The position numbers and the translations under genes were made by a program. From positions 62,001-126,000 of the forward strand of contig JBDSQB010000002.1 of NCBI GenBank assembly GCA_039930045.1: a stretch of 64,000 bases of DNA, in the 5' to 3' direction. Every line of letters starts with the position of its first letter. Position 1 is the stretch's first letter. This stretch comes from Chthoniobacterales bacterium (lineage in GTDB: Bacteria > Verrucomicrobiota > Verrucomicrobiia > Chthoniobacterales > DASVRZ01). The notes beneath the pieces are model-generated. The model saw only the letters and a program-made list of their open reading frames with translations. It had not been told where the DNA came from and did not search any database. Below are positions 1-64,000 of this stretch, piece after piece.

Positions 1-255
1 GACACGCTCACCCGGAAAATTCAGGCGCTCGCGCTGGAGGCGCATCGGTCGCTTGGGTTGAAAGTTTATAGCCGAGTGGACGTTCTTTTGTCTGGCCAGG
101 GCGAGCCGTTTGTGTTGGAAGTTAACACCGTGCCAGGAATGACTGAATCGAGCCTTCTGCCAGAAGCCGCCGGAGTGGCGGGGTTGAGCATGGGCCAGCT
201 TTGCGAACGCATCATCGAACTCTCCACCGCGCGTCTGAAGGGAGTCTCATCATGA
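1..255 (+). CDS. ddl: D-alanine--D-alanine ligase, C-terminal fragment (cut by window edge)
   Basis: This is the last 84 codons of an ATP-grasp ligase that joins two D-alanines for peptidoglycan precursors in the cytoplasm. The visible part carries the family's closing signature: a conserved Asp in 'SRVDVLL', then 'EVNTVPGMTESSLLP', which holds the Glu and Asn metal ligands and the serine-rich loop. The reading frame is open from base 1, so the gene begins outside the window. Its TGA overlaps the ftsQ ATG by four bases (ATGA), implying translational coupling. Position directly before ftsQ-ftsA-ftsZ matches the usual division/cell-wall cluster order and supports the call. Confidence 0.93.
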   Translation, partial: DTLTRKIQALALEAHRSLGLKVYSRVDVLLSGQGEPFVLEVNTVPGMTESSLLPEAAGVAGLSMGQLCERIIELSTARLKGVSS

Positions 256-1277
256 TGTTTGAAGCCAGAACCAGCGGCGCTCCACGGCAGAACAACCGGC
301 GCAGCATTAACAAACGCCGGAAGCAGTCACAGCATCTGCTCGATGTTAACATTCGCTCGGACAAAGCTCGGTCGCAGCGCAATCAGCGAATCGTTCTCTT
401 CGGCTGCAAGATCCTCGTTTTCGTCACGCTTATCGTCGGCGTGGTCTATGGCTGCCGCTACGGCATGAACCGGATGTTCTTCGCCAATCCTAACTATGTG
501 TTGAATCAGATCGACGTGGAGAATGAGGGCACACTGCCGCGCGAGCAAATCATCTCTGCTGCCAAGCTAACTCGTGGTGAAAACATTTTCTCCATCTCCC
601 TGCCGGAAGCGCGCCAGGCATTGCTCGACATCCCGCAAGTGGAGGATGCGCAAATCCAGCGCGCGCTGCCCGACACGCTGAAGATCACGATTCGCGAACG
701 TCACCCGGTCGCCTGGCTGGCGAACACCCGAGCTGAGGCCGATTCGCTGGATCACACTCATGCGCTGATGATCGATGCCGCGGGCGTGGTGCTGAAAAGC
801 CGCTCGATTCTCCCCGAATACCTGCGGCTGCCGATCATTGCCGGAGTGGCGACGGACAGTCTGCGCATTGGAAAAAAAATCCCCTCTTCGGATGTGCTAA
901 CATCGCTCTCGCTCATTCAAAAAACCTCCGACATTCTGCCGGGCCGTTTCGAGATTGCCTGCATCGATCTCAGTAACGGCTACAGCATGGAGGTCCACGA
1001 CCGCGAGCACACGGCGGCGCGGCTTTCCTTCGACGACATCGACGGGCAACTCCAGCGCCTGCGCTTGCTGCTCGATTACTGCGACGCCAACCAGAAGAAA
1101 ATGGAGACAGTCAATCTGTTAGTACAGCGCAATGTCCCGGTGACTTTTGTGCAGCTCGATACCACCGATCTAACATTGCCTGCGATCAAGCCAGGCGGCG
1201 AGCCGATCCCTGTTCGCAAGGCTGTCCCACTCACCACTCCTAACAAGAAAAAGAAAATCACCAATGGCAAGGGATGA
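252..1277 (+). CDS. ftsQ: Cell division protein FtsQ/DivIB
   Basis: A 341-residue bitopic membrane protein of the divisome, which in the FtsQ family links the FtsL/FtsB complex to the septal machinery. After a basic cytoplasmic tail (about residues 1-45, many Arg/Lys/Asn) comes one membrane segment ('VLFGCKILVFVTLIVGVVYG', about 48-70). A POTRA-like domain follows ('NIFSISLPEARQALLDIPQV' and 'IQRALPDTLKITIRERHPVA'), then the FtsQ beta domain. A longer frame opens at 201, but the ATG at 252 was chosen because it overlaps the ddl stop as ATGA. The 3' end overlaps ftsA by 14 bases. Sequence divergence is typical of FtsQ; gene order and POTRA motif make the call firm. Confidence 0.9.
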   Translation: MMFEARTSGAPRQNNRRSINKRRKQSQHLLDVNIRSDKARSQRNQRIVLFGCKILVFVTLIVGVVYGCRYGMNRMFFANPNYVLNQIDVENEGTLPREQIISAAKLTRGENIFSISLPEARQALLDIPQVEDAQIQRALPDTLKITIRERHPVAWLANTRAEADSLDHTHALMIDAAGVVLKSRSILPEYLRLPIIAGVATDSLRIGKKIPSSDVLTSLSLIQKTSDILPGRFEIACIDLSNGYSMEVHDREHTAARLSFDDIDGQLQRLRLLLDYCDANQKKMETVNLLVQRNVPVTFVQLDTTDLTLPAIKPGGEPIPVRKAVPLTTPNKKKKITNGKG

Positions 1278-2478
1278 CATCGTCGTTGGCCTGGAGATAG
1301 GCACCAGCAAAATTTGCGTCGTTGTCGCCGAGGATCAGGAGGATGGAACGATCAAAATTCTAGGGGTCGGCCAGGTGCCTTCCCGGGGCATTCGCAAAGG
1401 GGAGATCGTCGATTTCGACACCGCGCAGCAATGTCTGCACGACGCGCTCGTCGATGCCGAGCAAAAGTCCGACATCGAGATCGACAACGTTTTTGTCGGC
1501 ATCACCGGCTCGCACATTTTGAGCTTCAACAGCCGTGGAGTCGTCATCGTTCCCGAGGAGAAAGGCGAGATCGACGAGGACGACATCGCCAACGTTAAGG
1601 CCAGCGCCATCGAGGTAAACATCCCGGCGGAGCATTCCTTTCTGCACCAGATTCTCCAGCACTACTACATCGACGACCGCGAGGGCGTGCTCAATCCGGT
1701 GGGAATTTTCGGCACGAAGCTGGAAGCCGACTACCATATCATTCACGGCATTCGGAACCGGATTCATAATACGTTGCGCTGTGTCCGCGAGATCCCTTTG
1801 AGCGTCGCCGACATTGTTCTCAACGGCCTCGCCTCCGCGCAGGTTGTGCTCGATCAGGAGCAAAAAAATCTCGGCGCGCTCGTGCTCGACATCGGCGGCG
1901 GCACCACGGATTACGTTCTCTACCATGAGGGAGCGGTTCGCCAGAGCGGCGTACTAGCAGTCGGCGGCGACCACATTACCAACGATATTAGCATGCTGCT
2001 AAAAATCCCGATGGCGCGCGCGGAACGCCTGAAAATCGAGGAAGGCAGCGTCATTCTCGGCAACTCCATTCCCGGAGAAAAAGTGTTCTTGAAAGACGAA
2101 ACCGGATTCGCCGGTCGCGAGATTGAGCGAGAAAAGCTCAACATGATCATCCACATGCGGATGAAGGAAACATTTGAACTTCTCCTGCGCCGACTGGAAA
2201 ACGATCCGAAATTTGAAATGGTCGGCTCCGGTGTTCACATCACGGGCGGCTGCAGTTTGCTCAAAGGCATCGATCATTTGTCCACCGAAGTTTTCGGAAT
2301 GGAGACGACTCTCACTCACGCGCACACCATGGCTGGCATCACCTCGGCATTTCAAAATCCGCAATACTCCACCGCGATCGGACTTGTGAAATACGCCCAG
2401 GCCGTTCGTTCCGAAATTCCGCAAGAAGGTCTTCTAACCAAAATCTTCAACCCCTTCAAAAAAATCTTCCGCCGCTAA
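1264..2478 (+). CDS. ftsA: Cell division protein FtsA (actin-like)
   Basis: A 404-residue actin-fold ATPase that tethers FtsZ filaments to the inner membrane. Visible motifs are the phosphate-1 loop 'VGLEIGTSKICVVVAE' at the N-terminus, phosphate-2 'LDIGGGTTDYVLY' near residues 213-225 and the adenosine motif 'VHITGGCSLLKGI'. The SHS2/1C region is present between. The C-terminus ends in a basic amphipathic stretch ('GLLTKIFNPFKKIFRR'), the expected membrane-targeting helix. It starts inside the end of ftsQ and is followed four bases later by ftsZ, so the three are probably co-transcribed and coupled. Confidence 0.95.
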   Translation: MARDDIVVGLEIGTSKICVVVAEDQEDGTIKILGVGQVPSRGIRKGEIVDFDTAQQCLHDALVDAEQKSDIEIDNVFVGITGSHILSFNSRGVVIVPEEKGEIDEDDIANVKASAIEVNIPAEHSFLHQILQHYYIDDREGVLNPVGIFGTKLEADYHIIHGIRNRIHNTLRCVREIPLSVADIVLNGLASAQVVLDQEQKNLGALVLDIGGGTTDYVLYHEGAVRQSGVLAVGGDHITNDISMLLKIPMARAERLKIEEGSVILGNSIPGEKVFLKDETGFAGREIEREKLNMIIHMRMKETFELLLRRLENDPKFEMVGSGVHITGGCSLLKGIDHLSTEVFGMETTLTHAHTMAGITSAFQNPQYSTAIGLVKYAQAVRSEIPQEGLLTKIFNPFKKIFRR

Positions 2479-2482
2479 TCCG

Positions 2483-3802
2483 ATGATCGAGATCAACCGT
2501 TCCCTACCCAACACGGCGGCGAGTTTCATTCCACTCACCCGCAAGATTGTCGGCGTCGGCGGCGCGGGTTCCAGTGTGATCGACCGGCTGCTCATAGACG
2601 GCGTGGATGCCGCCGATCTGGTCGCGATCAATACCGACATGCAGGCGCTTTCCTCCTCGGTCGCCGCGCAAAAAATCCTCCTCGGCCACACACTCACCCA
2701 CGGCCTCGGCGCGGGTGGTGATCCCGAGGTCGGCATGGCCGCCGCGCAGGATGCATTGCCCGAGTTGCGTGCTGCTGTAGAGGGAAATCAAATCGTTTTC
2801 CTAACAGCAGGACTAGGCGGTGGAACCGGGTCTGGTTCCGCTCCGTTCATGGCCCACGCAGCGAGGGAAGCTGGCGCGGTCGTCGTGGCGATTGTCACTC
2901 TGCCGTTTGCCTTTGAGGGAAAACGCCGCAACCAGCAGGCGCTCGCCGCCCTCGATCATCTGCGCCAGCTTTGTCACGCGGTGATCTGTTTTGAGAACGA
3001 CCGCATGTCCGAGTTAGTCGCACCCAAAGCTGGCATTCAGCAAGCCTTCATGGCTGCCGACCAGACTATGAGCGAATGTATCCGCGGCATTCTTGCGATG
3101 TTAGGACGCCCCGGAATCATGAAGGTAGGCCTCGACGATTTACTGGCCGTTCTACGCAGCGACGATCCGCGTTGTCTCTTCGGTTGCGGAGAAAGCGACG
3201 GCGACAATCGCGCCCACGAAGCGCTCGCCTATGCCTTGCGCAATCCGCTGATGGAACGCGGCAAGCTCCTCGAAAACGCGGGCAACGTTCTCGTGCACAT
3301 CGCCGGTTCCGCGAATCTAACCTTGGCCGAGGTCGAGGTTTTGATGAACGAACTCAACCGTCATATCGGCGAAGAGACGCATCTTTTGCTGGGTACTAGC
3401 ATTGATCCGAGACTTGGCGGGAAACTTTGCGTCACGCTCATGAGCACGCTGGGCCAGGCGGTTTCGATGGTGAGCACACCAGTCGCATTGCCCTCGCTAG
3501 AAAGAGCACACGAGCCGATTACCGATGTGGTTATCCCGCCAATTGCCGCGCTGCTCCCCGAAGATGAAGCGCCCGAACCCATCGCTCCCCGGCCCGCTCC
3601 AATCACCCGCGCCCCGCGTCCGGTTCCCGAGCCCAAGGCCCCGGCGCACGCTCTAGTTGTGGAGAAAACCAAGGAAGTGAAACAGGAAGTCCTCCAGTTT
3701 GAACCCGTCTCGCGCGGACGTTTCGAGAAAAGCGAGCCCACCATCGTCGAAGGCCACGACCTCGATGTGCCAACGATTCTGCGCAAGGGCTTCCGCGTCT
3801 AG
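2483..3802 (+). CDS. ftsZ: Cell division protein FtsZ, divergent T7 loop
   Basis: A 439-residue tubulin-like GTPase that forms the division ring. The nucleotide side is intact: 'VGVGGAGSSVIDR' (T1, about 23-35) and the tubulin signature 'LGGGTGSGSAP' (111-121). The T7 synergy loop is not standard. Where the family reads N-x-D-F-A-D, this protein has K214-V-G-L-D-D219, so the Asn and the first catalytic Asp are replaced by Lys and Gly and only the last Asp remains. A long Pro/Ala-rich linker (about 345-420) leads to a recognisable FtsA-binding tail, 'LDVPTILRKGFRV'. It is four bases after ftsA. The position and tail argue for a working division protein despite the altered loop. Confidence 0.92.
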   Translation: MIEINRSLPNTAASFIPLTRKIVGVGGAGSSVIDRLLIDGVDAADLVAINTDMQALSSSVAAQKILLGHTLTHGLGAGGDPEVGMAAAQDALPELRAAVEGNQIVFLTAGLGGGTGSGSAPFMAHAAREAGAVVVAIVTLPFAFEGKRRNQQALAALDHLRQLCHAVICFENDRMSELVAPKAGIQQAFMAADQTMSECIRGILAMLGRPGIMKVGLDDLLAVLRSDDPRCLFGCGESDGDNRAHEALAYALRNPLMERGKLLENAGNVLVHIAGSANLTLAEVEVLMNELNRHIGEETHLLLGTSIDPRLGGKLCVTLMSTLGQAVSMVSTPVALPSLERAHEPITDVVIPPIAALLPEDEAPEPIAPRPAPITRAPRPVPEPKAPAHALVVEKTKEVKQEVLQFEPVSRGRFEKSEPTIVEGHDLDVPTILRKGFRV

Positions 3803-3807
3803 TTCTC

Positions 3808-5013
3808 ATGGCGGCCCAGCGATTTGTTATCGTCGGCGGCGGGATTGTGGGACTGGCAACGGCGTTGAAGTTGCTCGCGAAGCGGCCGGAGTTAGACGTC
3901 ACTCTGCTCGAAAAAGAGGCGCGCGTGGGAAATCACCAGAGCACGCACAACAGCGGCGTGCTGCACGCGGGGCTCTATTACAAACCCGGCTCGCGCAAGG
4001 CCCGGCTGGCTGTGCAGGGCATTCGGGAAATGATTCGGTTTTGCGAGGAGCACGGGGTAGCGCACGAGATTTGCGGGAAACTGGTCGTCGCGACGGATGC
4101 GGAGGAAGTGAGCCGACTCAGAACCTTATTGGAGCGCGGTCAGCAAAATGGATTGCGCGATTTGCAATGGCTGGAAGCCGGGGCGATGCGCGAGATCGAA
4201 CCGCATGTCGCCGGCGTCGCCGCCGTGCGCGTGCCCGAGGAGGGAATCGTGGATTATCGGGCCGTCTGCGATGCGATGAGCTTGGAGATAGTTAGGAAAG
4301 GCGGCCGAGTCGAGTTGCAGTCGAATGTGACTCGCATTACGCCGGATGGAACAGGCTGTAAAATAGGGACGACTCAAAAGGAATACGCGGCTGATTATTT
4401 AATCAACTGCGCCGGGCTGCATTGTGATCGCGTCGGAATGCTGGCTGGTGAAAATCCAGAAGATCGGATTCTGCCATTTCGCGGGGAGTACTATCAGTTG
4501 CGGTCGGATCGAACTCACCTGGTGCGAAATCTGATTTATCCCGTGCCCGATCCGAAGTTTCCGTTTTTGGGAGTTCACTTCACGCGCATGATTCACGGCG
4601 GCGTGGAGGCCGGGCCCAATGCGGTGCTGGCGCTGGCGCGGGAAGGTTATACCAAAACTCGAATCTCGCTCCCTGATCTGACGGACGCACTGTCGTTTCC
4701 TGGACTGTGGAAGTTCATGGCGCAGTATCCGCGCATGTGCTGGGATGAAACGCTGCGCTCGTTTAGCCGGCGACTCTTTGCCCAATCGCTGCGGAAGCTG
4801 GTGCCGGAGATAGAAGAATCCGATCTTACTCCCGGCGGCGCGGGTGTGCGGGCGCAGGCGATTTCGCCGAATGGCGAATTGGTGCAGGATTTCCGACTGG
4901 TCCAGCGCGCGAATGCGTTGCATTTGTTCAATGCCCCCTCGCCCGCTGCCACGGCTTCGCTGGCGATTGGCGGTGAAATCGTGGAGCTGATTTTTCAATC
5001 GAGTTCCAGTTAA
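3808..5013 (+). CDS. lhgO: L-2-hydroxyglutarate oxidase (FAD-dependent, LhgO type)
   Basis: A 401-residue DAO-family flavoprotein. The N-terminal Rossmann motif 'FVIVGGGIVGLATALKLL' binds FAD. The block 'HNSGVLHAGLYYKPGS' (about 47-62) is the hallmark of the LhgO/L2HGDH branch, which oxidises L-2-hydroxyglutarate to 2-oxoglutarate and passes electrons to the quinone pool. The substrate-domain and C-terminal FAD-binding regions ('GGAGVRAQAISPNGELV') are present and the length matches the family (about 400). It starts six bases after the ftsZ stop, so it probably rides on the division-gene transcript, although no functional link is obvious. A hairpin terminator lies 17 bases downstream. Confidence 0.88.
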   Translation: MAAQRFVIVGGGIVGLATALKLLAKRPELDVTLLEKEARVGNHQSTHNSGVLHAGLYYKPGSRKARLAVQGIREMIRFCEEHGVAHEICGKLVVATDAEEVSRLRTLLERGQQNGLRDLQWLEAGAMREIEPHVAGVAAVRVPEEGIVDYRAVCDAMSLEIVRKGGRVELQSNVTRITPDGTGCKIGTTQKEYAADYLINCAGLHCDRVGMLAGENPEDRILPFRGEYYQLRSDRTHLVRNLIYPVPDPKFPFLGVHFTRMIHGGVEAGPNAVLALAREGYTKTRISLPDLTDALSFPGLWKFMAQYPRMCWDETLRSFSRRLFAQSLRKLVPEIEESDLTPGGAGVRAQAISPNGELVQDFRLVQRANALHLFNAPSPAATASLAIGGEIVELIFQSSSS

Positions 5014-5029
5014 CTCTGCCCACAAAAAC

Positions 5030-5061
5030 AAAAAAGCCGGACCTTGCGATCCGGCTTTTTT
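5030..5061. terminator. Bidirectional intrinsic terminator between lhgO and rpoC
   Basis: A perfect inverted repeat (AAAAAAGCCGGA and TCCGGCTTTTTT, 12 bp arms, 8-nt loop) lies between two convergent genes. Read in either direction it gives a GC-rich stem followed by a U-tract, so it can end both the ftsZ-lhgO transcript and the rpoBC transcript. Confidence 0.9.
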
Positions 5062-5078
5062 GTTGAATGTGATGTCGC

Positions 5079-8000
5079 TTAGCCGACGGCTGGCTCGAAT
5101 ACTTCGACCTCGTCCTCGTCTTCGCTGACGTCTTCGAAGGTCTCGACCATGTCCACAGTCTTCGTGTTGCGATAGCCGGGGAAACCGGTGCCCGCAGGAA
5201 TGAGGTGACCCATGATGACGTTCTCTTTGAAGCCGCGCAGAATGTCGATCTTGCCCAGAGTCGCCGCTTCGGTAAGGACGCGGGTGGTGTCTTGGAACGA
5301 AGCCGCCGAGATGAACGAGTCAGTCTCGAGCGAGGCTTTGGTGATACCGAGCAGAACTGGACTGGCTTCTGCAGGCTTGCCACCTTTTTCGATGACAGCG
5401 GCGTTTTCCTTCTCGAATTCGAGACGGTCAATCTGATCGCCCCAGAGCAAGCTGGTGTCGCCGGGTTCGGTGACTTTGACCTTGCGGAGCATCTGACGAA
5501 CGATGATTTCGATGTGCTTGTCGTTAATTTCGACGCCTTGCAGACGATAGACTTCCTGCACCTCATTGACGAGATGCTCCTGAAGCGCCTGCGGTCCGCA
5601 AACGTCAAGGATGTCGTGCGGCGGAACAGGTCCGTCGGTGAGCTGGGAGCCTTTCTTAACGAAATCGCCCTTGGAAACGATGATGTGCTTGGCGAGCGGC
5701 ACGAGGTGTTCCTCTTCCGCGCCGGTATCGGCGTCCTTGACGATGATCTTGCGTTTGCCGCGAACGGTTCCCGCGATCTCGACCACACCGTCGATTTTGG
5801 CGATCTCAGAGGCGTCTTTCGGACGGCGAGCCTCGAAAAGCTCGGCGACACGGGGCAGACCACCGGTGATGTCCTTGGTTTTCGCGACTTTACGCGGCGT
5901 TTTGGCGAGGAGCTGACCACCCTGGACTTTCTTGCCTTCGGCCACGGAAATGTGGGCGCCGGCAGGAATGGAGTAGCTGGCAATGATTTCTCCGCTGTCG
6001 CCGATGATGACGATCTGCGGGTGCAAATCCTCTTTGTGCTCGATGACGACAGTGCCTTTGACGCCTGTTTGCTCGTCCACGTCGGTTTTGACGGTGACGC
6101 CACGGATCATGTCGCGGAACTCAACGATACCGGGTTTCTCGGTGAGAATCGGCACGTTGTAAGGATCCCATTGCACGAGGGTGTCGGCGGGTTTGACCTT
6201 GCTGCCGTCGGCAAATGCGATGACCGCACCAATGACGACGTTGTGTTTCTCGAGTTCGCGACCGTCCTCGGCAAAGACAGCGACCGCGCCGTTCTTGTTG
6301 AGAACGATCCAGTTGCCGTCGAGCGATTGCACGACGCGGAGGTCAATGAACCGCAACTCGCCTGCGTTTTTCGCCTTGATGATCGGCTGCTTGAAGGTCT
6401 GCGAGGCGACGCCACCGATGTGGAAGGTTCGCATCGTGAGCTGGGTGCCGGGTTCGCCGATGGATTGGGCGGCGATGATACCGACCGCTTCACCGAGGCG
6501 GATGAGTCCGCCAGTGGCGAGGTTGCGTCCATAGCAGAGGGCGCAAACGCCGCGACCGGTTTCGCAGGTGAGAACCGAGCGAATCTTGAGTTGCTCGACG
6601 CCGAGTTTGTCGATCGCGTCCGCCGCATTTTCATCGACCATTTGATTGGCTTTGATGAGCGTCTTGTTCGTGATCGAGTCCTTGATGGTTTCGCAAGAAA
6701 CGCGACCGATGATGCGGGTTTTAAGATCCACAACTTCCTCGTCGCCCTCGTAAATCGGACGAACAACGATGCCGTTGGTCGTGCCGCAATCCGCCTCGTT
6801 GATGATAACGTCTTGGGACGCATCGACCAATTTGCGGGTGAGGTAACCGGAATCCGCCGTCTTCAACGCCGTATCAGACAGACCCTTGCGGGCGCCGTGC
6901 GTGGAAATGAAGTAATCGAGAACCGAGAGACCTTCGCGGAAGTTCGCAGTGATCGGGCGTTCGATAATGTCGCCGGAAGGCTTGGCCATGAGGCCGCGCA
7001 TGCCGCCGAGCTGGTTGACCTGGGTGCGGTTACCACGAGCGCCGGAATCGACCATGAGCCAGACCGGGTTGATTTCCTTGCGGCCTTCGTTGTGCTGCAA
7101 GGTCCGGAACATAACGTCCGAGATGGCATTGCCAGCCTGAGTCCAGATATCGACGACTTTGTTGTAGCGCTCGCCGGGAGTGATGATGCCGGAGCGGAAT
7201 TGTTTCTCCACAACTCCGACTTCCTTGCGGGCATGGTCGATGGAATGATGCTTTTCCGGTGGAATAATCATGTCCACGATACCGACGGAGACGCCGGCCT
7301 TGGTCGCCCAGCGGAAGCCAAGCTCCTTGAGCAGGTCCAGCGAGGTTACGGTCTCTTTCTGTCCCGCGACTTGGTAGGTGCGGAAAATAACGTCGGAGAG
7401 CTGTTTCTTCGAGCAGGTCTTGTTGAAGAAACCGAGGTTCGCTGGCCAGATCTGATTGAACAAAACACGGCCTGCGGTCGTTTCGAGAATGCGGGAAGTC
7501 GTGTCGCCATAATGGGTGACCTTGCCGAAATCGGGGTTCTTCAGACGCACGCGGTCATGCACTTTGACCGCACCGTCAGCCATTGCGAACTCAACTTCGC
7601 CAGCGTCGGCGAAGAGGGGTTTGCGAGGTTCCGCGCTGCCATCGGTTATTTTCCGGGGCTCTTGAGTGAGATAGTAACAGCCGAGAACGATGTCCTGCGA
7701 AGGAGTCATCACGGGCTTGCCGCTCGATGGCGAGAAGATGTTGTTCGTCGCCAGCATGAGCAGGCGGGCTTCCATCTGAGCCTCGACGGAGAGCGGAACG
7801 TGAACGGCCATCTGGTCACCGTCGAAGTCGGCGTTGTAAGCCGTGCAAACGAGCGGGTGAACACGAATCGCCTCACCCTCGATCAACATTGGCTCGAAAG
7901 CCTGGATCGACAGACGGTGCAATGTCGGAGCGCGGTTCAGCAGGATCGGGTGACCCTTGGTCACTTCATCCAGAATGTCCCACACTTCGGGAGTCTGTTT

Positions 8001-9212
8001 CTCGATGAGCTTTTTGGCGCTGCGTACGGTGTGGACGTAGCCCATTTCTTTGAGGCGGCGAATGATAAAGGGCTCGAACAAAACGAGCGCCATTTTCTTC
8101 GGCAGACCGCACTGGTGAAGCTTGAGTTCCGGTCCGATGACGATGACGGAACGACCCGAGTAATCGACGCGTTTGCCAAGCAAGTTCTGACGGAAACGAC
8201 CACCTTTTCCCTTGAGCATGTCGCTGAGAGATTTGAGCGGACGGTTGCCGGCACCAGTTACAGCGCGGCCATGACGACCATTGTCGAACAAGGCATCGAC
8301 AGCTTCCTGCAACATGCGTTTTTCGTTGCGAATGATCACGTCTGGAGTTTTCAGCTGGAGCAGGTTTTTCAACCGGTTGTTGCGGTTGATGACGCGACGA
8401 TAGAGGTCGTTCAAATCGGAGGTCGCAAAACGTCCACCTTCGAGCGGAACGAGCGGGCGAAGATCCGGTGGGATAACAGGCAGAACCGCCAGAACCATCC
8501 ATTCAGGACGGGAATGCGAAGACGCAAAACCCTGAACGAGCTTGATGCGCTTGGCCAGTTTCTTGCGAATCTGCTTGGACTTGGTGTTGCCCATCGCCTC
8601 TTCCAATTCCTTGGCGAGCGTGGCCAGATCAGCTAGTGAGAGCAGAGTTTTGATCGCTTCCGCGCCCATTCCGGCGACGAAATTACCTTCACCGTACTGC
8701 TCGACAGCTTCACGATACTCAGCCTCGGTGAGAAGCTGGGTTTTGGTGAGCGGAGTCTGACCCGGATCAATGACGATGTAGTCCTCGTAATAAATGACGC
8801 GCTCCAACTGGCGGCCGCTCATGTCGAGCATCAGGCCGATACGGGAAGGCATGCATTTGTAGAACCAAATGTGGGACACGGGAACGGCGAGTTCGATGTG
8901 ACCCATCCGCTCGCGGCGAACGCGGCTCAAGGTAACTTCAACGCCGCAACGGTCGCAGATGACGCCCTTGTGTTTGATGCGTTTGTATTTGCCGCAGGAA
9001 CATTCCCAGTCGCGAGTAGGACCGAAAATGCGTTCGCAGAACAAGCCGCCTTTTTCAGGCTTGAACGTGCGATAGTTGATCGTTTCGGGGTTTTTCACTT
9101 CTCCACGGCTCCAGGAGCGGATGGAGTCGGGCGACGCGACGTTGATTCCCACTTGGTCAAATCCGACCGAGCGTTCTTCACCTAAAATTTCACGTAGATT
9201 GGTATCGAGCAT
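5079..9212 (-). CDS. rpoC: DNA-directed RNA polymerase subunit beta'
   Basis: A 1377-residue beta' subunit of the core RNA polymerase. The N-terminal zinc site is complete (Cys71, Cys73, Cys86, Cys89 in '[10 protein letters not shown]...CDRCG'). The catalytic magnesium loop '[13 protein letters not shown]' is present. The second zinc cluster ('[17 protein letters not shown]') and trigger-loop/bridge-helix region ('[20 protein letters not shown]') are also there. The tail is acidic. It lies 48 bases behind rpoB in the conserved rpoBC order, and is followed by a bidirectional terminator. Very long open frames on the opposite strand here are shadows. Confidence 0.99.
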
Positions 9213-9260
9213 ATTTTATCTGGTAACTGGCGTGTGGAAAACTGGGAGTCTCGCCTCCAA

Positions 9261-13058
<3,798 letters not shown>

Positions 13059-13160
13059 AGCTGTGCGGTCGGTCTGGGTTACTGTTCAGCCACTCGCTGA
13101 CCGGCGAGATGGGTGAGGTTTGACAAATTGGAAGTGAATTCCGAGAAAAAGCGGGAGACA

Positions 13161-13189
13161 GAAATAGCCCCAAAGCAAACCTCTGTCAA
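13161..13189 (-). promoter_or_regulatory. Candidate sigma-70 promoter for rpoBC
   Basis: On the minus strand a perfect -35 TTGACA (13184-13189) is followed after exactly 17 bases by TATTTC (13161-13166) as a weak -10. It lies about 100 bases upstream of the rpoB start, inside the rplL-rpoB spacer. The -35 and spacing are convincing and the -10 is only half-matched. It would allow extra rpoBC transcription beyond that from the ribosomal-protein promoter. Confidence 0.45.
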
Positions 13190-13390
13190 ATCGAGGGATA
13201 CCTTGTGGCTGGATTTTAGATTAGGAAATGAATCCGAAGTTAAAATGTGGCTCTTTCGCGGGCAGTCTAATAACGGACGACTAACAAATCACTGCAAGGT
13301 CTCTTTGCCGACTGGGAACAAAGATAAACCTCGCCGTGAGGGATGCTGAACGAGCTCTATTTTTATAAGAGGCCCAACATCGGATCGCAG

Positions 13391-13421
13391 ACGGCGATGG
13401 GAATGAAACTCCCATCGCCGT
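13391..13421 (-). terminator. Strong hairpin after rplL (attenuator or RNA-processing site)
   Basis: ACGGCGATGGGA and its exact complement TCCCATCGCCGT flank a 7-nt loop, 13 bases beyond the rplL stop on the transcribed strand. No U-tract follows, so it is unlikely to be a complete terminator. In E. coli the same spot (rplL-rpoB) holds an attenuator and an RNase III processing hairpin, which is the likeliest analogue by position. The rest of the 13059-13434 spacer shows only the promoter candidate. Confidence 0.6.
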
Positions 13422-13434
13422 GCTACGAAGGGAA

Positions 13435-13815
13435 TTACTTGATCTCGACCTTGGCGCCGGCTGCTTCGATCTTCTTTTTGATCTCTTCAGCTTCTTCTTT
13501 GGTGACACCTTCCTTGATCGCCTTGGGAGCGGATTCAACGAGGGCTTTCGCTTCAGCGAGACCGAGGCCGGCCACGGAAGCACGAACTTCCTTGATGACG
13601 CCGATCTTGTTGGCGCCGATTTCCTTGAGGATCACGTCGAAGGTGGTCTTCTCTTCCACGGCCGCGGCGGCTGCACCACCCGCTGCAGGAGCGGCGGCGG
13701 CGACAGGAGCTGCGGCGGAAACGCCCCACTTCTCTTCGAGGGATTTAACGAGGTCGGCAACTTCAAGAACGGTCAGGCCGCTGAGTTGTTCTACTAATGC
13801 ACTGGTATCTGCCAT
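13435..13815 (-). CDS. rplL: 50S ribosomal protein L7/L12
   Basis: The 126-residue stalk protein that recruits translation factors to the ribosome. The N-terminal dimerisation domain ('[20 protein letters not shown]') is joined by an Ala-rich hinge (about 34-55) to the factor-binding C-terminal domain ('[20 protein letters not shown]', '[20 protein letters not shown]'). Length and layout are standard. It lies between rplJ (159-bp spacer, which contains the small hairpin arms GACCAGC/GCTGGTC at 13868-13885) and rpoB. Confidence 0.98.
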
Positions 13816-13974
13816 AACTATTTTTTTCTAACGGTATCGGTGAGTCTCAAAGCTTTGAGTCGATTAAGACCAGCAGCCGCTGGTCCGCCGAGGAACCCTT
13901 TGTTTGGTTGTTGTTTGCTTTGGTGAATGCGGTCCGACTTTCGACAAACCGCAAAAATTTTGATTCGAGTTCGA

Positions 13975-14604
13975 TTACGCTGCGGGAGCTTCGGCCTCAG
14001 GCGCTGCCTCGGCAGCAGGCGCAGCTTCCTCGGAGGGAGCGCTGGCTTCGACTGCGGGAACCTCTGCGGCAACTTCGGGAGCCGGAGCGTTTTCGCTGTC
14101 CTGCTTCGCCTTGGCGGCAAGCAAACGGGCGAGGCTGGCGGCTGGCTCGTTGAGCGTGCGAACGAGTTTGCTGGCTGGCGCAAGCAACACCCCGAGGAGT
14201 GTGGCGCGGAGAACGTCCTTGGAAGGAAGATCGGCCAGCGATTTAACTTCGTCGGCGGAAAGCAGCGCGTTGTCCAGAACGCCCATCTTGACGACTGGCT
14301 TCTGGAATTCCGCGGTGAAGGACTTAAGGACTTTCGCAGCGGCGCAAACGTCGGATTCACCCGTGACGATAGCCGTCTGGCCAGCGAGCGAGTCGCTGAA
14401 ATCGGGATAACCGAGTTCGGTCGCGGACTTCTTCAGGAATGAATTTTTGACGACGTGGCACTGGGCGCCAACACCGGCGAGCCGGTTGCGGAGTTCGGAA
14501 AACTGATGAACGCGGAGGCCGGTGTAATCAGTAACCAGGAGGAAAGGCGAGGCGTTGAGCGACTTCGAGAGGTCGGCAACGATGGATTTTTTTTCGAGTC
14601 TCAT
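13975..14604 (-). CDS. rplJ: 50S ribosomal protein L10 with long acidic Ala-rich tail
   Basis: The 209-residue stalk base protein that anchors L7/L12 dimers to 23S rRNA. The N-terminal rRNA-binding domain ('LEKKSIVADLSKSLNASPFL', 'ITDYTGLRV'-like block, 'CHVVKNSFLKKSATELGYPD') and the L7/L12-binding helix are present. L10 is usually about 165-180 residues; here an extra tail from about residue 165, made almost entirely of Ala, Glu and Pro, extends it. The tail is probably disordered. In many bacteria L10 represses its own operon by binding the leader; no leader site was identified here. It follows rplA by 36 bases. Confidence 0.96.
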   Translation of the reverse strand: MRLEKKSIVADLSKSLNASPFLLVTDYTGLRVHQFSELRNRLAGVGAQCHVVKNSFLKKSATELGYPDFSDSLAGQTAIVTGESDVCAAAKVLKSFTAEFQKPVVKMGVLDNALLSADEVKSLADLPSKDVLRATLLGVLLAPASKLVRTLNEPAASLARLLAAKAKQDSENAPAPEVAAEVPAVEASAPSEEAAPAAEAAPEAEAPAA

Positions 14605-14640
14605 ACGAGTTGAATAGAAATGTTAGTAGGTGGAGACGCG

Positions 14641-15342
14641 TTAGTGTTTCAGGAACGGAGAGGCGTCCACTTTGATGCCGGGAGTCATGGTCGCGGCGAG
14701 CGCGATGTTATCCACAAACTTGCCCTTGGCCGCCGATGGACGCGCCTTGACGATTGCGTCAATGACCGCTTTGCCGTTTTCGACGAGTTGCGCTTCATTG
14801 AAGGAAAATTTGCCAACGGGAACAGCGACGTTGCCGTTCTTGTCGAGTTTGAACTCCACGCGGCCCGCCTTGACCTCACGAATTGCTTTCGCAGTGTCGT
14901 CGGTCACAGTGCCGGTCTTCGGGTTGGGCATCAGACCGCGAGGCCCGAGGACTTTGCCGAGTTTGCGGACTTCCGCCATGGCGGCTGGAGTGGCGATGGC
15001 GACATCGAAATCTTGGAAACCACCGACGCACTTCTCGATCATGTCCTTGAATCCGACGTATTCGGCGCCGGCTTCACGAGCGGCTTCGGCTGCGGAACCT
15101 TCCGCGAAAACGAGCACGCGGACCAGTTTGCCAGAGCCATGAGGCAGCGGGCAGGTGCCGCGAACCATTTGGTCGGACTGACGGGGATCGACTCCGAGTC
15201 GAAGGGAAAGAGTCACCGTTTGGTCAAACTTCACGGGTTCAAATTTCTTGAGGCTCTGCACTGCTTCTTCGAGCGAGTAAGTCTTGTCCTTGTTGACGAG
15301 AGCGAGAGCGGCTTTGTAGCGTTTGGAACGATTTTTTTGCAT
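14641..15342 (-). CDS. rplA: 50S ribosomal protein L1
   Basis: A 233-residue L1 stalk protein involved in release of the E-site tRNA. It shows the typical start 'MQKNRSKRYKAALALVNKDK', the block 'MVRGTCPLPHGSGK', and the signature 'LGKVLGPRGLMPNPKTGTVT'. A frame extends upstream to 15450, but the ATG at 15342 aligns with the family start and gives the expected length; no clear Shine-Dalgarno precedes it. In most bacteria rplK lies directly upstream; here the next gene upstream on the same strand is a GH8 glycosidase, and rplK, nusG and secE must be elsewhere. Confidence 0.97.
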   Translation of the reverse strand: MQKNRSKRYKAALALVNKDKTYSLEEAVQSLKKFEPVKFDQTVTLSLRLGVDPRQSDQMVRGTCPLPHGSGKLVRVLVFAEGSAAEAAREAGAEYVGFKDMIEKCVGGFQDFDVAIATPAAMAEVRKLGKVLGPRGLMPNPKTGTVTDDTAKAIREVKAGRVEFKLDKNGNVAVPVGKFSFNEAQLVENGKAVIDAIVKARPSAAKGKFVDNIALAATMTPGIKVDASPFLKH

Positions 15343-15480
15343 AATTTTTGGCAGTTCGGACGAGTCGTTTGTCAGTTGATTGAGGTGACTCTCCTGCGGT
15401 TCCCGTTTTTGCGGGACTGGGTTTATCGTCGGACTCGGGGCCTTTTGCAAATGGAAAATCGCCCCTTTCGCAAAAACTTT

Positions 15481-16704
15481 TCACTTCATCGTCGTCGGGT
15501 CCCAGAAATGGCCGGTCATCACCAGCAAACTCAATAACGTCACCGTATCCTCATAGTAACCTTCGTGCCGCGCGCACACCGCCGCATATAGCCGGTCGAG
15601 CCAGGCCTGTTGCGAGGGATTCAGCATCGCCGCCACCCCGAATGGCGCGGCAAAAGCCCCGGTAAAATAGTTGCCTCCCTTCAGCTGAGTTCCATTGAGA
15701 TGGTAGCCGGCGCGAATTTTCTCCGGCTCGCCCGACGCAGATTTCTCGATCCAGAGCGACAGCTTCCCAGCGGTTTCCTTGGAACGCACATCGCCATTGA
15801 GCAACGCATCCGTCGCCAATCGCCAGGGAATGCGGCACGCATTGTAAGAATAGTCGCCGTCGGTTTTCGCCTCCAAAAACTTCGGCGGCGCGGGTCTTGC
15901 ACGGCCATCCGCATCCAGAACCGCGAAATCGGGCAACAATCCCGTGAGTGGACTGCGACTCGACTGCAAATTTTCGATCACCTGGGAAGTCGCCTGCACA
16001 ACTTCATCCCAATGCGAGTCGCCTGCGGCCCGCCTAAACGCCCGGAAATGCCCCGGTGCGAAGTCACTGGGCCGCGTCTGCCATTGCGTGTATTTGCTGC
16101 CCCGCACCCAATCGCCCAGCATCGGCAAATGACTCTCCGGGCCGATTTCCGCCGCCAGGATTCCGGCGATCACCCGCAGCGCTTCCGCCCGATAATTCAT
16201 GGTGCCCTCGCTGCCCCATTGCCGGTCGGCCAGGAGCAATCCGTAGGCAATATCCATGTCGCCATCAAACGCACTGTCGCCCGATTCGCCCGGCACTTCC
16301 CAAGCCATCAGACGCGTTTCGATGTGACTCGGATGCGCCCGGGAAAACTTCCACAGCGCATCAAAAATCTCCCGCGCCTCCGGGTCATGACCCGCCATCA
16401 GCGCGACAATAATCAACCCGTATCCCTGCCCTTCCGACACCGTCCGCCGGTGCTCGGAGCCCGATTTGCCGAATGCAATGCGACTCCCTGTGTTTTCGCG
16501 AACCAGAAAATCGCCCTTCCAACGGTCGTAATACCGCGCCACATCCGCATCCTGCCGTTCCTGGGAAAACTGCGCAGGCCGAATCGTTCCAGCCGCATAT
16601 TCCTGATGTCGCGAAAAAGGAAAACGCTCCGCAGCCGCCATTTTCCCGCCCAAAAAGAGCGACAACACCGCCGCAAAAATGCCATACCTCATCGCGCCGA
16701 CCAT
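15481..16704 (-). CDS. Secreted glycoside hydrolase family 8 (endoglucanase-like)
   Basis: A roughly 407-residue exported GH8 enzyme. GH8 enzymes are inverting endo-glycosidases of cellulose, xylan, chitosan or lichenan, and bacterial BcsZ belongs here. A signal peptide is visible ('MRYGIFAAVLSLFLGG' then 'KMAAAERF'). The (alpha/alpha)6 fold motifs are clear: 'RTVSEGQGYGLIIVAL' with the catalytic Glu, and 'FDGDMDIAYGLLLAD' with the catalytic Asp. The ATG at 16704 follows GAGGGGAAGG; an in-frame ATG at 16692 would also leave a good signal peptide. No cellulose-synthase genes are nearby, so the substrate cannot be named. It is 138 bases upstream of rplA on the same strand and could in principle be read into the ribosomal-protein genes. 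Confidence 0.88.
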   Translation of the reverse strand: MVGAMRYGIFAAVLSLFLGGKMAAAERFPFSRHQEYAAGTIRPAQFSQERQDADVARYYDRWKGDFLVRENTGSRIAFGKSGSEHRRTVSEGQGYGLIIVALMAGHDPEAREIFDALWKFSRAHPSHIETRLMAWEVPGESGDSAFDGDMDIAYGLLLADRQWGSEGTMNYRAEALRVIAGILAAEIGPESHLPMLGDWVRGSKYTQWQTRPSDFAPGHFRAFRRAAGDSHWDEVVQATSQVIENLQSSRSPLTGLLPDFAVLDADGRARPAPPKFLEAKTDGDYSYNACRIPWRLATDALLNGDVRSKETAGKLSLWIEKSASGEPEKIRAGYHLNGTQLKGGNYFTGAFAAPFGVAAMLNPSQQAWLDRLYAAVCARHEGYYEDTVTLLSLLVMTGHFWDPTTMK

Positions 16705-16727
16705 CCCGCCTTCCCCTCGCCCCGTCA

Positions 16728-17294
16728 ATGCTCCTCGCCTTTCACAAACCCTTTGGCGTGCTCAGCCAGTTCACCGCTGATGGGAGTTCCAATCGAACGT
16801 TGGCCGACTTCGGGTTTCCGAAAAATGTCTATCCGCTCGGGCGGCTCGATGCCGATAGCGAGGGTCTGCTTTTGCTCTCCGACGAAGCGGGACTCAACTC
16901 GCGTCTGCTCGATCCGCAGGCAGCGCATCCGCGGACGTATCATGCGCTGGTTGAGCGGGTGCCCGGCGAGAAATCGCTCGCGCAACTGCGGCTGGGCGTC
17001 GTCTTCGATGGGAAAAAATCGCGTCCATGCCAAGTTGAAATTTTGGAGCCTCAACCGCTCGTTGCCCCGCGCGATCCGCCAGTGCGGTTTCGGAAAAACG
17101 TCGCCGACATCTGGATCGCGCTCACGTTGATCGAAGGGCGGAATCGTCAGGTGCGCAAAATGACGGCAGCGATTGGGCACCCGACGCTGCGGCTGATTCG
17201 AGTGCAAGTCGGCTCGTTTCCGCTCGGCGATCTCGCTGCTGGAAAGTGGCGCGAGTTGGATGCGAATGAGCGCCGGTCGGTCTTCGGAAAATGA
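16728..17294 (+). CDS. rluE: 23S rRNA pseudouridine synthase, RluE type
   Basis: A 188-residue RsuA/RluB/E/F-family enzyme that converts a uridine of 23S rRNA to pseudouridine (U2457 in E. coli for RluE). It lacks the S4 domain, as RluE does. The catalytic aspartate is in 'GRLDADSEGLLLLSDEAG' (about residue 42), and 'LIEGRNRQVRKMTAAIGHPT' and 'LRLIRVQVGSFPL' are the conserved C-terminal motifs. The ATG at 16728 starts directly with 'MLLAFHKPFGVLSQF'; the longer open frame from 16473 is antisense to the GH8 gene and was rejected. It is divergent from GH8 with only 23 bases between starts. Confidence 0.9.
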   Translation: MLLAFHKPFGVLSQFTADGSSNRTLADFGFPKNVYPLGRLDADSEGLLLLSDEAGLNSRLLDPQAAHPRTYHALVERVPGEKSLAQLRLGVVFDGKKSRPCQVEILEPQPLVAPRDPPVRFRKNVADIWIALTLIEGRNRQVRKMTAAIGHPTLRLIRVQVGSFPLGDLAAGKWRELDANERRSVFGK

Positions 17295-17302
17295 CGGTTT
17301 TT

Positions 17303-17572
17303 CTATTTCCCCAAACGCCGGGCCAGCCACCAGCCCGCATAGACTCCGATGAGACTCCCAATGGAGCTGATGGCGAAGGCCCATGTGAGTCCCCACGGCT
17401 CGGCGGCGGCCCAGCCGAGATAGCCGCCGATGTTGAGTCCGACGAAGATGAGGAGTTTCACAGGAGTGAGATGAGCAGCAATCGCGCCCTGACTCGGATG
17501 GAAAAGTTTCCGGGAGCGCACGCGTCCCGCGTGTTCCCTTTTGCGTCTCGCGAAAGGGTTGGGTTCCGTCAT
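17303..17572 (-). CDS. Small membrane protein, two predicted TM segments
   Basis: An 89-residue protein with a basic N-terminus (about residues 8-25) and two hydrophobic stretches ('KLLIFVGLNIGGYLGWAAA' about 39-57, and 'LTWAFAISSIGSLIGVYAGW' about 62-81). The second carries small-residue helix-packing spacing. I do not recognise a named family. The ATG at 17572 is the first that avoids a long arginine-rich antisense frame upstream. It converges on rluE with 8 bases between the stops. Function unknown; an inner-membrane location is the only thing the sequence supports. Confidence 0.6.
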   Translation of the reverse strand: MTEPNPFARRKREHAGRVRSRKLFHPSQGAIAAHLTPVKLLIFVGLNIGGYLGWAAAEPWGLTWAFAISSIGSLIGVYAGWWLARRLGK

Positions 17573-17673
17573 CGGACGAGACGTCCGCTGGAGCACGCGA
17601 ACCGTCAGATCGCCTCGCCAATATTTTCCCACCGAGGTAAACGCGTGCGCTCCCGATAAATCCGACTCGCGCG

Positions 17674-19098
17674 TTACTTCTGGAGCCGTTGCTTGAAGTC
17701 GGCTGGAAGCGTGGATTTTTGCAGCCACGCGGCGGCTTTGGCCGGGCTGTCCGTTTTCCAGTTGTCGTAAATGGTCGTGATCTGCTCCTGCGATTTGTCG
17801 GAATTGCTGATCGTTGTCGCCCATTGCAAGGCTTGCGCGGGGTCGGTTTCGGCAAATTGATCGCTCAAGGCCTCGCGGCCCAAATCGCTGGGTGCGCTGC
17901 CCGGTGCCTGTTGCTGCACCCATTTGGTGAGTCCATCGCTGTCGGTCGCAGCCCAGGAATTGAGCGTGTTGGTGAAGGCTTCGTCGCGAGTTTTCGGATC
18001 GGGCAATGTGGCGACCCAGCGGAGGGCTTTTTCGGGTTCGATGCCGCCCCAAGTCTGCGCGAGTTCGAGCACGGCGCTCTGGCGAACCTCGGGATTCGAA
18101 ATCTGGCCGACCCATTTCGTGGCGGCTTGAATATCGGACGCGCCCCAGATGCTGGCGAGAGCGCTGGCGGCATTCGACTGCGACTCGCCTTTGGGCAATG
18201 AATTGACCCATACCGAGGCTGCCGCCGGATCGTCGGAGGCCCAGGCATCTACGACCTGGTTGATGAGTTCGCCGCTGCCGGGCGAGTTCAAATGTTGTCC
18301 AACCCAAGTGGCGGCGGCGGCAGGTGACTGGCGGCACCATTCCTGAGTGACGGCGAGGAGAACGGCGGCCTTCTGACTCTGCGGGAGGCCTTCCGCCCAT
18401 TGCGCGGCGGCGGCGGGATCGATATTGGTCCAGGCTGTGGCGATGGTTTCGAGGGCGTTGCCAGTGGCGGTGCCTAGCCGGGCGCTGCGAACCCAGTTGG
18501 CGGCGTCCTGCGGCGAAAGGGTGGACCAGGCTTTCAATGCGGCGGTGAGGCCCTCGACTTTCAGTGGACCGTCGAGATTATTTTGCGCCCAAGTGAGGGC
18601 GTCCTGCGGGTGCGCCGTGGCCCAGTCTTCCAATCCGGTGGAGAGACATTCCGTGCGCAGGCTGCCGGCGGGAAGCGCGGCGGTGTATTTAAGCGCGGCC
18701 TGCGGATCTTTGCGGACCCACGTTTTAATGACGGCGGAAAGATAAACTGTGCGATCCGCCATGCTGCCGATCTGCGAGGTGAGTTCCAATGCTTTCTGAA
18801 GATCGCTGCCGGCGAGGCTTTCGGCGTAGGCGCGCAAGGCGGTGTTGCGGGCGTCTTCCTCAACGATTTGCAGGGCGTCGGTGAGGCTGTCGCCGGTTTT
18901 AGGGTTTCCTTTCGGATCAGCAACCTGAAAACGGGCCTCGGGCGTGGGCGCTTCCGCCGGAGCGTTGGCGGACGTTGTGGAGGAATGAGAGGACGACGCC
19001 ACGACAGGAGCCGCCGTGGGATGGCTGGAGGTGAGCGAGCCGCCGAGCCAGCCGAGCGCGAGTCCGCCCAGAAAAACGGCGGGCAGGAGGAGTTTCAT
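17674..19098 (-). CDS. Exported alpha-solenoid repeat protein (Ala/Trp repeats)
   Basis: A 474-residue protein with an N-terminal signal/anchor ('MKLLLPAVFLGGLALGWLGG'), then a Ser/Thr/Pro/Ala linker, then at least eight degenerate repeats of about 32-36 residues. Each repeat has a core like 'AWASDDPAAASVWVNSLP': a Trp, a short acidic turn with Pro, 'AAxxW', then 'LP'. The pattern suggests stacked helix pairs, as in HEAT/TPR-type scaffolds. Such repeats are frequent in verrucomicrobial proteins, but no function is established here. Envelope location and a protein-binding role are inferences. It lies 66 bases downstream of the Asp-rich repeat protein gene on the same strand and may share its promoter. 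Confidence 0.7.
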   Translation of the reverse strand: MKLLLPAVFLGGLALGWLGGSLTSSHPTAAPVVASSSHSSTTSANAPAEAPTPEARFQVADPKGNPKTGDSLTDALQIVEEDARNTALRAYAESLAGSDLQKALELTSQIGSMADRTVYLSAVIKTWVRKDPQAALKYTAALPAGSLRTECLSTGLEDWATAHPQDALTWAQNNLDGPLKVEGLTAALKAWSTLSPQDAANWVRSARLGTATGNALETIATAWTNIDPAAAAQWAEGLPQSQKAAVLLAVTQEWCRQSPAAAATWVGQHLNSPGSGELINQVVDAWASDDPAAASVWVNSLPKGESQSNAASALASIWGASDIQAATKWVGQISNPEVRQSAVLELAQTWGGIEPEKALRWVATLPDPKTRDEAFTNTLNSWAATDSDGLTKWVQQQAPGSAPSDLGREALSDQFAETDPAQALQWATTISNSDKSQEQITTIYDNWKTDSPAKAAAWLQKSTLPADFKQRLQK

Positions 19099-19164
19099 GC
19101 GTGGACAATCGATTCGATGAGGAACCGGTTGTCAATGGCTACCAAGCGAAAGCGAGGGCTCAGA

Positions 19165-19767
19165 TTAAATGTCGCCGGGCTCGCCGCCGTGGCCGTGACT
19201 TTCATTGTCATCACTGTTGGCCAGTCCATCGCCGTCCATGTCGTCATCGTCGGCGTTGTCGTGACCGTCACCATCAATGTCATTGTCATCGCCGTTTTCA
19301 TGACCATCGCCATCGATATCGTCGTCTGTGCCATTTCCGCGGCCGTCACCATCGATATCGTTATCGTCACCGTTTTCGTGGCCGTCACCGTCGATGTCAG
19401 TGTCGGTCTGGTCGTCGATGCCATCGCCGTCAATGTCGTGTTCGCGGGTGGAATCATCCGCCAGGTGGTCGCCGTCCATGTCTTTTTCGGCGAGCGCGTC
19501 GTCTTTCAAACGATCTGCGTCGATGTCCTTCTCAGCGGCGCTGCCGTTGTTGAGATGATCGCCAATGTAGTGGCCCCGAAGCGGACCTTTGCGGCAAAAC
19601 CCACCATCGACGTTGCGGTCGAGTCGATTGGGAATGCCATCATTGTCGATGTCCAGATCGGAGATATTCGGAATGCCGTCGTGATCGAGATCGGGAGCCG
19701 AGGCCAACGCAGCCACGGAACTGGTGAGGAGAATGCAGAAGGTGAGAGGAATCAGGATGGGTTTCAT
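19165..19767 (-). CDS. Secreted Asp-rich calcium-binding-type repeat protein
   Basis: A 200-residue exported protein. A signal peptide ('MKPILIPLTFCILLTSSVAA', then 'LASA') is followed almost at once by repeated acidic loops: 'DLDHDGIPNISDLDIDNDG', then many copies of D-I-D-G-D-G-x-x-N-G-x-D-D-N. The D-x-D-x-D-G-x-x-D spacing is that of EF-hand-like / thrombospondin type-3 calcium loops, usually seen in extracellular proteins. The central part (about 60-110) is less regular. The gene has the best promoter match in the window (19788-19816). The DNA of the repeat is itself a tandem array and prone to copy-number change. Confidence 0.75.
   Translation of the reverse strand: MKPILIPLTFCILLTSSVAALASAPDLDHDGIPNISDLDIDNDGIPNRLDRNVDGGFCRKGPLRGHYIGDHLNNGSAAEKDIDADRLKDDALAEKDMDGDHLADDSTREHDIDGDGIDDQTDTDIDGDGHENGDDNDIDGDGRGNGTDDDIDGDGHENGDDNDIDGDGHDNADDDDMDGDGLANSDDNESHGHGGEPGDI
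19180..19440 (-). repeat. Tandem DNA repeats encoding D-x-D-G loops
   Basis: Inside the Asp-rich gene, units resembling GATATCGATGGCGATGG / CACGAAAACGGTGACGATAA recur about every 36-40 bases. They encode the repeated acidic calcium-loop motif. The similarity between units at DNA level suggests recent duplication. Confidence 0.6.
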
Positions 19768-19787
19768 AGGTTTAAGGAGTTGGGCAA

Positions 19788-19816
19788 TTTATAGGTAATT
19801 CTCAAGTATGCGTCAA
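19788..19816 (-). promoter_or_regulatory. Sigma-70-type promoter for the Asp-rich repeat protein
   Basis: On the minus strand TTGACG (19811-19816) and TATAAA (19788-19793) are separated by exactly 17 bases. Both boxes match the consensus at five of six positions. The predicted start of transcription is about 15 bases before the ATG at 19767, giving a very short leader without a visible Shine-Dalgarno. Confidence 0.65.
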
Positions 19817-19934
19817 GAATTTGGTAAAATGAATGATTAAACCGTTACCCAACACCTCGAGCTGACTTATTAGCTTCCAATCCGCGACAGCCAAAACTTT
19901 ACACCCACGCCTCCCGATGAAATGCTGGCCGCCC

Positions 19935-20708
19935 ATGTCTCCACGTAAAAAACGCATCATCCTGAAGTTTGGCACCGGCATTCTTGCGCTCCCGGACGGC
20001 ATGGCGCTCGATCTTCCGCAAATGCAGGCGCTCGCCGACGAGATTTCGAGTTTGATTCGACTCGGCCACGAAGTCTGCGTGGTGTCCAGCGCGGCGGTCG
20101 CGGCCGGTCTCGCGACGTTGGGATTCACTGAGCGTCCGACGGATTTGCCTTCCATCCAAGCCTGCGCCGCGGTCGGCCAATCGCGGCTGATGCAAGTCTA
20201 TGAATCACTTTTTTCCCGGCACGATCTGCACGTAGGCCAGCTCCTGCTCACGCATCAGGACATCGACAGTCGCGCCCGTTATTCCAACGCCCGGAATACA
20301 CTCGACCGCCTGTTTACCTGCGGAAATGTCATCCCCATCATCAACGAAAACGACTCGGTCGCCGTCGAGGAACTCCGTTTCGGCGACAACGACCGGCTCT
20401 CCGCCGAAGTCGCGATTCTGGCTGGGGCCGACATGCTCATCCTCCTGACCAGCGTGGACGGCTTGATGGATGAAAAAACAGGCACCGTCGTCCCACTGGT
20501 CAGCGATCTCTCCGAGGCTGGCGAACTCGTCCGCGACGAAAAAGGGCGTTTCAGCGTCGGCGGCATGAAAAGCAAACTCCAGGCCGCCGCCCACGCCGCC
20601 AGCACTGGCATCCAGGTCGTCATCGCCAACGGACGCAAACCCGCCAGCATCGGTCGCATCGTCGCCGGTGAGTCGATTGGAACTCGCGTCACAGCGGGGA
20701 AAAGTTAA
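19935..20708 (+). CDS. proB: Glutamate 5-kinase, short form without PUA domain
   Basis: A 257-residue amino-acid kinase that phosphorylates the gamma-carboxyl of glutamate, the first step of proline synthesis. The start 'RIILKFGTGILALP' replaces the usual 'VVKxGS' loop, 'SSAAVAAG' is the second glycine loop, and 'INENDSVAVEELRFGDND' carries the catalytic/substrate residues; 'VGGMKSKLQAAAHAASTGI' closes the domain. Many ProB proteins have a further PUA domain of about 100 residues; it is absent here. The ATG at 19935 is preferred over one at 19917 by family alignment. proA follows 60 bases downstream. Confidence 0.93.
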   Translation: MSPRKKRIILKFGTGILALPDGMALDLPQMQALADEISSLIRLGHEVCVVSSAAVAAGLATLGFTERPTDLPSIQACAAVGQSRLMQVYESLFSRHDLHVGQLLLTHQDIDSRARYSNARNTLDRLFTCGNVIPIINENDSVAVEELRFGDNDRLSAEVAILAGADMLILLTSVDGLMDEKTGTVVPLVSDLSEAGELVRDEKGRFSVGGMKSKLQAAAHAASTGIQVVIANGRKPASIGRIVAGESIGTRVTAGKS

Positions 20709-20731
20709 GCCTCCCTTTCGTCTCAACTTTT

Positions 20732-20755
20732 CTTCGTGTCTTCGTGCCTTCGTGG
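20732..20755. repeat. Three tandem octamers (YCTTCGTG) in the proB-proA spacer
   Basis: TCTTCGTG, TCTTCGTG and CCTTCGTG lie head to tail in the 60-bp gap (CACGAAGR units on the other strand), followed by a short AT-rich tail before proA. This kind of short CACGAAG-type repeat in intergenic DNA resembles a dispersed low-complexity element rather than a regulatory site, but its identity is uncertain. Confidence 0.5.
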
Positions 20756-20768
20756 TAAATAAAGCGCC

Positions 20769-22040
20769 ATGACTCTCGAAGAAGAAATCCACAGCCTCGG
20801 CCAGCGCGCCAAAGCCGCTTCGCGCATTCTCGCCCAGGCCACCACCGAGCAGAAAAACTCCGCCCTGCTCGCCATGGCCCATGCCGTTCTCGCCCAGAGC
20901 GACGCCATTCTCGCGGCCAACGCCACCGATCTTTCTCATGCGAGTGCCAATGGACTCTCCGCTGCCATGCTCGACCGGCTCCGGCTCGACCACGACCGCC
21001 TCGCGAAAATGGCCGAGGGCATTCGCAGCGTCGCCGGCCTGTCCGACCCCACCGGCGCGCTCATCGCTGAGTGGGAACGCCCCAACGGCATCCGCATCAG
21101 CAAAGTCCGCGTGCCCATCGGCGTCATCGGCATCATTTACGAATCCCGCCCCAACGTCACCAGCGACGCCGCCATTCTCTGTCTGAAAACCGGCAACGCC
21201 ACCCTGCTCCGGGGCGGCTCCGAGGCGATTCACTCGAATCTCGCGATCGCCACCGCCCTCCAGACCGGCCTGCAACAGAGCGGACTTCCAGCCGATTCTA
21301 TTTTACTTGTGCCGAAGACCGACCGCGACGGTGTCCGCATCATGGCCGCGATGAACCAGTATCTCGACGTCATCATTCCCCGAGGCGGCAAGGGCCTCAT
21401 CGAAGCCGTCGTCCAGCACGCCCGGATGCCCGTCATCAAACATTACGACGGCATCTGCCACGTCTATGTCGATGCCAACGTCAATCACCTCATGGCCCGC
21501 GACATCATCATCAACGGCAAATGCCAGCGCCCCGGAGTCTGCAACGCCGTCGAGACCGTCCTCATTCACAGCGCGGCGGCCCCCGTTTTCCTCCCCATCA
21601 TTGCCCGCGAACTCGCCCTCAACCACGTCGAAGTCCGCGCCGACGAGCGGAGTTACAGTGGATTCAGCGCCGTGGATTACCCGCAATTGCGCGAGGCCAC
21701 CGAGCAGGATTTCCGCACCGAACACCTCGACCTCATCCTCAACGTCCGCATCGTGGACAACTTGGAAGACGCCATCGAGCACATCGAGAAATACGGCTCG
21801 CACCACAGCGATAGCATCGTCACCAACAACGAGGCGCGCGCTGAGCAATTCCTCAACGCCGTGGACAGCGCGACGGTTTTCTGGAACGCCAGCACGCGGT
21901 TCAACGATGGAGGCGAGTTTGGTTTCGGAGCCGAGATCGGCATCAGCACCGACAAGCTCCACGCCCGCGGTCCGATGGGTCTGGAAGAACTCACCACCTA
22001 CAAATACCAGATCCGCGGCACCGGCCAGGTCAGGCAATAA
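20769..22040 (+). CDS. proA: Gamma-glutamyl phosphate reductase
   Basis: A 423-residue aldehyde-dehydrogenase-fold enzyme that reduces glutamyl 5-phosphate with NADPH to glutamate semialdehyde, the second step of proline synthesis. Clear motifs are 'VPIGVIGIIYESRPNVTSDA', 'CLKTGNATLLRGGSEAIHSN', 'IIPRGGKGLI', the catalytic-cysteine block 'GKCQRPGVCNAVETVL' and 'NASTRFNDGGEFGFGAEIGI'. Length is standard. It follows proB and converges with a membrane-protein gene whose 3' end overlaps by 11 bases. Confidence 0.97.
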   Translation: MTLEEEIHSLGQRAKAASRILAQATTEQKNSALLAMAHAVLAQSDAILAANATDLSHASANGLSAAMLDRLRLDHDRLAKMAEGIRSVAGLSDPTGALIAEWERPNGIRISKVRVPIGVIGIIYESRPNVTSDAAILCLKTGNATLLRGGSEAIHSNLAIATALQTGLQQSGLPADSILLVPKTDRDGVRIMAAMNQYLDVIIPRGGKGLIEAVVQHARMPVIKHYDGICHVYVDANVNHLMARDIIINGKCQRPGVCNAVETVLIHSAAAPVFLPIIARELALNHVEVRADERSYSGFSAVDYPQLREATEQDFRTEHLDLILNVRIVDNLEDAIEHIEKYGSHHSDSIVTNNEARAEQFLNAVDSATVFWNASTRFNDGGEFGFGAEIGISTDKLHARGPMGLEELTTYKYQIRGTGQVRQ

Positions 22041-22461
22041 TCTGGTTGCGAGCGCGCCGGCGACATTTGCCCTGCAATTCCTGGCGCAGACGATAGCGAA
22101 ATTTGGCTCCCAGCAGACAGGTCAATCCGCCCATCACCGCCGCCGGAATGGCCAACATCTGCCGGTCGCCCATTTCTGGATGGCTGTAGCCCCAGAGCAG
22201 AATCATTATTCCCCCGGCGAGCGCGCCCCCGACCGCGCACCACGCGGCACTCCAGAATCGGCCCGGCGCAAACACGAAAAGCGGCAACAAAGCCACCAGC
22301 CACGCGCCGAGCAAGAAGCTGAGGCACGAGGCCGAGAGAAAAACCGGTCCGTCTCTCCAGAATGCAAAGAGGGCCACGGAAGCGCCCGTAAAAAAGGCAT
22401 TGAACGCCGCCCATGCCAGCAACTGCGCCAGCGGTTTCTTCAAAATACGGCGACGTGGCAT
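22030..22461 (-). CDS. Hypothetical membrane protein with four hydrophobic segments
   Basis: A 143-residue protein if started at the ATG at 22461; a GTG at 22521 would add 20 residues. After a basic start ('PRRRILKKP') come about four hydrophobic segments, near residues 12-30, 40-62, 68-88 and 102-118, and a strongly basic tail ('RYRLRQELQGKCRRRARNQ'). No catalytic motif or known family is recognised. The basic ends suggest cytoplasmic termini. The 3' end overlaps the proA stop region on the opposite strand. Confidence 0.6.
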   Translation of the reverse strand: MPRRRILKKPLAQLLAWAAFNAFFTGASVALFAFWRDGPVFLSASCLSFLLGAWLVALLPLFVFAPGRFWSAAWCAVGGALAGGIMILLWGYSHPEMGDRQMLAIPAAVMGGLTCLLGAKFRYRLRQELQGKCRRRARNQIIA

Positions 22462-22652
22462 TTTTTGCGGACTCGCGGCGGCAACAGGCGAAATGGGATC
22501 TTTGATATTTTTAGCCTTCACGTAACAGCACAAGGGAACCTGTTAGCCCATCGAAAAACCAGCCCAAACTGGACGTCTGATTGCACTGCAACCCGCCCCC
22601 TTCCTCAAACTTGAGCAAGCGCCCGAGTTCCATGCTAGGCTGCGCGCACCTC

Positions 22653-23717
22653 ATGCGCATCGGACTCGTTTTCCTCCTGCTCGCCGCCACCGCCTGCGCG
22701 CAACTCGATCCGCAAAAACCAGAGCCCGAACCGACTCCCATGGCGCTCCCCGAGGTGCCTGTTGGCGAAGTCGTCGCTGTCCACGATTCGGGAATGATCA
22801 CCAGCTACGAAACTGACGACGCGCAGGTGAAATCCGCCGTGGATCGCGTCGTCATGGCCGTCACCAAACAGCCCAGCATCGCCGCCGCGTGGAGTTCGCT
22901 GGTGAAGCCCTCGGATCGCGTCGGGCTGAAAATTTCCGCTACCGGGCAGCAGTATTTCGCCACGCATCACGCCGTTGTCGATGCCGTTGTTAGTGGGTTG
23001 CATCAGGCCGGGGTGACTAACATCATTCTCTGGGATCGCAGCGCCGACGACCTCAAACAATCCGGCTACCGCGACAACGCCAGCTACAAAGTCCGCTGGT
23101 CGTATCCCGGCAAGGCCTACGCGCCGAAAAGCATCTATGTTAGCTCGGTGTTAGGTCAACTCATCTGGGGCGACCTCGACTTCACCCGGCGCTACTCCAC
23201 ATTCGAGTTAGACCCTAATGAAAAACCAAAGGACAACCTCAGTTCTAACAGTCACTTCGCCTCGGTATTAGTCAGCGAAGTGGACAAGGTCATCAACCTT
23301 CCCGTGCTCAGTGCGCACGCCTCCTGCGGCCTGGCCTGCGCGTTGTATAACATGACCATTCCTAACATCGACAACTGGCGCCGCTTCACCACCGGCTTCG
23401 CGCAATCCGATCCCGCGATTCCCGAGATTTACAGCGATCCGCTCGTGACTAACAAAGTCGTGCTAACCATCATGGACGGCCTCATCGCGCAGTTCGCTGG
23501 CGGACCAGAGTTCCAGCCCAATTACGCCATTCATCACGCCACGATTTACGCCAGCCGCGACCCGGTCGCGCTCGACACGGCGGCTCTCCAGCAGATCGAT
23601 AAATGGCGAGTCCGCGCCCGGATGCGCCCCAATGCCGCCGACGCGAGCTACCTGCAAAGCGCCCGCGAAATGGGCCTCGGCAACGCAGGCAAATCCGAGG
23701 TGAGGATGCTGCCCTGA
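22653..23717 (+). CDS. Exported DUF362-family protein
   Basis: A 354-residue protein with a signal peptide ('MRIGLVFLLLAATACAQ') and a DUF362-like body: 'VKPSDRVGLKISATG', 'HHAVVDAVVSGLHQAGVTNI' and 'KVINLPVLSAHASCGLACAL'. DUF362 proteins are widespread and sometimes carry iron-sulfur ferredoxin modules, but no Cys-rich ferredoxin cluster is seen here. The reaction is unknown. The ATG at 22653 was chosen because it begins the signal peptide. Its stop overlaps the start of the squalene-synthase gene by one base, so the two are translationally coupled. GTTAG/CTAAC words are unusually dense in this gene. Confidence 0.75.
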   Translation: MRIGLVFLLLAATACAQLDPQKPEPEPTPMALPEVPVGEVVAVHDSGMITSYETDDAQVKSAVDRVVMAVTKQPSIAAAWSSLVKPSDRVGLKISATGQQYFATHHAVVDAVVSGLHQAGVTNIILWDRSADDLKQSGYRDNASYKVRWSYPGKAYAPKSIYVSSVLGQLIWGDLDFTRRYSTFELDPNEKPKDNLSSNSHFASVLVSEVDKVINLPVLSAHASCGLACALYNMTIPNIDNWRRFTTGFAQSDPAIPEIYSDPLVTNKVVLTIMDGLIAQFAGGPEFQPNYAIHHATIYASRDPVALDTAALQQIDKWRVRARMRPNAADASYLQSAREMGLGNAGKSEVRMLP

Positions 23718-24625
23718 TGCAAACCGAGCTGGAGAAAAACGTGCTACTCGAGTCCGTCTCGCGCTCGTTTTATCTAACCATTCGCGCCTTGCCGAAGGCG
23801 TTGAGGCAGCCGATTCGCACCGCGTATTTGCTGGCCCGCGCCACCGACACCATCGCCGATACGAGTTCCATTCCGATGCTGGATCGGCTGCGGCATTTGC
23901 GTCTGCTGCGCTCCATCATTCTCGGAGAAAAACCTCTCGAAGACTCGGCTCGCATGGGAATCGAAGTCGCCCCACTGCAATCGAACTCCGCTGAGAAAAT
24001 TCTCCTCACCCATCTCGTCGAAATCCTCGCCGACTATCAATCGCTCGAGCCCGCCGATCACGCCGACGTGCGCTGGGTGCTCGACCAGATCACCATAGGC
24101 CAGGAGGAGGATTTGCTAACCCCGCGCCTCGCCGATGCCGCAGCCCTGGAGCGTTACACCTGGCTCGTGGCCGGCTGCGTCGGCGAATTTTGGACCCGCC
24201 TCGGTCTGCGAAAACTGAAGCACTACGCCACCCTGCCCGACGCCGAAATGATCCAGCTCGGGGCCGACTTCGGCAAGGGCCTCCAGCTCGTCAACATCCT
24301 GCGCGACTACCCCGAGGACGAAAAAAACGGGCGGAGTTACATCCCGTCCGACTACGACCAATGGCGGCAGCGTGCTAACATATTGTTAGAAAACGGCTGG
24401 CGCTACGTGCTCGCCCTGCGCTGGTGGCGGCTGCGCTTCGCCTGCGCCCTGCCCGTGCTCATCGGCCTGCGCACGTTGGCTATGTTAGGAACCACCCCGC
24501 CGCAGAATCGAATCAAAGTCCCCCGCAAAGAAATTCGCGCGATGTTAGTGCAAGTCGCCTGTCGCGCCATCTCCCGCCGCGCCTTGGCGAACTATGGCCG
24601 CCAGTTTCTGCTGAAAACTTTGTAA
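23717..24625 (+). CDS. Squalene/phytoene synthase family protein
   Basis: A 302-residue all-alpha prenyl synthase that condenses two prenyl diphosphates head to head. The first aspartate-rich motif 'ARATDTIADT' (Asp44, Asp48) and the second, 'LVNILRDYPEDEKNGRSYIP' (about 199-218), bind the magnesium-diphosphate. The basic/aromatic block 'SVSRSFYLTIRALP' is the usual N-terminal motif. The 'YIP' after the second motif favours squalene-type enzymes; product assignment (squalene, presqualene or phytoene) cannot be settled from sequence alone. No HpnC/HpnE or carotenoid genes are nearby. Coupled to the DUF362 gene by a 1-base overlap. Confidence 0.87.
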   Translation: MQTELEKNVLLESVSRSFYLTIRALPKALRQPIRTAYLLARATDTIADTSSIPMLDRLRHLRLLRSIILGEKPLEDSARMGIEVAPLQSNSAEKILLTHLVEILADYQSLEPADHADVRWVLDQITIGQEEDLLTPRLADAAALERYTWLVAGCVGEFWTRLGLRKLKHYATLPDAEMIQLGADFGKGLQLVNILRDYPEDEKNGRSYIPSDYDQWRQRANILLENGWRYVLALRWWRLRFACALPVLIGLRTLAMLGTTPPQNRIKVPRKEIRAMLVQVACRAISRRALANYGRQFLLKTL

Positions 24626-24711
24626 AGCTGCCAAATAGCAGGACAATGAAAGTGCATCTCAAAATAAAAGGCACGGCCCCTCTCCTACACAAGGCGTGCT
24701 AGTTTTCCGGC

Positions 24712-25122
24712 ATGAATGCAGCCTCCATCGAGCAGATCATCACGGAAAGTTTTACCAAGGTCGAGACGGCCTCGAATTTTGGTTACACCTTCTTTTTCTA
24801 TGGAGCGGACCACAAGCGACCGTTTGCGACGCTCGCGTCCTCTGACAATGAATATGACCGCGTCTCGAACCTCGACCGTCCGGGGGTTTTTCGTCTGAAT
24901 GTGGGTGTCGGCAAGCAGACTTTCCAATCGCTTTTCGGCCCGAATGCGGTGGATGTGAGCGGCTACGATTTCACCGCGCTGGACACGATCATGCCTCACC
25001 CAGATTACGCAGCGCAGCATTTCATCTGTGTGCTGAATCTGTCTGCGGAGACGTTCGAGACTTTGCGCCCGATGATTGCCGAGGCTTACGACATTGCCAA
25101 AAAACGTCAGACGAAGCGGTAA
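24712..25122 (+). CDS. DUF6194-type protein
   Basis: A 136-residue soluble protein with 'SNFGYTFFFYG', 'FATLASSDNEYDRVSNLDRP' and 'FRLNVGVGKQTFQSLFG' in order, ending with 'PHPDYAAQHFICVLNLS'. This arrangement matches the small DUF6194 family of unknown function that occurs singly in many bacteria. No membrane segment or catalytic site is visible. It stands alone between the squalene synthase and a decayed GAF gene. Confidence 0.7.
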   Translation: MNAASIEQIITESFTKVETASNFGYTFFFYGADHKRPFATLASSDNEYDRVSNLDRPGVFRLNVGVGKQTFQSLFGPNAVDVSGYDFTALDTIMPHPDYAAQHFICVLNLSAETFETLRPMIAEAYDIAKKRQTKR

Positions 25123-25201
25123 AAGTGCGAGTGACCACTAGCTAGGTCTCCCCTCGTTCCCGAAGCCAGGTTTATTCGCCTTGGCCTTGGAAACTCCGCA
25201 C

Positions 25202-25425
25202 ACGATGAGCGGCGACACCTTCCATTTCGAGCGCCTGCAGACCATCCGAAGCAGGAAACCGTGCAGTCGTATTGCGGAGTCCCTCTTTTAAACAGCGATG
25301 GCAAAATGTTTGGAACGATCTGCCATTTCGATTACAAGCTCAGCCAGGTCTCACAGTTGGATGTGGAGCTGATGGAGTATATGGCGAAAATCCTGGAGAG
25401 GCATAGCGAGAGCCTCGTCGTCTGA
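25202..25425 (+). pseudogene. GAF-domain protein remnant (C-terminal half only)
   Basis: An open frame without a start codon encodes the end of a GAF domain: 'ETVQSYCGVPLLNSDGKMFG', then 'TICHFDYKLSQVSQLDVELM' and 'EYMAKILERHSESLVV', stopping at 25425. The clean homologous part begins at about 25255. Just upstream a different frame reads 'MSGDTFHFERLQTI', which looks like an earlier piece of the same domain, so both an N-terminal loss and a frameshift are likely. GAF domains bind small ligands such as cyclic nucleotides or tetrapyrroles. The remainder of 25123-25454 holds no other gene. Confidence 0.65.
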
Positions 25426-25454
25426 CCTGCGCAGGATAAAACGACGACCCAAGC

Positions 25455-27467
25455 CTACCAGATCGCGGCTCGGTCGGTGTCTTTTCTCGCCATGGGGCTG
25501 CTGGCGTCGCAGCCGAAGGCTTGGAAAAACTCGGGCATGTTGGCCACGACGCCGTTCACGCGGTGGATCGCGGGGCTGTGCGGGTCGGTGAGGACGCGCA
25601 TGCGGAGGGCTTCCTTGCGAATGTTCGACCGCCAGACTTGCGCCCAGCCGAGGAAGAAGCGTTGCTCGGGGGTGAAGCCGTCGATGGGCGCGGGTTTGCC
25701 TTCCTTGGCCCACTTTTCCTGAAGGGCGGTCCAGGCGATGCGGACGCCGCCGATGTCGGCGATGTTTTCGCCCTGGGTGAGCTGGCCGTTGAGCTTTAAC
25801 TCGTCGATGGCGGTGTAGTTGCCGTATTGATCGACCACTTTCTGCGCGCGCTCGTTAAAGGCTTTTTTGTCAGCCTCGGTCCACCATTCCTTCAGGTTGC
25901 CATCGGCGTCGAACTGCCGCCCTTGGTCGTCGAAGCCGTGAGTCATTTCGTGGCCGATGACCGCGCCGATGCCGCCGAAGTTGATGGCGTCGTCCGATTT
26001 CGCGCTGAAGAAGGGCGGCTGGAGGATGCCCGCCGGGAAAACGATCTCGTTGAGCGCGGGATTGTAGTAGGCATTGACCGTTTGCGGGGTCATGAGCCAC
26101 TCGTCGCGATCCACGGGTTTGCCGATCTTGGCGAGATTGCGATGGATCTCGAATTGGGCGGCGCGCAGGGTGTTGAGCACGTAGCTTTTCCGGTCGATCT
26201 GGAGGGTGGAATAGTCGCGCCACTTGTCGGGGTAACCCATCTTGACGGTAAATTTATCGAGCTTGTGCAGGGCGGCTTTTTTCGTGTCGTCGCCCATCCA
26301 GGCGAGGCCGTCGATGCGGGTGCGGAGCGTGGCGCGGAGGGAGGCAACGAGGTCGAGGATGCGCTGCTTGGCTTCGGGCGGGAAATATTTCTCCACAAAA
26401 AGCTGGCCGGTGGCTTCGCCGAGAGCGCCGTCGGTGGCGGCGAGAACGCGTTTCCAGCGGGGTTTGAGTTCTTTCGTGCCGTTGAGAATCGTGCCGAAGA
26501 AGTGGAAGTTCTCATCGACAAACGGGTCGCTCAGCTCGCCCGCGTTATCGGTGAGCAACTGCCAGCGCAGGTAGGTTTTCCAGTTCTCCAGCGAGACGGA
26601 CGTGAGCATGGCGTCGAACTTTTTCAGGAAGTCGGGCTGGCCGACGCAGAAGTCGCCGGGATCACCGAGACCGCGTCCGACGAGATACGACTTCTGGTCG
26701 AATGTGGGCGTGAGCGCGGACACTTCGGTGAGCGTCATTTTATGGTAAACCGCCTGCGGATCGCGCTGCTCGACCTTCGTCATGGAGGCCTCGGCGAGTT
26801 GGGTTTCAAAGGCGAGCACGGTGTCGGCCTCGGTCTTGGCGGCGTCGGGTTTATCGCCGAGCAGGGTGAACATTTTCGCGACGTGCTCGACGTATTGCTC
26901 GCGGATTTTCTTCGAGGCGTCGTCCGTCTTTAGATAGTAATCGCGGTCGGGAAGTCCGAGGCCGCCCTGGTAAAATTGGGCAATTACGCGGCTGCTGTCC
27001 TTCGCGTCCTGATCGGCAAAAAAGCCAAACCCGGCCCCGACTCCGAGGTCGTGCAAATGCGCCAGCAACGCGGGCAATTCCTTCGTCGAAGCGAGCGCCG
27101 CAATGCGATCAAACTCGGGTTGCAGCGGAGTCACACCCGCCTTGTTTACCGCCTCGACATCCATGCCACTCGCATAGAAATCGCCGATTTTCTTCCGCAC
27201 CGAACCCTCAGGCGCGGCGCTGTCGGCAGAGGCTTCCTCGAGGATGGTTTTGAGTTTCAGGTTGTTGTCCTCGACCAACTCGATGAAGCTGCCCCAAGTC
27301 GAATACTGGCCGGGAATGGGATTGTTTTTCAGCCAGGTGCCGTTGGCGTATTGGAAAAAATTCTCACAAGGCTTGGTGGCGGGGTCGATGTTCGCTGGAT
27401 CGAAAGCAGTCTGAGCGTGCGCCAGGATGAGGGTGGAAAAAAAAGCGGGAATGAGTGAGCGGCGCAT
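25455..27467 (-). CDS. M13-family zinc metallopeptidase (neprilysin/PepO-like), exported
   Basis: A 670-residue peptidase with a signal peptide ('MRRSLIPAFFSTLILAHAQT'). The N-terminal M13 domain begins 'PCENFFQYANGTWLKNNPIP'. The catalytic domain has 'NAYYNPALNEIVFPAGILQP', the zinc motif 'HEMTH' within 'GAVIGHEMTHGFDDQGRQFD' and the third zinc ligand in 'ENIADIGGVRIAW'. M13 enzymes cleave peptides of up to about 40 residues; here it should act in the periplasm or outside. The family's usual C-terminal Cys-x-x-Trp is replaced by 'RAAIW', leaving the Trp but no Cys. It begins four bases after pdxH, suggesting one transcript. Confidence 0.95.
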   Translation of the reverse strand: MRRSLIPAFFSTLILAHAQTAFDPANIDPATKPCENFFQYANGTWLKNNPIPGQYSTWGSFIELVEDNNLKLKTILEEASADSAAPEGSVRKKIGDFYASGMDVEAVNKAGVTPLQPEFDRIAALASTKELPALLAHLHDLGVGAGFGFFADQDAKDSSRVIAQFYQGGLGLPDRDYYLKTDDASKKIREQYVEHVAKMFTLLGDKPDAAKTEADTVLAFETQLAEASMTKVEQRDPQAVYHKMTLTEVSALTPTFDQKSYLVGRGLGDPGDFCVGQPDFLKKFDAMLTSVSLENWKTYLRWQLLTDNAGELSDPFVDENFHFFGTILNGTKELKPRWKRVLAATDGALGEATGQLFVEKYFPPEAKQRILDLVASLRATLRTRIDGLAWMGDDTKKAALHKLDKFTVKMGYPDKWRDYSTLQIDRKSYVLNTLRAAQFEIHRNLAKIGKPVDRDEWLMTPQTVNAYYNPALNEIVFPAGILQPPFFSAKSDDAINFGGIGAVIGHEMTHGFDDQGRQFDADGNLKEWWTEADKKAFNERAQKVVDQYGNYTAIDELKLNGQLTQGENIADIGGVRIAWTALQEKWAKEGKPAPIDGFTPEQRFFLGWAQVWRSNIRKEALRMRVLTDPHSPAIHRVNGVVANMPEFFQAFGCDASSPMARKDTDRAAIW

Positions 27468-27471
27468 AAAG

Positions 27472-28113
27472 TTAGGGGCTGAGACGGTCGATCTGCCAGA
27501 TTCGTTCAGTCAGAGTGTATTGGAAACGGTCGTGGAGCCGGTTCGGGCGGCCCTGCCAAAACTCGAACCGCACCGGCACAACCCGGAAACCGCCCCAGTT
27601 TTCTGGCAGCGGAATCTCGGTGCCAGCGGTGTGTTTTTCCAACTGCTCCAGCCGTTTCTCCAGATAATCGCGATCAGGAATGACTGCGCTCTGGCTGGAA
27701 ACAAGCGCGCCGAGCTGGCTGCCGCGCGGACGGCTGTGAAAATAGGTGAGCGTTTCCTCGCGCGAGACGCGTTCGACCGCGCCCGCGATGACCACCTGAC
27801 GCTCCAGGTTTTGCCAGAAAAACGTCAGGCAGGCGCGTGGGTTTTCCCTCAGCTCGCGGCCTTTCCGGCTCTCGTAATTCGTGAAAAAACAGAACCCGCG
27901 ATCATCGAAGCTCTTCAGCAAAACCGTGCGCGCGGCGGGAGTTCCATCGCTATCTGCGGTCGCGAGCGTCATCGCATTTGGCTCGCCCGCGGCCTGCGCC
28001 ACGGCGATGCCGAACCACGTCGTGAATTGATCAAACGGACTCTCCGACAGATCGGCGCGGCGGAGTCCGGCAAGGGCGTATTCGCGGCGCAAACCGGCTG
28101 GATTTTGCATCAT
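27472..28113 (-). CDS. pdxH: Pyridoxamine 5'-phosphate oxidase
   Basis: A 213-residue FMN enzyme that oxidises pyridoxine or pyridoxamine 5'-phosphate to PLP. Family blocks are 'LRREYALAGL', 'PNAMTLATADSDGTPAARTV', 'VLLKSFDDRGFCFFTNYESR', 'FFWQNLERQVVIAG' and the terminal 'RLHDRFQYTLTERIWQIDRL SP'. The frame opens at 28224, but the double ATG at 28113/28110 aligns with the family N-terminus. It is divergent from the prepilin peptidase gene (78 bp between starts) and is followed by the M13 peptidase. Confidence 0.95.
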   Translation of the reverse strand: MMQNPAGLRREYALAGLRRADLSESPFDQFTTWFGIAVAQAAGEPNAMTLATADSDGTPAARTVLLKSFDDRGFCFFTNYESRKGRELRENPRACLTFFWQNLERQVVIAGAVERVSREETLTYFHSRPRGSQLGALVSSQSAVIPDRDYLEKRLEQLEKHTAGTEIPLPENWGGFRVVPVRFEFWQGRPNRLHDRFQYTLTERIWQIDRLSP

Positions 28114-28191
28114 GCAGCCCATCGTAAGCAACACCGCGAGCGGTGCAAGACCGGGATTGACGCTCGGCGGCGGAGCGGGTTCACTGAGCCC

Positions 28192-29301
28192 GTGCCCGCC
28201 GAATGGTATTCGCTTATTTTCCAAGTCTTCTCGTTCATTCTGGGCTCGATGATTGGCTCCTTTCTAAACGTCTGCATTTACCGGATGCCGCGCGACATGG
28301 CGGTGAACCAGCCCAAGCGTTCCTTCTGCCCGAACTGCAAAACGCAGATCAAATGGTATCACAATCTGCCGATAGTTAGCTGGCTCTGGCTGCGGGGGAA
28401 ATGCGGCTACTGCGGAGTGCCGATCTCGCCGCGCTATCTGGGGGTGGAATGTCTCACCGGCGGCCTGTTTCTGGCGATTTACTGGAGACTGGAACCGCTC
28501 TTTCAACTGCCCCTACTGCTGCCCTACTGGATACTAGCTTCCGTGTTAGTCGTGGCGACTTTCATCGACTTGGAATTTTTCATCATCCCGAACGAAATCA
28601 CTTGGGGCGGAGTGGTTGCAGGCGTTGTTCTCAGCGGGATTTTTCCGAGCATGATGCAAGTCGATTCTCGATGGCAGTCGCTGCTCTGGTCGGTTGCAGG
28701 CGCGGCGACTGGTTACTTCCTGCTCTGGAGTGTGGTCGAGCTGGGCAAGCTCGCTTTTGGACGGAAAAAACTCACCTTTCCCGCCGACACGGAGTTCCAC
28801 GTCAAACAGGTCGAGGACCAGCCCGTGCTCACCGTTGGCGATGAATCAATGCCCTGGATCGACCTCTTTGCCCGCGAGTCGGACCGGATGATTCTGACCG
28901 TAGAAAAAGCCGCCGTGAACGACCAGCCGGTGAGTGCATTGGAACTCGTCTTCTTCCACGATCGAATGGAAGTCGCCGGGGAAAAAAGCGCGCTCTCGGA
29001 GATCACGATGGTCTCGGGGCTCGTCTCGAAAATCGTCATTCCGCGCGAGGCCATGGGCTTCGGCGATGTGAAATTTATCGCAGCCATCGGAGCGTTTCTC
29101 GGCTGGCAGGCGGTGCTATTCACCGTGCCAGTCGCGGCGGTCTGCGGCTCGATTCTGGGCGTGGGTTCCATGCTGATCGGGCGGCGCGAATGGTCGGCGA
29201 AGATTCCCTTCGGCCCATATCTCGCCGTCGGTGCGCTCGCCTGGATTTTTGCCGGACCGGAACTCGTCCGCTGGTATGCCGGGCTGCTGGGCCGCTACTA
29301 G
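28192..29301 (+). CDS. Prepilin peptidase (type IV leader peptidase) with insertion
   Basis: A 369-residue inner-membrane aspartyl protease/N-methylase that processes type IV pilin-like precursors. It begins with GTG at 28192 ('PAEWYSLIFQVFSFILGSMI'); the longer frame upstream is antisense to pdxH. The zinc-type pairs 'CPNC' (about residue 47) and 'CGYC' (about 72) mark the N-methylase loop. The two catalytic aspartates are in 'FIDLEFFIIPNE' and 'GFGDVKF'. Between them the protein carries an extra segment of roughly 100 mostly hydrophilic residues (about 190-285), which explains the length above the usual 250-290. No pilin genes are in the window. Confidence 0.9.
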   Translation: MPAEWYSLIFQVFSFILGSMIGSFLNVCIYRMPRDMAVNQPKRSFCPNCKTQIKWYHNLPIVSWLWLRGKCGYCGVPISPRYLGVECLTGGLFLAIYWRLEPLFQLPLLLPYWILASVLVVATFIDLEFFIIPNEITWGGVVAGVVLSGIFPSMMQVDSRWQSLLWSVAGAATGYFLLWSVVELGKLAFGRKKLTFPADTEFHVKQVEDQPVLTVGDESMPWIDLFARESDRMILTVEKAAVNDQPVSALELVFFHDRMEVAGEKSALSEITMVSGLVSKIVIPREAMGFGDVKFIAAIGAFLGWQAVLFTVPVAAVCGSILGVGSMLIGRREWSAKIPFGPYLAVGALAWIFAGPELVRWYAGLLGRY

Positions 29302-31683
29302 CTATTTCGCCTGGTCGAAAAAGACCGCGAGATTATCGCGCAGAGTCGCATCGGACTGGGCGGCGTCGATCAGGATTTGCTTGCCCTCGGCTTCGTTGCC
29401 GCAAAGCGTGGCGTAAACCCCGACGAGCCATTTTTTGTGATCCGGGTTGGAGTCGGCCGCGGACTTCTGCGCCATGTCCATCACGGAACGCGTGCTCACG
29501 TCTTTCCAAGCCACGGTGGTCTCGCCGTAGTCGGATTTAATGTAGAGATTTTCCACACTGGCCCGGGCCACTTTTCCAGGAATGACTGCGCCGCTGCGGC
29601 TGGTGATGGGCCATTCGTATTTCGTGGTTTGCAGGCCGGCGACGAGCTTGCTTTTTAACTCCGCCAGCAGTTCCATGCGCTGAAGCAGCATGTTCTTTTT
29701 GGTGGCCAGAGATTCGTTGGTGTAGGTGGCGTTCTTCACCTCGGCCAGCACCACTTCGGGAGTGAAATTGCGAATCGGCTGGAGCACTTTTCGGGAGAGC
29801 GCGTCCCACTGAGCCGTCTCGCTGGCGAGCATCTTCTGGGCGTTGCTGACGGCGGCCTCGTCCGCCTGTTTTTTGGCCATCCCGAGATCCTGGGAAAGAC
29901 TGGTTTCCCATTTTTGAAATTGCTCGGGCATCGGTCCGCTCGTGCCGAGTTTTCCACTGCCTTCCTGCACGGCCTTCAGCGCGGAAGCCTTGTCGGCGGG
30001 AGTCTTGGCTGAGGCGACTTTGGCTGCAACCGCAGTGTAAAGTTTGTAGTCGGCCAGATACTTATCCACGAGAGGTTTGTAGTCGGCGATCCACTGATAT
30101 TGGTCGTCGAGTTTGCCGTCCTTGAACTGCTGCAAGAGCGGGCCTGCGTTGGCAAAATCCCCCAGCGACCAGTCTTTCATCGCGAAAGCCAGCAACGCCA
30201 TCGCCTCGTAATTGGTGTTGTCGTAGGCGGTCGCGACCACGGATGAAATCCCGTTTTTCTCCTTCATCTGCTTGGCCGTTTCCACAAAGAACCCCGCGAG
30301 CCGGACTTCGCTGCTTTCCTGCGAGTAGGGGCCTTTCTTTTGCAAGTCGGCATAGAGACTCCGGGCGTCGTCGAGGCGGCCGTTTAGCTGGAGTGCAATC
30401 CCTTTCTGGAGCATGGCCCAGCTCAGGCGTGGCTGCGGCGAGTCGGGCGCGGTAATGAATTGATCGAACAACGTGATCGCGTCGTCCGCCTGGCCTTTCA
30501 CCAGCAACTCCAGCCCTTCCTTGTAGGCCTCGCTGTCGTTTGCCGGCGTGGGGACGATCCCCGTGGCGCTGGGCAGCGGCGCATCGGGTCCGGCGAAAAG
30601 CGTGGCGCGTTTCATCCAGATGTAAGCGCCCATGCCGATCATGAGAACGACCAGTCCGAGCGTAATCCAGGCGGTGAAACTTTTCGTCTCGTCCGATTCG
30701 ACCACGACTCGCGTCTTCGGTTTCACGCCGTTGGCCGTGCGATCCAGCAACTGCGCCTTCGCGTAGTTCAGGTGCTCGATCAGTTCCTCGTAGGATTGGT
30801 AACGCTCCAGCGGGTCCTTGTTCAACATCCGGTTGATGACGTAGGCCGTCTCATTGCTCACATTTGGCGCGAACGCCTGGAGGCTCACCGCCTGGCTCTT
30901 CAAATGCTTCAACGCCACCAGCGACGCCGACGCTGCCTCGAAGGGCGGACGCCCCGAGAGCGCGTGGAAAAGCGTGCCGCCGAGGCTGTAAATATCGCTG
31001 CGGAAATCCTCTGGCTCGTTGTTCAACTTTTCCGGTGCCACATAGTAGGGCGTGCCCCAGATTTCGCCGCGCGTCTTGGCCTCGTCTTCCATCAGGATGG
31101 CAAGGCCGAAGTCCACCACCTTGGCCGTGCGCGCATCGGAAAAAAGAATGTTACCCGGCTTCACGTCGCGATGAATCAACCCGATTTTCGCTGCCGCATT
31201 CAGCCCGTCGGCAATCTGGATGCCCACATCGAGCACCTGCATTTCCGCGACCTGGCCTTGCAGCGCCATCAGTTGATCCAGCGTGCCTTTCGCGACCAAT
31301 TCCATCGCCAGATAAAACTGCCCGTGATCCCGTCCGGCGGAAAAAACCTTCACCACATGCGGATGGCTGATCGACGCCGTGATGCGCGCCTCGGTTTCCA
31401 GTTGGGTAATGCTCGCCTCGTCGGCGCTGTATTCCCGCTTCAGGATTTTTACTGCCACCGGACGCTGCAGATTCAGGTCGATCGCCTCGAAGACCGTACC
31501 CATGCCGCCTTCACCAAGGACTCTTTGCAAAGCGAAATTATTAAACTGCGTGCGAATCCGCATCTTCGTCCCGCAGATCGGACAATGAATTTCGGAGAAC
31601 GGCTCCATCGCCGTCACGTCGATCAGGGTCGTGCAATTCGGGCACGGATCGAGAATTCTGGATTCTTCGTCTGCGGGGGACAT
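29302..31683 (-). CDS. Membrane-anchored serine/threonine protein kinase
   Basis: A 793-residue kinase. An N-terminal zinc-ribbon-like region has two Cys pairs ('CPNC', 'CPICG'). The Hanks kinase domain (about 45-310) is complete: 'LGEGGMGTVFEA', the lysine in 'VAVKIL', 'IHRDVKPGNILFSD', 'VVDFGLAIL' and 'YVAPEKL'. A single membrane segment ('ITLGLVVLMIGMGAYIWM', about 345-362) is followed by a helical, TPR-like extracytoplasmic region of about 420 residues. So it probably signals from outside to the cytoplasm. The ATG at 31683 is the first ATG; the frame extends upstream only through a TTG. It abuts the prepilin peptidase gene tail to tail with no gap. Confidence 0.93.
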   Translation of the reverse strand: MSPADEESRILDPCPNCTTLIDVTAMEPFSEIHCPICGTKMRIRTQFNNFALQRVLGEGGMGTVFEAIDLNLQRPVAVKILKREYSADEASITQLETEARITASISHPHVVKVFSAGRDHGQFYLAMELVAKGTLDQLMALQGQVAEMQVLDVGIQIADGLNAAAKIGLIHRDVKPGNILFSDARTAKVVDFGLAILMEDEAKTRGEIWGTPYYVAPEKLNNEPEDFRSDIYSLGGTLFHALSGRPPFEAASASLVALKHLKSQAVSLQAFAPNVSNETAYVINRMLNKDPLERYQSYEELIEHLNYAKAQLLDRTANGVKPKTRVVVESDETKSFTAWITLGLVVLMIGMGAYIWMKRATLFAGPDAPLPSATGIVPTPANDSEAYKEGLELLVKGQADDAITLFDQFITAPDSPQPRLSWAMLQKGIALQLNGRLDDARSLYADLQKKGPYSQESSEVRLAGFFVETAKQMKEKNGISSVVATAYDNTNYEAMALLAFAMKDWSLGDFANAGPLLQQFKDGKLDDQYQWIADYKPLVDKYLADYKLYTAVAAKVASAKTPADKASALKAVQEGSGKLGTSGPMPEQFQKWETSLSQDLGMAKKQADEAAVSNAQKMLASETAQWDALSRKVLQPIRNFTPEVVLAEVKNATYTNESLATKKNMLLQRMELLAELKSKLVAGLQTTKYEWPITSRSGAVIPGKVARASVENLYIKSDYGETTVAWKDVSTRSVMDMAQKSAADSNPDHKKWLVGVYATLCGNEAEGKQILIDAAQSDATLRDNLAVFFDQAK

Positions 31684-31789
31684 AGTGTGTGGGAGGTTAT
31701 CAGCCAGCGGTGAAATCCGCAAACTGAACTATTTACTAGCAGAAAACGCACCGTCGGCACAGCCGAGTTGCAACTTTCTGTAAAAAACC

Positions 31790-32731
31790 ATGAACGCCGC
31801 CACCATCACCCTGCACACCGTCTCCGCGACACACGCCGGGTCGCGCCTCGATGCCGTCGTCGCGCAGATCGCCCCGGAGTTTTCGCGGTCGCGAGCCAAG
31901 ACGTTGATCGAGGACGGCGCCATTCTGGTGAACGAGGAAAAGGTCAAACCCCGGCACCCCGTCGCTGCGGGCGACCGCATTCGCATCGCCGAGCCACCGG
32001 CCATTCCATCGGAAGTCGCCGCCGAGGATATCCCGCTCACGATCCTCTTTGAAGACGCCGACCTCATCGTCCTCAACAAGCCACCCGGCCTCGTCGTCCA
32101 TCCCGGCGCGGGCAACGAATCCGGCACGCTCGTCAACGCGCTCCTCCACCATTGCGACAGCCTCAGCGGCATCGGCGGCGTCGAGAGGCCGGGCATCGTC
32201 CACCGGCTCGATAAAGACACCAGCGGCTGCCTCGTTGTTGCCAAAAACGACATCGCCCACCGCGCCCTCTCGGAGCAATTTGCCCAGCGCGAAACGACAA
32301 AACGCTACCTCGCCATCGTCCATGGAATGCCCAAAAAACTCCGCGGTCTCATCGACGCCCCGATTTCCCGTCACCCGGTTGACCGAAAGAAAATGGCCGT
32401 TGTCGCGGAGGAAAAAGGCCGCGCCTCGCAGACGCTTTACGGCGTCATTTCCCCGCTACCGCCGCCGCTCGGGCGCCTCACCCTCGTTGAATGCCGTCTG
32501 CTCACCGGACGCACCCACCAGATTCGCGTCCACATGAAACACCTCGGCCATCCGCTCGCTGGCGATGCCGTTTACGGACGCGCCGGCGACGGTTTTCCGC
32601 GACAGATGTTGCATTCCTGGAAACTCGGTTTCACCCATCCGACTTCCAATCGACTCATGGAATTTTGCGCTGACCTCCCGCCGGATTTCGCTAACCTCTC
32701 CCTCGATTTCTCCAGCTATGACCCCGTTTAA
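31790..32731 (+). CDS. rluD: 23S rRNA pseudouridine synthase, RluA/RluD family
   Basis: A 313-residue enzyme with an N-terminal S4 RNA-binding domain ('GSRLDAVVAQIAPEFSRSRA', 'IEDGAILVNEEKV', about 15-75) and a RluA-type catalytic domain. The catalytic Asp is in 'GIVHRLDKDTSGCLVVAKND' (about 143). Further motifs are 'LNKPPGLVVHPGAG', 'LTGRTHQIRVHMKHLGHPLA' and 'GDAVYG'. Domain layout fits RluD, which modifies helix 69 of 23S rRNA. It is divergent from the kinase gene and overlaps the uracil-DNA glycosylase gene by 14 bases. Confidence 0.93.
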   Translation: MNAATITLHTVSATHAGSRLDAVVAQIAPEFSRSRAKTLIEDGAILVNEEKVKPRHPVAAGDRIRIAEPPAIPSEVAAEDIPLTILFEDADLIVLNKPPGLVVHPGAGNESGTLVNALLHHCDSLSGIGGVERPGIVHRLDKDTSGCLVVAKNDIAHRALSEQFAQRETTKRYLAIVHGMPKKLRGLIDAPISRHPVDRKKMAVVAEEKGRASQTLYGVISPLPPPLGRLTLVECRLLTGRTHQIRVHMKHLGHPLAGDAVYGRAGDGFPRQMLHSWKLGFTHPTSNRLMEFCADLPPDFANLSLDFSSYDPV

Positions 32732-33554
32732 CTCCGGCCTCGACCTCGTCATCGAGCAACTCACCGCGCAAAAACGCCTGCTTCATCGCGCCCCCTCCGC
32801 GGCCCCCGAGCTCCTGCAAAAACTCCTCCAGACGAAGCCCCAGCACGCGACCACCGCTCCCACCGCTCCCACCGCTCCCACCGCTCCGACCGCTCCCACC
32901 GTCCCCTCGGCAGCCAACAGTTTCCTAACCTCCGGCAGCAAACAGGAACGCATCGAAGCCCTCCGCGCCATCGCGTTGCCCTGCACGAAATGCCCCCAAC
33001 TCGTCGCCAGCCGCACCCAGGTTGTCTTCGGAGTCGGCCAACTCGACGCCGACCTCATGTTCGTCGGCGAAGCACCGGGCGAGGACGAGGATTTGCAAGG
33101 CGAACCATTCGTCGGCAAAGCCGGCCAGCTCCTCACCAAAATGATCCAGGCCATGGGCCTCCAGCGCGACGACGTTTACATCGCCAACGTCGTCAAGTGC
33201 CGTCCTAACATGCCGCCCAATACTCCCGGCAACCGCAAGCCGACTTCCATCGAAATGGCGACGTGCCTCCCGTATTTGCTCGAGCAAATCGACATTGTTA
33301 GACCGCGCGTCATCGTCGCCCTCGGCCTCACAGCCGTCGAGGGACTCATCGGCGAAACGCGACCCATGAACCAGTTGCGCGGCCAGTGGCTGCATTTGTT
33401 AGGAACCCCGCTCCTGCCCACCTATCACCCCGCGTATTTGCTTCGGAACCAGGCCACCAGCGAGAAACGCAAAGTCTGGGAAGACCTCCTCATGGTCATG
33501 GAAAAACTGGCCATCCCCATCTCCGAAAAGCAGCGAAACTTCTTCACCCGCTAG
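32718..33554 (+). CDS. Uracil-DNA glycosylase, family 4 (Fe-S type)
   Basis: A 278-residue glycosylase that removes uracil from DNA. The catalytic domain begins about residue 75: the iron-sulfur cysteines appear in 'CTKCPQL', 'VKCRPNMPPN' and 'MATCLPYL', the active-site motif is 'FVGEAPGEDEDLQGEPFVGK' and the second motif is 'LPTYHPAYLLRN'. An N-terminal extension of about 70 residues contains a Thr-Ala-Pro repeat. The ATG at 32718 overlaps the end of rluD by 14 bases, indicating coupled translation. Confidence 0.93.
   Translation: MTPFNSGLDLVIEQLTAQKRLLHRAPSAAPELLQKLLQTKPQHATTAPTAPTAPTAPTAPTVPSAANSFLTSGSKQERIEALRAIALPCTKCPQLVASRTQVVFGVGQLDADLMFVGEAPGEDEDLQGEPFVGKAGQLLTKMIQAMGLQRDDVYIANVVKCRPNMPPNTPGNRKPTSIEMATCLPYLLEQIDIVRPRVIVALGLTAVEGLIGETRPMNQLRGQWLHLLGTPLLPTYHPAYLLRNQATSEKRKVWEDLLMVMEKLAIPISEKQRNFFTR
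32853..32906 (+). repeat. 9-bp tandem repeat (six units) coding Thr-Ala-Pro
   Basis: Six head-to-tail copies of ACCGCTCCC (one with a G at the end, the last reading ACCGTCCCC) encode TAP-TAP-TAP-TAP-TAP-TVP in the linker of the uracil-DNA glycosylase. Gain or loss of a unit keeps the frame, so length variation between strains is expected. Confidence 0.9.
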
Positions 33555-33557
33555 GCA

Positions 33558-34598
33558 TTGAAACAGCGCCTCCTCTGGATCGACTTTCTGCGCGGGCTTG
33601 CTGTGCTGGGAATGATCGAGACGCACTCGGTCAATTCGTTTCTAGCTCCAGTCTATCGCACTGGCGGCTGGTTCACATTTCTCAGCTACCTCAACGGCAT
33701 CGTCGCGCCCACATTCCTTTTCATCGCCGGTTTTCTGCAAGGCGCGTCGATCCGCAAAAACTGGGACGCGCCGACGTCCTTCGCCCGGCGGTTTCGCTCC
33801 ATCGGCGTCCTTCTGCTCCTCGCCTACGCCTTGCAATTCCCCTGGAACTCGCCTTTCGACGGCGACAAAGTCTGGATCGCCCTGGGCCGGATCGACGTGC
33901 TCCATTGCATTGCGATCTCACTCGCATCACTGCTAGTACTAGCGAAACTCTGCAAGCGGCTGATCACCTTCGATGCGATGGTGGGTTTGCTAACCATCGG
34001 CCTCATCCTAGCCGCGCCATTCGTCTGGAACTCGACTGAAAATTTCCCCGCGCCCATCGCTGGCTACCTCACCGCCCATCGTGGAGCCTTGTTTCCCCTC
34101 TTCCCCTGGAGCGCCTTTCTGCTCGCAGGAGCCCTGGCCAGCCGTTTGCCCCGAATGTTCGCCGTCGGCTTTCTACTAACAACCGCGCTCGGCTGGATGC
34201 TGAAGTTCACCATGGCCGCGTGGTTTGAGTCACAGACCTATGCCACTCGCTACGACGCCTTCCTTTTTCGATTAAGCGTCGTCTTGTTAGGTTGCGCGTT
34301 GTGCTCGTGGCTGCTCACCACCGACCGCCTCCTAACCCGAGCCATCCAATGGTGCGGAGCCCGTTCGCTGCCGCTCTATGTCTTTCACCTCATCCTCCTG
34401 CATAGCGGCCTCGGCATCCTCCTGCCGCCCCTGCGCGACCTTTACCCCAAAACCCAAACGCCTACCACCGTCTTCTGGCTCTTTCTCTTAACCTTAAGCG
34501 CAACCCTCGCGCTCACCTGGCTCTGGCAATGGGTTCTAACACACACCATCCGTCTCACCCGCAAAGGCTGGCCGATGGATTATCGGACAGGCGAATAA
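33558..34598 (+). CDS. Multi-pass acyltransferase-like membrane protein (DUF1624/HGSNAT type)
   Basis: A 346-residue protein with about ten hydrophobic helices. The start 'RLLWIDFLRGLAVLGMIETH' (Arg/Asp in the first helix, His after it) and 'NGIVAPTFLFIAGFLQG' are typical of the DUF1624 / heparan-alpha-glucosaminide acetyltransferase group, which moves acyl groups onto sugars across a membrane. The C-terminal helices contain 'RSLPLYVFHLILLHSG'. The only start that keeps the first helix is a TTG at 33558, three bases after the uracil-DNA glycosylase stop. The substrate is unknown. Confidence 0.75.
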   Translation: MKQRLLWIDFLRGLAVLGMIETHSVNSFLAPVYRTGGWFTFLSYLNGIVAPTFLFIAGFLQGASIRKNWDAPTSFARRFRSIGVLLLLAYALQFPWNSPFDGDKVWIALGRIDVLHCIAISLASLLVLAKLCKRLITFDAMVGLLTIGLILAAPFVWNSTENFPAPIAGYLTAHRGALFPLFPWSAFLLAGALASRLPRMFAVGFLLTTALGWMLKFTMAAWFESQTYATRYDAFLFRLSVVLLGCALCSWLLTTDRLLTRAIQWCGARSLPLYVFHLILLHSGLGILLPPLRDLYPKTQTPTTVFWLFLLTLSATLALTWLWQWVLTHTIRLTRKGWPMDYRTGE

Positions 34599-34747
34599 AC
34601 AAGAGCAGCAGACGCGGAAGTGACGGCATAGGCCTTTTTTTGGAAAGGTGGACGCAAAAAGACCAGTGGCCAGGCGAATCGCGGCGTCTTTTTTGTTGGT
34701 GAGAGGCTTCTCACGCCGCTACTTGTTTCGCTGTGCTGGAACGTGAA

Positions 34748-36703
<1,956 letters not shown>

Positions 36704-36736
36704 GACTTGGGGGCAGCGGACCCGCTGCGATGGTTA

Positions 36737-36785
36737 GGAAACAGAGTTTCCAAGACAAGTGCGTTCCCAAACGGAGTTTGGGAAC
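36737..36785. repeat. REP-like double hairpin between recQ and sensor kinase
   Basis: Two adjacent perfect inverted repeats lie in the 136-bp gap. GGAAAC-AGA-GTTTCC (36737-36751) is followed 11 bases later by GTTCCCAAAC-GGA-GTTTGGGAAC (36763-36785). Both have three-base loops and related sequences. The arrangement resembles repetitive extragenic palindromes. Since the flanking genes converge, it could also slow transcription from either side, but there is no U-tract. Confidence 0.7.
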
Positions 36786-36839
36786 GAGGAAAATGTTCAT
36801 CGAGGCAAACGCGTGCGCTCTCGGGGGAGATTACTACTC

Positions 36840-38990
36840 CTAGCTATCCAGACAATCGCGGACGGCGCGGACTAGGACTTCGGGTTTGTAGGGTTTCTCC
36901 AGAAAGTTGATGAAGCCGTTTTGCGGGTCGGCGTGGGTGGCGAAGTTGGAACTATAGCCGCTGGAAAAGATGACTTTGAGCGCGGACTTTTCCGATTGCA
37001 GCCGCTCGGCGACGGCGTTGCCACTCATCCCGTTGGGCATGACGATGTCGGTGACTAACAAATCGATCTCGCGATGTTTCTTCGACCACACAACCAGCGC
37101 AGTCGGCCCGTCGGCGGCCTCCAGAACATCGTAACCGTAGTCGCGCAGGACGTGCGTCATGATTTCGCGCACGGCGGGCTCATCTTCGACGACGAGAATG
37201 GTCTCGCTGCCTCCGCGCAATTCCTCGCCACTGGAACCGTCGGCCTGCAAAGGGATCTCGGCGCTGGCGGGCAGGTAAATGTGGAAGGTGGAGCCCTTCT
37301 TTAATTGGCTAGCTACTTCGATCCAACCCTCGTGCTGGGCGGCGATGCCATAGACGGTGGCGAGGCCGAGGCCTGTGCCTTTGCCGACTTCCTTGGTGGT
37401 GAAAAACGGCTCGAAAATGCGGTTCATCGTTTCCGGACTCATGCCGGTGCCGGTGTCGGTAACGCTCACGCAAACGTAGGTGCCGGTGCGCGCCTGCGGA
37501 TGTTTGCTAACATGAGCGTCGTCGATGTTATTCACCTTGGTTTGAATGGTTAGTTTGCCGCCGGTGGGCATCGCGTCGCGCGCGTTCACGACAAGGTTCA
37601 TCACGATCTGCTCGACGTTGCTTTGGTCGGCCCAAACTCCGGGGAGTTTCTTCGCAAAGTTGCAGCGCAACTCGATGTGTTCGCCGATGAGGCGGCTCAA
37701 CATGCCGTCGAGATTTTTCACGACGTCGTTCAAGTTGAGCGCACGCATTTGGATGACTTGCTTGCGGCTGAAACTCAAAAGTTGTCGGGTCAATGCGGCA
37801 GCGCGCTCGGCGGCGACGGAGACGTGGTTGAGAGATTCGGCGACGCCACGGTCGAGGTTGTCGGCGGCGAGATGGATACTGGCGTGGCCCTGGATGACGG
37901 TGAGAATGTTATTGAAGTCGTGCGCAACGCCGGCCGCGAATTGCCCAACGGCCTCCAGTTTCTGCGAATGTCGAAGTTGTTTTTCGAGGCTCCGCTGCTC
38001 GCTGACATCGAGCGTGGCGATGAGCGCGACCATTTCCTCGCCCAACCGAAACGCCTCGGCGGAGATGACACATTCCCGCGTTTCTCCGGCGCGGGTGCGG
38101 AGCGGACACTCGAAATTGCGGACGGCTTTTCCCTGGCGAAGTTGCTCGATAACGAGCGTGCGCAGACCGGGGTTGGAACTGATTTTTAGTTCGTCGGGCG
38201 TGTGGTTGATGATGTCCGCACGTTCCCAGCCTGAGATGGCGAGAAAGGCGTCGTTCACGTCAATGTAAAGTTCGCTGCCGAGCGACTGGATCGCCATGGG
38301 AATGGGACTCGCCTGAAAAGCCCGCGCGAAACGTTCCTCGGACTGGCGCAATTCCTTTTCCGCCTGCGCGCGTTCGCCCATTTCCTGACGCAGTCGGGCG
38401 TTGGCCGACTGAAGTTCCTCGGTGCGGCTGGCGACGATGTGATCGAGGCTGTCGAGGTGAGTTTGCAGGCGATGGCTCAGGGTCCACTTCTGAGTCAACG
38501 TGTGGGCGAGCTGCAGCACCTCGACGTTGTCGAAAGGTTTTTTGAGAATGACGAGACTGTCGGTCTTGCCAAATTTCCGGATCATGTCGGCCCAGGAATA
38601 GTCGGAATACGCGGTGCAAATGACGATCTGCAGGTCGGGAAAAAGTTTCCAAATGCGGGTGATGGTTTCCACGCCGTCCCAGCCGGGTGGCATCCGCACG
38701 TCCACAAAGGCCATCGCATAGGGGCGGCCTTCCTTGACGGCAGCCTGGACCATTTTCAGCCCTTCCTGGCCCTGGAAAGCGGAGTCGATCTCGAATTCGG
38801 TATCCATCAATGCCTCGACTTCGACCCCGAAAAGTGCGGCGGCCTCCATGTCGAGTTCCGAGTCTTCCTGCGCCGGGTTGCCGAGAATCTTGCGGATGTC
38901 GTCGTGGATCGAGCGATTGTCGTCGATCACCAGAATGCGCTGGTTGGGCTGCGCTGGCTGAGTGGAGTGGGAATCTTTTTTGGCGCGCAT
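36840..38990 (-). CDS. Hybrid sensor kinase with receivers at both ends (REC-PAS-HK-REC)
   Basis: A 716-residue cytoplasmic signalling protein. An N-terminal receiver ('[20 protein letters not shown]', phosphorylatable Asp in '[12 protein letters not shown]', Lys in 'ILKKPF') is followed by a coiled coil. Next come a PAS domain ('[20 protein letters not shown]'), a histidine kinase with H-box '[19 protein letters not shown]', an ATPase domain ('[11 protein letters not shown]', 'VTDTGTGMS', '[14 protein letters not shown]') and a second receiver ('[20 protein letters not shown]', Asp in '[14 protein letters not shown]', 'FLEKPY'). It has no membrane segment. It starts five bases after the partner kinase stop, so the pair is coupled. 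The output is not visible in this window. A longer frame upstream is antisense. Confidence 0.93.
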
Positions 38991-38995
38991 GGAGA

Positions 38996-41416
38996 TTAGG
39001 ATGGAAGTCCGATGGTTTCCTCGTCCACCGGGACTTCCAGGGTAAAGGTGGCTCCTTTGCCGACGCCGGCGCTGTGGACGGAGAGCGAGCCGCCCATCTC
39101 GCTGGCGGCGAGTGCAGCGCTGTGCAGGCCGAAACCGTGGCCGTCTTCCTTGGTGGTAAAGCCGTGCTCGAAGATGCGCTGGAGATTCTCCGGAGCGATG
39201 CCGATGCCGTTGTCGGCGACGATGATTTTTACCCGCGATTTGCCGCTCGCGACGATGCGGACTTTGATTGTTTTCTCCGGTCGCAACGCTTCGCTGACGG
39301 CGTATTTGGCGTTGCGGATGAGGTTGACCAGCACCTGCAGGACCTTGTGTTTGTCCACGCGAACGAGCGGCACATCGGCGAAATCGCGGACGACTTCGAT
39401 GTGGTGACGGTCGAAGGCGGCTCCATTCATGCCGAGCGCGTCCTCGACGAGTTCGCTCGCCGGCATGGATTCGAGGAGACCGGACACCTTGGCGTAGTTC
39501 TGCTGGACGGCGACGATGTCCTTGATGTGAGTGATGTTTTTTGCGAGCCGCTCGGCTTCGGCCAATGTCTCGGCCTGCTCGACGGTGAGGCGCTCGGAGA
39601 GGGTGTTGATGAATTTGGGCAACATCTTGCCGCGCGGATCGGTGGTGAGAAATTTCCCAAGGTTCTTGGAATTTTGCTCCAGGAGCTGCGCGACATTCGT
39701 AAGGTGGGCAATGCGCGATTTGCCCAGCCGCTCCGAGATGAGCATGGCGGAAACGTTGACGCTGTTGAGGACGTTGCCGACGTTGTGCAGCACGCCGGTG
39801 GCGACTTCGGCCATGCCAGCCTCGCGGGAGACAGTGATCAATTCCTTGTTCACACGCTCGAGTTCCTGCTCGGAAAGTTTCCGCTCGGTCACGTCCTGGG
39901 CGGTGCCGAAGACTTCCGCGACTTTGCCGTCGGCGTGGAGGAGAACCTCGCCGTTTTGCTGGAGAATGCGCACGGTGCCGTCCTGGCGAATGATGCGCTG
40001 CTCGAAGCTGAAGGGTTTCTTTTCTTTTAAGGCGCGCTTGAAGGTCTTGTCGGAAAACTCTCGATCGTCTGGATGAATGAGCTGGAGCGCCGTGTCGTAG
40101 CTCACTTTTTCGCCCGAGGTGGCGTAGCCGTGAATGCGGTAATTTTCCTCCGACCAATGCATGATGTTCGAGTGAATATCCCAGTCCCAACTGCCGACGC
40201 GGGCGATTTTCTGGGCGATGGCAAGCTGGTTTTCACTGTGACGCAACTCGGCCTCGGCGCGTTTGCGGTCGAGGATCTCGGCTTGCAGGGAATCGTTGGC
40301 CGCCGTGAGGTCATTGGCCTGTTTGCGAAGCGGACCAGAGATGCTTCGGGTGATGAACGTCACAAAACACAGTGCAGCGACGAGGGCGGCGGCGGCGACG
40401 AAGAGGCTGCGCGCGCGCCGGTGCTGATAGGCGTGAATGCGGATTTCGAGGAGCTTGTCGAGTTCGTTGTCGGTGATTCTCCAGAGATTGAAACTGGCGT
40501 CGCGGGCCAGAGTTCCGGCGGCGAGATAACTCGTGGTGGAGACCTGTTTTTTGCCGGAGCTGACGAGCAGCTCGATCATTTTGATGAAGTTCTCGTTGCA
40601 AGCGACGTATTGTTTCAGCGCGGCTGGGACGCGTGATTGAAGCGTGGGACTGATGCCGTAAAAATTGGCGTCCTCATTCAAGCCGGTCTGCACACTGCCC
40701 TGAATGCGCTCCAAGTCGGCCTCTTTCAACATGGTCGCGTAGATCGCGAGCTGCTGTTGCTCGGCATTGGAAATGGACGGCTGCCGCAGCACCGCCTCGC
40801 CGTGGGCGACGACGGCGGCCAGGCGATCCTGCGTTTCCGGCAGGGCCAGCAGCGTGGCGTCCATCAGGTAATAACTATCCAAGTCCGGGTCCAGGATCAG
40901 GTTCGAAAGATCGCCGGCATGGGTGATCATCACGCGAATATCGGCGATCAAATGCAGGTGCTGCGCCGCCGAGGCCGCCGGGTCGAGATCCTTCAGACTT
41001 TGCCTGAGCTTGGTCCATTCGGCGCGAACGATGGCCGCCTTGTAGTGCTCGCGCTTGCGTTTGGCGAGGCCTTCCGGGGTGAATTGCAGATCGGTGCCAA
41101 TGCGGGAATCGATCTCCTGCAATCGATCGAAAGCCGACTCGATTTCCGCCTCTTTCTGAGTCAATTCAGCGGCCACAGACTCGCCCCGAATCGATTGGGT
41201 AACGAGCTGGCGATGTTGCGGAATAAATTCGAGCAAATCTTCGAGCGGACGCTGGTATTCATTCCCCTTCTCCTCCTGCCGGGCAAACTCGATGTTCGCG
41301 TTGATGCCTGTGATGAAGAGATAGAGCATCACCGAATCGGGCATGACGAAGAAGATGCTGATGAGAGCCAGCTTCTGGGCCACTTTGAGATTTCTGAACC
41401 AGTTGATCATCGTCAT
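38996..41416 (-). CDS. Membrane sensor histidine kinase (periplasmic sensor, PAS, HK)
   Basis: An 806-residue kinase. The N-terminal helix ('KLALISIFFVMPDSVMLYLF', about 15-36) and a second helix near residues 338-358 ('LFVAAAALVAALCFVTF') bracket a helical periplasmic sensor of about 300 residues. A PAS domain follows ('IAQKIARVGSWDWDIHSNIM', PAC 'FEQRIIRQDGTVRIL'). The H-box is atypical: 'GMAEVATGVLHNVGNVLNSV'. The ATPase domain has 'NLIRNAKYAV', 'VADNGIGIAPENL' and 'DGHGFGLHSAALAASEMGG'. It has no receiver, whereas the downstream gene has two, so phosphotransfer between the pair is plausible. It is divergent from glf. Confidence 0.9.
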   Translation of the reverse strand: MTMINWFRNLKVAQKLALISIFFVMPDSVMLYLFITGINANIEFARQEEKGNEYQRPLEDLLEFIPQHRQLVTQSIRGESVAAELTQKEAEIESAFDRLQEIDSRIGTDLQFTPEGLAKRKREHYKAAIVRAEWTKLRQSLKDLDPAASAAQHLHLIADIRVMITHAGDLSNLILDPDLDSYYLMDATLLALPETQDRLAAVVAHGEAVLRQPSISNAEQQQLAIYATMLKEADLERIQGSVQTGLNEDANFYGISPTLQSRVPAALKQYVACNENFIKMIELLVSSGKKQVSTTSYLAAGTLARDASFNLWRITDNELDKLLEIRIHAYQHRRARSLFVAAAALVAALCFVTFITRSISGPLRKQANDLTAANDSLQAEILDRKRAEAELRHSENQLAIAQKIARVGSWDWDIHSNIMHWSEENYRIHGYATSGEKVSYDTALQLIHPDDREFSDKTFKRALKEKKPFSFEQRIIRQDGTVRILQQNGEVLLHADGKVAEVFGTAQDVTERKLSEQELERVNKELITVSREAGMAEVATGVLHNVGNVLNSVNVSAMLISERLGKSRIAHLTNVAQLLEQNSKNLGKFLTTDPRGKMLPKFINTLSERLTVEQAETLAEAERLAKNITHIKDIVAVQQNYAKVSGLLESMPASELVEDALGMNGAAFDRHHIEVVRDFADVPLVRVDKHKVLQVLVNLIRNAKYAVSEALRPEKTIKVRIVASGKSRVKIIVADNGIGIAPENLQRIFEHGFTTKEDGHGFGLHSAALAASEMGGSLSVHSAGVGKGATFTLEVPVDEETIGLPS

Positions 41417-41702
41417 TGAGTCGGTTTTGTGAACTGTCGTCCTGCGTTCACGAGGCTAAGTGCTGAATGGCGTGGAAAAGACACACCCGCCCCAAATGCA
41501 TGAAGCGTGCCAGTGGATGCGCCAGGTAGATTAAATTAGCCAAAGAACGCATTAAACGGCCATTAAACGTTCTCATCCGACTTGGACTCGATTGAAGCGC
41601 TTTGCCAAATCGCCCTTCTGGAGCGAATCAGGCGTCTTTCCACGTCAAGTCTGAGAGGATTAGACATTTGGCTTTGGGAGCAAGTGCGATATTGATCAAA
41701 CT
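41417..41702. promoter_or_regulatory. Divergent intergenic region with two 9-bp direct repeats
   Basis: This 286-bp gap separates the sensor kinase (-) from glf (+) and should hold both promoters. Two copies of CATTAAACG lie at 41550-41558 and 41561-41569, 11 bases apart (about one helical turn), a spacing typical of a dimeric regulator site. No convincing -35/-10 pair was found. Confidence 0.3.
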
Positions 41703-42815
41703 ATGAGTCGATTTTTAATTGTGGGAGCCGGATTTTCCGGGGCTGTTCTGGCGCGTGAACTGGCCGAAGCCGGACTGTATTCTCTCGTGATCGACTCGCG
41801 GAATCATATCGCCGGAAATTGCCACACCGAGCGCAGCGCCGAGACGGGCGTGATGATCCACCATTACGGGCCGCATATTTTCAATACGAGCAACGTCCAG
41901 GTCTGGGATTACGTGCGGAAATTCGGGGAATTCGTCCCCTACATCAACCGGGTAAAAGCCTCCATCGAGCGCGGCGTTTTCTCGATGCCGATCAATCTGC
42001 ACACGATCAATCAATTTTTCGGCAAACGCTTCGGACCGGCCGAGGCGCGCGCGTTTGTGCAAAATCTGGGCGACCAAACAATCCTCGAACCCGCTAACTT
42101 CGAAGAGCAGGCGCTGAAGTTTCTCGGCCACAACCTCTACGAGGCTTTTTTCTACGGCTACACCAAGAAACAATGGGGCTGCGAGCCGCGCGAACTCCCC
42201 GCCTCGATCCTGCAACGGCTGCCAGTGCGCTTTAATTACGACGACAATTATTACAACACGAAGTTCCAGGGCATTCCGCGCGACGGCTACACCGAGATCG
42301 TGCGGCGCATTCTGGACCACCCGAACATCGAAGTGAAACTCAGCACGTCCTACGACGCGTCGATGGCGGCGGAGTTTGAGCACGTTTTTTACACCGGCCC
42401 GATCGATGCGTTTTACAACTTCACCCACGGTCGCCTCACCTACCGCACCGTTTTCTGGAAGCACGAGAGCCACGAAGGCGACTTTCAGGGTAATGCCGTG
42501 ATCAATTACCCGAGTCAGGACGTTCCCCATACCCGCATCCACGAGCACAAACATTTCACCCCATGGGAAGAGCACGCAAAGACCGATGTTTTCACCGAAT
42601 TCAGCAAGGAAACCGCGCCCGAAGACGTCCCGTATTACCCAAAACGTCTCCCCGGCGACCTTGAAAAATTAGCCGCCTACCAAGCCCTCGCGAAAGAAGA
42701 ATCCACCGTCTCCTTTCTGGGCCGCCTGGCCACTTACCGCTACATGGACATGCACCACGTCATCGGCGAAGCCCTCGATTTCGCCACCGCGTGGCTCCAA
42801 GATCGCAGCCGGTAA
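41703..42815 (+). CDS. glf: UDP-galactopyranose mutase
   Basis: A 370-residue FAD enzyme that converts UDP-galactopyranose to UDP-galactofuranose, a precursor of surface polysaccharides. Motifs are the Rossmann loop 'FLIVGAGFSGAVLARELAEA', 'VMIHHYGPHIFNTSNVQVWD', 'MPINLHTINQFFG', 'YGYTKKQWGCEP', and 'YYNTKFQGIPRDGYTEI'; the near-terminal 'LGRLATYRYMDMHHVIGEAL' is also diagnostic. Galactofuranose is therefore a likely component of the polymer encoded downstream. An RfaH-like gene follows 47 bases later. Confidence 0.97.
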   Translation: MSRFLIVGAGFSGAVLARELAEAGLYSLVIDSRNHIAGNCHTERSAETGVMIHHYGPHIFNTSNVQVWDYVRKFGEFVPYINRVKASIERGVFSMPINLHTINQFFGKRFGPAEARAFVQNLGDQTILEPANFEEQALKFLGHNLYEAFFYGYTKKQWGCEPRELPASILQRLPVRFNYDDNYYNTKFQGIPRDGYTEIVRRILDHPNIEVKLSTSYDASMAAEFEHVFYTGPIDAFYNFTHGRLTYRTVFWKHESHEGDFQGNAVINYPSQDVPHTRIHEHKHFTPWEEHAKTDVFTEFSKETAPEDVPYYPKRLPGDLEKLAAYQALAKEESTVSFLGRLATYRYMDMHHVIGEALDFATAWLQDRSR

Positions 42816-42862
42816 ACCGCTATTTTTGCGTAGATGGCGGTCACGTCCTGAGTTATTCTCGG

Positions 42863-43399
42863 ATGTTCATGTCCTCCGCTGAGCAACTTCTCTGGTATTG
42901 CGTTTCCACTCGTCCCAAGCAGGAAAATAAAGTGGCCCGCCTGCTGCGCAAAGAGATGGAACTCGAGGTGTTTTCGCCCGTCCTGCGTTTTCGCCGACCC
43001 CGCCGGAATGTCCCCATCTGGGTCTCGGAAGCCCTCTTTCCGGGTTACGTTTTTGTCCGCTGCGTCTATGCCTGGCATCATCGCCAGATCCGAGCCACGT
43101 CTGGAGTGGCCGACATCATTCGGTTTGGCGATCTCATTCAACCTCTGCCAGACAGCTTGGTGGCGGAAATCCGCTCTCTAGTCACAGATCAGGAAACCAT
43201 CGAGATCCAGCAGGAACCCCAAGCCGGACAGGAAATCGTCATCGCCTCCGGCCCGTATGCAGGGATGCGTGCCTTGGTCACTCGTCTGATTCCGGCCCAA
43301 AAAAGAGTCGCCATCCTCTTCGAGATTCTCGGGCAAATGCGGGAGATCGAGATCGAAGCCGCGCGGCTTCTGCCGTCGAATCCACGGCTCATCGGCTGA
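42863..43399 (+). CDS. RfaH-like specialised NusG paralogue (transcription antiterminator)
   Basis: A 178-residue protein with an NGN domain ('LWYCVSTRPKQENKVARLL', 'VSEALFPGYVFVRCVYAWHH', 'ATSGVADIIRFGDLIQPLPD') and a C-terminal KOW-type domain ('QAGQEIVIASGPYAGMRALV'). 'LFPGYVFV' and 'SGVADIIRFG' resemble RfaH and other specialised NusG paralogues that bind RNA polymerase to read through long, poorly translated operons. It sits just behind glf at the head of a polysaccharide region. An ops-like element is found in the leader of the main operon at 47966. The ATG at 42863 was chosen (a second ATG is at 42869). It is unlikely to be the housekeeping NusG, whose usual neighbours are absent. Confidence 0.88.
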   Translation: MFMSSAEQLLWYCVSTRPKQENKVARLLRKEMELEVFSPVLRFRRPRRNVPIWVSEALFPGYVFVRCVYAWHHRQIRATSGVADIIRFGDLIQPLPDSLVAEIRSLVTDQETIEIQQEPQAGQEIVIASGPYAGMRALVTRLIPAQKRVAILFEILGQMREIEIEAARLLPSNPRLIG

Positions 43400-43415
43400 T
43401 CGAATCTGCGGGATT

Positions 43416-45122
43416 CTATTTGGTTTGCACCAAGGCTCCCAACTCGCGTGCAAAAGCCGCCTCTGCGGCTTCTCCTCCGACTTCGCGATCTGTGGTGATG
43501 ACAATTTCCATCACCTGCTGCCCCAGATCCCGCCGGGCTTCCCGCACCATCCGAATGCGGTCGTAGATATTCCAATCGCCCAAAGAGCTTCCGGCCACTT
43601 CGTTATTAGCCGCCAGTGGATTTTCGCGAGCTGAAACCTTATCCGCCTGCAGGCAGAAGAACGCATGGGCGTATTTTACGGACCGGCCTTGCGAATGGAT
43701 GAATCCAAAATGACGAAACGGTAGCTTCAGGCCAGGGGCAGCCTCGTAATATTTCACACCGCGATCCTCAGTCTGACGCCAGCCTGTGTTTGGAAAACAG
43801 ACATCGGGCCGATGGGCGCGCGCCCGCAAAACACTGGATTGCCCCGGCTCCCAGCGGAAGAAATACATGAGCCAGCCCTGATCCATATTGAGCTGCGGCT
43901 GCGCCGTTTCCGGAGCCGCCGACTGACCCACCCGCCACATCGCGCCGCCGCCCTTGTCGTAACGCAACGTGCTGCGTGTCATTTCATCGATCTTCACCTT
44001 GGCGTATCCGGGAGCTTTCTCCGGCCATTGCGCCGACCATTGGGCCGTGGTTAGCAAACCCTTTTCGTGGAGGCGATACCAGGCCTCGACGCCAATCTCC
44101 ACTGCCACCAGCCAGCACAAGGCCACAATCAAAATCTTCCGCAGGGAACCGTCACCAACTGCAGGAATACAACGCAGTCGAGTTCCATTGGACTCTGTGG
44201 AGGAAACACCTTGTCGCCTATCCCGGAAAACATTCGCCAACGCGAAAGTCCCGACCATCACAATCCCCAGCACCGCTAGGCCAGCCGCATCGTGGACATG
44301 ATCCACCGCTTCAATGCTTTTCGTGGCCGCTGTCCAAACCAGAAAACCGCCCCTCATCACATTGGCCACAAAAGCCAGCGCAACGACTGCCCCCAGCAGC
44401 CCAACCCGGCGCCGCCAGTTCATTCGATTCAATTCGCCAAAGAGCAGCCCCGCCATGATCGAGGTCTGCAACGAACGCACGCCACTACAAGCCTCATTCA
44501 CACCAACCAATCCGGTTCGCAGGCGAATGACACTCCCCTCCAGCTGCGCGGGAATGCCAATCAGATTCATCAATTCGGTATTGATGATCGCCACCGCATG
44601 CTGCAATCCCTGGATGATTGGAACCTCGATAGGGGTCACCCAAGGAACGGCGACCAGCACAAAGGCCACAGGAAACGCAAAATACCTCAGCCAGGGCCAG
44701 CCACCCGCCAGCCAGAGCAGGCTCAAACTCAAACCGAGGGCCAACAGAGCATGGACCCACTCCAAAGGCCGCCATTCCGGATTGGCCACTTCAAAAAGAC
44801 GGATGGGAACCCATGCCAGCAACAGTAAAATGGCGCCTGCACCCAGTAGAATTCGGACCGAAGTCCCTGGCAGATAGCCCCTGCCCGATTCCCGAATGGG
44901 ACGGTCTGGCCAGCGCAGCCAGAAAAGATAAACTGCAAAAGCCGGGACAAACCATCCATAGCTGTACTGCTCATTGACGGACCACTCCGCTCCCAGCATC
45001 CGGCACAACACGCCCCAAAGGACCACGGCAAACAATGTCACCAGCCAGAAATTTGACTGTTTCCAGGAAAGGACTGGCACATCGGAAGACTCCAAAAGCT
45101 CGGGGGAATGAGTCAGATCCAT
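43416..45122 (-). CDS. Exosortase fused to EpsI-like domain
   Basis: A roughly 568-residue protein. The N-terminal part is a multi-pass exosortase with about eight membrane segments and the catalytic triad of the family: Cys (about 212, 'VNEACSGVRSLQTSI'), Arg (about 257, 'ANVMRGGFLVW') and a His (about 275-277, 'DHVHDAAG'). Exosortases are thought to process PEP-CTERM-type sorting signals at the inner membrane, usually beside EPS loci. The C-terminal part (about 330-568, 'RPDVCFPNTGWRQTED') resembles EpsI/DUF3485. The ATG at 45122 is preferred; in-frame ATGs at 45143 and 45212 exist. No PEP-CTERM substrate is encoded in the window. Confidence 0.88.
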   Translation of the reverse strand: MDLTHSPELLESSDVPVLSWKQSNFWLVTLFAVVLWGVLCRMLGAEWSVNEQYSYGWFVPAFAVYLFWLRWPDRPIRESGRGYLPGTSVRILLGAGAILLLLAWVPIRLFEVANPEWRPLEWVHALLALGLSLSLLWLAGGWPWLRYFAFPVAFVLVAVPWVTPIEVPIIQGLQHAVAIINTELMNLIGIPAQLEGSVIRLRTGLVGVNEACSGVRSLQTSIMAGLLFGELNRMNWRRRVGLLGAVVALAFVANVMRGGFLVWTAATKSIEAVDHVHDAAGLAVLGIVMVGTFALANVFRDRRQGVSSTESNGTRLRCIPAVGDGSLRKILIVALCWLVAVEIGVEAWYRLHEKGLLTTAQWSAQWPEKAPGYAKVKIDEMTRSTLRYDKGGGAMWRVGQSAAPETAQPQLNMDQGWLMYFFRWEPGQSSVLRARAHRPDVCFPNTGWRQTEDRGVKYYEAAPGLKLPFRHFGFIHSQGRSVKYAHAFFCLQADKVSARENPLAANNEVAGSSLGDWNIYDRIRMVREARRDLGQQVMEIVITTDREVGGEAAEAAFARELGALVQTK

Positions 45123-45264
45123 GATTGGGGGATGGCTGAACATACCAAGAAACCAAGCCCCCACAAGAAAACTGGAGCGAACGGAACCATGGTGTGATCT
45201 GGCCTTGGGCATTAACAGATTCGTTTATTGAAAAAGGAACCAAAAGAGCTATTCTGCCAATGAG

Positions 45265-45294
45265 AACGGCCATCCACCGAGGTGAATGGCCGTT
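45265..45294. other. Inverted repeat upstream of exosortase
   Basis: AACGGCCAT and ATGGCCGTT form a 9-bp stem, extended by CACC/GGTG after one mismatch, in the gap (45123-45366) between the exosortase gene and the small gene 45367-45735. No U-tract follows in either direction. It could end the three-gene cassette transcript or act as an operator. Nothing else is recognised in this gap. Confidence 0.5.
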
Positions 45295-45366
45295 TCATAA
45301 TCGTGAGGTTTCCTTTGGCGTAGCAATCCGCCGGCAAGGAAATCCGGGTCTGGCAAGGCTGCAACC

Positions 45367-45735
45367 TTACGGGACCACGGGGTTTTCGGGCGAAGCCTGC
45401 GCTTTGCGGGTCAGCCCGGAACTCCGTTCGCTTTTGGTTTTATAACCAATCGCGCGGTAGAGGGCGGAATCTTCTCCATGCGCCGGAGAGCCTTTGATGG
45501 AATTCACCACGCGCTGGTAGAGCACGCTGGAAGTCGCATCAGAGGTTTTCCGGGTCGCCAGCGAAGCTTTCCGCTCCCGGTCGATATCGCTAATGCGAGT
45601 GCGAACGGTGTTGGATGGCAGGCTGGCGGCGAGGAACTGTTCCCGCGTCATCTCCGAAAAGATGGCGTCAGGAGCCAGTTGTTCCCAGGCACTGAGAAGT
45701 TTGTCGATGGAGACCGGTAGTTTTGATTTGGCCAT
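45367..45735 (-). CDS. Small hypothetical protein, third gene of XRE-ImmA/PIN cassette
   Basis: A 122-residue, basic, probably soluble protein ('SIDKLLSAWEQLAPDAIFSE', 'TREQFLAASLPSNTVRTRIS', 'DIDRERKASLATRKTSDATS'). A helical N-terminal half and a disordered, Ser/Pro-rich C-terminus are predicted by eye. I do not recognise the family. It starts only seven bases after the PIN-like gene, so it belongs to the same operon, and may be a cassette component such as a second antitoxin or accessory protein. That role is inference. Confidence 0.55.
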   Translation of the reverse strand: MAKSKLPVSIDKLLSAWEQLAPDAIFSEMTREQFLAASLPSNTVRTRISDIDRERKASLATRKTSDATSSVLYQRVVNSIKGSPAHGEDSALYRAIGYKTKSERSSGLTRKAQASPENPVVP

Positions 45736-45742
45736 GACTTAT

Positions 45743-46342
45743 TCATTGTTGGTTGCGTTGCGTCGTGCCCAGCTGCCTGCCGGGTTCCTTCGACCTGCGG
45801 AGGGCGATGGCGATTGGGCGTGAGACAGGTTCATCCCGATCTGGCACACGCCAGGAGGATGGAGGAGGCTCTGGGGAAAGGGATGCGGACAAATCGTTCA
45901 CGATGTCCGTCACGGACAAACCCGGCGGCTTGAACGTGGCTGCGGGTTTTGCGACGCTCTGTGGCAGCAGCGGAAAAAGAAGATCCATGGAGGATTCGCT
46001 GCCGGAGCAGACGCGCAGGCCGAGGCTTTGTGCGATTTGCACCACCAGCGGTTCTCCGGTCAGCACTACGCTCCCCGTCCGGTCGGCGAGGTAGAGAAGG
46101 AGGGATTCACGGTGCGTCAGGCGGCGCAGCGGCTGTTGAAAGATCAGGAAAAAGTCTTCTTCCTCTGGCGCGAGCTCCATCAAGTGCAATGGCACCTCTC
46201 TTTGCAAGCTGGCCAGATGCGGGCGGCGCAAAAACTGCCCGCGCGTCACCCATCCAACGACCTTTCGCGCCGCCCACGTCTGGGTCTGGCCCGACTCATG
46301 CAATCGGGAAAGCTGCCGGATGTCGTGAATGGCCAGGTTCAT
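45743..46342 (-). CDS. PIN-like domain protein (putative toxin)
   Basis: A 199-residue protein whose centre resembles the second half of a PIN nuclease domain: 'LTHRESLLLYLADRTGSVVL' followed by 'TGEPLVVQIAQSLGLRV' matches the acidic-helix / strand / helix pattern of 'DAxxLAxA...ALLTxDxxL'. The first acidic position of a classical PIN ('D-x-S') is not obvious, so nuclease activity is uncertain. The C-terminal third is Ser/Pro-rich. Its ATG overlaps the stop of the XRE-ImmA gene as ATGA, a typical arrangement for a toxin coupled to its antitoxin. Confidence 0.55.
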   Translation of the reverse strand: MNLAIHDIRQLSRLHESGQTQTWAARKVVGWVTRGQFLRRPHLASLQREVPLHLMELAPEEEDFFLIFQQPLRRLTHRESLLLYLADRTGSVVLTGEPLVVQIAQSLGLRVCSGSESSMDLLFPLLPQSVAKPAATFKPPGLSVTDIVNDLSASLSPEPPPSSWRVPDRDEPVSRPIAIALRRSKEPGRQLGTTQRNQQ

Positions 46343-47403
46343 GGATAGATCTCCCATTCACTGCTAAATTCTTCCTCAGATTTCCCGGCCAGCATGGCTG
46401 CTTTGTCCAGGCTGAGGCATTTCTCCGCCACCCCGCGCTGGAGGAGCAAATCAAACCGGCGCGGCGTTTCATCAAAGGGACATTCCCCTGGATCCTGTGT
46501 GCGATACCCTTGCGCGGACCACCTCGCCCAGATGCGAGTCAAAGTCGATTCTGCCAGCACTCCCAGGGTGCCAGCCCGGCTGAGTATGGCCGCGCAAGAG
46601 ATTCCATGGATGGACTTGAGATTTTTCAGTTCGGCCAAAGAAATATGCTGCCGACGGGAGCCGATCTCGGCCAGGAAAGTCTCTCTGGGCAGCAGCATCG
46701 CGCCGGCAAAGCGATGACACAGCTTTTCGCGGGCTTTTTCGTCAAACGCATCAGCCGCAAACTGCAGCACGATATGGCCCAGCTCGTGCAACGCACTGAA
46801 GCGCCGCCGATCCACCGTATAGCGGGAGTTCAAAGCCACCACATCGCGCGGGCCAGCCTTTCCAGAAAACCCGTCGAACCCGGAGGGGGCCTCCAGCAGA
46901 TGAACCAGAATATGTTTCGCCTCCAGCAGCCCGACCACCGAGGGAATGGGAGCCGTGCCCATCTTCCAGAGCTTTCGCAGTTGATCGGCTGCCGCCTCCA
47001 CGTCTTCTGCTTTCTCAACACGGTGTCCCGCCAGAGGATTGATGAACACATCCGTCAGCCCCACCAGCTCCTCCAATTCCGTGTATCGCTCGAAAAAATC
47101 GGAAGTGATTTCCCGGATCGACTCCTCCTCCTTGACCCCAAGGCTGGAGCGTTTGCGAAAATCCACCCGTCCGAGGCGGGAGGTGAGAGGACGGACAAAG
47201 AAATCTTCCGACAGCCCCAGTATCTCGCACAGCGCGATCACGATGGAAGGCGACGGATGCATCGCTCCTTTTTCATATTTGTTGAGGGCGGCGGCTGAAA
47301 CCTGCCCCCCCAACTTTTCGGCCAGATCTCGCAGAGACCACGCATGACGCTTGCGCGCCTGGAGCAGGCGAGTGCCGAAAAGAGTGGTGGCTGCGGGAAT
47401 CAT
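46339..47403 (-). CDS. XRE-family regulator fused to ImmA/IrrE metallopeptidase (DUF955)
   Basis: A 354-residue protein. Residues about 8-65 form a helix-turn-helix ('LLQARKRHAWSLRDLAEKLG', 'VSAAALNKYEKGAMHPSPSI') and residues about 180-260 the zinc peptidase, with the motif 'HELGHIV' in 'RFSALHELGHIVLQFAADAF' and 'CHRFAGAMLLPRETF'. Such fusions usually control a mobile element or act as the antitoxin of a coupled toxin gene; ImmA/IrrE enzymes cleave repressor proteins. It heads a minus-strand three-gene operon. The ATG at 47403 is chosen; a TTG 39 bases upstream overlaps the predicted -35 box. Confidence 0.88.
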   Translation of the reverse strand: MIPAATTLFGTRLLQARKRHAWSLRDLAEKLGGQVSAAALNKYEKGAMHPSPSIVIALCEILGLSEDFFVRPLTSRLGRVDFRKRSSLGVKEEESIREITSDFFERYTELEELVGLTDVFINPLAGHRVEKAEDVEAAADQLRKLWKMGTAPIPSVVGLLEAKHILVHLLEAPSGFDGFSGKAGPRDVVALNSRYTVDRRRFSALHELGHIVLQFAADAFDEKAREKLCHRFAGAMLLPRETFLAEIGSRRQHISLAELKNLKSIHGISCAAILSRAGTLGVLAESTLTRIWARWSAQGYRTQDPGECPFDETPRRFDLLLQRGVAEKCLSLDKAAMLAGKSEEEFSSEWEIYP

Positions 47404-47413
47404 GCTTGTTGAC

Positions 47414-47442
47414 AGGATGCAGGCATTCGTCTTTTTCGTCAA
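47414..47442 (-). promoter_or_regulatory. Candidate promoter of the XRE-ImmA/PIN cassette
   Basis: On the minus strand TTGACG (47437-47442) lies 17 bases from CATCCT (47414-47419). The -10 is weak. TTGAC and GTCAA arms (47409-47413 and 47438-47442 on the + strand) flank the promoter as an inverted repeat, which could be an autorepression site for the XRE protein. The start of transcription would fall within a few bases of the ATG, giving a nearly leaderless message. Confidence 0.4.
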
Positions 47443-47522
47443 TGCGTTATTTTGAAGTCACTCGCTTTTGTTGCCAGGGCGATAAATCTGCTATCTCCCT
47501 GTGGATCAACCGCTTAGAAAGA

Positions 47523-47882
47523 ATGAGTGAGGCACCCCCATCATTTTCCTTAAAAATAATCGCCGCTGCCACTGCACTTTTCCTGCCGGATCATCGTCTT
47601 GTTCCGTTGGACAACAGGCTTGCGCCATTGGAACCAAGGCTTGTTCCAACGGAATCAAGGCCGGTTCCAGCGGTTCTTCGCGTGAAACCAACGGAACCAC
47701 TCCTGGTTCCATGGGTTCAAGGAGTCGTCCCGATAGGAACTTGTCTCGGTCCCAAGGGTTCTGCGCTTGTTCCCAATGCGATCAGCGAGTGTTCCACTGG
47801 TGCAACGTCTCGACCCGCTGGCAAATGTCCGTTGAACACGGCTTTCGGATTCCTTTTGACGCTTTCTCGAAACTTCTTTTAA
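47523..47882 (+). CDS. Doubtful ORF with heptapeptide repeats (L-V-P-x-E-x-R)
   Basis: An open frame of 119 residues from the ATG at 47523 covers the 21-bp repeat array, so it reads as heptads such as 'LVPLDNR', 'LAPLEPR', 'LVPTESR', 'LVPWVQG'. Because the DNA unit is nearly palindromic, the opposite strand also gives an open frame with similar heptads ('ALIPLEQ', 'ALVPMAQ'). Open frames on both strands are therefore expected from the repeat itself and are not evidence of a protein. No homologue is recognised. Confidence 0.2.
   Translation: MSEAPPSFSLKIIAAATALFLPDHRLVPLDNRLAPLEPRLVPTESRPVPAVLRVKPTEPLLVPWVQGVVPIGTCLGPKGSALVPNAISECSTGATSRPAGKCPLNTAFGFLLTLSRNFF
47577..47807. repeat. Array of 21-bp near-palindromic tandem repeats (about 11 units)
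   Basis: Eleven consecutive 21-base units can be laid in register with no gaps. The best are at 47598 (CTTGTTCCGTTGGACAACAG), 47619 (CTTGCGCCATTGGAACCAAG) and 47640 (CTTGTTCCAACGGAATCAAG), each completed by G. The approximate consensus is CTTGGTTCC-NNN-GGAACCAAG, an inverted repeat. Units decay toward the right end, where some shift by one base. The array lies between the XRE-ImmA promoter and the polysaccharide operon. Confidence 0.85.
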
Positions 47883-47965
47883 CTGTGAATTCTTGGATTC
47901 TCCCCGATTCCATCCTCAAAACTTGTTCCCGCCCCTGAATGCCCCACTATATACGGTGCACCAAG

Positions 47966-47977
47966 GGCGGCAGCATG
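47966..47977 (+). promoter_or_regulatory. ops-like element in the leader of the polysaccharide operon
   Basis: GGCGGCAGCATG matches the E. coli ops element (GGCGGTAGCGTG), to which RfaH is recruited, at 10 of 12 positions. It keeps the GC-xxxx-GC mini-hairpin arms; the central T is a C here. It is about 40 bases upstream of the wzm-like start. A TATATA at 47948-47953 is a possible -10 box, which would place the element in the early transcribed leader. An RfaH-like gene is 4.6 kb upstream. The remainder of 47883-48017 shows nothing else. Confidence 0.5.
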
Positions 47978-48017
47978 TGCATCATATAGGCACCTTCCGC
48001 TATTACTTATCCATTTC

Positions 48018-48836
48018 TTGAAGACCATCCTTGAACCCGGCCGTGCCGAGAAAAACTATTGGCGCGATCTTTGGCGCTACCGCGAACTCTTCCAAGTGCT
48101 CGCCTGGCGCGATCTCTCGGTCCGTTACAAGCAGACCATCATTGGCGTTGCCTGGGCGTTGATCCGGCCATTCCTCACGATGGTCGTCTTTACCGTCATT
48201 TTCGGCAGGGTCGCCAAACTTCCCTCGGAAGGCAGCACGCCTTACGCCCTCATGGTCTTCGCTGGGATGTTACCCTGGACCTTCTTCGCCACCGCCTTAT
48301 CTGAGGCGTCTGGCAGTTTGGTTTCCAACTCCAACCTCATCTCCAAGGTCTATTTCCCCCGGCTCATCGTTCCGACCGCCACCGTCGTGGTCGCCTTTGT
48401 TGATTTCCTAATCAGCTTCATCATCTTGGTGGGCATGATGGTTTGGTTTCGCTTCCTACCCGGTTGGCAGATATTGCTCCTGCCGGTCTTTGTCCTCATC
48501 GCCTTCCTCACCTCCCTCGGCCCCGGCCTCTGGATAACCGCGCTCAACGTGAAATACCGGGACTTCCGTTACGTCATCCCGTTCATCGTCCAATTCGGTC
48601 TCTATATCTCTCCCGTCGGTTTCTCCAGTTCCGTCATTCCGGAAAAATGGCGGTTGCTCTACTCGCTCAATCCCATGGTCGGCGTCATCGACGGCTTCCG
48701 CTGGTGCCTGCTAGGCGGACAGTCCGCGATCGACTGGCAGGCCTTCGGACTTTCCCTCGGCGTCACCGCCTTCTTCCTCTGGCTGGGAATCCGCCAATTC
48801 AGGAAAACCGAGAAGAGCTTTGCGGACCTGATTTGA
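48018..48836 (+). CDS. wzm: ABC-2 type polysaccharide export permease (Wzm/TagG-like)
   Basis: A 272-residue inner-membrane permease with six predicted helices. 'YRELFQVLAWRDLSVRYKQT' and 'IGVAWALIRPFLTMVVFTVI' form the amphipathic start and first helix typical of Wzm/KpsM/TagG; 'KVYFPRLIVPTATVVVAFVD', 'LWITALNVKYRDFRYVIPFI' and 'LYSLNPMVGVIDGFRWCLLG' are the other family blocks. It exports lipid-linked polysaccharide with the ATPase encoded at 51198. The start is TTG at 48018, and no ATG fits. The ops-like element lies just upstream. Confidence 0.93.
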   Translation: MKTILEPGRAEKNYWRDLWRYRELFQVLAWRDLSVRYKQTIIGVAWALIRPFLTMVVFTVIFGRVAKLPSEGSTPYALMVFAGMLPWTFFATALSEASGSLVSNSNLISKVYFPRLIVPTATVVVAFVDFLISFIILVGMMVWFRFLPGWQILLLPVFVLIAFLTSLGPGLWITALNVKYRDFRYVIPFIVQFGLYISPVGFSSSVIPEKWRLLYSLNPMVGVIDGFRWCLLGGQSAIDWQAFGLSLGVTAFFLWLGIRQFRKTEKSFADLI

Positions 48837-48879
48837 AAAAAGGGGAGGAGACAGAAGATAAATTTAGTCTGAATGATTG

Positions 48880-49056
48880 ATGGTCCTCGCCCTCATTTAC
48901 GTCGCTACCGTGAGACTCGGTTGGTCTGCGTTCGACTCATGGATTGGGATTGTTGTCTTTGCTGCTATGTCGATCATGGCTACTTACGCTGTATTTGCCT
49001 ATTTTGAACGACCTATCCGGCGTTGGATACTCAATCGTCATGCTATTGGTGAATAA
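48880..49056 (+). pseudogene. Acyltransferase-3 remnant (last helix and tail only)
   Basis: A 58-codon frame reads 'MVLALIYVATVRLG', 'WIGIVVFAAMSIMATYAVFA', 'YFERPIRRWILNRHAIGE' and stops at 49056. This is the last membrane helix plus the 'ERPIRRW' tail that closes acyltransferase-3 (OafA-type) proteins; the first nine or so helices are missing. It sits directly before an intact acyltransferase gene but is not a copy of its end. So the gene was probably truncated by recombination when the region was rearranged. The rest of 48837-49165 has no other gene. Confidence 0.65.
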
Positions 49057-49165
49057 GAGTCTCGGCTTGTCGTTGGGAAATGAGTTCAACCTCACTCGAT
49101 CAAGCAACTGAAACCGAGGCGGAAATCCATTTCGCTGAGCACTCAACGATAGTCTGTTTTCTTGT

Positions 49166-51127
49166 ATGGCATCATTGATCGAAAACCTGCGCTATCGGCC
49201 GGAAATCGATGGCTTGCGCGCTATCGCGGTGTTGGCTGTTGTTTTCTTTCATGCTGATCTTGGCGTCCCCGGTGGCTATATTGGAGTTGATGTCTTTTTC
49301 GTTATCTCCGGCTATCTGATCACTTCTTTAATTATCAAAGACCTGGAATCGGGAACCTTTACCTTGTTCAATTTCTGGGAACGACGAATTCGTCGAATCC
49401 TGCCGGCGTTGGGGCTGGTCGCTCTCCTGGCGCTTGTGGCCGGTTGGTTTATGTTTCTCCCGGATGATTTATCTTCTCTCGGCAAGTCCGCATTCTACCA
49501 AGCGCTGTGTGCTGCCAACATTTACTTCTGGCGCGAAACAGGCTATTTCGACGGAGCTGTCGACGAAAAGCCACTGTTGCATACTTGGTCGCTCGCTGTG
49601 GAAGAGCAGTTCTATTTGCTTGTTCCTTTTCTGCTGCTGGCAATTTTCCGCATTCCAAGACTCCAGAGTCGGAAAGTGATTCTTTCCGTTTGTGGAGTAG
49701 TTATTTTATCAAGTCTCGCTTTGAGTATCTACGGAGTATCCCGTCAATCGACCGCCAGTTTCTACCTTCTCCCCAGTCGGGCCTGGGAGCTTGTCCTTGG
49801 TTCCTTTGTCGCACTCCTGCCTGGATTCACTTTGAATCGCACGTTACGAGAAATCCTGTCCATACTCGCTCTCGCCAGCATCCTCCTTCCTTGTTTCCTC
49901 TATAGCAAGGAAACGCATTTTCCCGGTATGGCGGCCCTTCCTCCTTGCCTGGGTGCTGCCCTTTTTATCTTCTCCACCCGGATCACTGGAACCGGTACCC
50001 GCCTCCCAGCCATCGCCCTACTGCTTTCCAGGCGTCCGGTAGTCTTTATCGGCTTAATCTCGTATTCACTCTACCTATGGCATTGGCCTCTTTTCGCATT
50101 CAGTAGATATTGGGCCTTGCTTCCATTGAACCTGAACTGGCGCTTCGCATTGGTTTTCTGCAGCCTGCTTCTCGCCATAGTCTCTTGGCGATTCATAGAA
50201 ACGCCTTTTCGGAAGCGTCAATATTGTCCATCCCGAAAATCGATCTTCATTTTCGGCGCGATTGCTACTGCCGTGACTGCCGCATCGGGGGCCATGCTCC
50301 GCCTCAAATCTGGAATTCCTCAACGCCTCCCCGCTGTTGCTTCGCATTACGCCCAAGCTGCGAAAGATTCGGAATTTGTTAATGAGGTTACCACCAGCGA
50401 TGTTATTGCCGGCAAATTTGTCCAGTTTGGATCTGAGAAACAGGGAGCGCCTTTGACATGGTTGGTTTGGGGTGACAGCTTCGCGATGGCCGCACTACCT
50501 GGCTTCGACGCGTTCTTAAAAGAACAGGGTCAGGCAGGCCTAGCCGCCACTCATTCGTCCACTGTTCCTATCCTCAACTATTTCCAAAGAACCCAGTATG
50601 GTCTTGGGCCTGGTGCAGTTGCTTTCAACGACGCGGTTTTTGCCCAACTGCAGGCCCGGCGTATTCCGAATGTCGTGCTGATCGGCAGGTGGAGTTGCTG
50701 TGACGACAATGACCCCCGTTTTCCCAGTAATCTTCCGTTCGAAACGTCATTGATTGCGACGGTAAGGAGAATCGCGAAAACCGGATCTCGCCCCTGGATA
50801 CTCCTTGAGGCGCCCACCCAGCCTTTTGACGTACCACGAATGCTGGCTCGCTTCTCGATACGGGGGCAAAACATCGTTGAACTTTGCGCGACTCCACAAA
50901 CAAATAGTGGTCTCATCGGTGCAAATCCTGAATTTAGCGATAAATTGCGACAGGCAGGCGGGTACATCTTGGACCCGCGACCCGAATTTTTGAACTCAAA
51001 CGGTTCTCACTACATCGTTGAGACGGACGGATCAGCCCTATATCGAGACTCACAGCACATGAGCGCTTGGGGCGCCAGGAAAATCATTCTCCCGTTATTG
51101 CGGAAAACTGTTTCTTCGCATCCTTGA
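49166..51127 (+). CDS. Acyltransferase-3 / SGNH fusion (OafA/YrhL-like)
   Basis: A 653-residue protein. Residues 1 to about 350 form the ten-helix acyltransferase-3 domain ('YRPEIDGLRAIAVLAVVFFH', 'GGYIGVDVFFVISGYLITSL', 'WSLAVEEQFYLLVPFLL', 'SYSLYLWHWPLFAF'). The extracytoplasmic C-terminal part (about 410-653) is an SGNH hydrolase-like domain with block I 'VWGDSFAMAALPG' and the Asp/His pair in 'YRDSQHMSAWGARK'. Such proteins O-acetylate surface sugars. It lies between the wzm-like and wzt-like genes, which are normally adjacent. Confidence 0.93.
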   Translation: MASLIENLRYRPEIDGLRAIAVLAVVFFHADLGVPGGYIGVDVFFVISGYLITSLIIKDLESGTFTLFNFWERRIRRILPALGLVALLALVAGWFMFLPDDLSSLGKSAFYQALCAANIYFWRETGYFDGAVDEKPLLHTWSLAVEEQFYLLVPFLLLAIFRIPRLQSRKVILSVCGVVILSSLALSIYGVSRQSTASFYLLPSRAWELVLGSFVALLPGFTLNRTLREILSILALASILLPCFLYSKETHFPGMAALPPCLGAALFIFSTRITGTGTRLPAIALLLSRRPVVFIGLISYSLYLWHWPLFAFSRYWALLPLNLNWRFALVFCSLLLAIVSWRFIETPFRKRQYCPSRKSIFIFGAIATAVTAASGAMLRLKSGIPQRLPAVASHYAQAAKDSEFVNEVTTSDVIAGKFVQFGSEKQGAPLTWLVWGDSFAMAALPGFDAFLKEQGQAGLAATHSSTVPILNYFQRTQYGLGPGAVAFNDAVFAQLQARRIPNVVLIGRWSCCDDNDPRFPSNLPFETSLIATVRRIAKTGSRPWILLEAPTQPFDVPRMLARFSIRGQNIVELCATPQTNSGLIGANPEFSDKLRQAGGYILDPRPEFLNSNGSHYIVETDGSALYRDSQHMSAWGARKIILPLLRKTVSSHP

Positions 51128-51197
51128 GATCGCCTTTAAGTGACAAGGCGCCGTTCGACTTGCCATTCCTCTAGCTTATATTCCGAATCCAGACCCT

Positions 51198-52448
51198 ATG
51201 AGCGATACTGTAATTAGCGTAGAAAACCTGTCTAAATCATACCTAATCGGCCACGATGGCCCCCAAGAGCGCTACCATTCGTTACGCGATACTATCGTCC
51301 GCCATAGCAAGAACTATGTCCGAAAAGCTGTGGACATGGCCCGTGGGCGCCAGATCATCCAAGGCGACACTGTTGAAGAATTCTGGGCGCTCAAGGACGT
51401 CTCCTTCGAGGTGAAACGCGGTGAGGTGCTCGGCATCATCGGCCGCAATGGCGCGGGAAAATCAACCCTGTTAAAGATTTTATCTCGCATCACCGAGCCT
51501 ACATCCGGGCGCGTTGAACTAGATGGCCGGGTTGCCTCTCTGCTTGAAGTCGGAACCGGCTTCCATCCGGAACTGACGGGCCGCGAGAATATCTTCCTCA
51601 ACGGGGCCATCCTCGGCATGTCCAAGGCGGAAATAAGAAAAAAATTCGGTGAAATTGTCGATTTTGCGGGAGTTGAAAGATTCCTCGATACCCCGGTCAA
51701 GCGCTACTCTTCCGGCATGTATGTGCGACTCGCTTTTGCTGTCGCCGCCCACCTTGAACCGGAAATCCTGATCATCGACGAGGTGCTGTCGGTCGGCGAT
51801 GCTGAATTCCAGAAAAAGTGCCTTGGGAAAATGCAAGATGTGGCAAAGGGTGGGCGGACGGTCTTGTTTGTGAGTCATAACATGGGCGCGGTGCAGTCCC
51901 TGTGCAGCCAATGCCTTATATTGGCTTCTGGGATGAAGTTGGATTCAGGAATTCCAGACAAGATAATAGGGCTCTACAATAAACAATACTCAGAGAATCC
52001 AAAAATCACTAAAGATCTAACGATGGGGAGTGACTTGATCTTAAGTGAATGCACCGCAACCCCACAAGTATTGCACTCGGGCGAAGACCTTACGATAATA
52101 TTTGAATTTTATACTAGTGCGTCAATTCCGGTGTCAGAATATTGTGCACTAATTTATAATGACTTAGGACAGCGTGTTGCGATTTGTGACATGAGATCGG
52201 ACAAGTCAATATTCTTCCAGAAGAACCAAGTCATTAAGACGGTTATCCAGATTAACAACATTCCGCTTATCGAAGGAGTTTACCATGTCGGACTTTGGAT
52301 TGACTCAACAGCAATCCGCAAAGATTTCCTAGATCTGGCAAGTTTCGAAATCTTATCCCCGATTAGAAGTGTAGCTCCTTACGAAAAGCCACTTAGAGGC
52401 TTTGTAGAACTAAATCAGTCGCACAGCATTCTTCAGGAGAGTCAATAG
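51198..52448 (+). CDS. wzt: Polysaccharide ABC exporter ATPase with C-terminal sugar-binding domain (Wzt-like)
   Basis: A 416-residue ATPase. The nucleotide-binding domain (about 1-245) has Walker A 'GIIGRNGAGKSTLLKIL', the H-motif-type 'LLEVGTGFHPELTGRENIFL', signature 'RYSSGMYVRLAFAVAAH' and Walker B 'ILIIDEVLSVGDAEF'. The C-terminal part (about 265-416) is a beta-rich domain like Wzt_C, which in O-antigen exporters recognises the finished chain end. DNA composition drops sharply at the junction: 33 of 60 bases are G or C at 51361-51420 but only 18 of 60 at 51961-52020. So the substrate-recognition domain appears to have been exchanged. Confidence 0.93.
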   Translation: MSDTVISVENLSKSYLIGHDGPQERYHSLRDTIVRHSKNYVRKAVDMARGRQIIQGDTVEEFWALKDVSFEVKRGEVLGIIGRNGAGKSTLLKILSRITEPTSGRVELDGRVASLLEVGTGFHPELTGRENIFLNGAILGMSKAEIRKKFGEIVDFAGVERFLDTPVKRYSSGMYVRLAFAVAAHLEPEILIIDEVLSVGDAEFQKKCLGKMQDVAKGGRTVLFVSHNMGAVQSLCSQCLILASGMKLDSGIPDKIIGLYNKQYSENPKITKDLTMGSDLILSECTATPQVLHSGEDLTIIFEFYTSASIPVSEYCALIYNDLGQRVAICDMRSDKSIFFQKNQVIKTVIQINNIPLIEGVYHVGLWIDSTAIRKDFLDLASFEILSPIRSVAPYEKPLRGFVELNQSHSILQESQ

Positions 52449-52570
52449 ACTTAACCGAAACATGTGTGCCTTTCCCCACCGGCGACTTGAGTCCGGACAA
52501 CAAACTTTGCGCGTTCAGACCAACATAAGATCTTTTTTCTTAAAAGTAATCCGTAATAACAGTTGTGAAA

Positions 52571-53458
52571 ATGAAGGATGATCATAATTACTCAAAAATA
52601 CTCGATGTTATTGTTTTTACTTGCGAAGGCAGAGAGAAACTTCTAGAAGAGACATGGCAAGCCTTTTCTTCCTTTTTTCCAAAAGAAAAAACTAGGATCA
52701 TACTAGCAATTGACGGCGAAATTGCCCCGAATGCTATCACTGCAATTTCTCCAAATGTGATTGTGAGAAACTTTCGGCGTTCGGGATACATCCGCTCTAT
52801 CATCAACGCACTCAGGCTTGTTGAGAGCGAGTTCTTCTATTGGCTTGAGGATGATTGGACTCCGATGAATCCCTTAGACGTTGATGTGGCGATCGCAGGA
52901 CTGCTGCGAAATCCAAAGTGGATCCAAGCACGATGGAGTAAGACCGCACCGCTTACGGCTGAAGACTATATTCTGGAGGGTGATTTTAATTTCTCATCGG
53001 TTGGCTTTTCCGCCAATCCTTGCGTTTGCCGCACAGACCTCATCCGAAAGGGATTCTATGAGCTGTCTCAATCAAAGAAAGGAAGCAGTCTTGGAATCGA
53101 TGGATTCGAGAATTTTCTCACAAATTGGGCGCTAGAGAACAATCTCCCATGTGCGGTCATGAATCCAGGTGAAACCCCGGCGGTCGAACATAGCGGATAC
53201 CTCGAAAGCACAGGACGCGAGTGGCACATGACTTCTTCTTTGGATAAACGGCCTGCCCAGCATCTCTCGCCAGTCGGTTCACCTCCGCTTTGGCGTCGTC
53301 TCTGGATGATTCCCAAACTGATCCGTTCAGCGATCGTCGTTGGCATACGTCAAATCATGGACGACGAGGCATACAATTTGGCATTTCGCATCGTCGGGTC
53401 CCGAATCCAGTTGAAGAAGGAACAAGCTGATAAAAAACGTACCAGATCGATGCAATGA
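52571..53458 (+). CDS. Probable glycosyltransferase (GT-A-like)
   Basis: A 295-residue protein; a GTG at 52565 would add two residues. The N-terminal half reads as a GT-A fold: 'LDVIVFTCEGREKLLEETWQ', 'RIILAIDGEI', 'SGYIRSIINALRLVESEFFY', then 'WLEDDWTPMN', an acidic motif in the place of a DxD metal site. The C-terminal half contains 'SSLGIDGFENFLTNWALENN', reminiscent of the acceptor side. No CAZy family can be named with confidence. Codon use is AT-rich relative to the flanking chromosome. It overlaps the next gene by four bases. Confidence 0.65.
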   Translation: MKDDHNYSKILDVIVFTCEGREKLLEETWQAFSSFFPKEKTRIILAIDGEIAPNAITAISPNVIVRNFRRSGYIRSIINALRLVESEFFYWLEDDWTPMNPLDVDVAIAGLLRNPKWIQARWSKTAPLTAEDYILEGDFNFSSVGFSANPCVCRTDLIRKGFYELSQSKKGSSLGIDGFENFLTNWALENNLPCAVMNPGETPAVEHSGYLESTGREWHMTSSLDKRPAQHLSPVGSPPLWRRLWMIPKLIRSAIVVGIRQIMDDEAYNLAFRIVGSRIQLKKEQADKKRTRSMQ

Positions 53459-54417
53459 AACGAGAGGTCTTCACACTTGCGCTCGGCAAGTCCTTGTATG
53501 TGGAGATGGCGTTGAATCTCGCCCGCTCTTTCCGCTTGTGGAATTCGAATACTGATATTGCCTTCCGACTGGTTACCGATTGGGAGGGAGAGTTGCCCGC
53601 TTCTCTTTCATTTGTTGAGATTCAAAAGGCATCCGTAGCCGAACTCGGCGAAGGATTCTCATCGAAGCTGAAGCTTGATCGACTCTGCCGCGCAGACCGC
53701 TCACTTTTCATCGATGCCGACTGCTTGTGCGTTGGATCTCTCGAATCAGTCTTTGAAACATTTGAAGGCACTCCGGTAGGAGTTGTCGGACGCCCGGTGA
53801 CGGGTGGCGAGTGGTTCGGGAACTTGGATTCCATTCTCCCGAAGCTAGGAATTGACTCAATCCCCAAGTTCAATGGGGGGGTGTATTATGTAAAAAAAGG
53901 AGGATTAGCTACAACGATTTTCGATACATCGCGTGCACTTGAGCCTCGATACGATGAAATCGGATTGGTCCGGCTGCGTGAACGTCCGAACGATGAGCTT
54001 CTGATCGCCCTAGCCCTTGGGGAGCATGGGGTGAGGCCGGTACCCGATGATGGGGGGATCATGGCTGATCTATTTTCGTTTCCCGCTCGCCCTGAGGTCG
54101 ATGTAATTAGAGGAAAGTCGCGTTTGGTTAACCCTCCTCTAGGTTGTGCTGATCATCAGTCATGGAATCCGCTGAACGAGGCCAGTCCGCGTATCGTGCA
54201 TTTTTTGGGAGACAGTCATGGGTATCCTGAATATCGGGCTGAGGCACTGGCACTGCGCTTGATTGATCTCAGGCTTCCACGAAGTTTGGCATGGCTGTCT
54301 GGACGCCTATTCTTGTTGTGGCCTGGTCGACTCCGTCGTTTCTTCAAGAACTGGATGAGGCCGCTCTATCGTAAGTTTTTAGGAGTTCGCCCGGTGAAAA
54401 CTAGTGATCGAATTTAG
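53455..54417 (+). CDS. Glycosyltransferase, GT8-like
   Basis: A 320-residue putative glycosyltransferase. 'FSSKLKLDRLCRADRSLFID' then 'ADCLCVGSLESVFE' has the metal-binding D-x-D ('DAD') of GT8-type enzymes, and 'KFNGGVYYVKKGG' matches the 'NSGVLLF'-type motif that follows. A late 'RIVHFLGDSHGYPEYR' resembles the 'HF.G..KPW' end motif. GT8 enzymes transfer glucose or galactose with retention; the donor here is unknown. Its start overlaps the previous gene stop (ATGA). AT-rich composition. Confidence 0.7.
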   Translation: MKREVFTLALGKSLYVEMALNLARSFRLWNSNTDIAFRLVTDWEGELPASLSFVEIQKASVAELGEGFSSKLKLDRLCRADRSLFIDADCLCVGSLESVFETFEGTPVGVVGRPVTGGEWFGNLDSILPKLGIDSIPKFNGGVYYVKKGGLATTIFDTSRALEPRYDEIGLVRLRERPNDELLIALALGEHGVRPVPDDGGIMADLFSFPARPEVDVIRGKSRLVNPPLGCADHQSWNPLNEASPRIVHFLGDSHGYPEYRAEALALRLIDLRLPRSLAWLSGRLFLLWPGRLRRFFKNWMRPLYRKFLGVRPVKTSDRI

Positions 54418-54421
54418 AGTG

Positions 54422-55369
54422 ATGCTTGTTTCAGTAATCATACCAACGTTCAACAGATTGTGGTGTCTACCTAGAGCCGTCGAATCATGTAGAAAAGCCG
54501 GCTGTCCCGTCGAAATCATTGTCGTGGATGACGGGAGTTCTGATGGAACGTGGGAATGGTTACAAACTCAAGATGATGTAATCGGAATTCGGCAAGAAAA
54601 CTGGGGAAAGGATTGGGCCGTACAAGCGGGGACGGCACGCTCTTCAGGGCAATATGTTCGTTTTCTTGATTCGGATGACTGGCTTCTTCCTAATGGAACA
54701 TCCAAACAGTTACACATTGCCGTGGAGGAATGCGCCGATGTGGTGGTCGCTGGAACCGAAATTTACAATGAGGCTGAAGAGCTCATTGAATCATCGTTGT
54801 GGCACGAATGCGATGATTTCATCGCCCAGCAACTTGGAGAATGTGATAGTTCCCACTATTCTGCCTACTTGTTCAGGCGCGAATTCATATTGAATATCCC
54901 TCACCGACAAGAGTTTGGAGCACGTGACGATCGGATGTTTATCATTGAGGTGGCTTTGGCCAAGCCCAGAGTCTCTGTGTGCAGAGAAAGAGTATTTGCT
55001 CACATGCATCACGAATTAGGAAGGCTGCAGTTTCCGAAAGGTAGCCGGGCTGTCGTTACGAACTACTACCATTCAGTAATGTATCGCAAAGCCCTAGGAA
55101 CGCTAGACCGTAGAGGAGAACTGACGGCGAGGAGAAAGAAAGCTGCGGCAAAAATTCTCTGGCCTCTTGCCCATTGGATCGCTTACAGTGATCGGGAGGA
55201 AGGTGCGGAAGTTGCCGACTGGGTCTTGTCGCTGGATCCCGCCTTTGAGATCCCTGAGAAGGGCATCCTTGGTTGGCTCTACCGCGTATTTGGATTCCGA
55301 CGGGTTGAGTTGATGCTCGGAATGAGGAGACGTGTCCTGACGTTGATCTCGAAAGTCTGTTCTCGGTAG
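54422..55369 (+). CDS. Glycosyltransferase family 2
   Basis: A 315-residue GT2-type inverting glycosyltransferase, cytoplasmic and membrane-associated. The family's start 'MLVSVIIPTFNRLWCLPRAV' is followed by the nucleotide-binding 'EIIVVDDGSSDGTWEW' and the metal-binding 'YVRFLDSDDWLLPNG' (the second Asp-x-Asp). The C-terminal part is basic and helical. The ATG at 54422 is preferred to a GTG at 54404, which overlaps the upstream gene. Donor and acceptor cannot be inferred. Confidence 0.85.
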   Translation: MLVSVIIPTFNRLWCLPRAVESCRKAGCPVEIIVVDDGSSDGTWEWLQTQDDVIGIRQENWGKDWAVQAGTARSSGQYVRFLDSDDWLLPNGTSKQLHIAVEECADVVVAGTEIYNEAEELIESSLWHECDDFIAQQLGECDSSHYSAYLFRREFILNIPHRQEFGARDDRMFIIEVALAKPRVSVCRERVFAHMHHELGRLQFPKGSRAVVTNYYHSVMYRKALGTLDRRGELTARRKKAAAKILWPLAHWIAYSDREEGAEVADWVLSLDPAFEIPEKGILGWLYRVFGFRRVELMLGMRRRVLTLISKVCSR

Positions 55370-55411
55370 GATGTGCTTTTCTGCATTGGTTTTGGGAGTT
55401 TCCTAGTGACG

Positions 55412-56473
55412 ATGATCCAAACAAAAACAACAGTCGTAGGACTGCGTAACGAATGGGTGGACTGTCTCCGGGGTTATGCCGTAATATTGGTCTGTCTTAG
55501 TCATACGTTCTATCTTCCACCCATTCATCGTGCGTTTCCGGGTGTGTCGTTCTACTTCAAAGGAGATATTGGAGTCTGGTTGTTTTACGTGATTTCCGGA
55601 TTTCTAATTGGAGGGCTTTTGCTGAATGAGAAAGCTCATCCCGGTGGAGTGCACCTTGGCCGGTTTTATGGCAGAAGATTTTCCCGGCTGATTCCAAGCT
55701 ACCTCGCTCTTGTGCTTGTCATGAACATCACGGCATCTGGATCCATCCAGCGGGCAGGGATTCATTGGTGGCTTTTTTTCATCCCTTGGCTGGACATGAC
55801 GCCGGGAATAGGTTATCTGCCTTTCCATTTGAGGACACTCCATATCGAGGAGAAATTCTATTTGGGGTGGGGATTGCTGTCTAAGTATCTTCCGAGACGG
55901 GTGTTATTTTGGTTTGCGGTAGGACTTGTTGTCTACGGTCCTATTGCTCGAGTGTTGGTCTATTTTCCAAATGGCCCCTCAACGTTGATGTTCGATAGTG
56001 CTGCGGATTGTTTCGGTATTGGCATTCTTTTTGCATTCTTTCAGACCCAAGTGTCGGGGCAATGGAGGAGGCTCAATAAGCTAACGGAGCGACTGCTTTT
56101 CGGCCCTGGCGTAATCATGATGCTAATGCTGCTTGTGGGTCTATTAAGACAGATTAAACCATTTTCCTATTTTCTTATTCCTTTCCTGCCGACGGTAGTC
56201 TCTCTCCTTTCCATCGCTTTGCTCTATTCTGGCTGGGAGAGGCGGTCGGTATTTCAGGCCGCTTGGGTCGCCAAGGTTGGGTTAGCCAGCTATACTATTT
56301 ACCTCTTTCAGCAACTTGTGCTTTGTCCATGGAACGATGTGTATGCTTGGGAGTTTACTTGGTTGCGCTGGATGGGTGCTAGCGCTAGCGTTTGCGTATT
56401 TGTAATTTTCTGGTTTAGAAGCGTGGAGGCTCCGATTACGGTGTGGGGTCGCCGAAGTTTTTCGAGTCGCTGA
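55412..56473 (+). CDS. Acyltransferase-3 family membrane protein (OafA-type, no SGNH)
   Basis: A 353-residue multi-pass protein. The first helix 'WVDCLRGYAVILVCLSHTFY', then 'GVWLFYVISGFLIGGLLLNE' and 'HLGRFYGRRFSRLIPSYLAL' are characteristic of acyltransferase-3 proteins. 'HLRTLHIEEKFYLGWGLL' replaces the usual 'SLxVExxFYL' block. Later 'VGLASYTIYLFQQLVLCPW' is the 'SYxxYLxH' region with Gln-Gln in place of the His. It probably acylates a sugar of the polymer. ATG at 55412 gives the family-like N-terminus; a frame opens at 55373. Confidence 0.85.
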   Translation: MIQTKTTVVGLRNEWVDCLRGYAVILVCLSHTFYLPPIHRAFPGVSFYFKGDIGVWLFYVISGFLIGGLLLNEKAHPGGVHLGRFYGRRFSRLIPSYLALVLVMNITASGSIQRAGIHWWLFFIPWLDMTPGIGYLPFHLRTLHIEEKFYLGWGLLSKYLPRRVLFWFAVGLVVYGPIARVLVYFPNGPSTLMFDSAADCFGIGILFAFFQTQVSGQWRRLNKLTERLLFGPGVIMMLMLLVGLLRQIKPFSYFLIPFLPTVVSLLSIALLYSGWERRSVFQAAWVAKVGLASYTIYLFQQLVLCPWNDVYAWEFTWLRWMGASASVCVFVIFWFRSVEAPITVWGRRSFSSR

Positions 56474-56474
56474 A

Positions 56475-57452
56475 ATGGCCATGTTGAATCTGCTTTATAA
56501 GGAGCCGGATACAGACCGCTGGGTTCCGGGAGACCGCTACCCACGGAGTCTAGTGCGGCGGATCCTGAGGGGGCCGCGCCGGCCGGGGGGGCAAGAACGG
56601 GTTTTCCTAAACCTTTGTGCCGGACTAAAGCGGCTGGGAGTTCCCTTCAGGACAAACGATTTCACATGGGCCAAGCGAAATCCAGATGCTCCGGTAGGGA
56701 TCATCGGCAAGCCTCATGTTCTAGACCTGATGGAATGGAAAAATCCCATTCTCTTCGGTGCATCAGTGATGGCGCATCCATTGGCCGATCCCGATCTCCT
56801 TAACAGGAAGCCGATCCGACGCATTCTGGTTCCTGGTGAGTGGATGCGGCAAATGTGTGAACCCTACTGGGGAGACCTTGTCCGAGCCTGGCCGGTTGGG
56901 ATCGATACGGAAATGTGGAAGCCGGGTTCGACAGGAGATAAGGACGTTGACGTTCTAATCTATGACAAGATCTATTGGAATCGGGAAAACTTGGAGCCAT
57001 CGCTTCTAACCCCGATCATCGAACAACTTAATAACTTGGGGCTCCGGAGTGAGGTTATCCGCTATGGTTTCTATAAAGAAGATACGTATCAGAGGCTTTT
57101 AGCCCGTTCACGAGCCGTCTGCTATTTGTCAAGGCACGAAACCCAAGGAATCGCCTATCAACAGGCACTTGCTTGTGATGTTCCGATCATCGCGTGGGAC
57201 GTCGGCGGCTTCTGGGAAGATCCGGAATTCTTTCCACATCGGGTCCGCTTTTCACCTGTTTCTTCAGTACCTTATTGGGATGAACGCTGCGGAGAAAGAT
57301 TTGTCGGCCCTGAGACATTCGAGGCCGCGTTTAGCAAGTTTTGGGATGGATGCCGGGCTGGTATTTATGCTCCGCGAGATTACATTCTTGATAATCTTAC
57401 GTTGGAGAAGGCTGCACAGGCATATCTAAATCATTGGAACTCCACATTTTGA
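56475..57452 (+). CDS. Glycosyltransferase, GT4-like
   Basis: A 325-residue GT-B-type protein that starts two bases after the previous stop. The N-terminal half has 'GGQERVFLNLCAGLKRLGVP' (the acceptor-side glycine loop). The C-terminal half has 'RAWPVGIDTEMWKP' and the donor-binding 'VCYLSRHETQGIAYQQALAC', in which the two Glu/Gln positions sit at the usual E-x7-E site; the second Glu is replaced by Gln. The retained layout fits GT4. Sugar specificity unknown. Confidence 0.72.
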   Translation: MAMLNLLYKEPDTDRWVPGDRYPRSLVRRILRGPRRPGGQERVFLNLCAGLKRLGVPFRTNDFTWAKRNPDAPVGIIGKPHVLDLMEWKNPILFGASVMAHPLADPDLLNRKPIRRILVPGEWMRQMCEPYWGDLVRAWPVGIDTEMWKPGSTGDKDVDVLIYDKIYWNRENLEPSLLTPIIEQLNNLGLRSEVIRYGFYKEDTYQRLLARSRAVCYLSRHETQGIAYQQALACDVPIIAWDVGGFWEDPEFFPHRVRFSPVSSVPYWDERCGERFVGPETFEAAFSKFWDGCRAGIYAPRDYILDNLTLEKAAQAYLNHWNSTF

Positions 57453-57554
57453 GGTGTCGGTTGGAGAGATACTGGATTTTTTAACTAGATCTCTAGGTTT
57501 AAAGACGGCACTGATTGTTATAGAACTGTCTTTGTTTTCATTGAGTAGTTAGCT

Positions 57555-58670
57555 ATGAGGTCGCTTTTCATTTTTGATCCCAAAGATTTGTACTCACCAA
57601 TACTTGGTGGCGTGCAACTATGCTCGCAGGAATTTCTGGATATAGTAGGCGCTGCATCGGAGGAATTGGAATTGGTCCCTGTCAGTGTCACAGATGCTCC
57701 CATTTGGCGTCTGCGTCGCCTATTCGGTCTTGGATCATATCTGTTCTATCGACCAAAAGACGTGCGTGAGGTATTGGTGAAAGCGGCGGCTTCCATAGAT
57801 CCAACGCATATTTTCTTAAATCGTTCAGAACTAATCAGGATTGCACCATTAGTTGCTGAGCTTGCCCCACACGCAAAAATTGTTGTCATGTCTCATGGCA
57901 ATCAAAGTGGCGACGATCTTTATGAAGTAGCAGGTCCCGGAGGAGCGCGTAAATCCAAGATCGGAAGGATTAAAGCCATGTGGCAACTTGGTCTAGACCT
58001 AGCAAATGAAAGTCGTTACCGTCACCGCTATCTTGATGCTGTTTGCGTAATGTCGGAGGAGGAGGAAATTCTAGAGCGCTGGTTGGGTGCTACTACGACC
58101 GTGGTACTTCCCCGCATTATCAAAGTCAATCCGTTGACTTGGGAGCCCATTTTCGGACGTATTGGTTTTGTCGGTACATTGAATCACACACCCAATCGAA
58201 TAGCGCTGGAACGATTGTGCGACCACCTCTCCACCTTTGATGCTTCGAACTTGGAATTTCGATTGGTTGGCGGGCCCGATGATGTAGGGCGCGCACTGGC
58301 TACAAAATATTCGTTTGTTGTATATCTGGGAAAGCTTAATGATGAGATGCTTCAACGGGAGGCGGCCAGTTGGACCCTGTTTCTCAATCCAATATTCTGG
58401 CTCTCGCGCGGAGCGTCTATGAAGCTAGGCCAGTCGTTGTCGTGGGCTATTCCTGCATTAACTACAAGAGCGGGTGCGCGGGGATATCAATTGACTTCGG
58501 ACCAGTCGTTTATCACAGGAGATTCCGTTGAGGCTTTTACTGCAACATTACTCGACGTTGTTCACAGTAGTGACCAACTTTCCAAAGTTAGGAACCGGCT
58601 TCTCCGTTCTGCAGAGGATTGGCCAAATGTCCAGTTCTTGGCTTCACGTTTGAAGTCGATTTTGGACTAA
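57555..58670 (+). CDS. Glycosyltransferase, GT4-like
   Basis: A 371-residue GT-B protein. 'SPILGGVQLCSQEFLDIV' is the acceptor-side loop, 'AKIVVMSHGNQSGDDLYEV' lies in the first domain and 'RIGFVGTLNHTPNRIALERL' starts the second. The donor-site region 'NPIFWLSRGASMKLGQSLSW' replaces the common 'PSxxEGFGxxxLEAMAxG' motif, so the protein is divergent. It is separated from the upstream gene by 102 AT-rich bases with no recognised signal. AT-rich like the neighbours to the left. Confidence 0.68.
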   Translation: MRSLFIFDPKDLYSPILGGVQLCSQEFLDIVGAASEELELVPVSVTDAPIWRLRRLFGLGSYLFYRPKDVREVLVKAAASIDPTHIFLNRSELIRIAPLVAELAPHAKIVVMSHGNQSGDDLYEVAGPGGARKSKIGRIKAMWQLGLDLANESRYRHRYLDAVCVMSEEEEILERWLGATTTVVLPRIIKVNPLTWEPIFGRIGFVGTLNHTPNRIALERLCDHLSTFDASNLEFRLVGGPDDVGRALATKYSFVVYLGKLNDEMLQREAASWTLFLNPIFWLSRGASMKLGQSLSWAIPALTTRAGARGYQLTSDQSFITGDSVEAFTATLLDVVHSSDQLSKVRNRLLRSAEDWPNVQFLASRLKSILD

Positions 58671-58705
58671 CTGATCAAGCTGTTTGCACTTGATTTCATA
58701 ATAGC

Positions 58706-60118
58706 ATGCGCTTGCTCATTGTGTCCCCTCATTTTCCGCCGTCCAATGCGGCGGACATGCAAAGGGTTCGCTTGCTTTTGCCTTATCTGCGCGAGCAAGG
58801 TATCGAAGTGTTAAGCGTAGAGCCTGACCAAGTCGCAGCCCCACAAGATCCCTGGCTGGCGGCGGGACTTCCGACGAACGTGGTAGTGCATCGAGTAAAG
58901 GCATTGGATCTGAAATGGGGGAAGGTTCCTGGCTTGGGAATGCTGAGCTTTCGGGCTATCGGAGCGTTGCGGCGGCGCGGGGATGAGCTGCTTGAAAGAA
59001 ATGTGGAAGGTGGAAAGCGGAAAGCGAGATTTGATTTGGTCTATTTCTCGACCACGCAATTTGGATTACACGTATTGGGACCTCGATGGAAGCGGAAGTT
59101 CGGTGTGCCGTTCATGATGGACTATCAGGATCCTTGGGTGAGTGATTACTACAGGGACCATCCAGAAGTTACTCCACCGGGTGGAAGATTGAAATATGGC
59201 ATCGCGAGTTGGCTTAACCGTCGTCAGGAACCCAAGGTGCTGCGTGAATGTTCCGGGATAACGAGTGTTTCACCTGCCTATCCACAGCAGTTGGCGAAGC
59301 GGTATCCGTGGTTGCGGGTGGAAGACTGTGGGAAAGTCGAAAGTCGAAGGTCGAGGGTCGAAACAGAGAAAAGTCCGCAGCGGGTGGCTAAGCACGCCAT
59401 TCACCGATTGCCCTCTCTGACGATCCCGTTTCCGGGCGATGAACGAGACTTTGATCGGGTAAAGGCAGAGAACATAAAACAGGAGGTCTTCGATCCAAGT
59501 GACGGATTGATCCATTGGGTTTATGTGGGCGTCTGTCCTTCGAGCATGTTGTTCTCCGTTCGCTCTATGTTTGCCGCTTTGGCGGTGAGAAAAGCGGAAA
59601 GTGATAGGCAGAAGCTGAAAATGGAGAAGCTGAGACTGCATTTTATCGGAACTTCTTACGCCGCAGCCGGAACGGGGGTGAAGATCGTTGAGCCGTTGGC
59701 GGCGGAATACGGCCTGAGCAAATGGGTGTATGAATCCACCGACCGCATTCCTTATTCTGAGACTCTGCGCTGCCTTCTCGATGCGGATGCCCTGATCGTG
59801 CCGGGTTCCGATGATCCGGGTTATACCGCCTCCAAGATTTATCCTTACCTGCTGGCCAGAAAACCGCTTCTGGCGGTGTTTCATGAGCAAAGCTCTGTCG
59901 TTCCTTTGATCCGCAAAGTTGCCGGTGGCAGCGTCGTTACCTTTGCCAGCGGGGAAAATGTGGAGACGATTGCGGCTCGCATTCTCCAGCAGGTCGAAAT
60001 AAGGGATGGCAGGCTCCCGCAAATTTCTTTGAATGAGGTCGCATTTCAGCCATTCACAGCAGAAGCTCAGGCTAAACAATTAGCTGATTTCTGGAAGCAT
60101 TGCCTGGAGAATAGATAA
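58706..60118 (+). CDS. Glycosyltransferase with internal heptanucleotide-repeat insertions
   Basis: A 470-residue GT4-like protein. 'IVSPHFPPSNAADMQRVRLL' is the N-terminal acceptor loop, 'GVPFMMDYQDPWVSDYY' and 'CSGITSVSPAYPQQLAKRYP' are typical of WbuB-like transferases, and 'LLDADALIVPGSDDPGYTAS' carries the donor-site end. Three low-complexity Lys/Arg/Glu-rich loops interrupt the domain (about residues 96-110, 207-225 and 290-312). They are encoded by purine-rich 7-bp repeats. The frame is kept, so the gene is probably expressed. The loops account for part of its greater length than the usual 400. Confidence 0.78.
   Translation: MRLLIVSPHFPPSNAADMQRVRLLLPYLREQGIEVLSVEPDQVAAPQDPWLAAGLPTNVVVHRVKALDLKWGKVPGLGMLSFRAIGALRRRGDELLERNVEGGKRKARFDLVYFSTTQFGLHVLGPRWKRKFGVPFMMDYQDPWVSDYYRDHPEVTPPGGRLKYGIASWLNRRQEPKVLRECSGITSVSPAYPQQLAKRYPWLRVEDCGKVESRRSRVETEKSPQRVAKHAIHRLPSLTIPFPGDERDFDRVKAENIKQEVFDPSDGLIHWVYVGVCPSSMLFSVRSMFAALAVRKAESDRQKLKMEKLRLHFIGTSYAAAGTGVKIVEPLAAEYGLSKWVYESTDRIPYSETLRCLLDADALIVPGSDDPGYTASKIYPYLLARKPLLAVFHEQSSVVPLIRKVAGGSVVTFASGENVETIAARILQQVEIRDGRLPQISLNEVAFQPFTAEAQAKQLADFWKHCLENR
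59003..59030 (+). repeat. Heptanucleotide repeat inside glycosyltransferase, copy 1
   Basis: GTGGAAG, GTGGAAA, GCGGAAA and GCGAGAT lie head to tail and encode a Gly/Lys/Arg-rich loop. The base content is purine-biased on the coding strand. Confidence 0.75.
59336..59363 (+). repeat. Heptanucleotide repeat inside glycosyltransferase, copy 2
   Basis: GTCGAAA, GTCGAAG, GTCGAGG and GTCGAAA in perfect 7-base phase encode 'KVESRRSRVE'. A third, more decayed stretch with GCGGAAA and GTGATAG-type units lies at about 59592-59635. Confidence 0.85.
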
Positions 60119-60120
60119 AC

Positions 60121-61734
60121 ATGCCCGCCACTGCTCTCAACACCCCGGCAATTACAGGCGCGCTTGATCTGAACTTTGCGGAAATGTCGCAAAGGGTCAG
60201 GCGCCTCTATGCGGGGGCACGAGTTATCTTAACCTTGGCCGTGGTGGCGGGAGGTATTGCCATTCTTCAACAGAATCCTTCCTGGATCGCGTCCTACCTG
60301 CTTATTAGCGGCAGTAGTCTGGCGTTGGTTTGGCTCTGGACCAGTGCTCCACGCCAAGGCCTGCCTTTGCTGCCCATTTTCGCGGTGCAACATTTGGTGA
60401 TCTATGCCCTGCCTTTCGTGATTCAAAATAAGACCGTGCAAATTACCCCCGTCCCCGTGCTGCTTCAAGCCAGCCTGGGGTTTTGCCTTTTTCTCGGCTG
60501 CTGCTGGGGAGGGCGCGCCTTTGGCCAAGGGCTGATCGGAAGAGTGCGTCCCTCTCGTTGGAATCTGTCTCTGGCAGAGGGCAGGAATGCCGCTGCCCGC
60601 TGCTTCTCGCTGTCTTTTGTGCTTTTAACCATGGCGCTTCTCTTCTATGTAACTGCGCGCGCCGGTTGGTTGTTCACCCTCTTGCCAGCCGACTTGTTTC
60701 CCTTGCTGCGAACTTTTGCCACAGCCGCAGCCATGCTGGGTGGGATGCTCGGTGCCCTGGTTATCGGCAAACTCAAGTCCGATCTTCGACAATGGTTATT
60801 CTGGGCATTAATCATCGCCATCTGCCTGCTCTCAGTGGCCGATGTGCTTGTGTCTGGAGCGAGCGGTGTGGTCATCGCTGTGATGCTGGGCCTGGCCCTT
60901 GGCTCCAGACGCCTTCCTTGGAAATTTCTGGTGATTACATTTGCGATTATCGGCGTCCTCAATCAGGGCAAATTTGTCATGCGCGCTCGCTATTGGGACA
61001 AGGACTCGGGATCCACGGTAACGATGACCCAACTCCCCGCCTTTTTTCGCGAATGGATTTCCGCGAGCTGGGAAGTGTGGTCCAATGGCGAGGAGCAAAC
61101 GGCGCTGGACGCCGTAGCTGACGGTACTAATGGCCAGTCGATCCTGGATCGCATCGACAACCTGCAAAATCTGACTTTCATCATCGAGCGGCTGGAACCA
61201 GGCGACATCCAGACTCTGCACGGAGAAACTTACACTTTAATACCCAAGTTGCTGATCCCGCGCTTGTTCTGGGCTGACAAACCACGCGCCCATGAAGGTC
61301 AGATTTTGCTGAATCTCCACTACGGCCGCCAGACATCCGTCGAGGACACTGAAAAAACGTATATCGCCTGGGGGTTGCTGCCGGAGGCGGTGGGAAATTT
61401 TGGCATCCTCTGGGGGCCGATCATAGTGGGATCTCTGCTGGGGATTTTCATTGGATTGATTGAAGCTTACTCCCTTAGAATCAGGCTCTTCTCCATCGAG
61501 GGAATTGTGCTTCTCGGATTACTGCTGCAGGTGGCGGGCTCCTATGAGATGGTGGCCAGTGTGCTGGTGACATCCACTTTTCAGTTTCTCGTGGCCAGCC
61601 TGGCAAGCGGTATTTTGTTGTATAGCTGGTTCAAAGGCTCCCGAAACCAAGCCGCCCCTTGGAAGAGCAAGGGTTTAAAGATGCGACTTGCACCGCACCC
61701 TGCGGGAGAGTCACCGCCGAACAGTCATGTCTGA
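60121..61734 (+). CDS. Wzy-like polysaccharide polymerase (membrane)
   Basis: A 537-residue protein with about twelve hydrophobic helices. A large loop before the last helices reads 'QGKFVMRARYWDKDSG', 'SILDRIDNLQNLTFIIERLE', 'GETYTLIPKLLIPRLFWADK' and 'PRAHEGQILLNLHYGR'. This matches the layout and the 'P..hhP..hW.DKP' motif of O-antigen polymerase-like proteins that join repeat units at the periplasmic face. It starts two bases after the upstream gene and overlaps the next gene by eight bases. A polymerase beside an ABC exporter is unusual for classical O-antigen systems. Confidence 0.72.
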   Translation: MPATALNTPAITGALDLNFAEMSQRVRRLYAGARVILTLAVVAGGIAILQQNPSWIASYLLISGSSLALVWLWTSAPRQGLPLLPIFAVQHLVIYALPFVIQNKTVQITPVPVLLQASLGFCLFLGCCWGGRAFGQGLIGRVRPSRWNLSLAEGRNAAARCFSLSFVLLTMALLFYVTARAGWLFTLLPADLFPLLRTFATAAAMLGGMLGALVIGKLKSDLRQWLFWALIIAICLLSVADVLVSGASGVVIAVMLGLALGSRRLPWKFLVITFAIIGVLNQGKFVMRARYWDKDSGSTVTMTQLPAFFREWISASWEVWSNGEEQTALDAVADGTNGQSILDRIDNLQNLTFIIERLEPGDIQTLHGETYTLIPKLLIPRLFWADKPRAHEGQILLNLHYGRQTSVEDTEKTYIAWGLLPEAVGNFGILWGPIIVGSLLGIFIGLIEAYSLRIRLFSIEGIVLLGLLLQVAGSYEMVASVLVTSTFQFLVASLASGILLYSWFKGSRNQAAPWKSKGLKMRLAPHPAGESPPNSHV

Positions 61735-62962
61735 AAGTGACTCGCCCTTTCGACTGGCAGTCGTGGTCTCGCATCCGATTCAATATTACTCCCCCTGGTT
61801 CCGCCACTTGGCCAGCCAGCCCGGTTTGCAGTTAAAGGTGTTTTATTTGTCGGATGCTGGCATCACCAAAAGTGAGGATGTAAGCTTCAAGACGTCTTTT
61901 GCCTGGGACATTCCCTTGTTGGAGGGCTATGAAGCCGAGTTTGTGGAGAACCGCAGCACCCAACCGGGGACGCACCATTTTCGCGGTCTCAACAATCCGG
62001 GCGCTTCTCGCGCCATCAGGAAATGGAAGCCGGATGCCGTGCTCCTGTTTGGCTATGCTTATCTGACGCATTTGCGCCTGATCGTCTCTCCCTGGTTAGT
62101 CGGCGTGCCGTTCCTGTTCCGGGGCGATTCCCATGAGCTTTTTCCGGCCTCGGGCTGGAAGCCCCTCTTAAATCGGTGGTTGCGCAGCTTGCTTTTCCGT
62201 CGGTTCTCACACTTTCTAGCCGTGGGTCGGGCCAACGTGGACTACTTCAGGCGGAGTGGAGTTTCAAATTCGAAAATTAGCCGGGTGCCTCATTGCGTTG
62301 ATAACAGGCGCTTCCAGTTGGCAGCGCCTCAGGCTGATCTCGATGCAGCTGAATGGAAACAATCTCTGGGTATCCCGCATGGGGCCGCAGTGGTGTTATT
62401 TGCAGGAAAATTGGAAGACAAAAAGCGTCCGATGGATCTTCTGCAGGCTTTTCTGAATTTGACGAAATCCGCTGATGCTGTGGCGTCCGTGTTGCTGTTT
62501 GTAGGGAGCGGCCATTTGGAAAGCTCCTTGAAAGACGCATCTGGAGCAGAAACTGGACGTCGTGTTTTCTTTGCTCCTTTTCAAAATCAAACCGCGATGC
62601 CGAAGGTTTATGCCATGGGCGATGTGTTAGTTCTGCCGTCGTTTGGGCGGGGCGAGACATGGGGGTTGGCGATCAATGAAGCCATGAATCTGGCCCGCCC
62701 GGCGATTGTTAGTTCCCATGTCGGCTGCGGACCGGATCTGATTATTCCAGAGGAGACTGGCTGGAAATTTGAGGCAGGCGATGTGGAGGCTTTGAAGGAC
62801 GTTTTGCGAAGTGCCCTAAGCGATCCTGTTCGCCTGAAGAAAATGGGACTTCGTGCAAAAGAGCACATTGCCAATTACTCCTATGATCGGGCCACCGGAG
62901 CCTTGTTGCAGGCTTTGCATTTGAAGCTTGCACCTTCGGGTCTTCCGGCGGCATCCGTATAA
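61727..62962 (+). CDS. Glycosyltransferase family 4
   Basis: A 411-residue GT-B enzyme. 'VVVSHPIQYYSPWFRHLASQ' is the N-terminal motif of a subgroup often found in EPS loci. The donor-site signature is complete: 'DVLVLPSFGRGETWGLAINE' then 'AMNLARPAIVSSHVGCGPDL', with the E-x7-E pair. 'AVVLFAGKLEDKKRPMDLLQ' begins the second domain. The ATG at 61727 overlaps the polymerase stop by eight bases; a longer frame from 61688 is less likely. Composition is closer to the chromosomal average than the genes at 52-58 kb. Confidence 0.9.
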   Translation: MSESDSPFRLAVVVSHPIQYYSPWFRHLASQPGLQLKVFYLSDAGITKSEDVSFKTSFAWDIPLLEGYEAEFVENRSTQPGTHHFRGLNNPGASRAIRKWKPDAVLLFGYAYLTHLRLIVSPWLVGVPFLFRGDSHELFPASGWKPLLNRWLRSLLFRRFSHFLAVGRANVDYFRRSGVSNSKISRVPHCVDNRRFQLAAPQADLDAAEWKQSLGIPHGAAVVLFAGKLEDKKRPMDLLQAFLNLTKSADAVASVLLFVGSGHLESSLKDASGAETGRRVFFAPFQNQTAMPKVYAMGDVLVLPSFGRGETWGLAINEAMNLARPAIVSSHVGCGPDLIIPEETGWKFEAGDVEALKDVLRSALSDPVRLKKMGLRAKEHIANYSYDRATGALLQALHLKLAPSGLPAASV

Positions 62963-62979
62963 CTTTACTCTCTAAATCT

Positions 62980-64000
62980 TTGCCTACCGTCATCCACCAT
63001 CAGCGGCTACCCGAGCAGGGGCACGTGAGCATCGAGCGCCTGTTTCATGGTATTCGGAAGAAGCTGTCCCCAAAGTGGCACGCGCAGGCGAGTGTGAGCC
63101 CATTTCCGAGCCAGGGAGTAATTCCACGCCTGAGGAATTTGAAAGCCGCGTCCAAGTTGGTGGCCGACATCCATCATATTGTGGGCGATGTGCATTATCT
63201 CGCTTTTCGTCTTCCGGCGAAACAACTGGTCCTGACGATTCACGACTGCGCCGCGCTGGAAAGATTGAAAGGCTGGCGGAGAGAATTGCTGCGTCAGCTT
63301 TGGTTTGTGGGCCCCATGAAACGTGCCGCTGTAGTGACGACTATTTCTGAGACAACCAAAAATGAGCTGCGCCAGTGGGTGGGCCGACTCGCGGATAAAG
63401 TTGTCGTGATTCCTAATTGTGTGCGAGCCGAGTTTGAGCCGTCTCCCAAGCCTTTTAACGCAGAGTGCCCGGTGATTTTACAAGTCGGCACTGGATGGAA
63501 CAAAAACGCGGAAGGCGTGGCTCGTGCCTTGATTGGTCTATCCTGCAAACTCGAAATCGTGGGCGCACTTAGTCGTGGTCAGCGCACGGTTCTGAATGCC
63601 AGCCGGGTGGATTATCGGGAACTTGGACGCATTTCGGACACAGAGCTATTAGAAGCTTATCGGCGGTGTGACCTGCTGGTGTTTGCCTCCTTTTATGAAG
63701 GCTTCGGTTTGCCGATTTTAGAGGCCCAGGCGATTGGCCGTCCGGTCATCACCAGCCAGACCAGCTCCATGCCAGATGCGGCTGGCGCTGGAGCGCTGCT
63801 CGTGGATCCGGCGGACCCACAGTCGATACGGACAGCCGTGATAAAAATCCTATCCGATGCGAATCTCAGGGAACAACTGATCCAAGCGGGCTTTAAAAAC
63901 GTAGAACGATATCAAACAGAAAAAGTCGCGCTTCTTTACGAAAATATTTATGATAAAATCATAATGGCAAACACCCAACCTTCGAACAAACAGGCCACTT
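62980..64000 (+). CDS. Glycosyltransferase family 4, truncated by window edge
   Basis: An open frame of 340 codons without an ATG near its start; TTG at 62980, 17 bases after the previous stop, is the likely initiator ('PTVIHHQRLPEQGHVSIERL'). The GT4 features are clear: 'AKQLVLTIHDCAALERLKGW', 'AAVVTTISETTKNELRQWVG', 'VVIPNCVRAEFEPSPKPF', 'LQVGTGWNKN', and the donor site 'FASFYEGFGLPILEAQAIGR' then 'PVITSQTSSMPDAAG'. It runs past base 64000 without a stop, so the operon continues. Confidence 0.88.
   Translation, partial: MPTVIHHQRLPEQGHVSIERLFHGIRKKLSPKWHAQASVSPFPSQGVIPRLRNLKAASKLVADIHHIVGDVHYLAFRLPAKQLVLTIHDCAALERLKGWRRELLRQLWFVGPMKRAAVVTTISETTKNELRQWVGRLADKVVVIPNCVRAEFEPSPKPFNAECPVILQVGTGWNKNAEGVARALIGLSCKLEIVGALSRGQRTVLNASRVDYRELGRISDTELLEAYRRCDLLVFASFYEGFGLPILEAQAIGRPVITSQTSSMPDAAGAGALLVDPADPQSIRTAVIKILSDANLREQLIQAGFKNVERYQTEKVALLYENIYDKIIMANTQPSNKQAT

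Follow-up and report, generated by a model that had tools for sequence, protein, structure and literature searches.

What is the array of degenerate 21-bp repeats that lies between a regulator gene and an exporter gene in a 64,000-nucleotide stretch of a Chthoniobacterales genome (the window)? The array, at 47577–47807, occupies a divergent spacer. On one side an XRE helix-turn-helix and ImmA/IrrE (M78) regulator is encoded on the minus strand (46339–47403, with a likely ATG at 47403 and a TTG at 47442 also possible). On the other, an ABC-2 polysaccharide/O-antigen exporter permease is encoded on the plus strand (48018–48836), and the ABC ATPase gene lies further along, at 51198–52448. The distances in the initial annotation, about 175 bp to the XRE–ImmA start and about 210 bp to the exporter, agree with the 174 bp and 210 bp that we measured.

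Period, symmetry and reading frames of the window array

Ten units follow one another in strict 21-bp register without an indel (47577–47786), with the consensus CT.GttCC...GG......G. and a core of about GTTCC-NNN-GGA that has a weak dyad. In the eleventh unit (47787–47807) the core is displaced by +1 bp, and faint traces continue to about 47830. Ten of the eleven gapless units described in the initial annotation are therefore in register, and the last is shifted. The array is degenerate, with a lag-21 identity of 0.51 in its best 210-bp window. When the entire 64 kb was dinucleotide-shuffled 30 times, the highest value was 0.40, and 0 of 2,000 shuffled versions of the intergenic region equalled the observed identity at any lag in the range 15–30. 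The 21-bp periodicity at 47577–47807 is real and far beyond chance, as had been proposed. Tandem Repeats Finder reported just 3.4 copies (47598–47669). BLAST showed the array sequence to be unique in its own genome, and the search of related genomes that had been suggested as a check, carried out by pattern, revealed no such array in 57 relatives.

Each unit had been described as a palindrome of the form CTTGGTTCC-NNN-GGAACCAAG. We found that no unit matches this form, and that it occurs nowhere in the genome even with up to two mismatches allowed. The best 21-bp frame agrees with 14 of the 18 fixed positions and individual units contain 1–5 of 9 self-complementary pairs, on which grounds we rejected an operator array in which each unit is a palindrome. 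The sole palindromic signal in the window array is a weak dyad in its averaged column profile (p = 0.010). Dyad symmetry was present in 3 of the 13 non-coding arrays of this genome that are described below; palindromy does not define the class.

The array had also been said to read open on both strands as L-V-P heptads. This holds for the plus strand, on which two frames are open across the array, including the L-V-P frame of a mechanically called 158-amino-acid open reading frame (ORF; 47406–47882, plus strand). On the minus strand it holds only in part: none of the three frames runs through the full array without a stop, and the L-V-P frame, a 68-amino-acid ORF starting at 47712, is open only from there downwards, over about half of the array. 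The 158-amino-acid ORF had no Pfam match and no codon-phase conservation, and we judged that it is not a gene. A test for codon-phase conservation gave p > 0.1 in every array of the class, which bears out the earlier suspicion that the open frames are a side effect.

Arrays of the same period across the genome

We scanned 864 kb of the same genome for self-similarity, including the window; this is about 25% of the genome and comes from few contigs. A lag-specific test, which measures the excess at one lag over its neighbouring lags, identified 14 arrays at exactly 21 bp, 13 of them non-coding. Among other periods from 13 to 45 bp it gave one array at 18 bp and the 42-bp harmonic, and otherwise none. 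A column-based test found eight strong arrays in the first 464 kb, all at 21 bp, and three at 21 bp in the second 400 kb together with several codon-like patterns whose periods were 15, 18 and 24 bp. By density, the whole genome may contain about 50 arrays, an extrapolation from an uneven sample. Weak pattern matches also led to a second locus with a 21-bp period and a different, CGGACGAATT-type unit.

Most arrays have 6–14 units in which some columns are nearly invariant and the remaining columns near random. Conservation over columns was uneven relative to uniform divergence in 11 of the 13 non-coding arrays (p < 0.05), although the arrays were picked by a periodicity score that itself favours some conserved columns. 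Across the class the conserved columns are clustered within the unit (combined p = 3e-7); for the window array alone this clustering was not significant (p = 0.51). In the variable columns, the similarity of neighbouring units was 0.314 as compared with 0.303 expected, and neighbours were no more alike than distant units. Direct repeats with a core at 20–22-bp spacing, by which iterons are recognized, were present. The cores themselves differ from array to array. Only two arrays, L055 and L065, share a core, and in a cross-array BLAST these were the only two to resemble each other, at 70% over 181 bp and largely because of that core.

The arrays were found in spacers of co-directional and divergent orientation and, by appearance, in several convergent ones. 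Some lie at the 3′ ends of genes and some where no promoter is expected. With gene calls based on Pfam matches and codon-position GC rather than a gene finder, the flanking genes were unrelated to one another, including those for DprA/FAD oxidoreductase, a histidine kinase, a Roc-COR GTPase, cobalamin adenosyltransferase and a citrate transporter; Pfam searches of 20 ORFs beside arrays revealed no gene in common. REP-like GTTCCCAA..TTGGGAAC hairpins were considered as a constant partner and rejected, as they occur near a few arrays only. At one locus, REP-like hairpins of sequence GTTCCCAAACTCCAGTTTGGGAACG, also seen near some other arrays, lie at L115:14100–14235.

Beyond this genome, 543 kb of relatives from the same order contained no array at any period, and 535 kb from genomes of the class and phylum contained only a few simple repeats. 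A search of 388 genomes of the phylum for three GGACNAATT cores returned arrays in the window genome only, with two weak matches elsewhere (3 mismatches), and the same search of viral contigs gave 1 match. Another genome of the order, G051, did contain 21-bp arrays, and the class is therefore not confined to one genome. One of these, degenerate and with an unrelated core (AGTTGGTG), lies about 1.2 kb upstream of a homologue of the XRE–ImmA gene; the other, at the start of a contig and also with core AGTTGGTG, is nearly homogeneous, which indicates that amplification of a 21-bp segment does occur. Such arrays are not described in the literature that we searched by wording and by core sequence, most subscription journals lying outside that search.

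Arrays of similar geometry in Bacillus and other bacteria

When named genomes were searched for GGACNAATT occurring three times in 21-bp register, 25 stretches from several phyla were recovered. One is a set of GGACAAATT iterons, spaced by 21 bp, that adjoins a Rep3 initiator gene on a Vibrio contig. In Bacillus pakistanensis (L200–L219 in genome G434), GGACAAATTA recurs at 21-bp steps in about 35 places by pattern. All 20 of the loci that we read are intergenic and one-sided, with 2–6 units and no inverted partner. The element begins with TTTGTCGAACGGTCAATATAT or a close variant, followed after about 10 bp by the GGACAAATTA units, and resembles BOX-type repeats in combining a fixed prefix with a variable number of modules.

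Two orthologous GGACAAAT arrays around a NERD gene allowed a comparison of Bacillus with Rossellomorea. The arrays had no indel, the core was kept at 64 of 64 positions, and 22 of 104 variable bases had changed as compared with 0 of 64 in the core (Fisher p = 2e-5); the cores of the first pair were chosen by the search pattern in both species, which biases the comparison somewhat, and the second pair was unselected in Bacillus. The Bacillus arrays share their geometry with those of the window genome, and in core sequence they are similar to L055 and L065. They may nevertheless be a separate element, as the fixed prefix TTTGTCGAACGGTCAATATAT was not seen in the window genome. The existence of this analogue in culturable species makes the question directly testable.

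Two other genomes contained conspicuous arrays. In Metabacillus mangrovi, a long array with dozens of AATTTGTCCG units and apparent 102-bp super-repeats extends over L091:5080–5860, and there are several such loci in the genome. In a 2-Mb Bacteroidales genome (G438; L076, L079, L082 and L085) we observed about 100 pattern matches, with AATTAGTCCTGAGC arrays facing each other as inverted groups.

Possible origin and role of the arrays

The window array lies 174 bp from the start of the regulator in a divergent spacer, has a weak dyad and places its units on one helical face, all of which would suit a multi-site operator for the XRE–ImmA regulator or the exporter operon. However, homologues of the regulator in eight other genomes of the order (E < 1e-20) have no copy of the window array in their flanks, the G051 flank described above being the only one with any 21-bp array, and equivalent arrays adjoin unrelated genes and sit between convergent 3′ ends. 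Dispersed copies at unrelated loci without a regulator, which the initial annotation had named as evidence against its own proposal, do exist for the class, although the exact window sequence is unique. We consider this operator unlikely. The general idea of a multi-site DNA-binding array on one helical face fits the data, whereas its link to the adjacent XRE–ImmA gene is unsupported. We regard it as barely credible that the array encodes a heptapeptide-repeat protein (LVPxEPx), even though its plus-strand frame is open throughout and a genuine coding 21-bp array exists in the genome; that array (L063:17098–17265, contig C5) is nearly homogeneous, with 0.87 identity, and lies within an 848-amino-acid ORF as HFKHLPE-like heptads. 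No array shows codon-phase conservation, the 158-amino-acid ORF belongs to no recognizable family, and some units of the Metabacillus array have a stop after the core frame CGG ACA AAT. A repeat element that is transcribed into RNA, such as REP/BIME-like hairpins or a repeat RNA, is quite improbable. The window array does fold better than its shuffled sequences (z = −3.8), and a position at the 3′ end of a gene is seen for some arrays, but two others show no such advantage over their shuffles (z = +0.8 and +1.0), Rfam searches of the window and L055 matched only a tRNA and not the array, and an exact 21-bp DNA register would be needless for an RNA. RNA structure is not a feature common to the arrays. 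REP/BIME and BOX-type repeats are likewise dispersed and intergenic, but what is shared here is a 21-bp DNA period rather than a sequence or a hairpin, and the cores differ.

Tn7/TniAB/IS21-type ends have several sites of about 21–22 bp in one direction, and the arrays, being similar in layout, could represent intact or remnant termini of Tn7-, Tn5053-, IS21- or Mu-like transposons with transposase sites at that spacing. Tn7 ends carry GACAAAATA-type TnsB sites, which resemble GGACAAATTA, the core found in the Bacillus arrays. We nonetheless think this an unlikely origin, because no rve domain (PF00665) was detectable in the window genome; the same search was positive in 7 of 14 control genomes. 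A search for Mu-transpos_C gave no match, controls included, and so says nothing either way. Furthermore, no transposase lies beside any array examined, the Bacillus arrays were one-sided in all 20 loci read, and the arrays here are longer than such ends, reaching 14 units. For most arrays we found no inverted partner array within 1.5 kb; at L115, however, inverted units that keep the 21-bp register (L115:14020–14272) come after the array at L115:13852. A neutral minisatellite, that is, a product of slippage that decayed and has no function, would likewise consist of tandem units of fixed length. The near-homogeneous array in G051 demonstrates the amplification that this requires, and the uniqueness of the window array within its genome fits as well. 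Decay should affect all columns alike, however, whereas here some columns stay and others are near random. There are also almost no indels at about 50% divergence, a single period is used, neighbouring units are not similar in the variable columns, and the Bacillus orthologues conserve the core. We therefore doubt that the arrays are such relics.

The reading that we prefer, with a probability of about 0.5, is that the window array is not an XRE operator but one locus of a dispersed class of non-coding, iteron-like putative binding arrays phased at two helical turns. In the iterons of plasmid and phage-plasmid origins, for example those of Rep3 initiators, a conserved core likewise recurs in direct repeats at intervals of about two helical turns. 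The arrays here differ in that they have no adjacent initiator gene (the window neighbours being XRE–ImmA and the ABC-2 exporter), are estimated by extrapolation to occupy dozens of chromosomal loci, and have a different core at nearly every locus. Each core would be a recognition site for a putative DNA-binding protein, and the two-turn spacing would place all sites on one face of the helix, which could allow cooperative assembly of the protein along the DNA, as at iterons. The arrays probably arose by tandem amplification of a 21-bp segment followed by divergence everywhere but in the core.

The role of these putative binding arrays is most likely structural, for example in a local nucleoprotein filament, in chromosome organization or as a boundary. 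Several arrays occupy positions at which a promoter would not be expected, and we therefore favour such a role over control of neighbouring promoters, including a switch for the XRE or exporter genes beside the window array. If a protein does assemble on the arrays, this would be a new way for bacteria to mark or organize the chromosome. What this reading explains least well is that a single genome contains so many different cores. One protein could hardly read a dozen of them, which means postulating either many proteins or one with tolerant recognition. To our knowledge, neither operators nor iterons, transposon ends, REP elements or minisatellites account for the combination of one exact period with many cores dispersed along a chromosome. 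A bolder and doubtful proposal is that the arrays form a genome-wide system of fixed geometry with locus-specific 'addresses', read by a diversifying family of DNA-binding proteins or by one programmable protein, and that Bacillus, Bacteroidales and others use this principle with a single core in each genome. If true, such an address system would constitute an unrecognized and widespread layer of bacterial chromosome organization.

We also recorded two minor features of this genome. A weak candidate for a Y1 (RAYT-like) transposase is present at C1:49515, and Tandem Repeats Finder identified a degenerate 39-bp tandem repeat at 19188–19404 of the window, separate from the 21-bp array.
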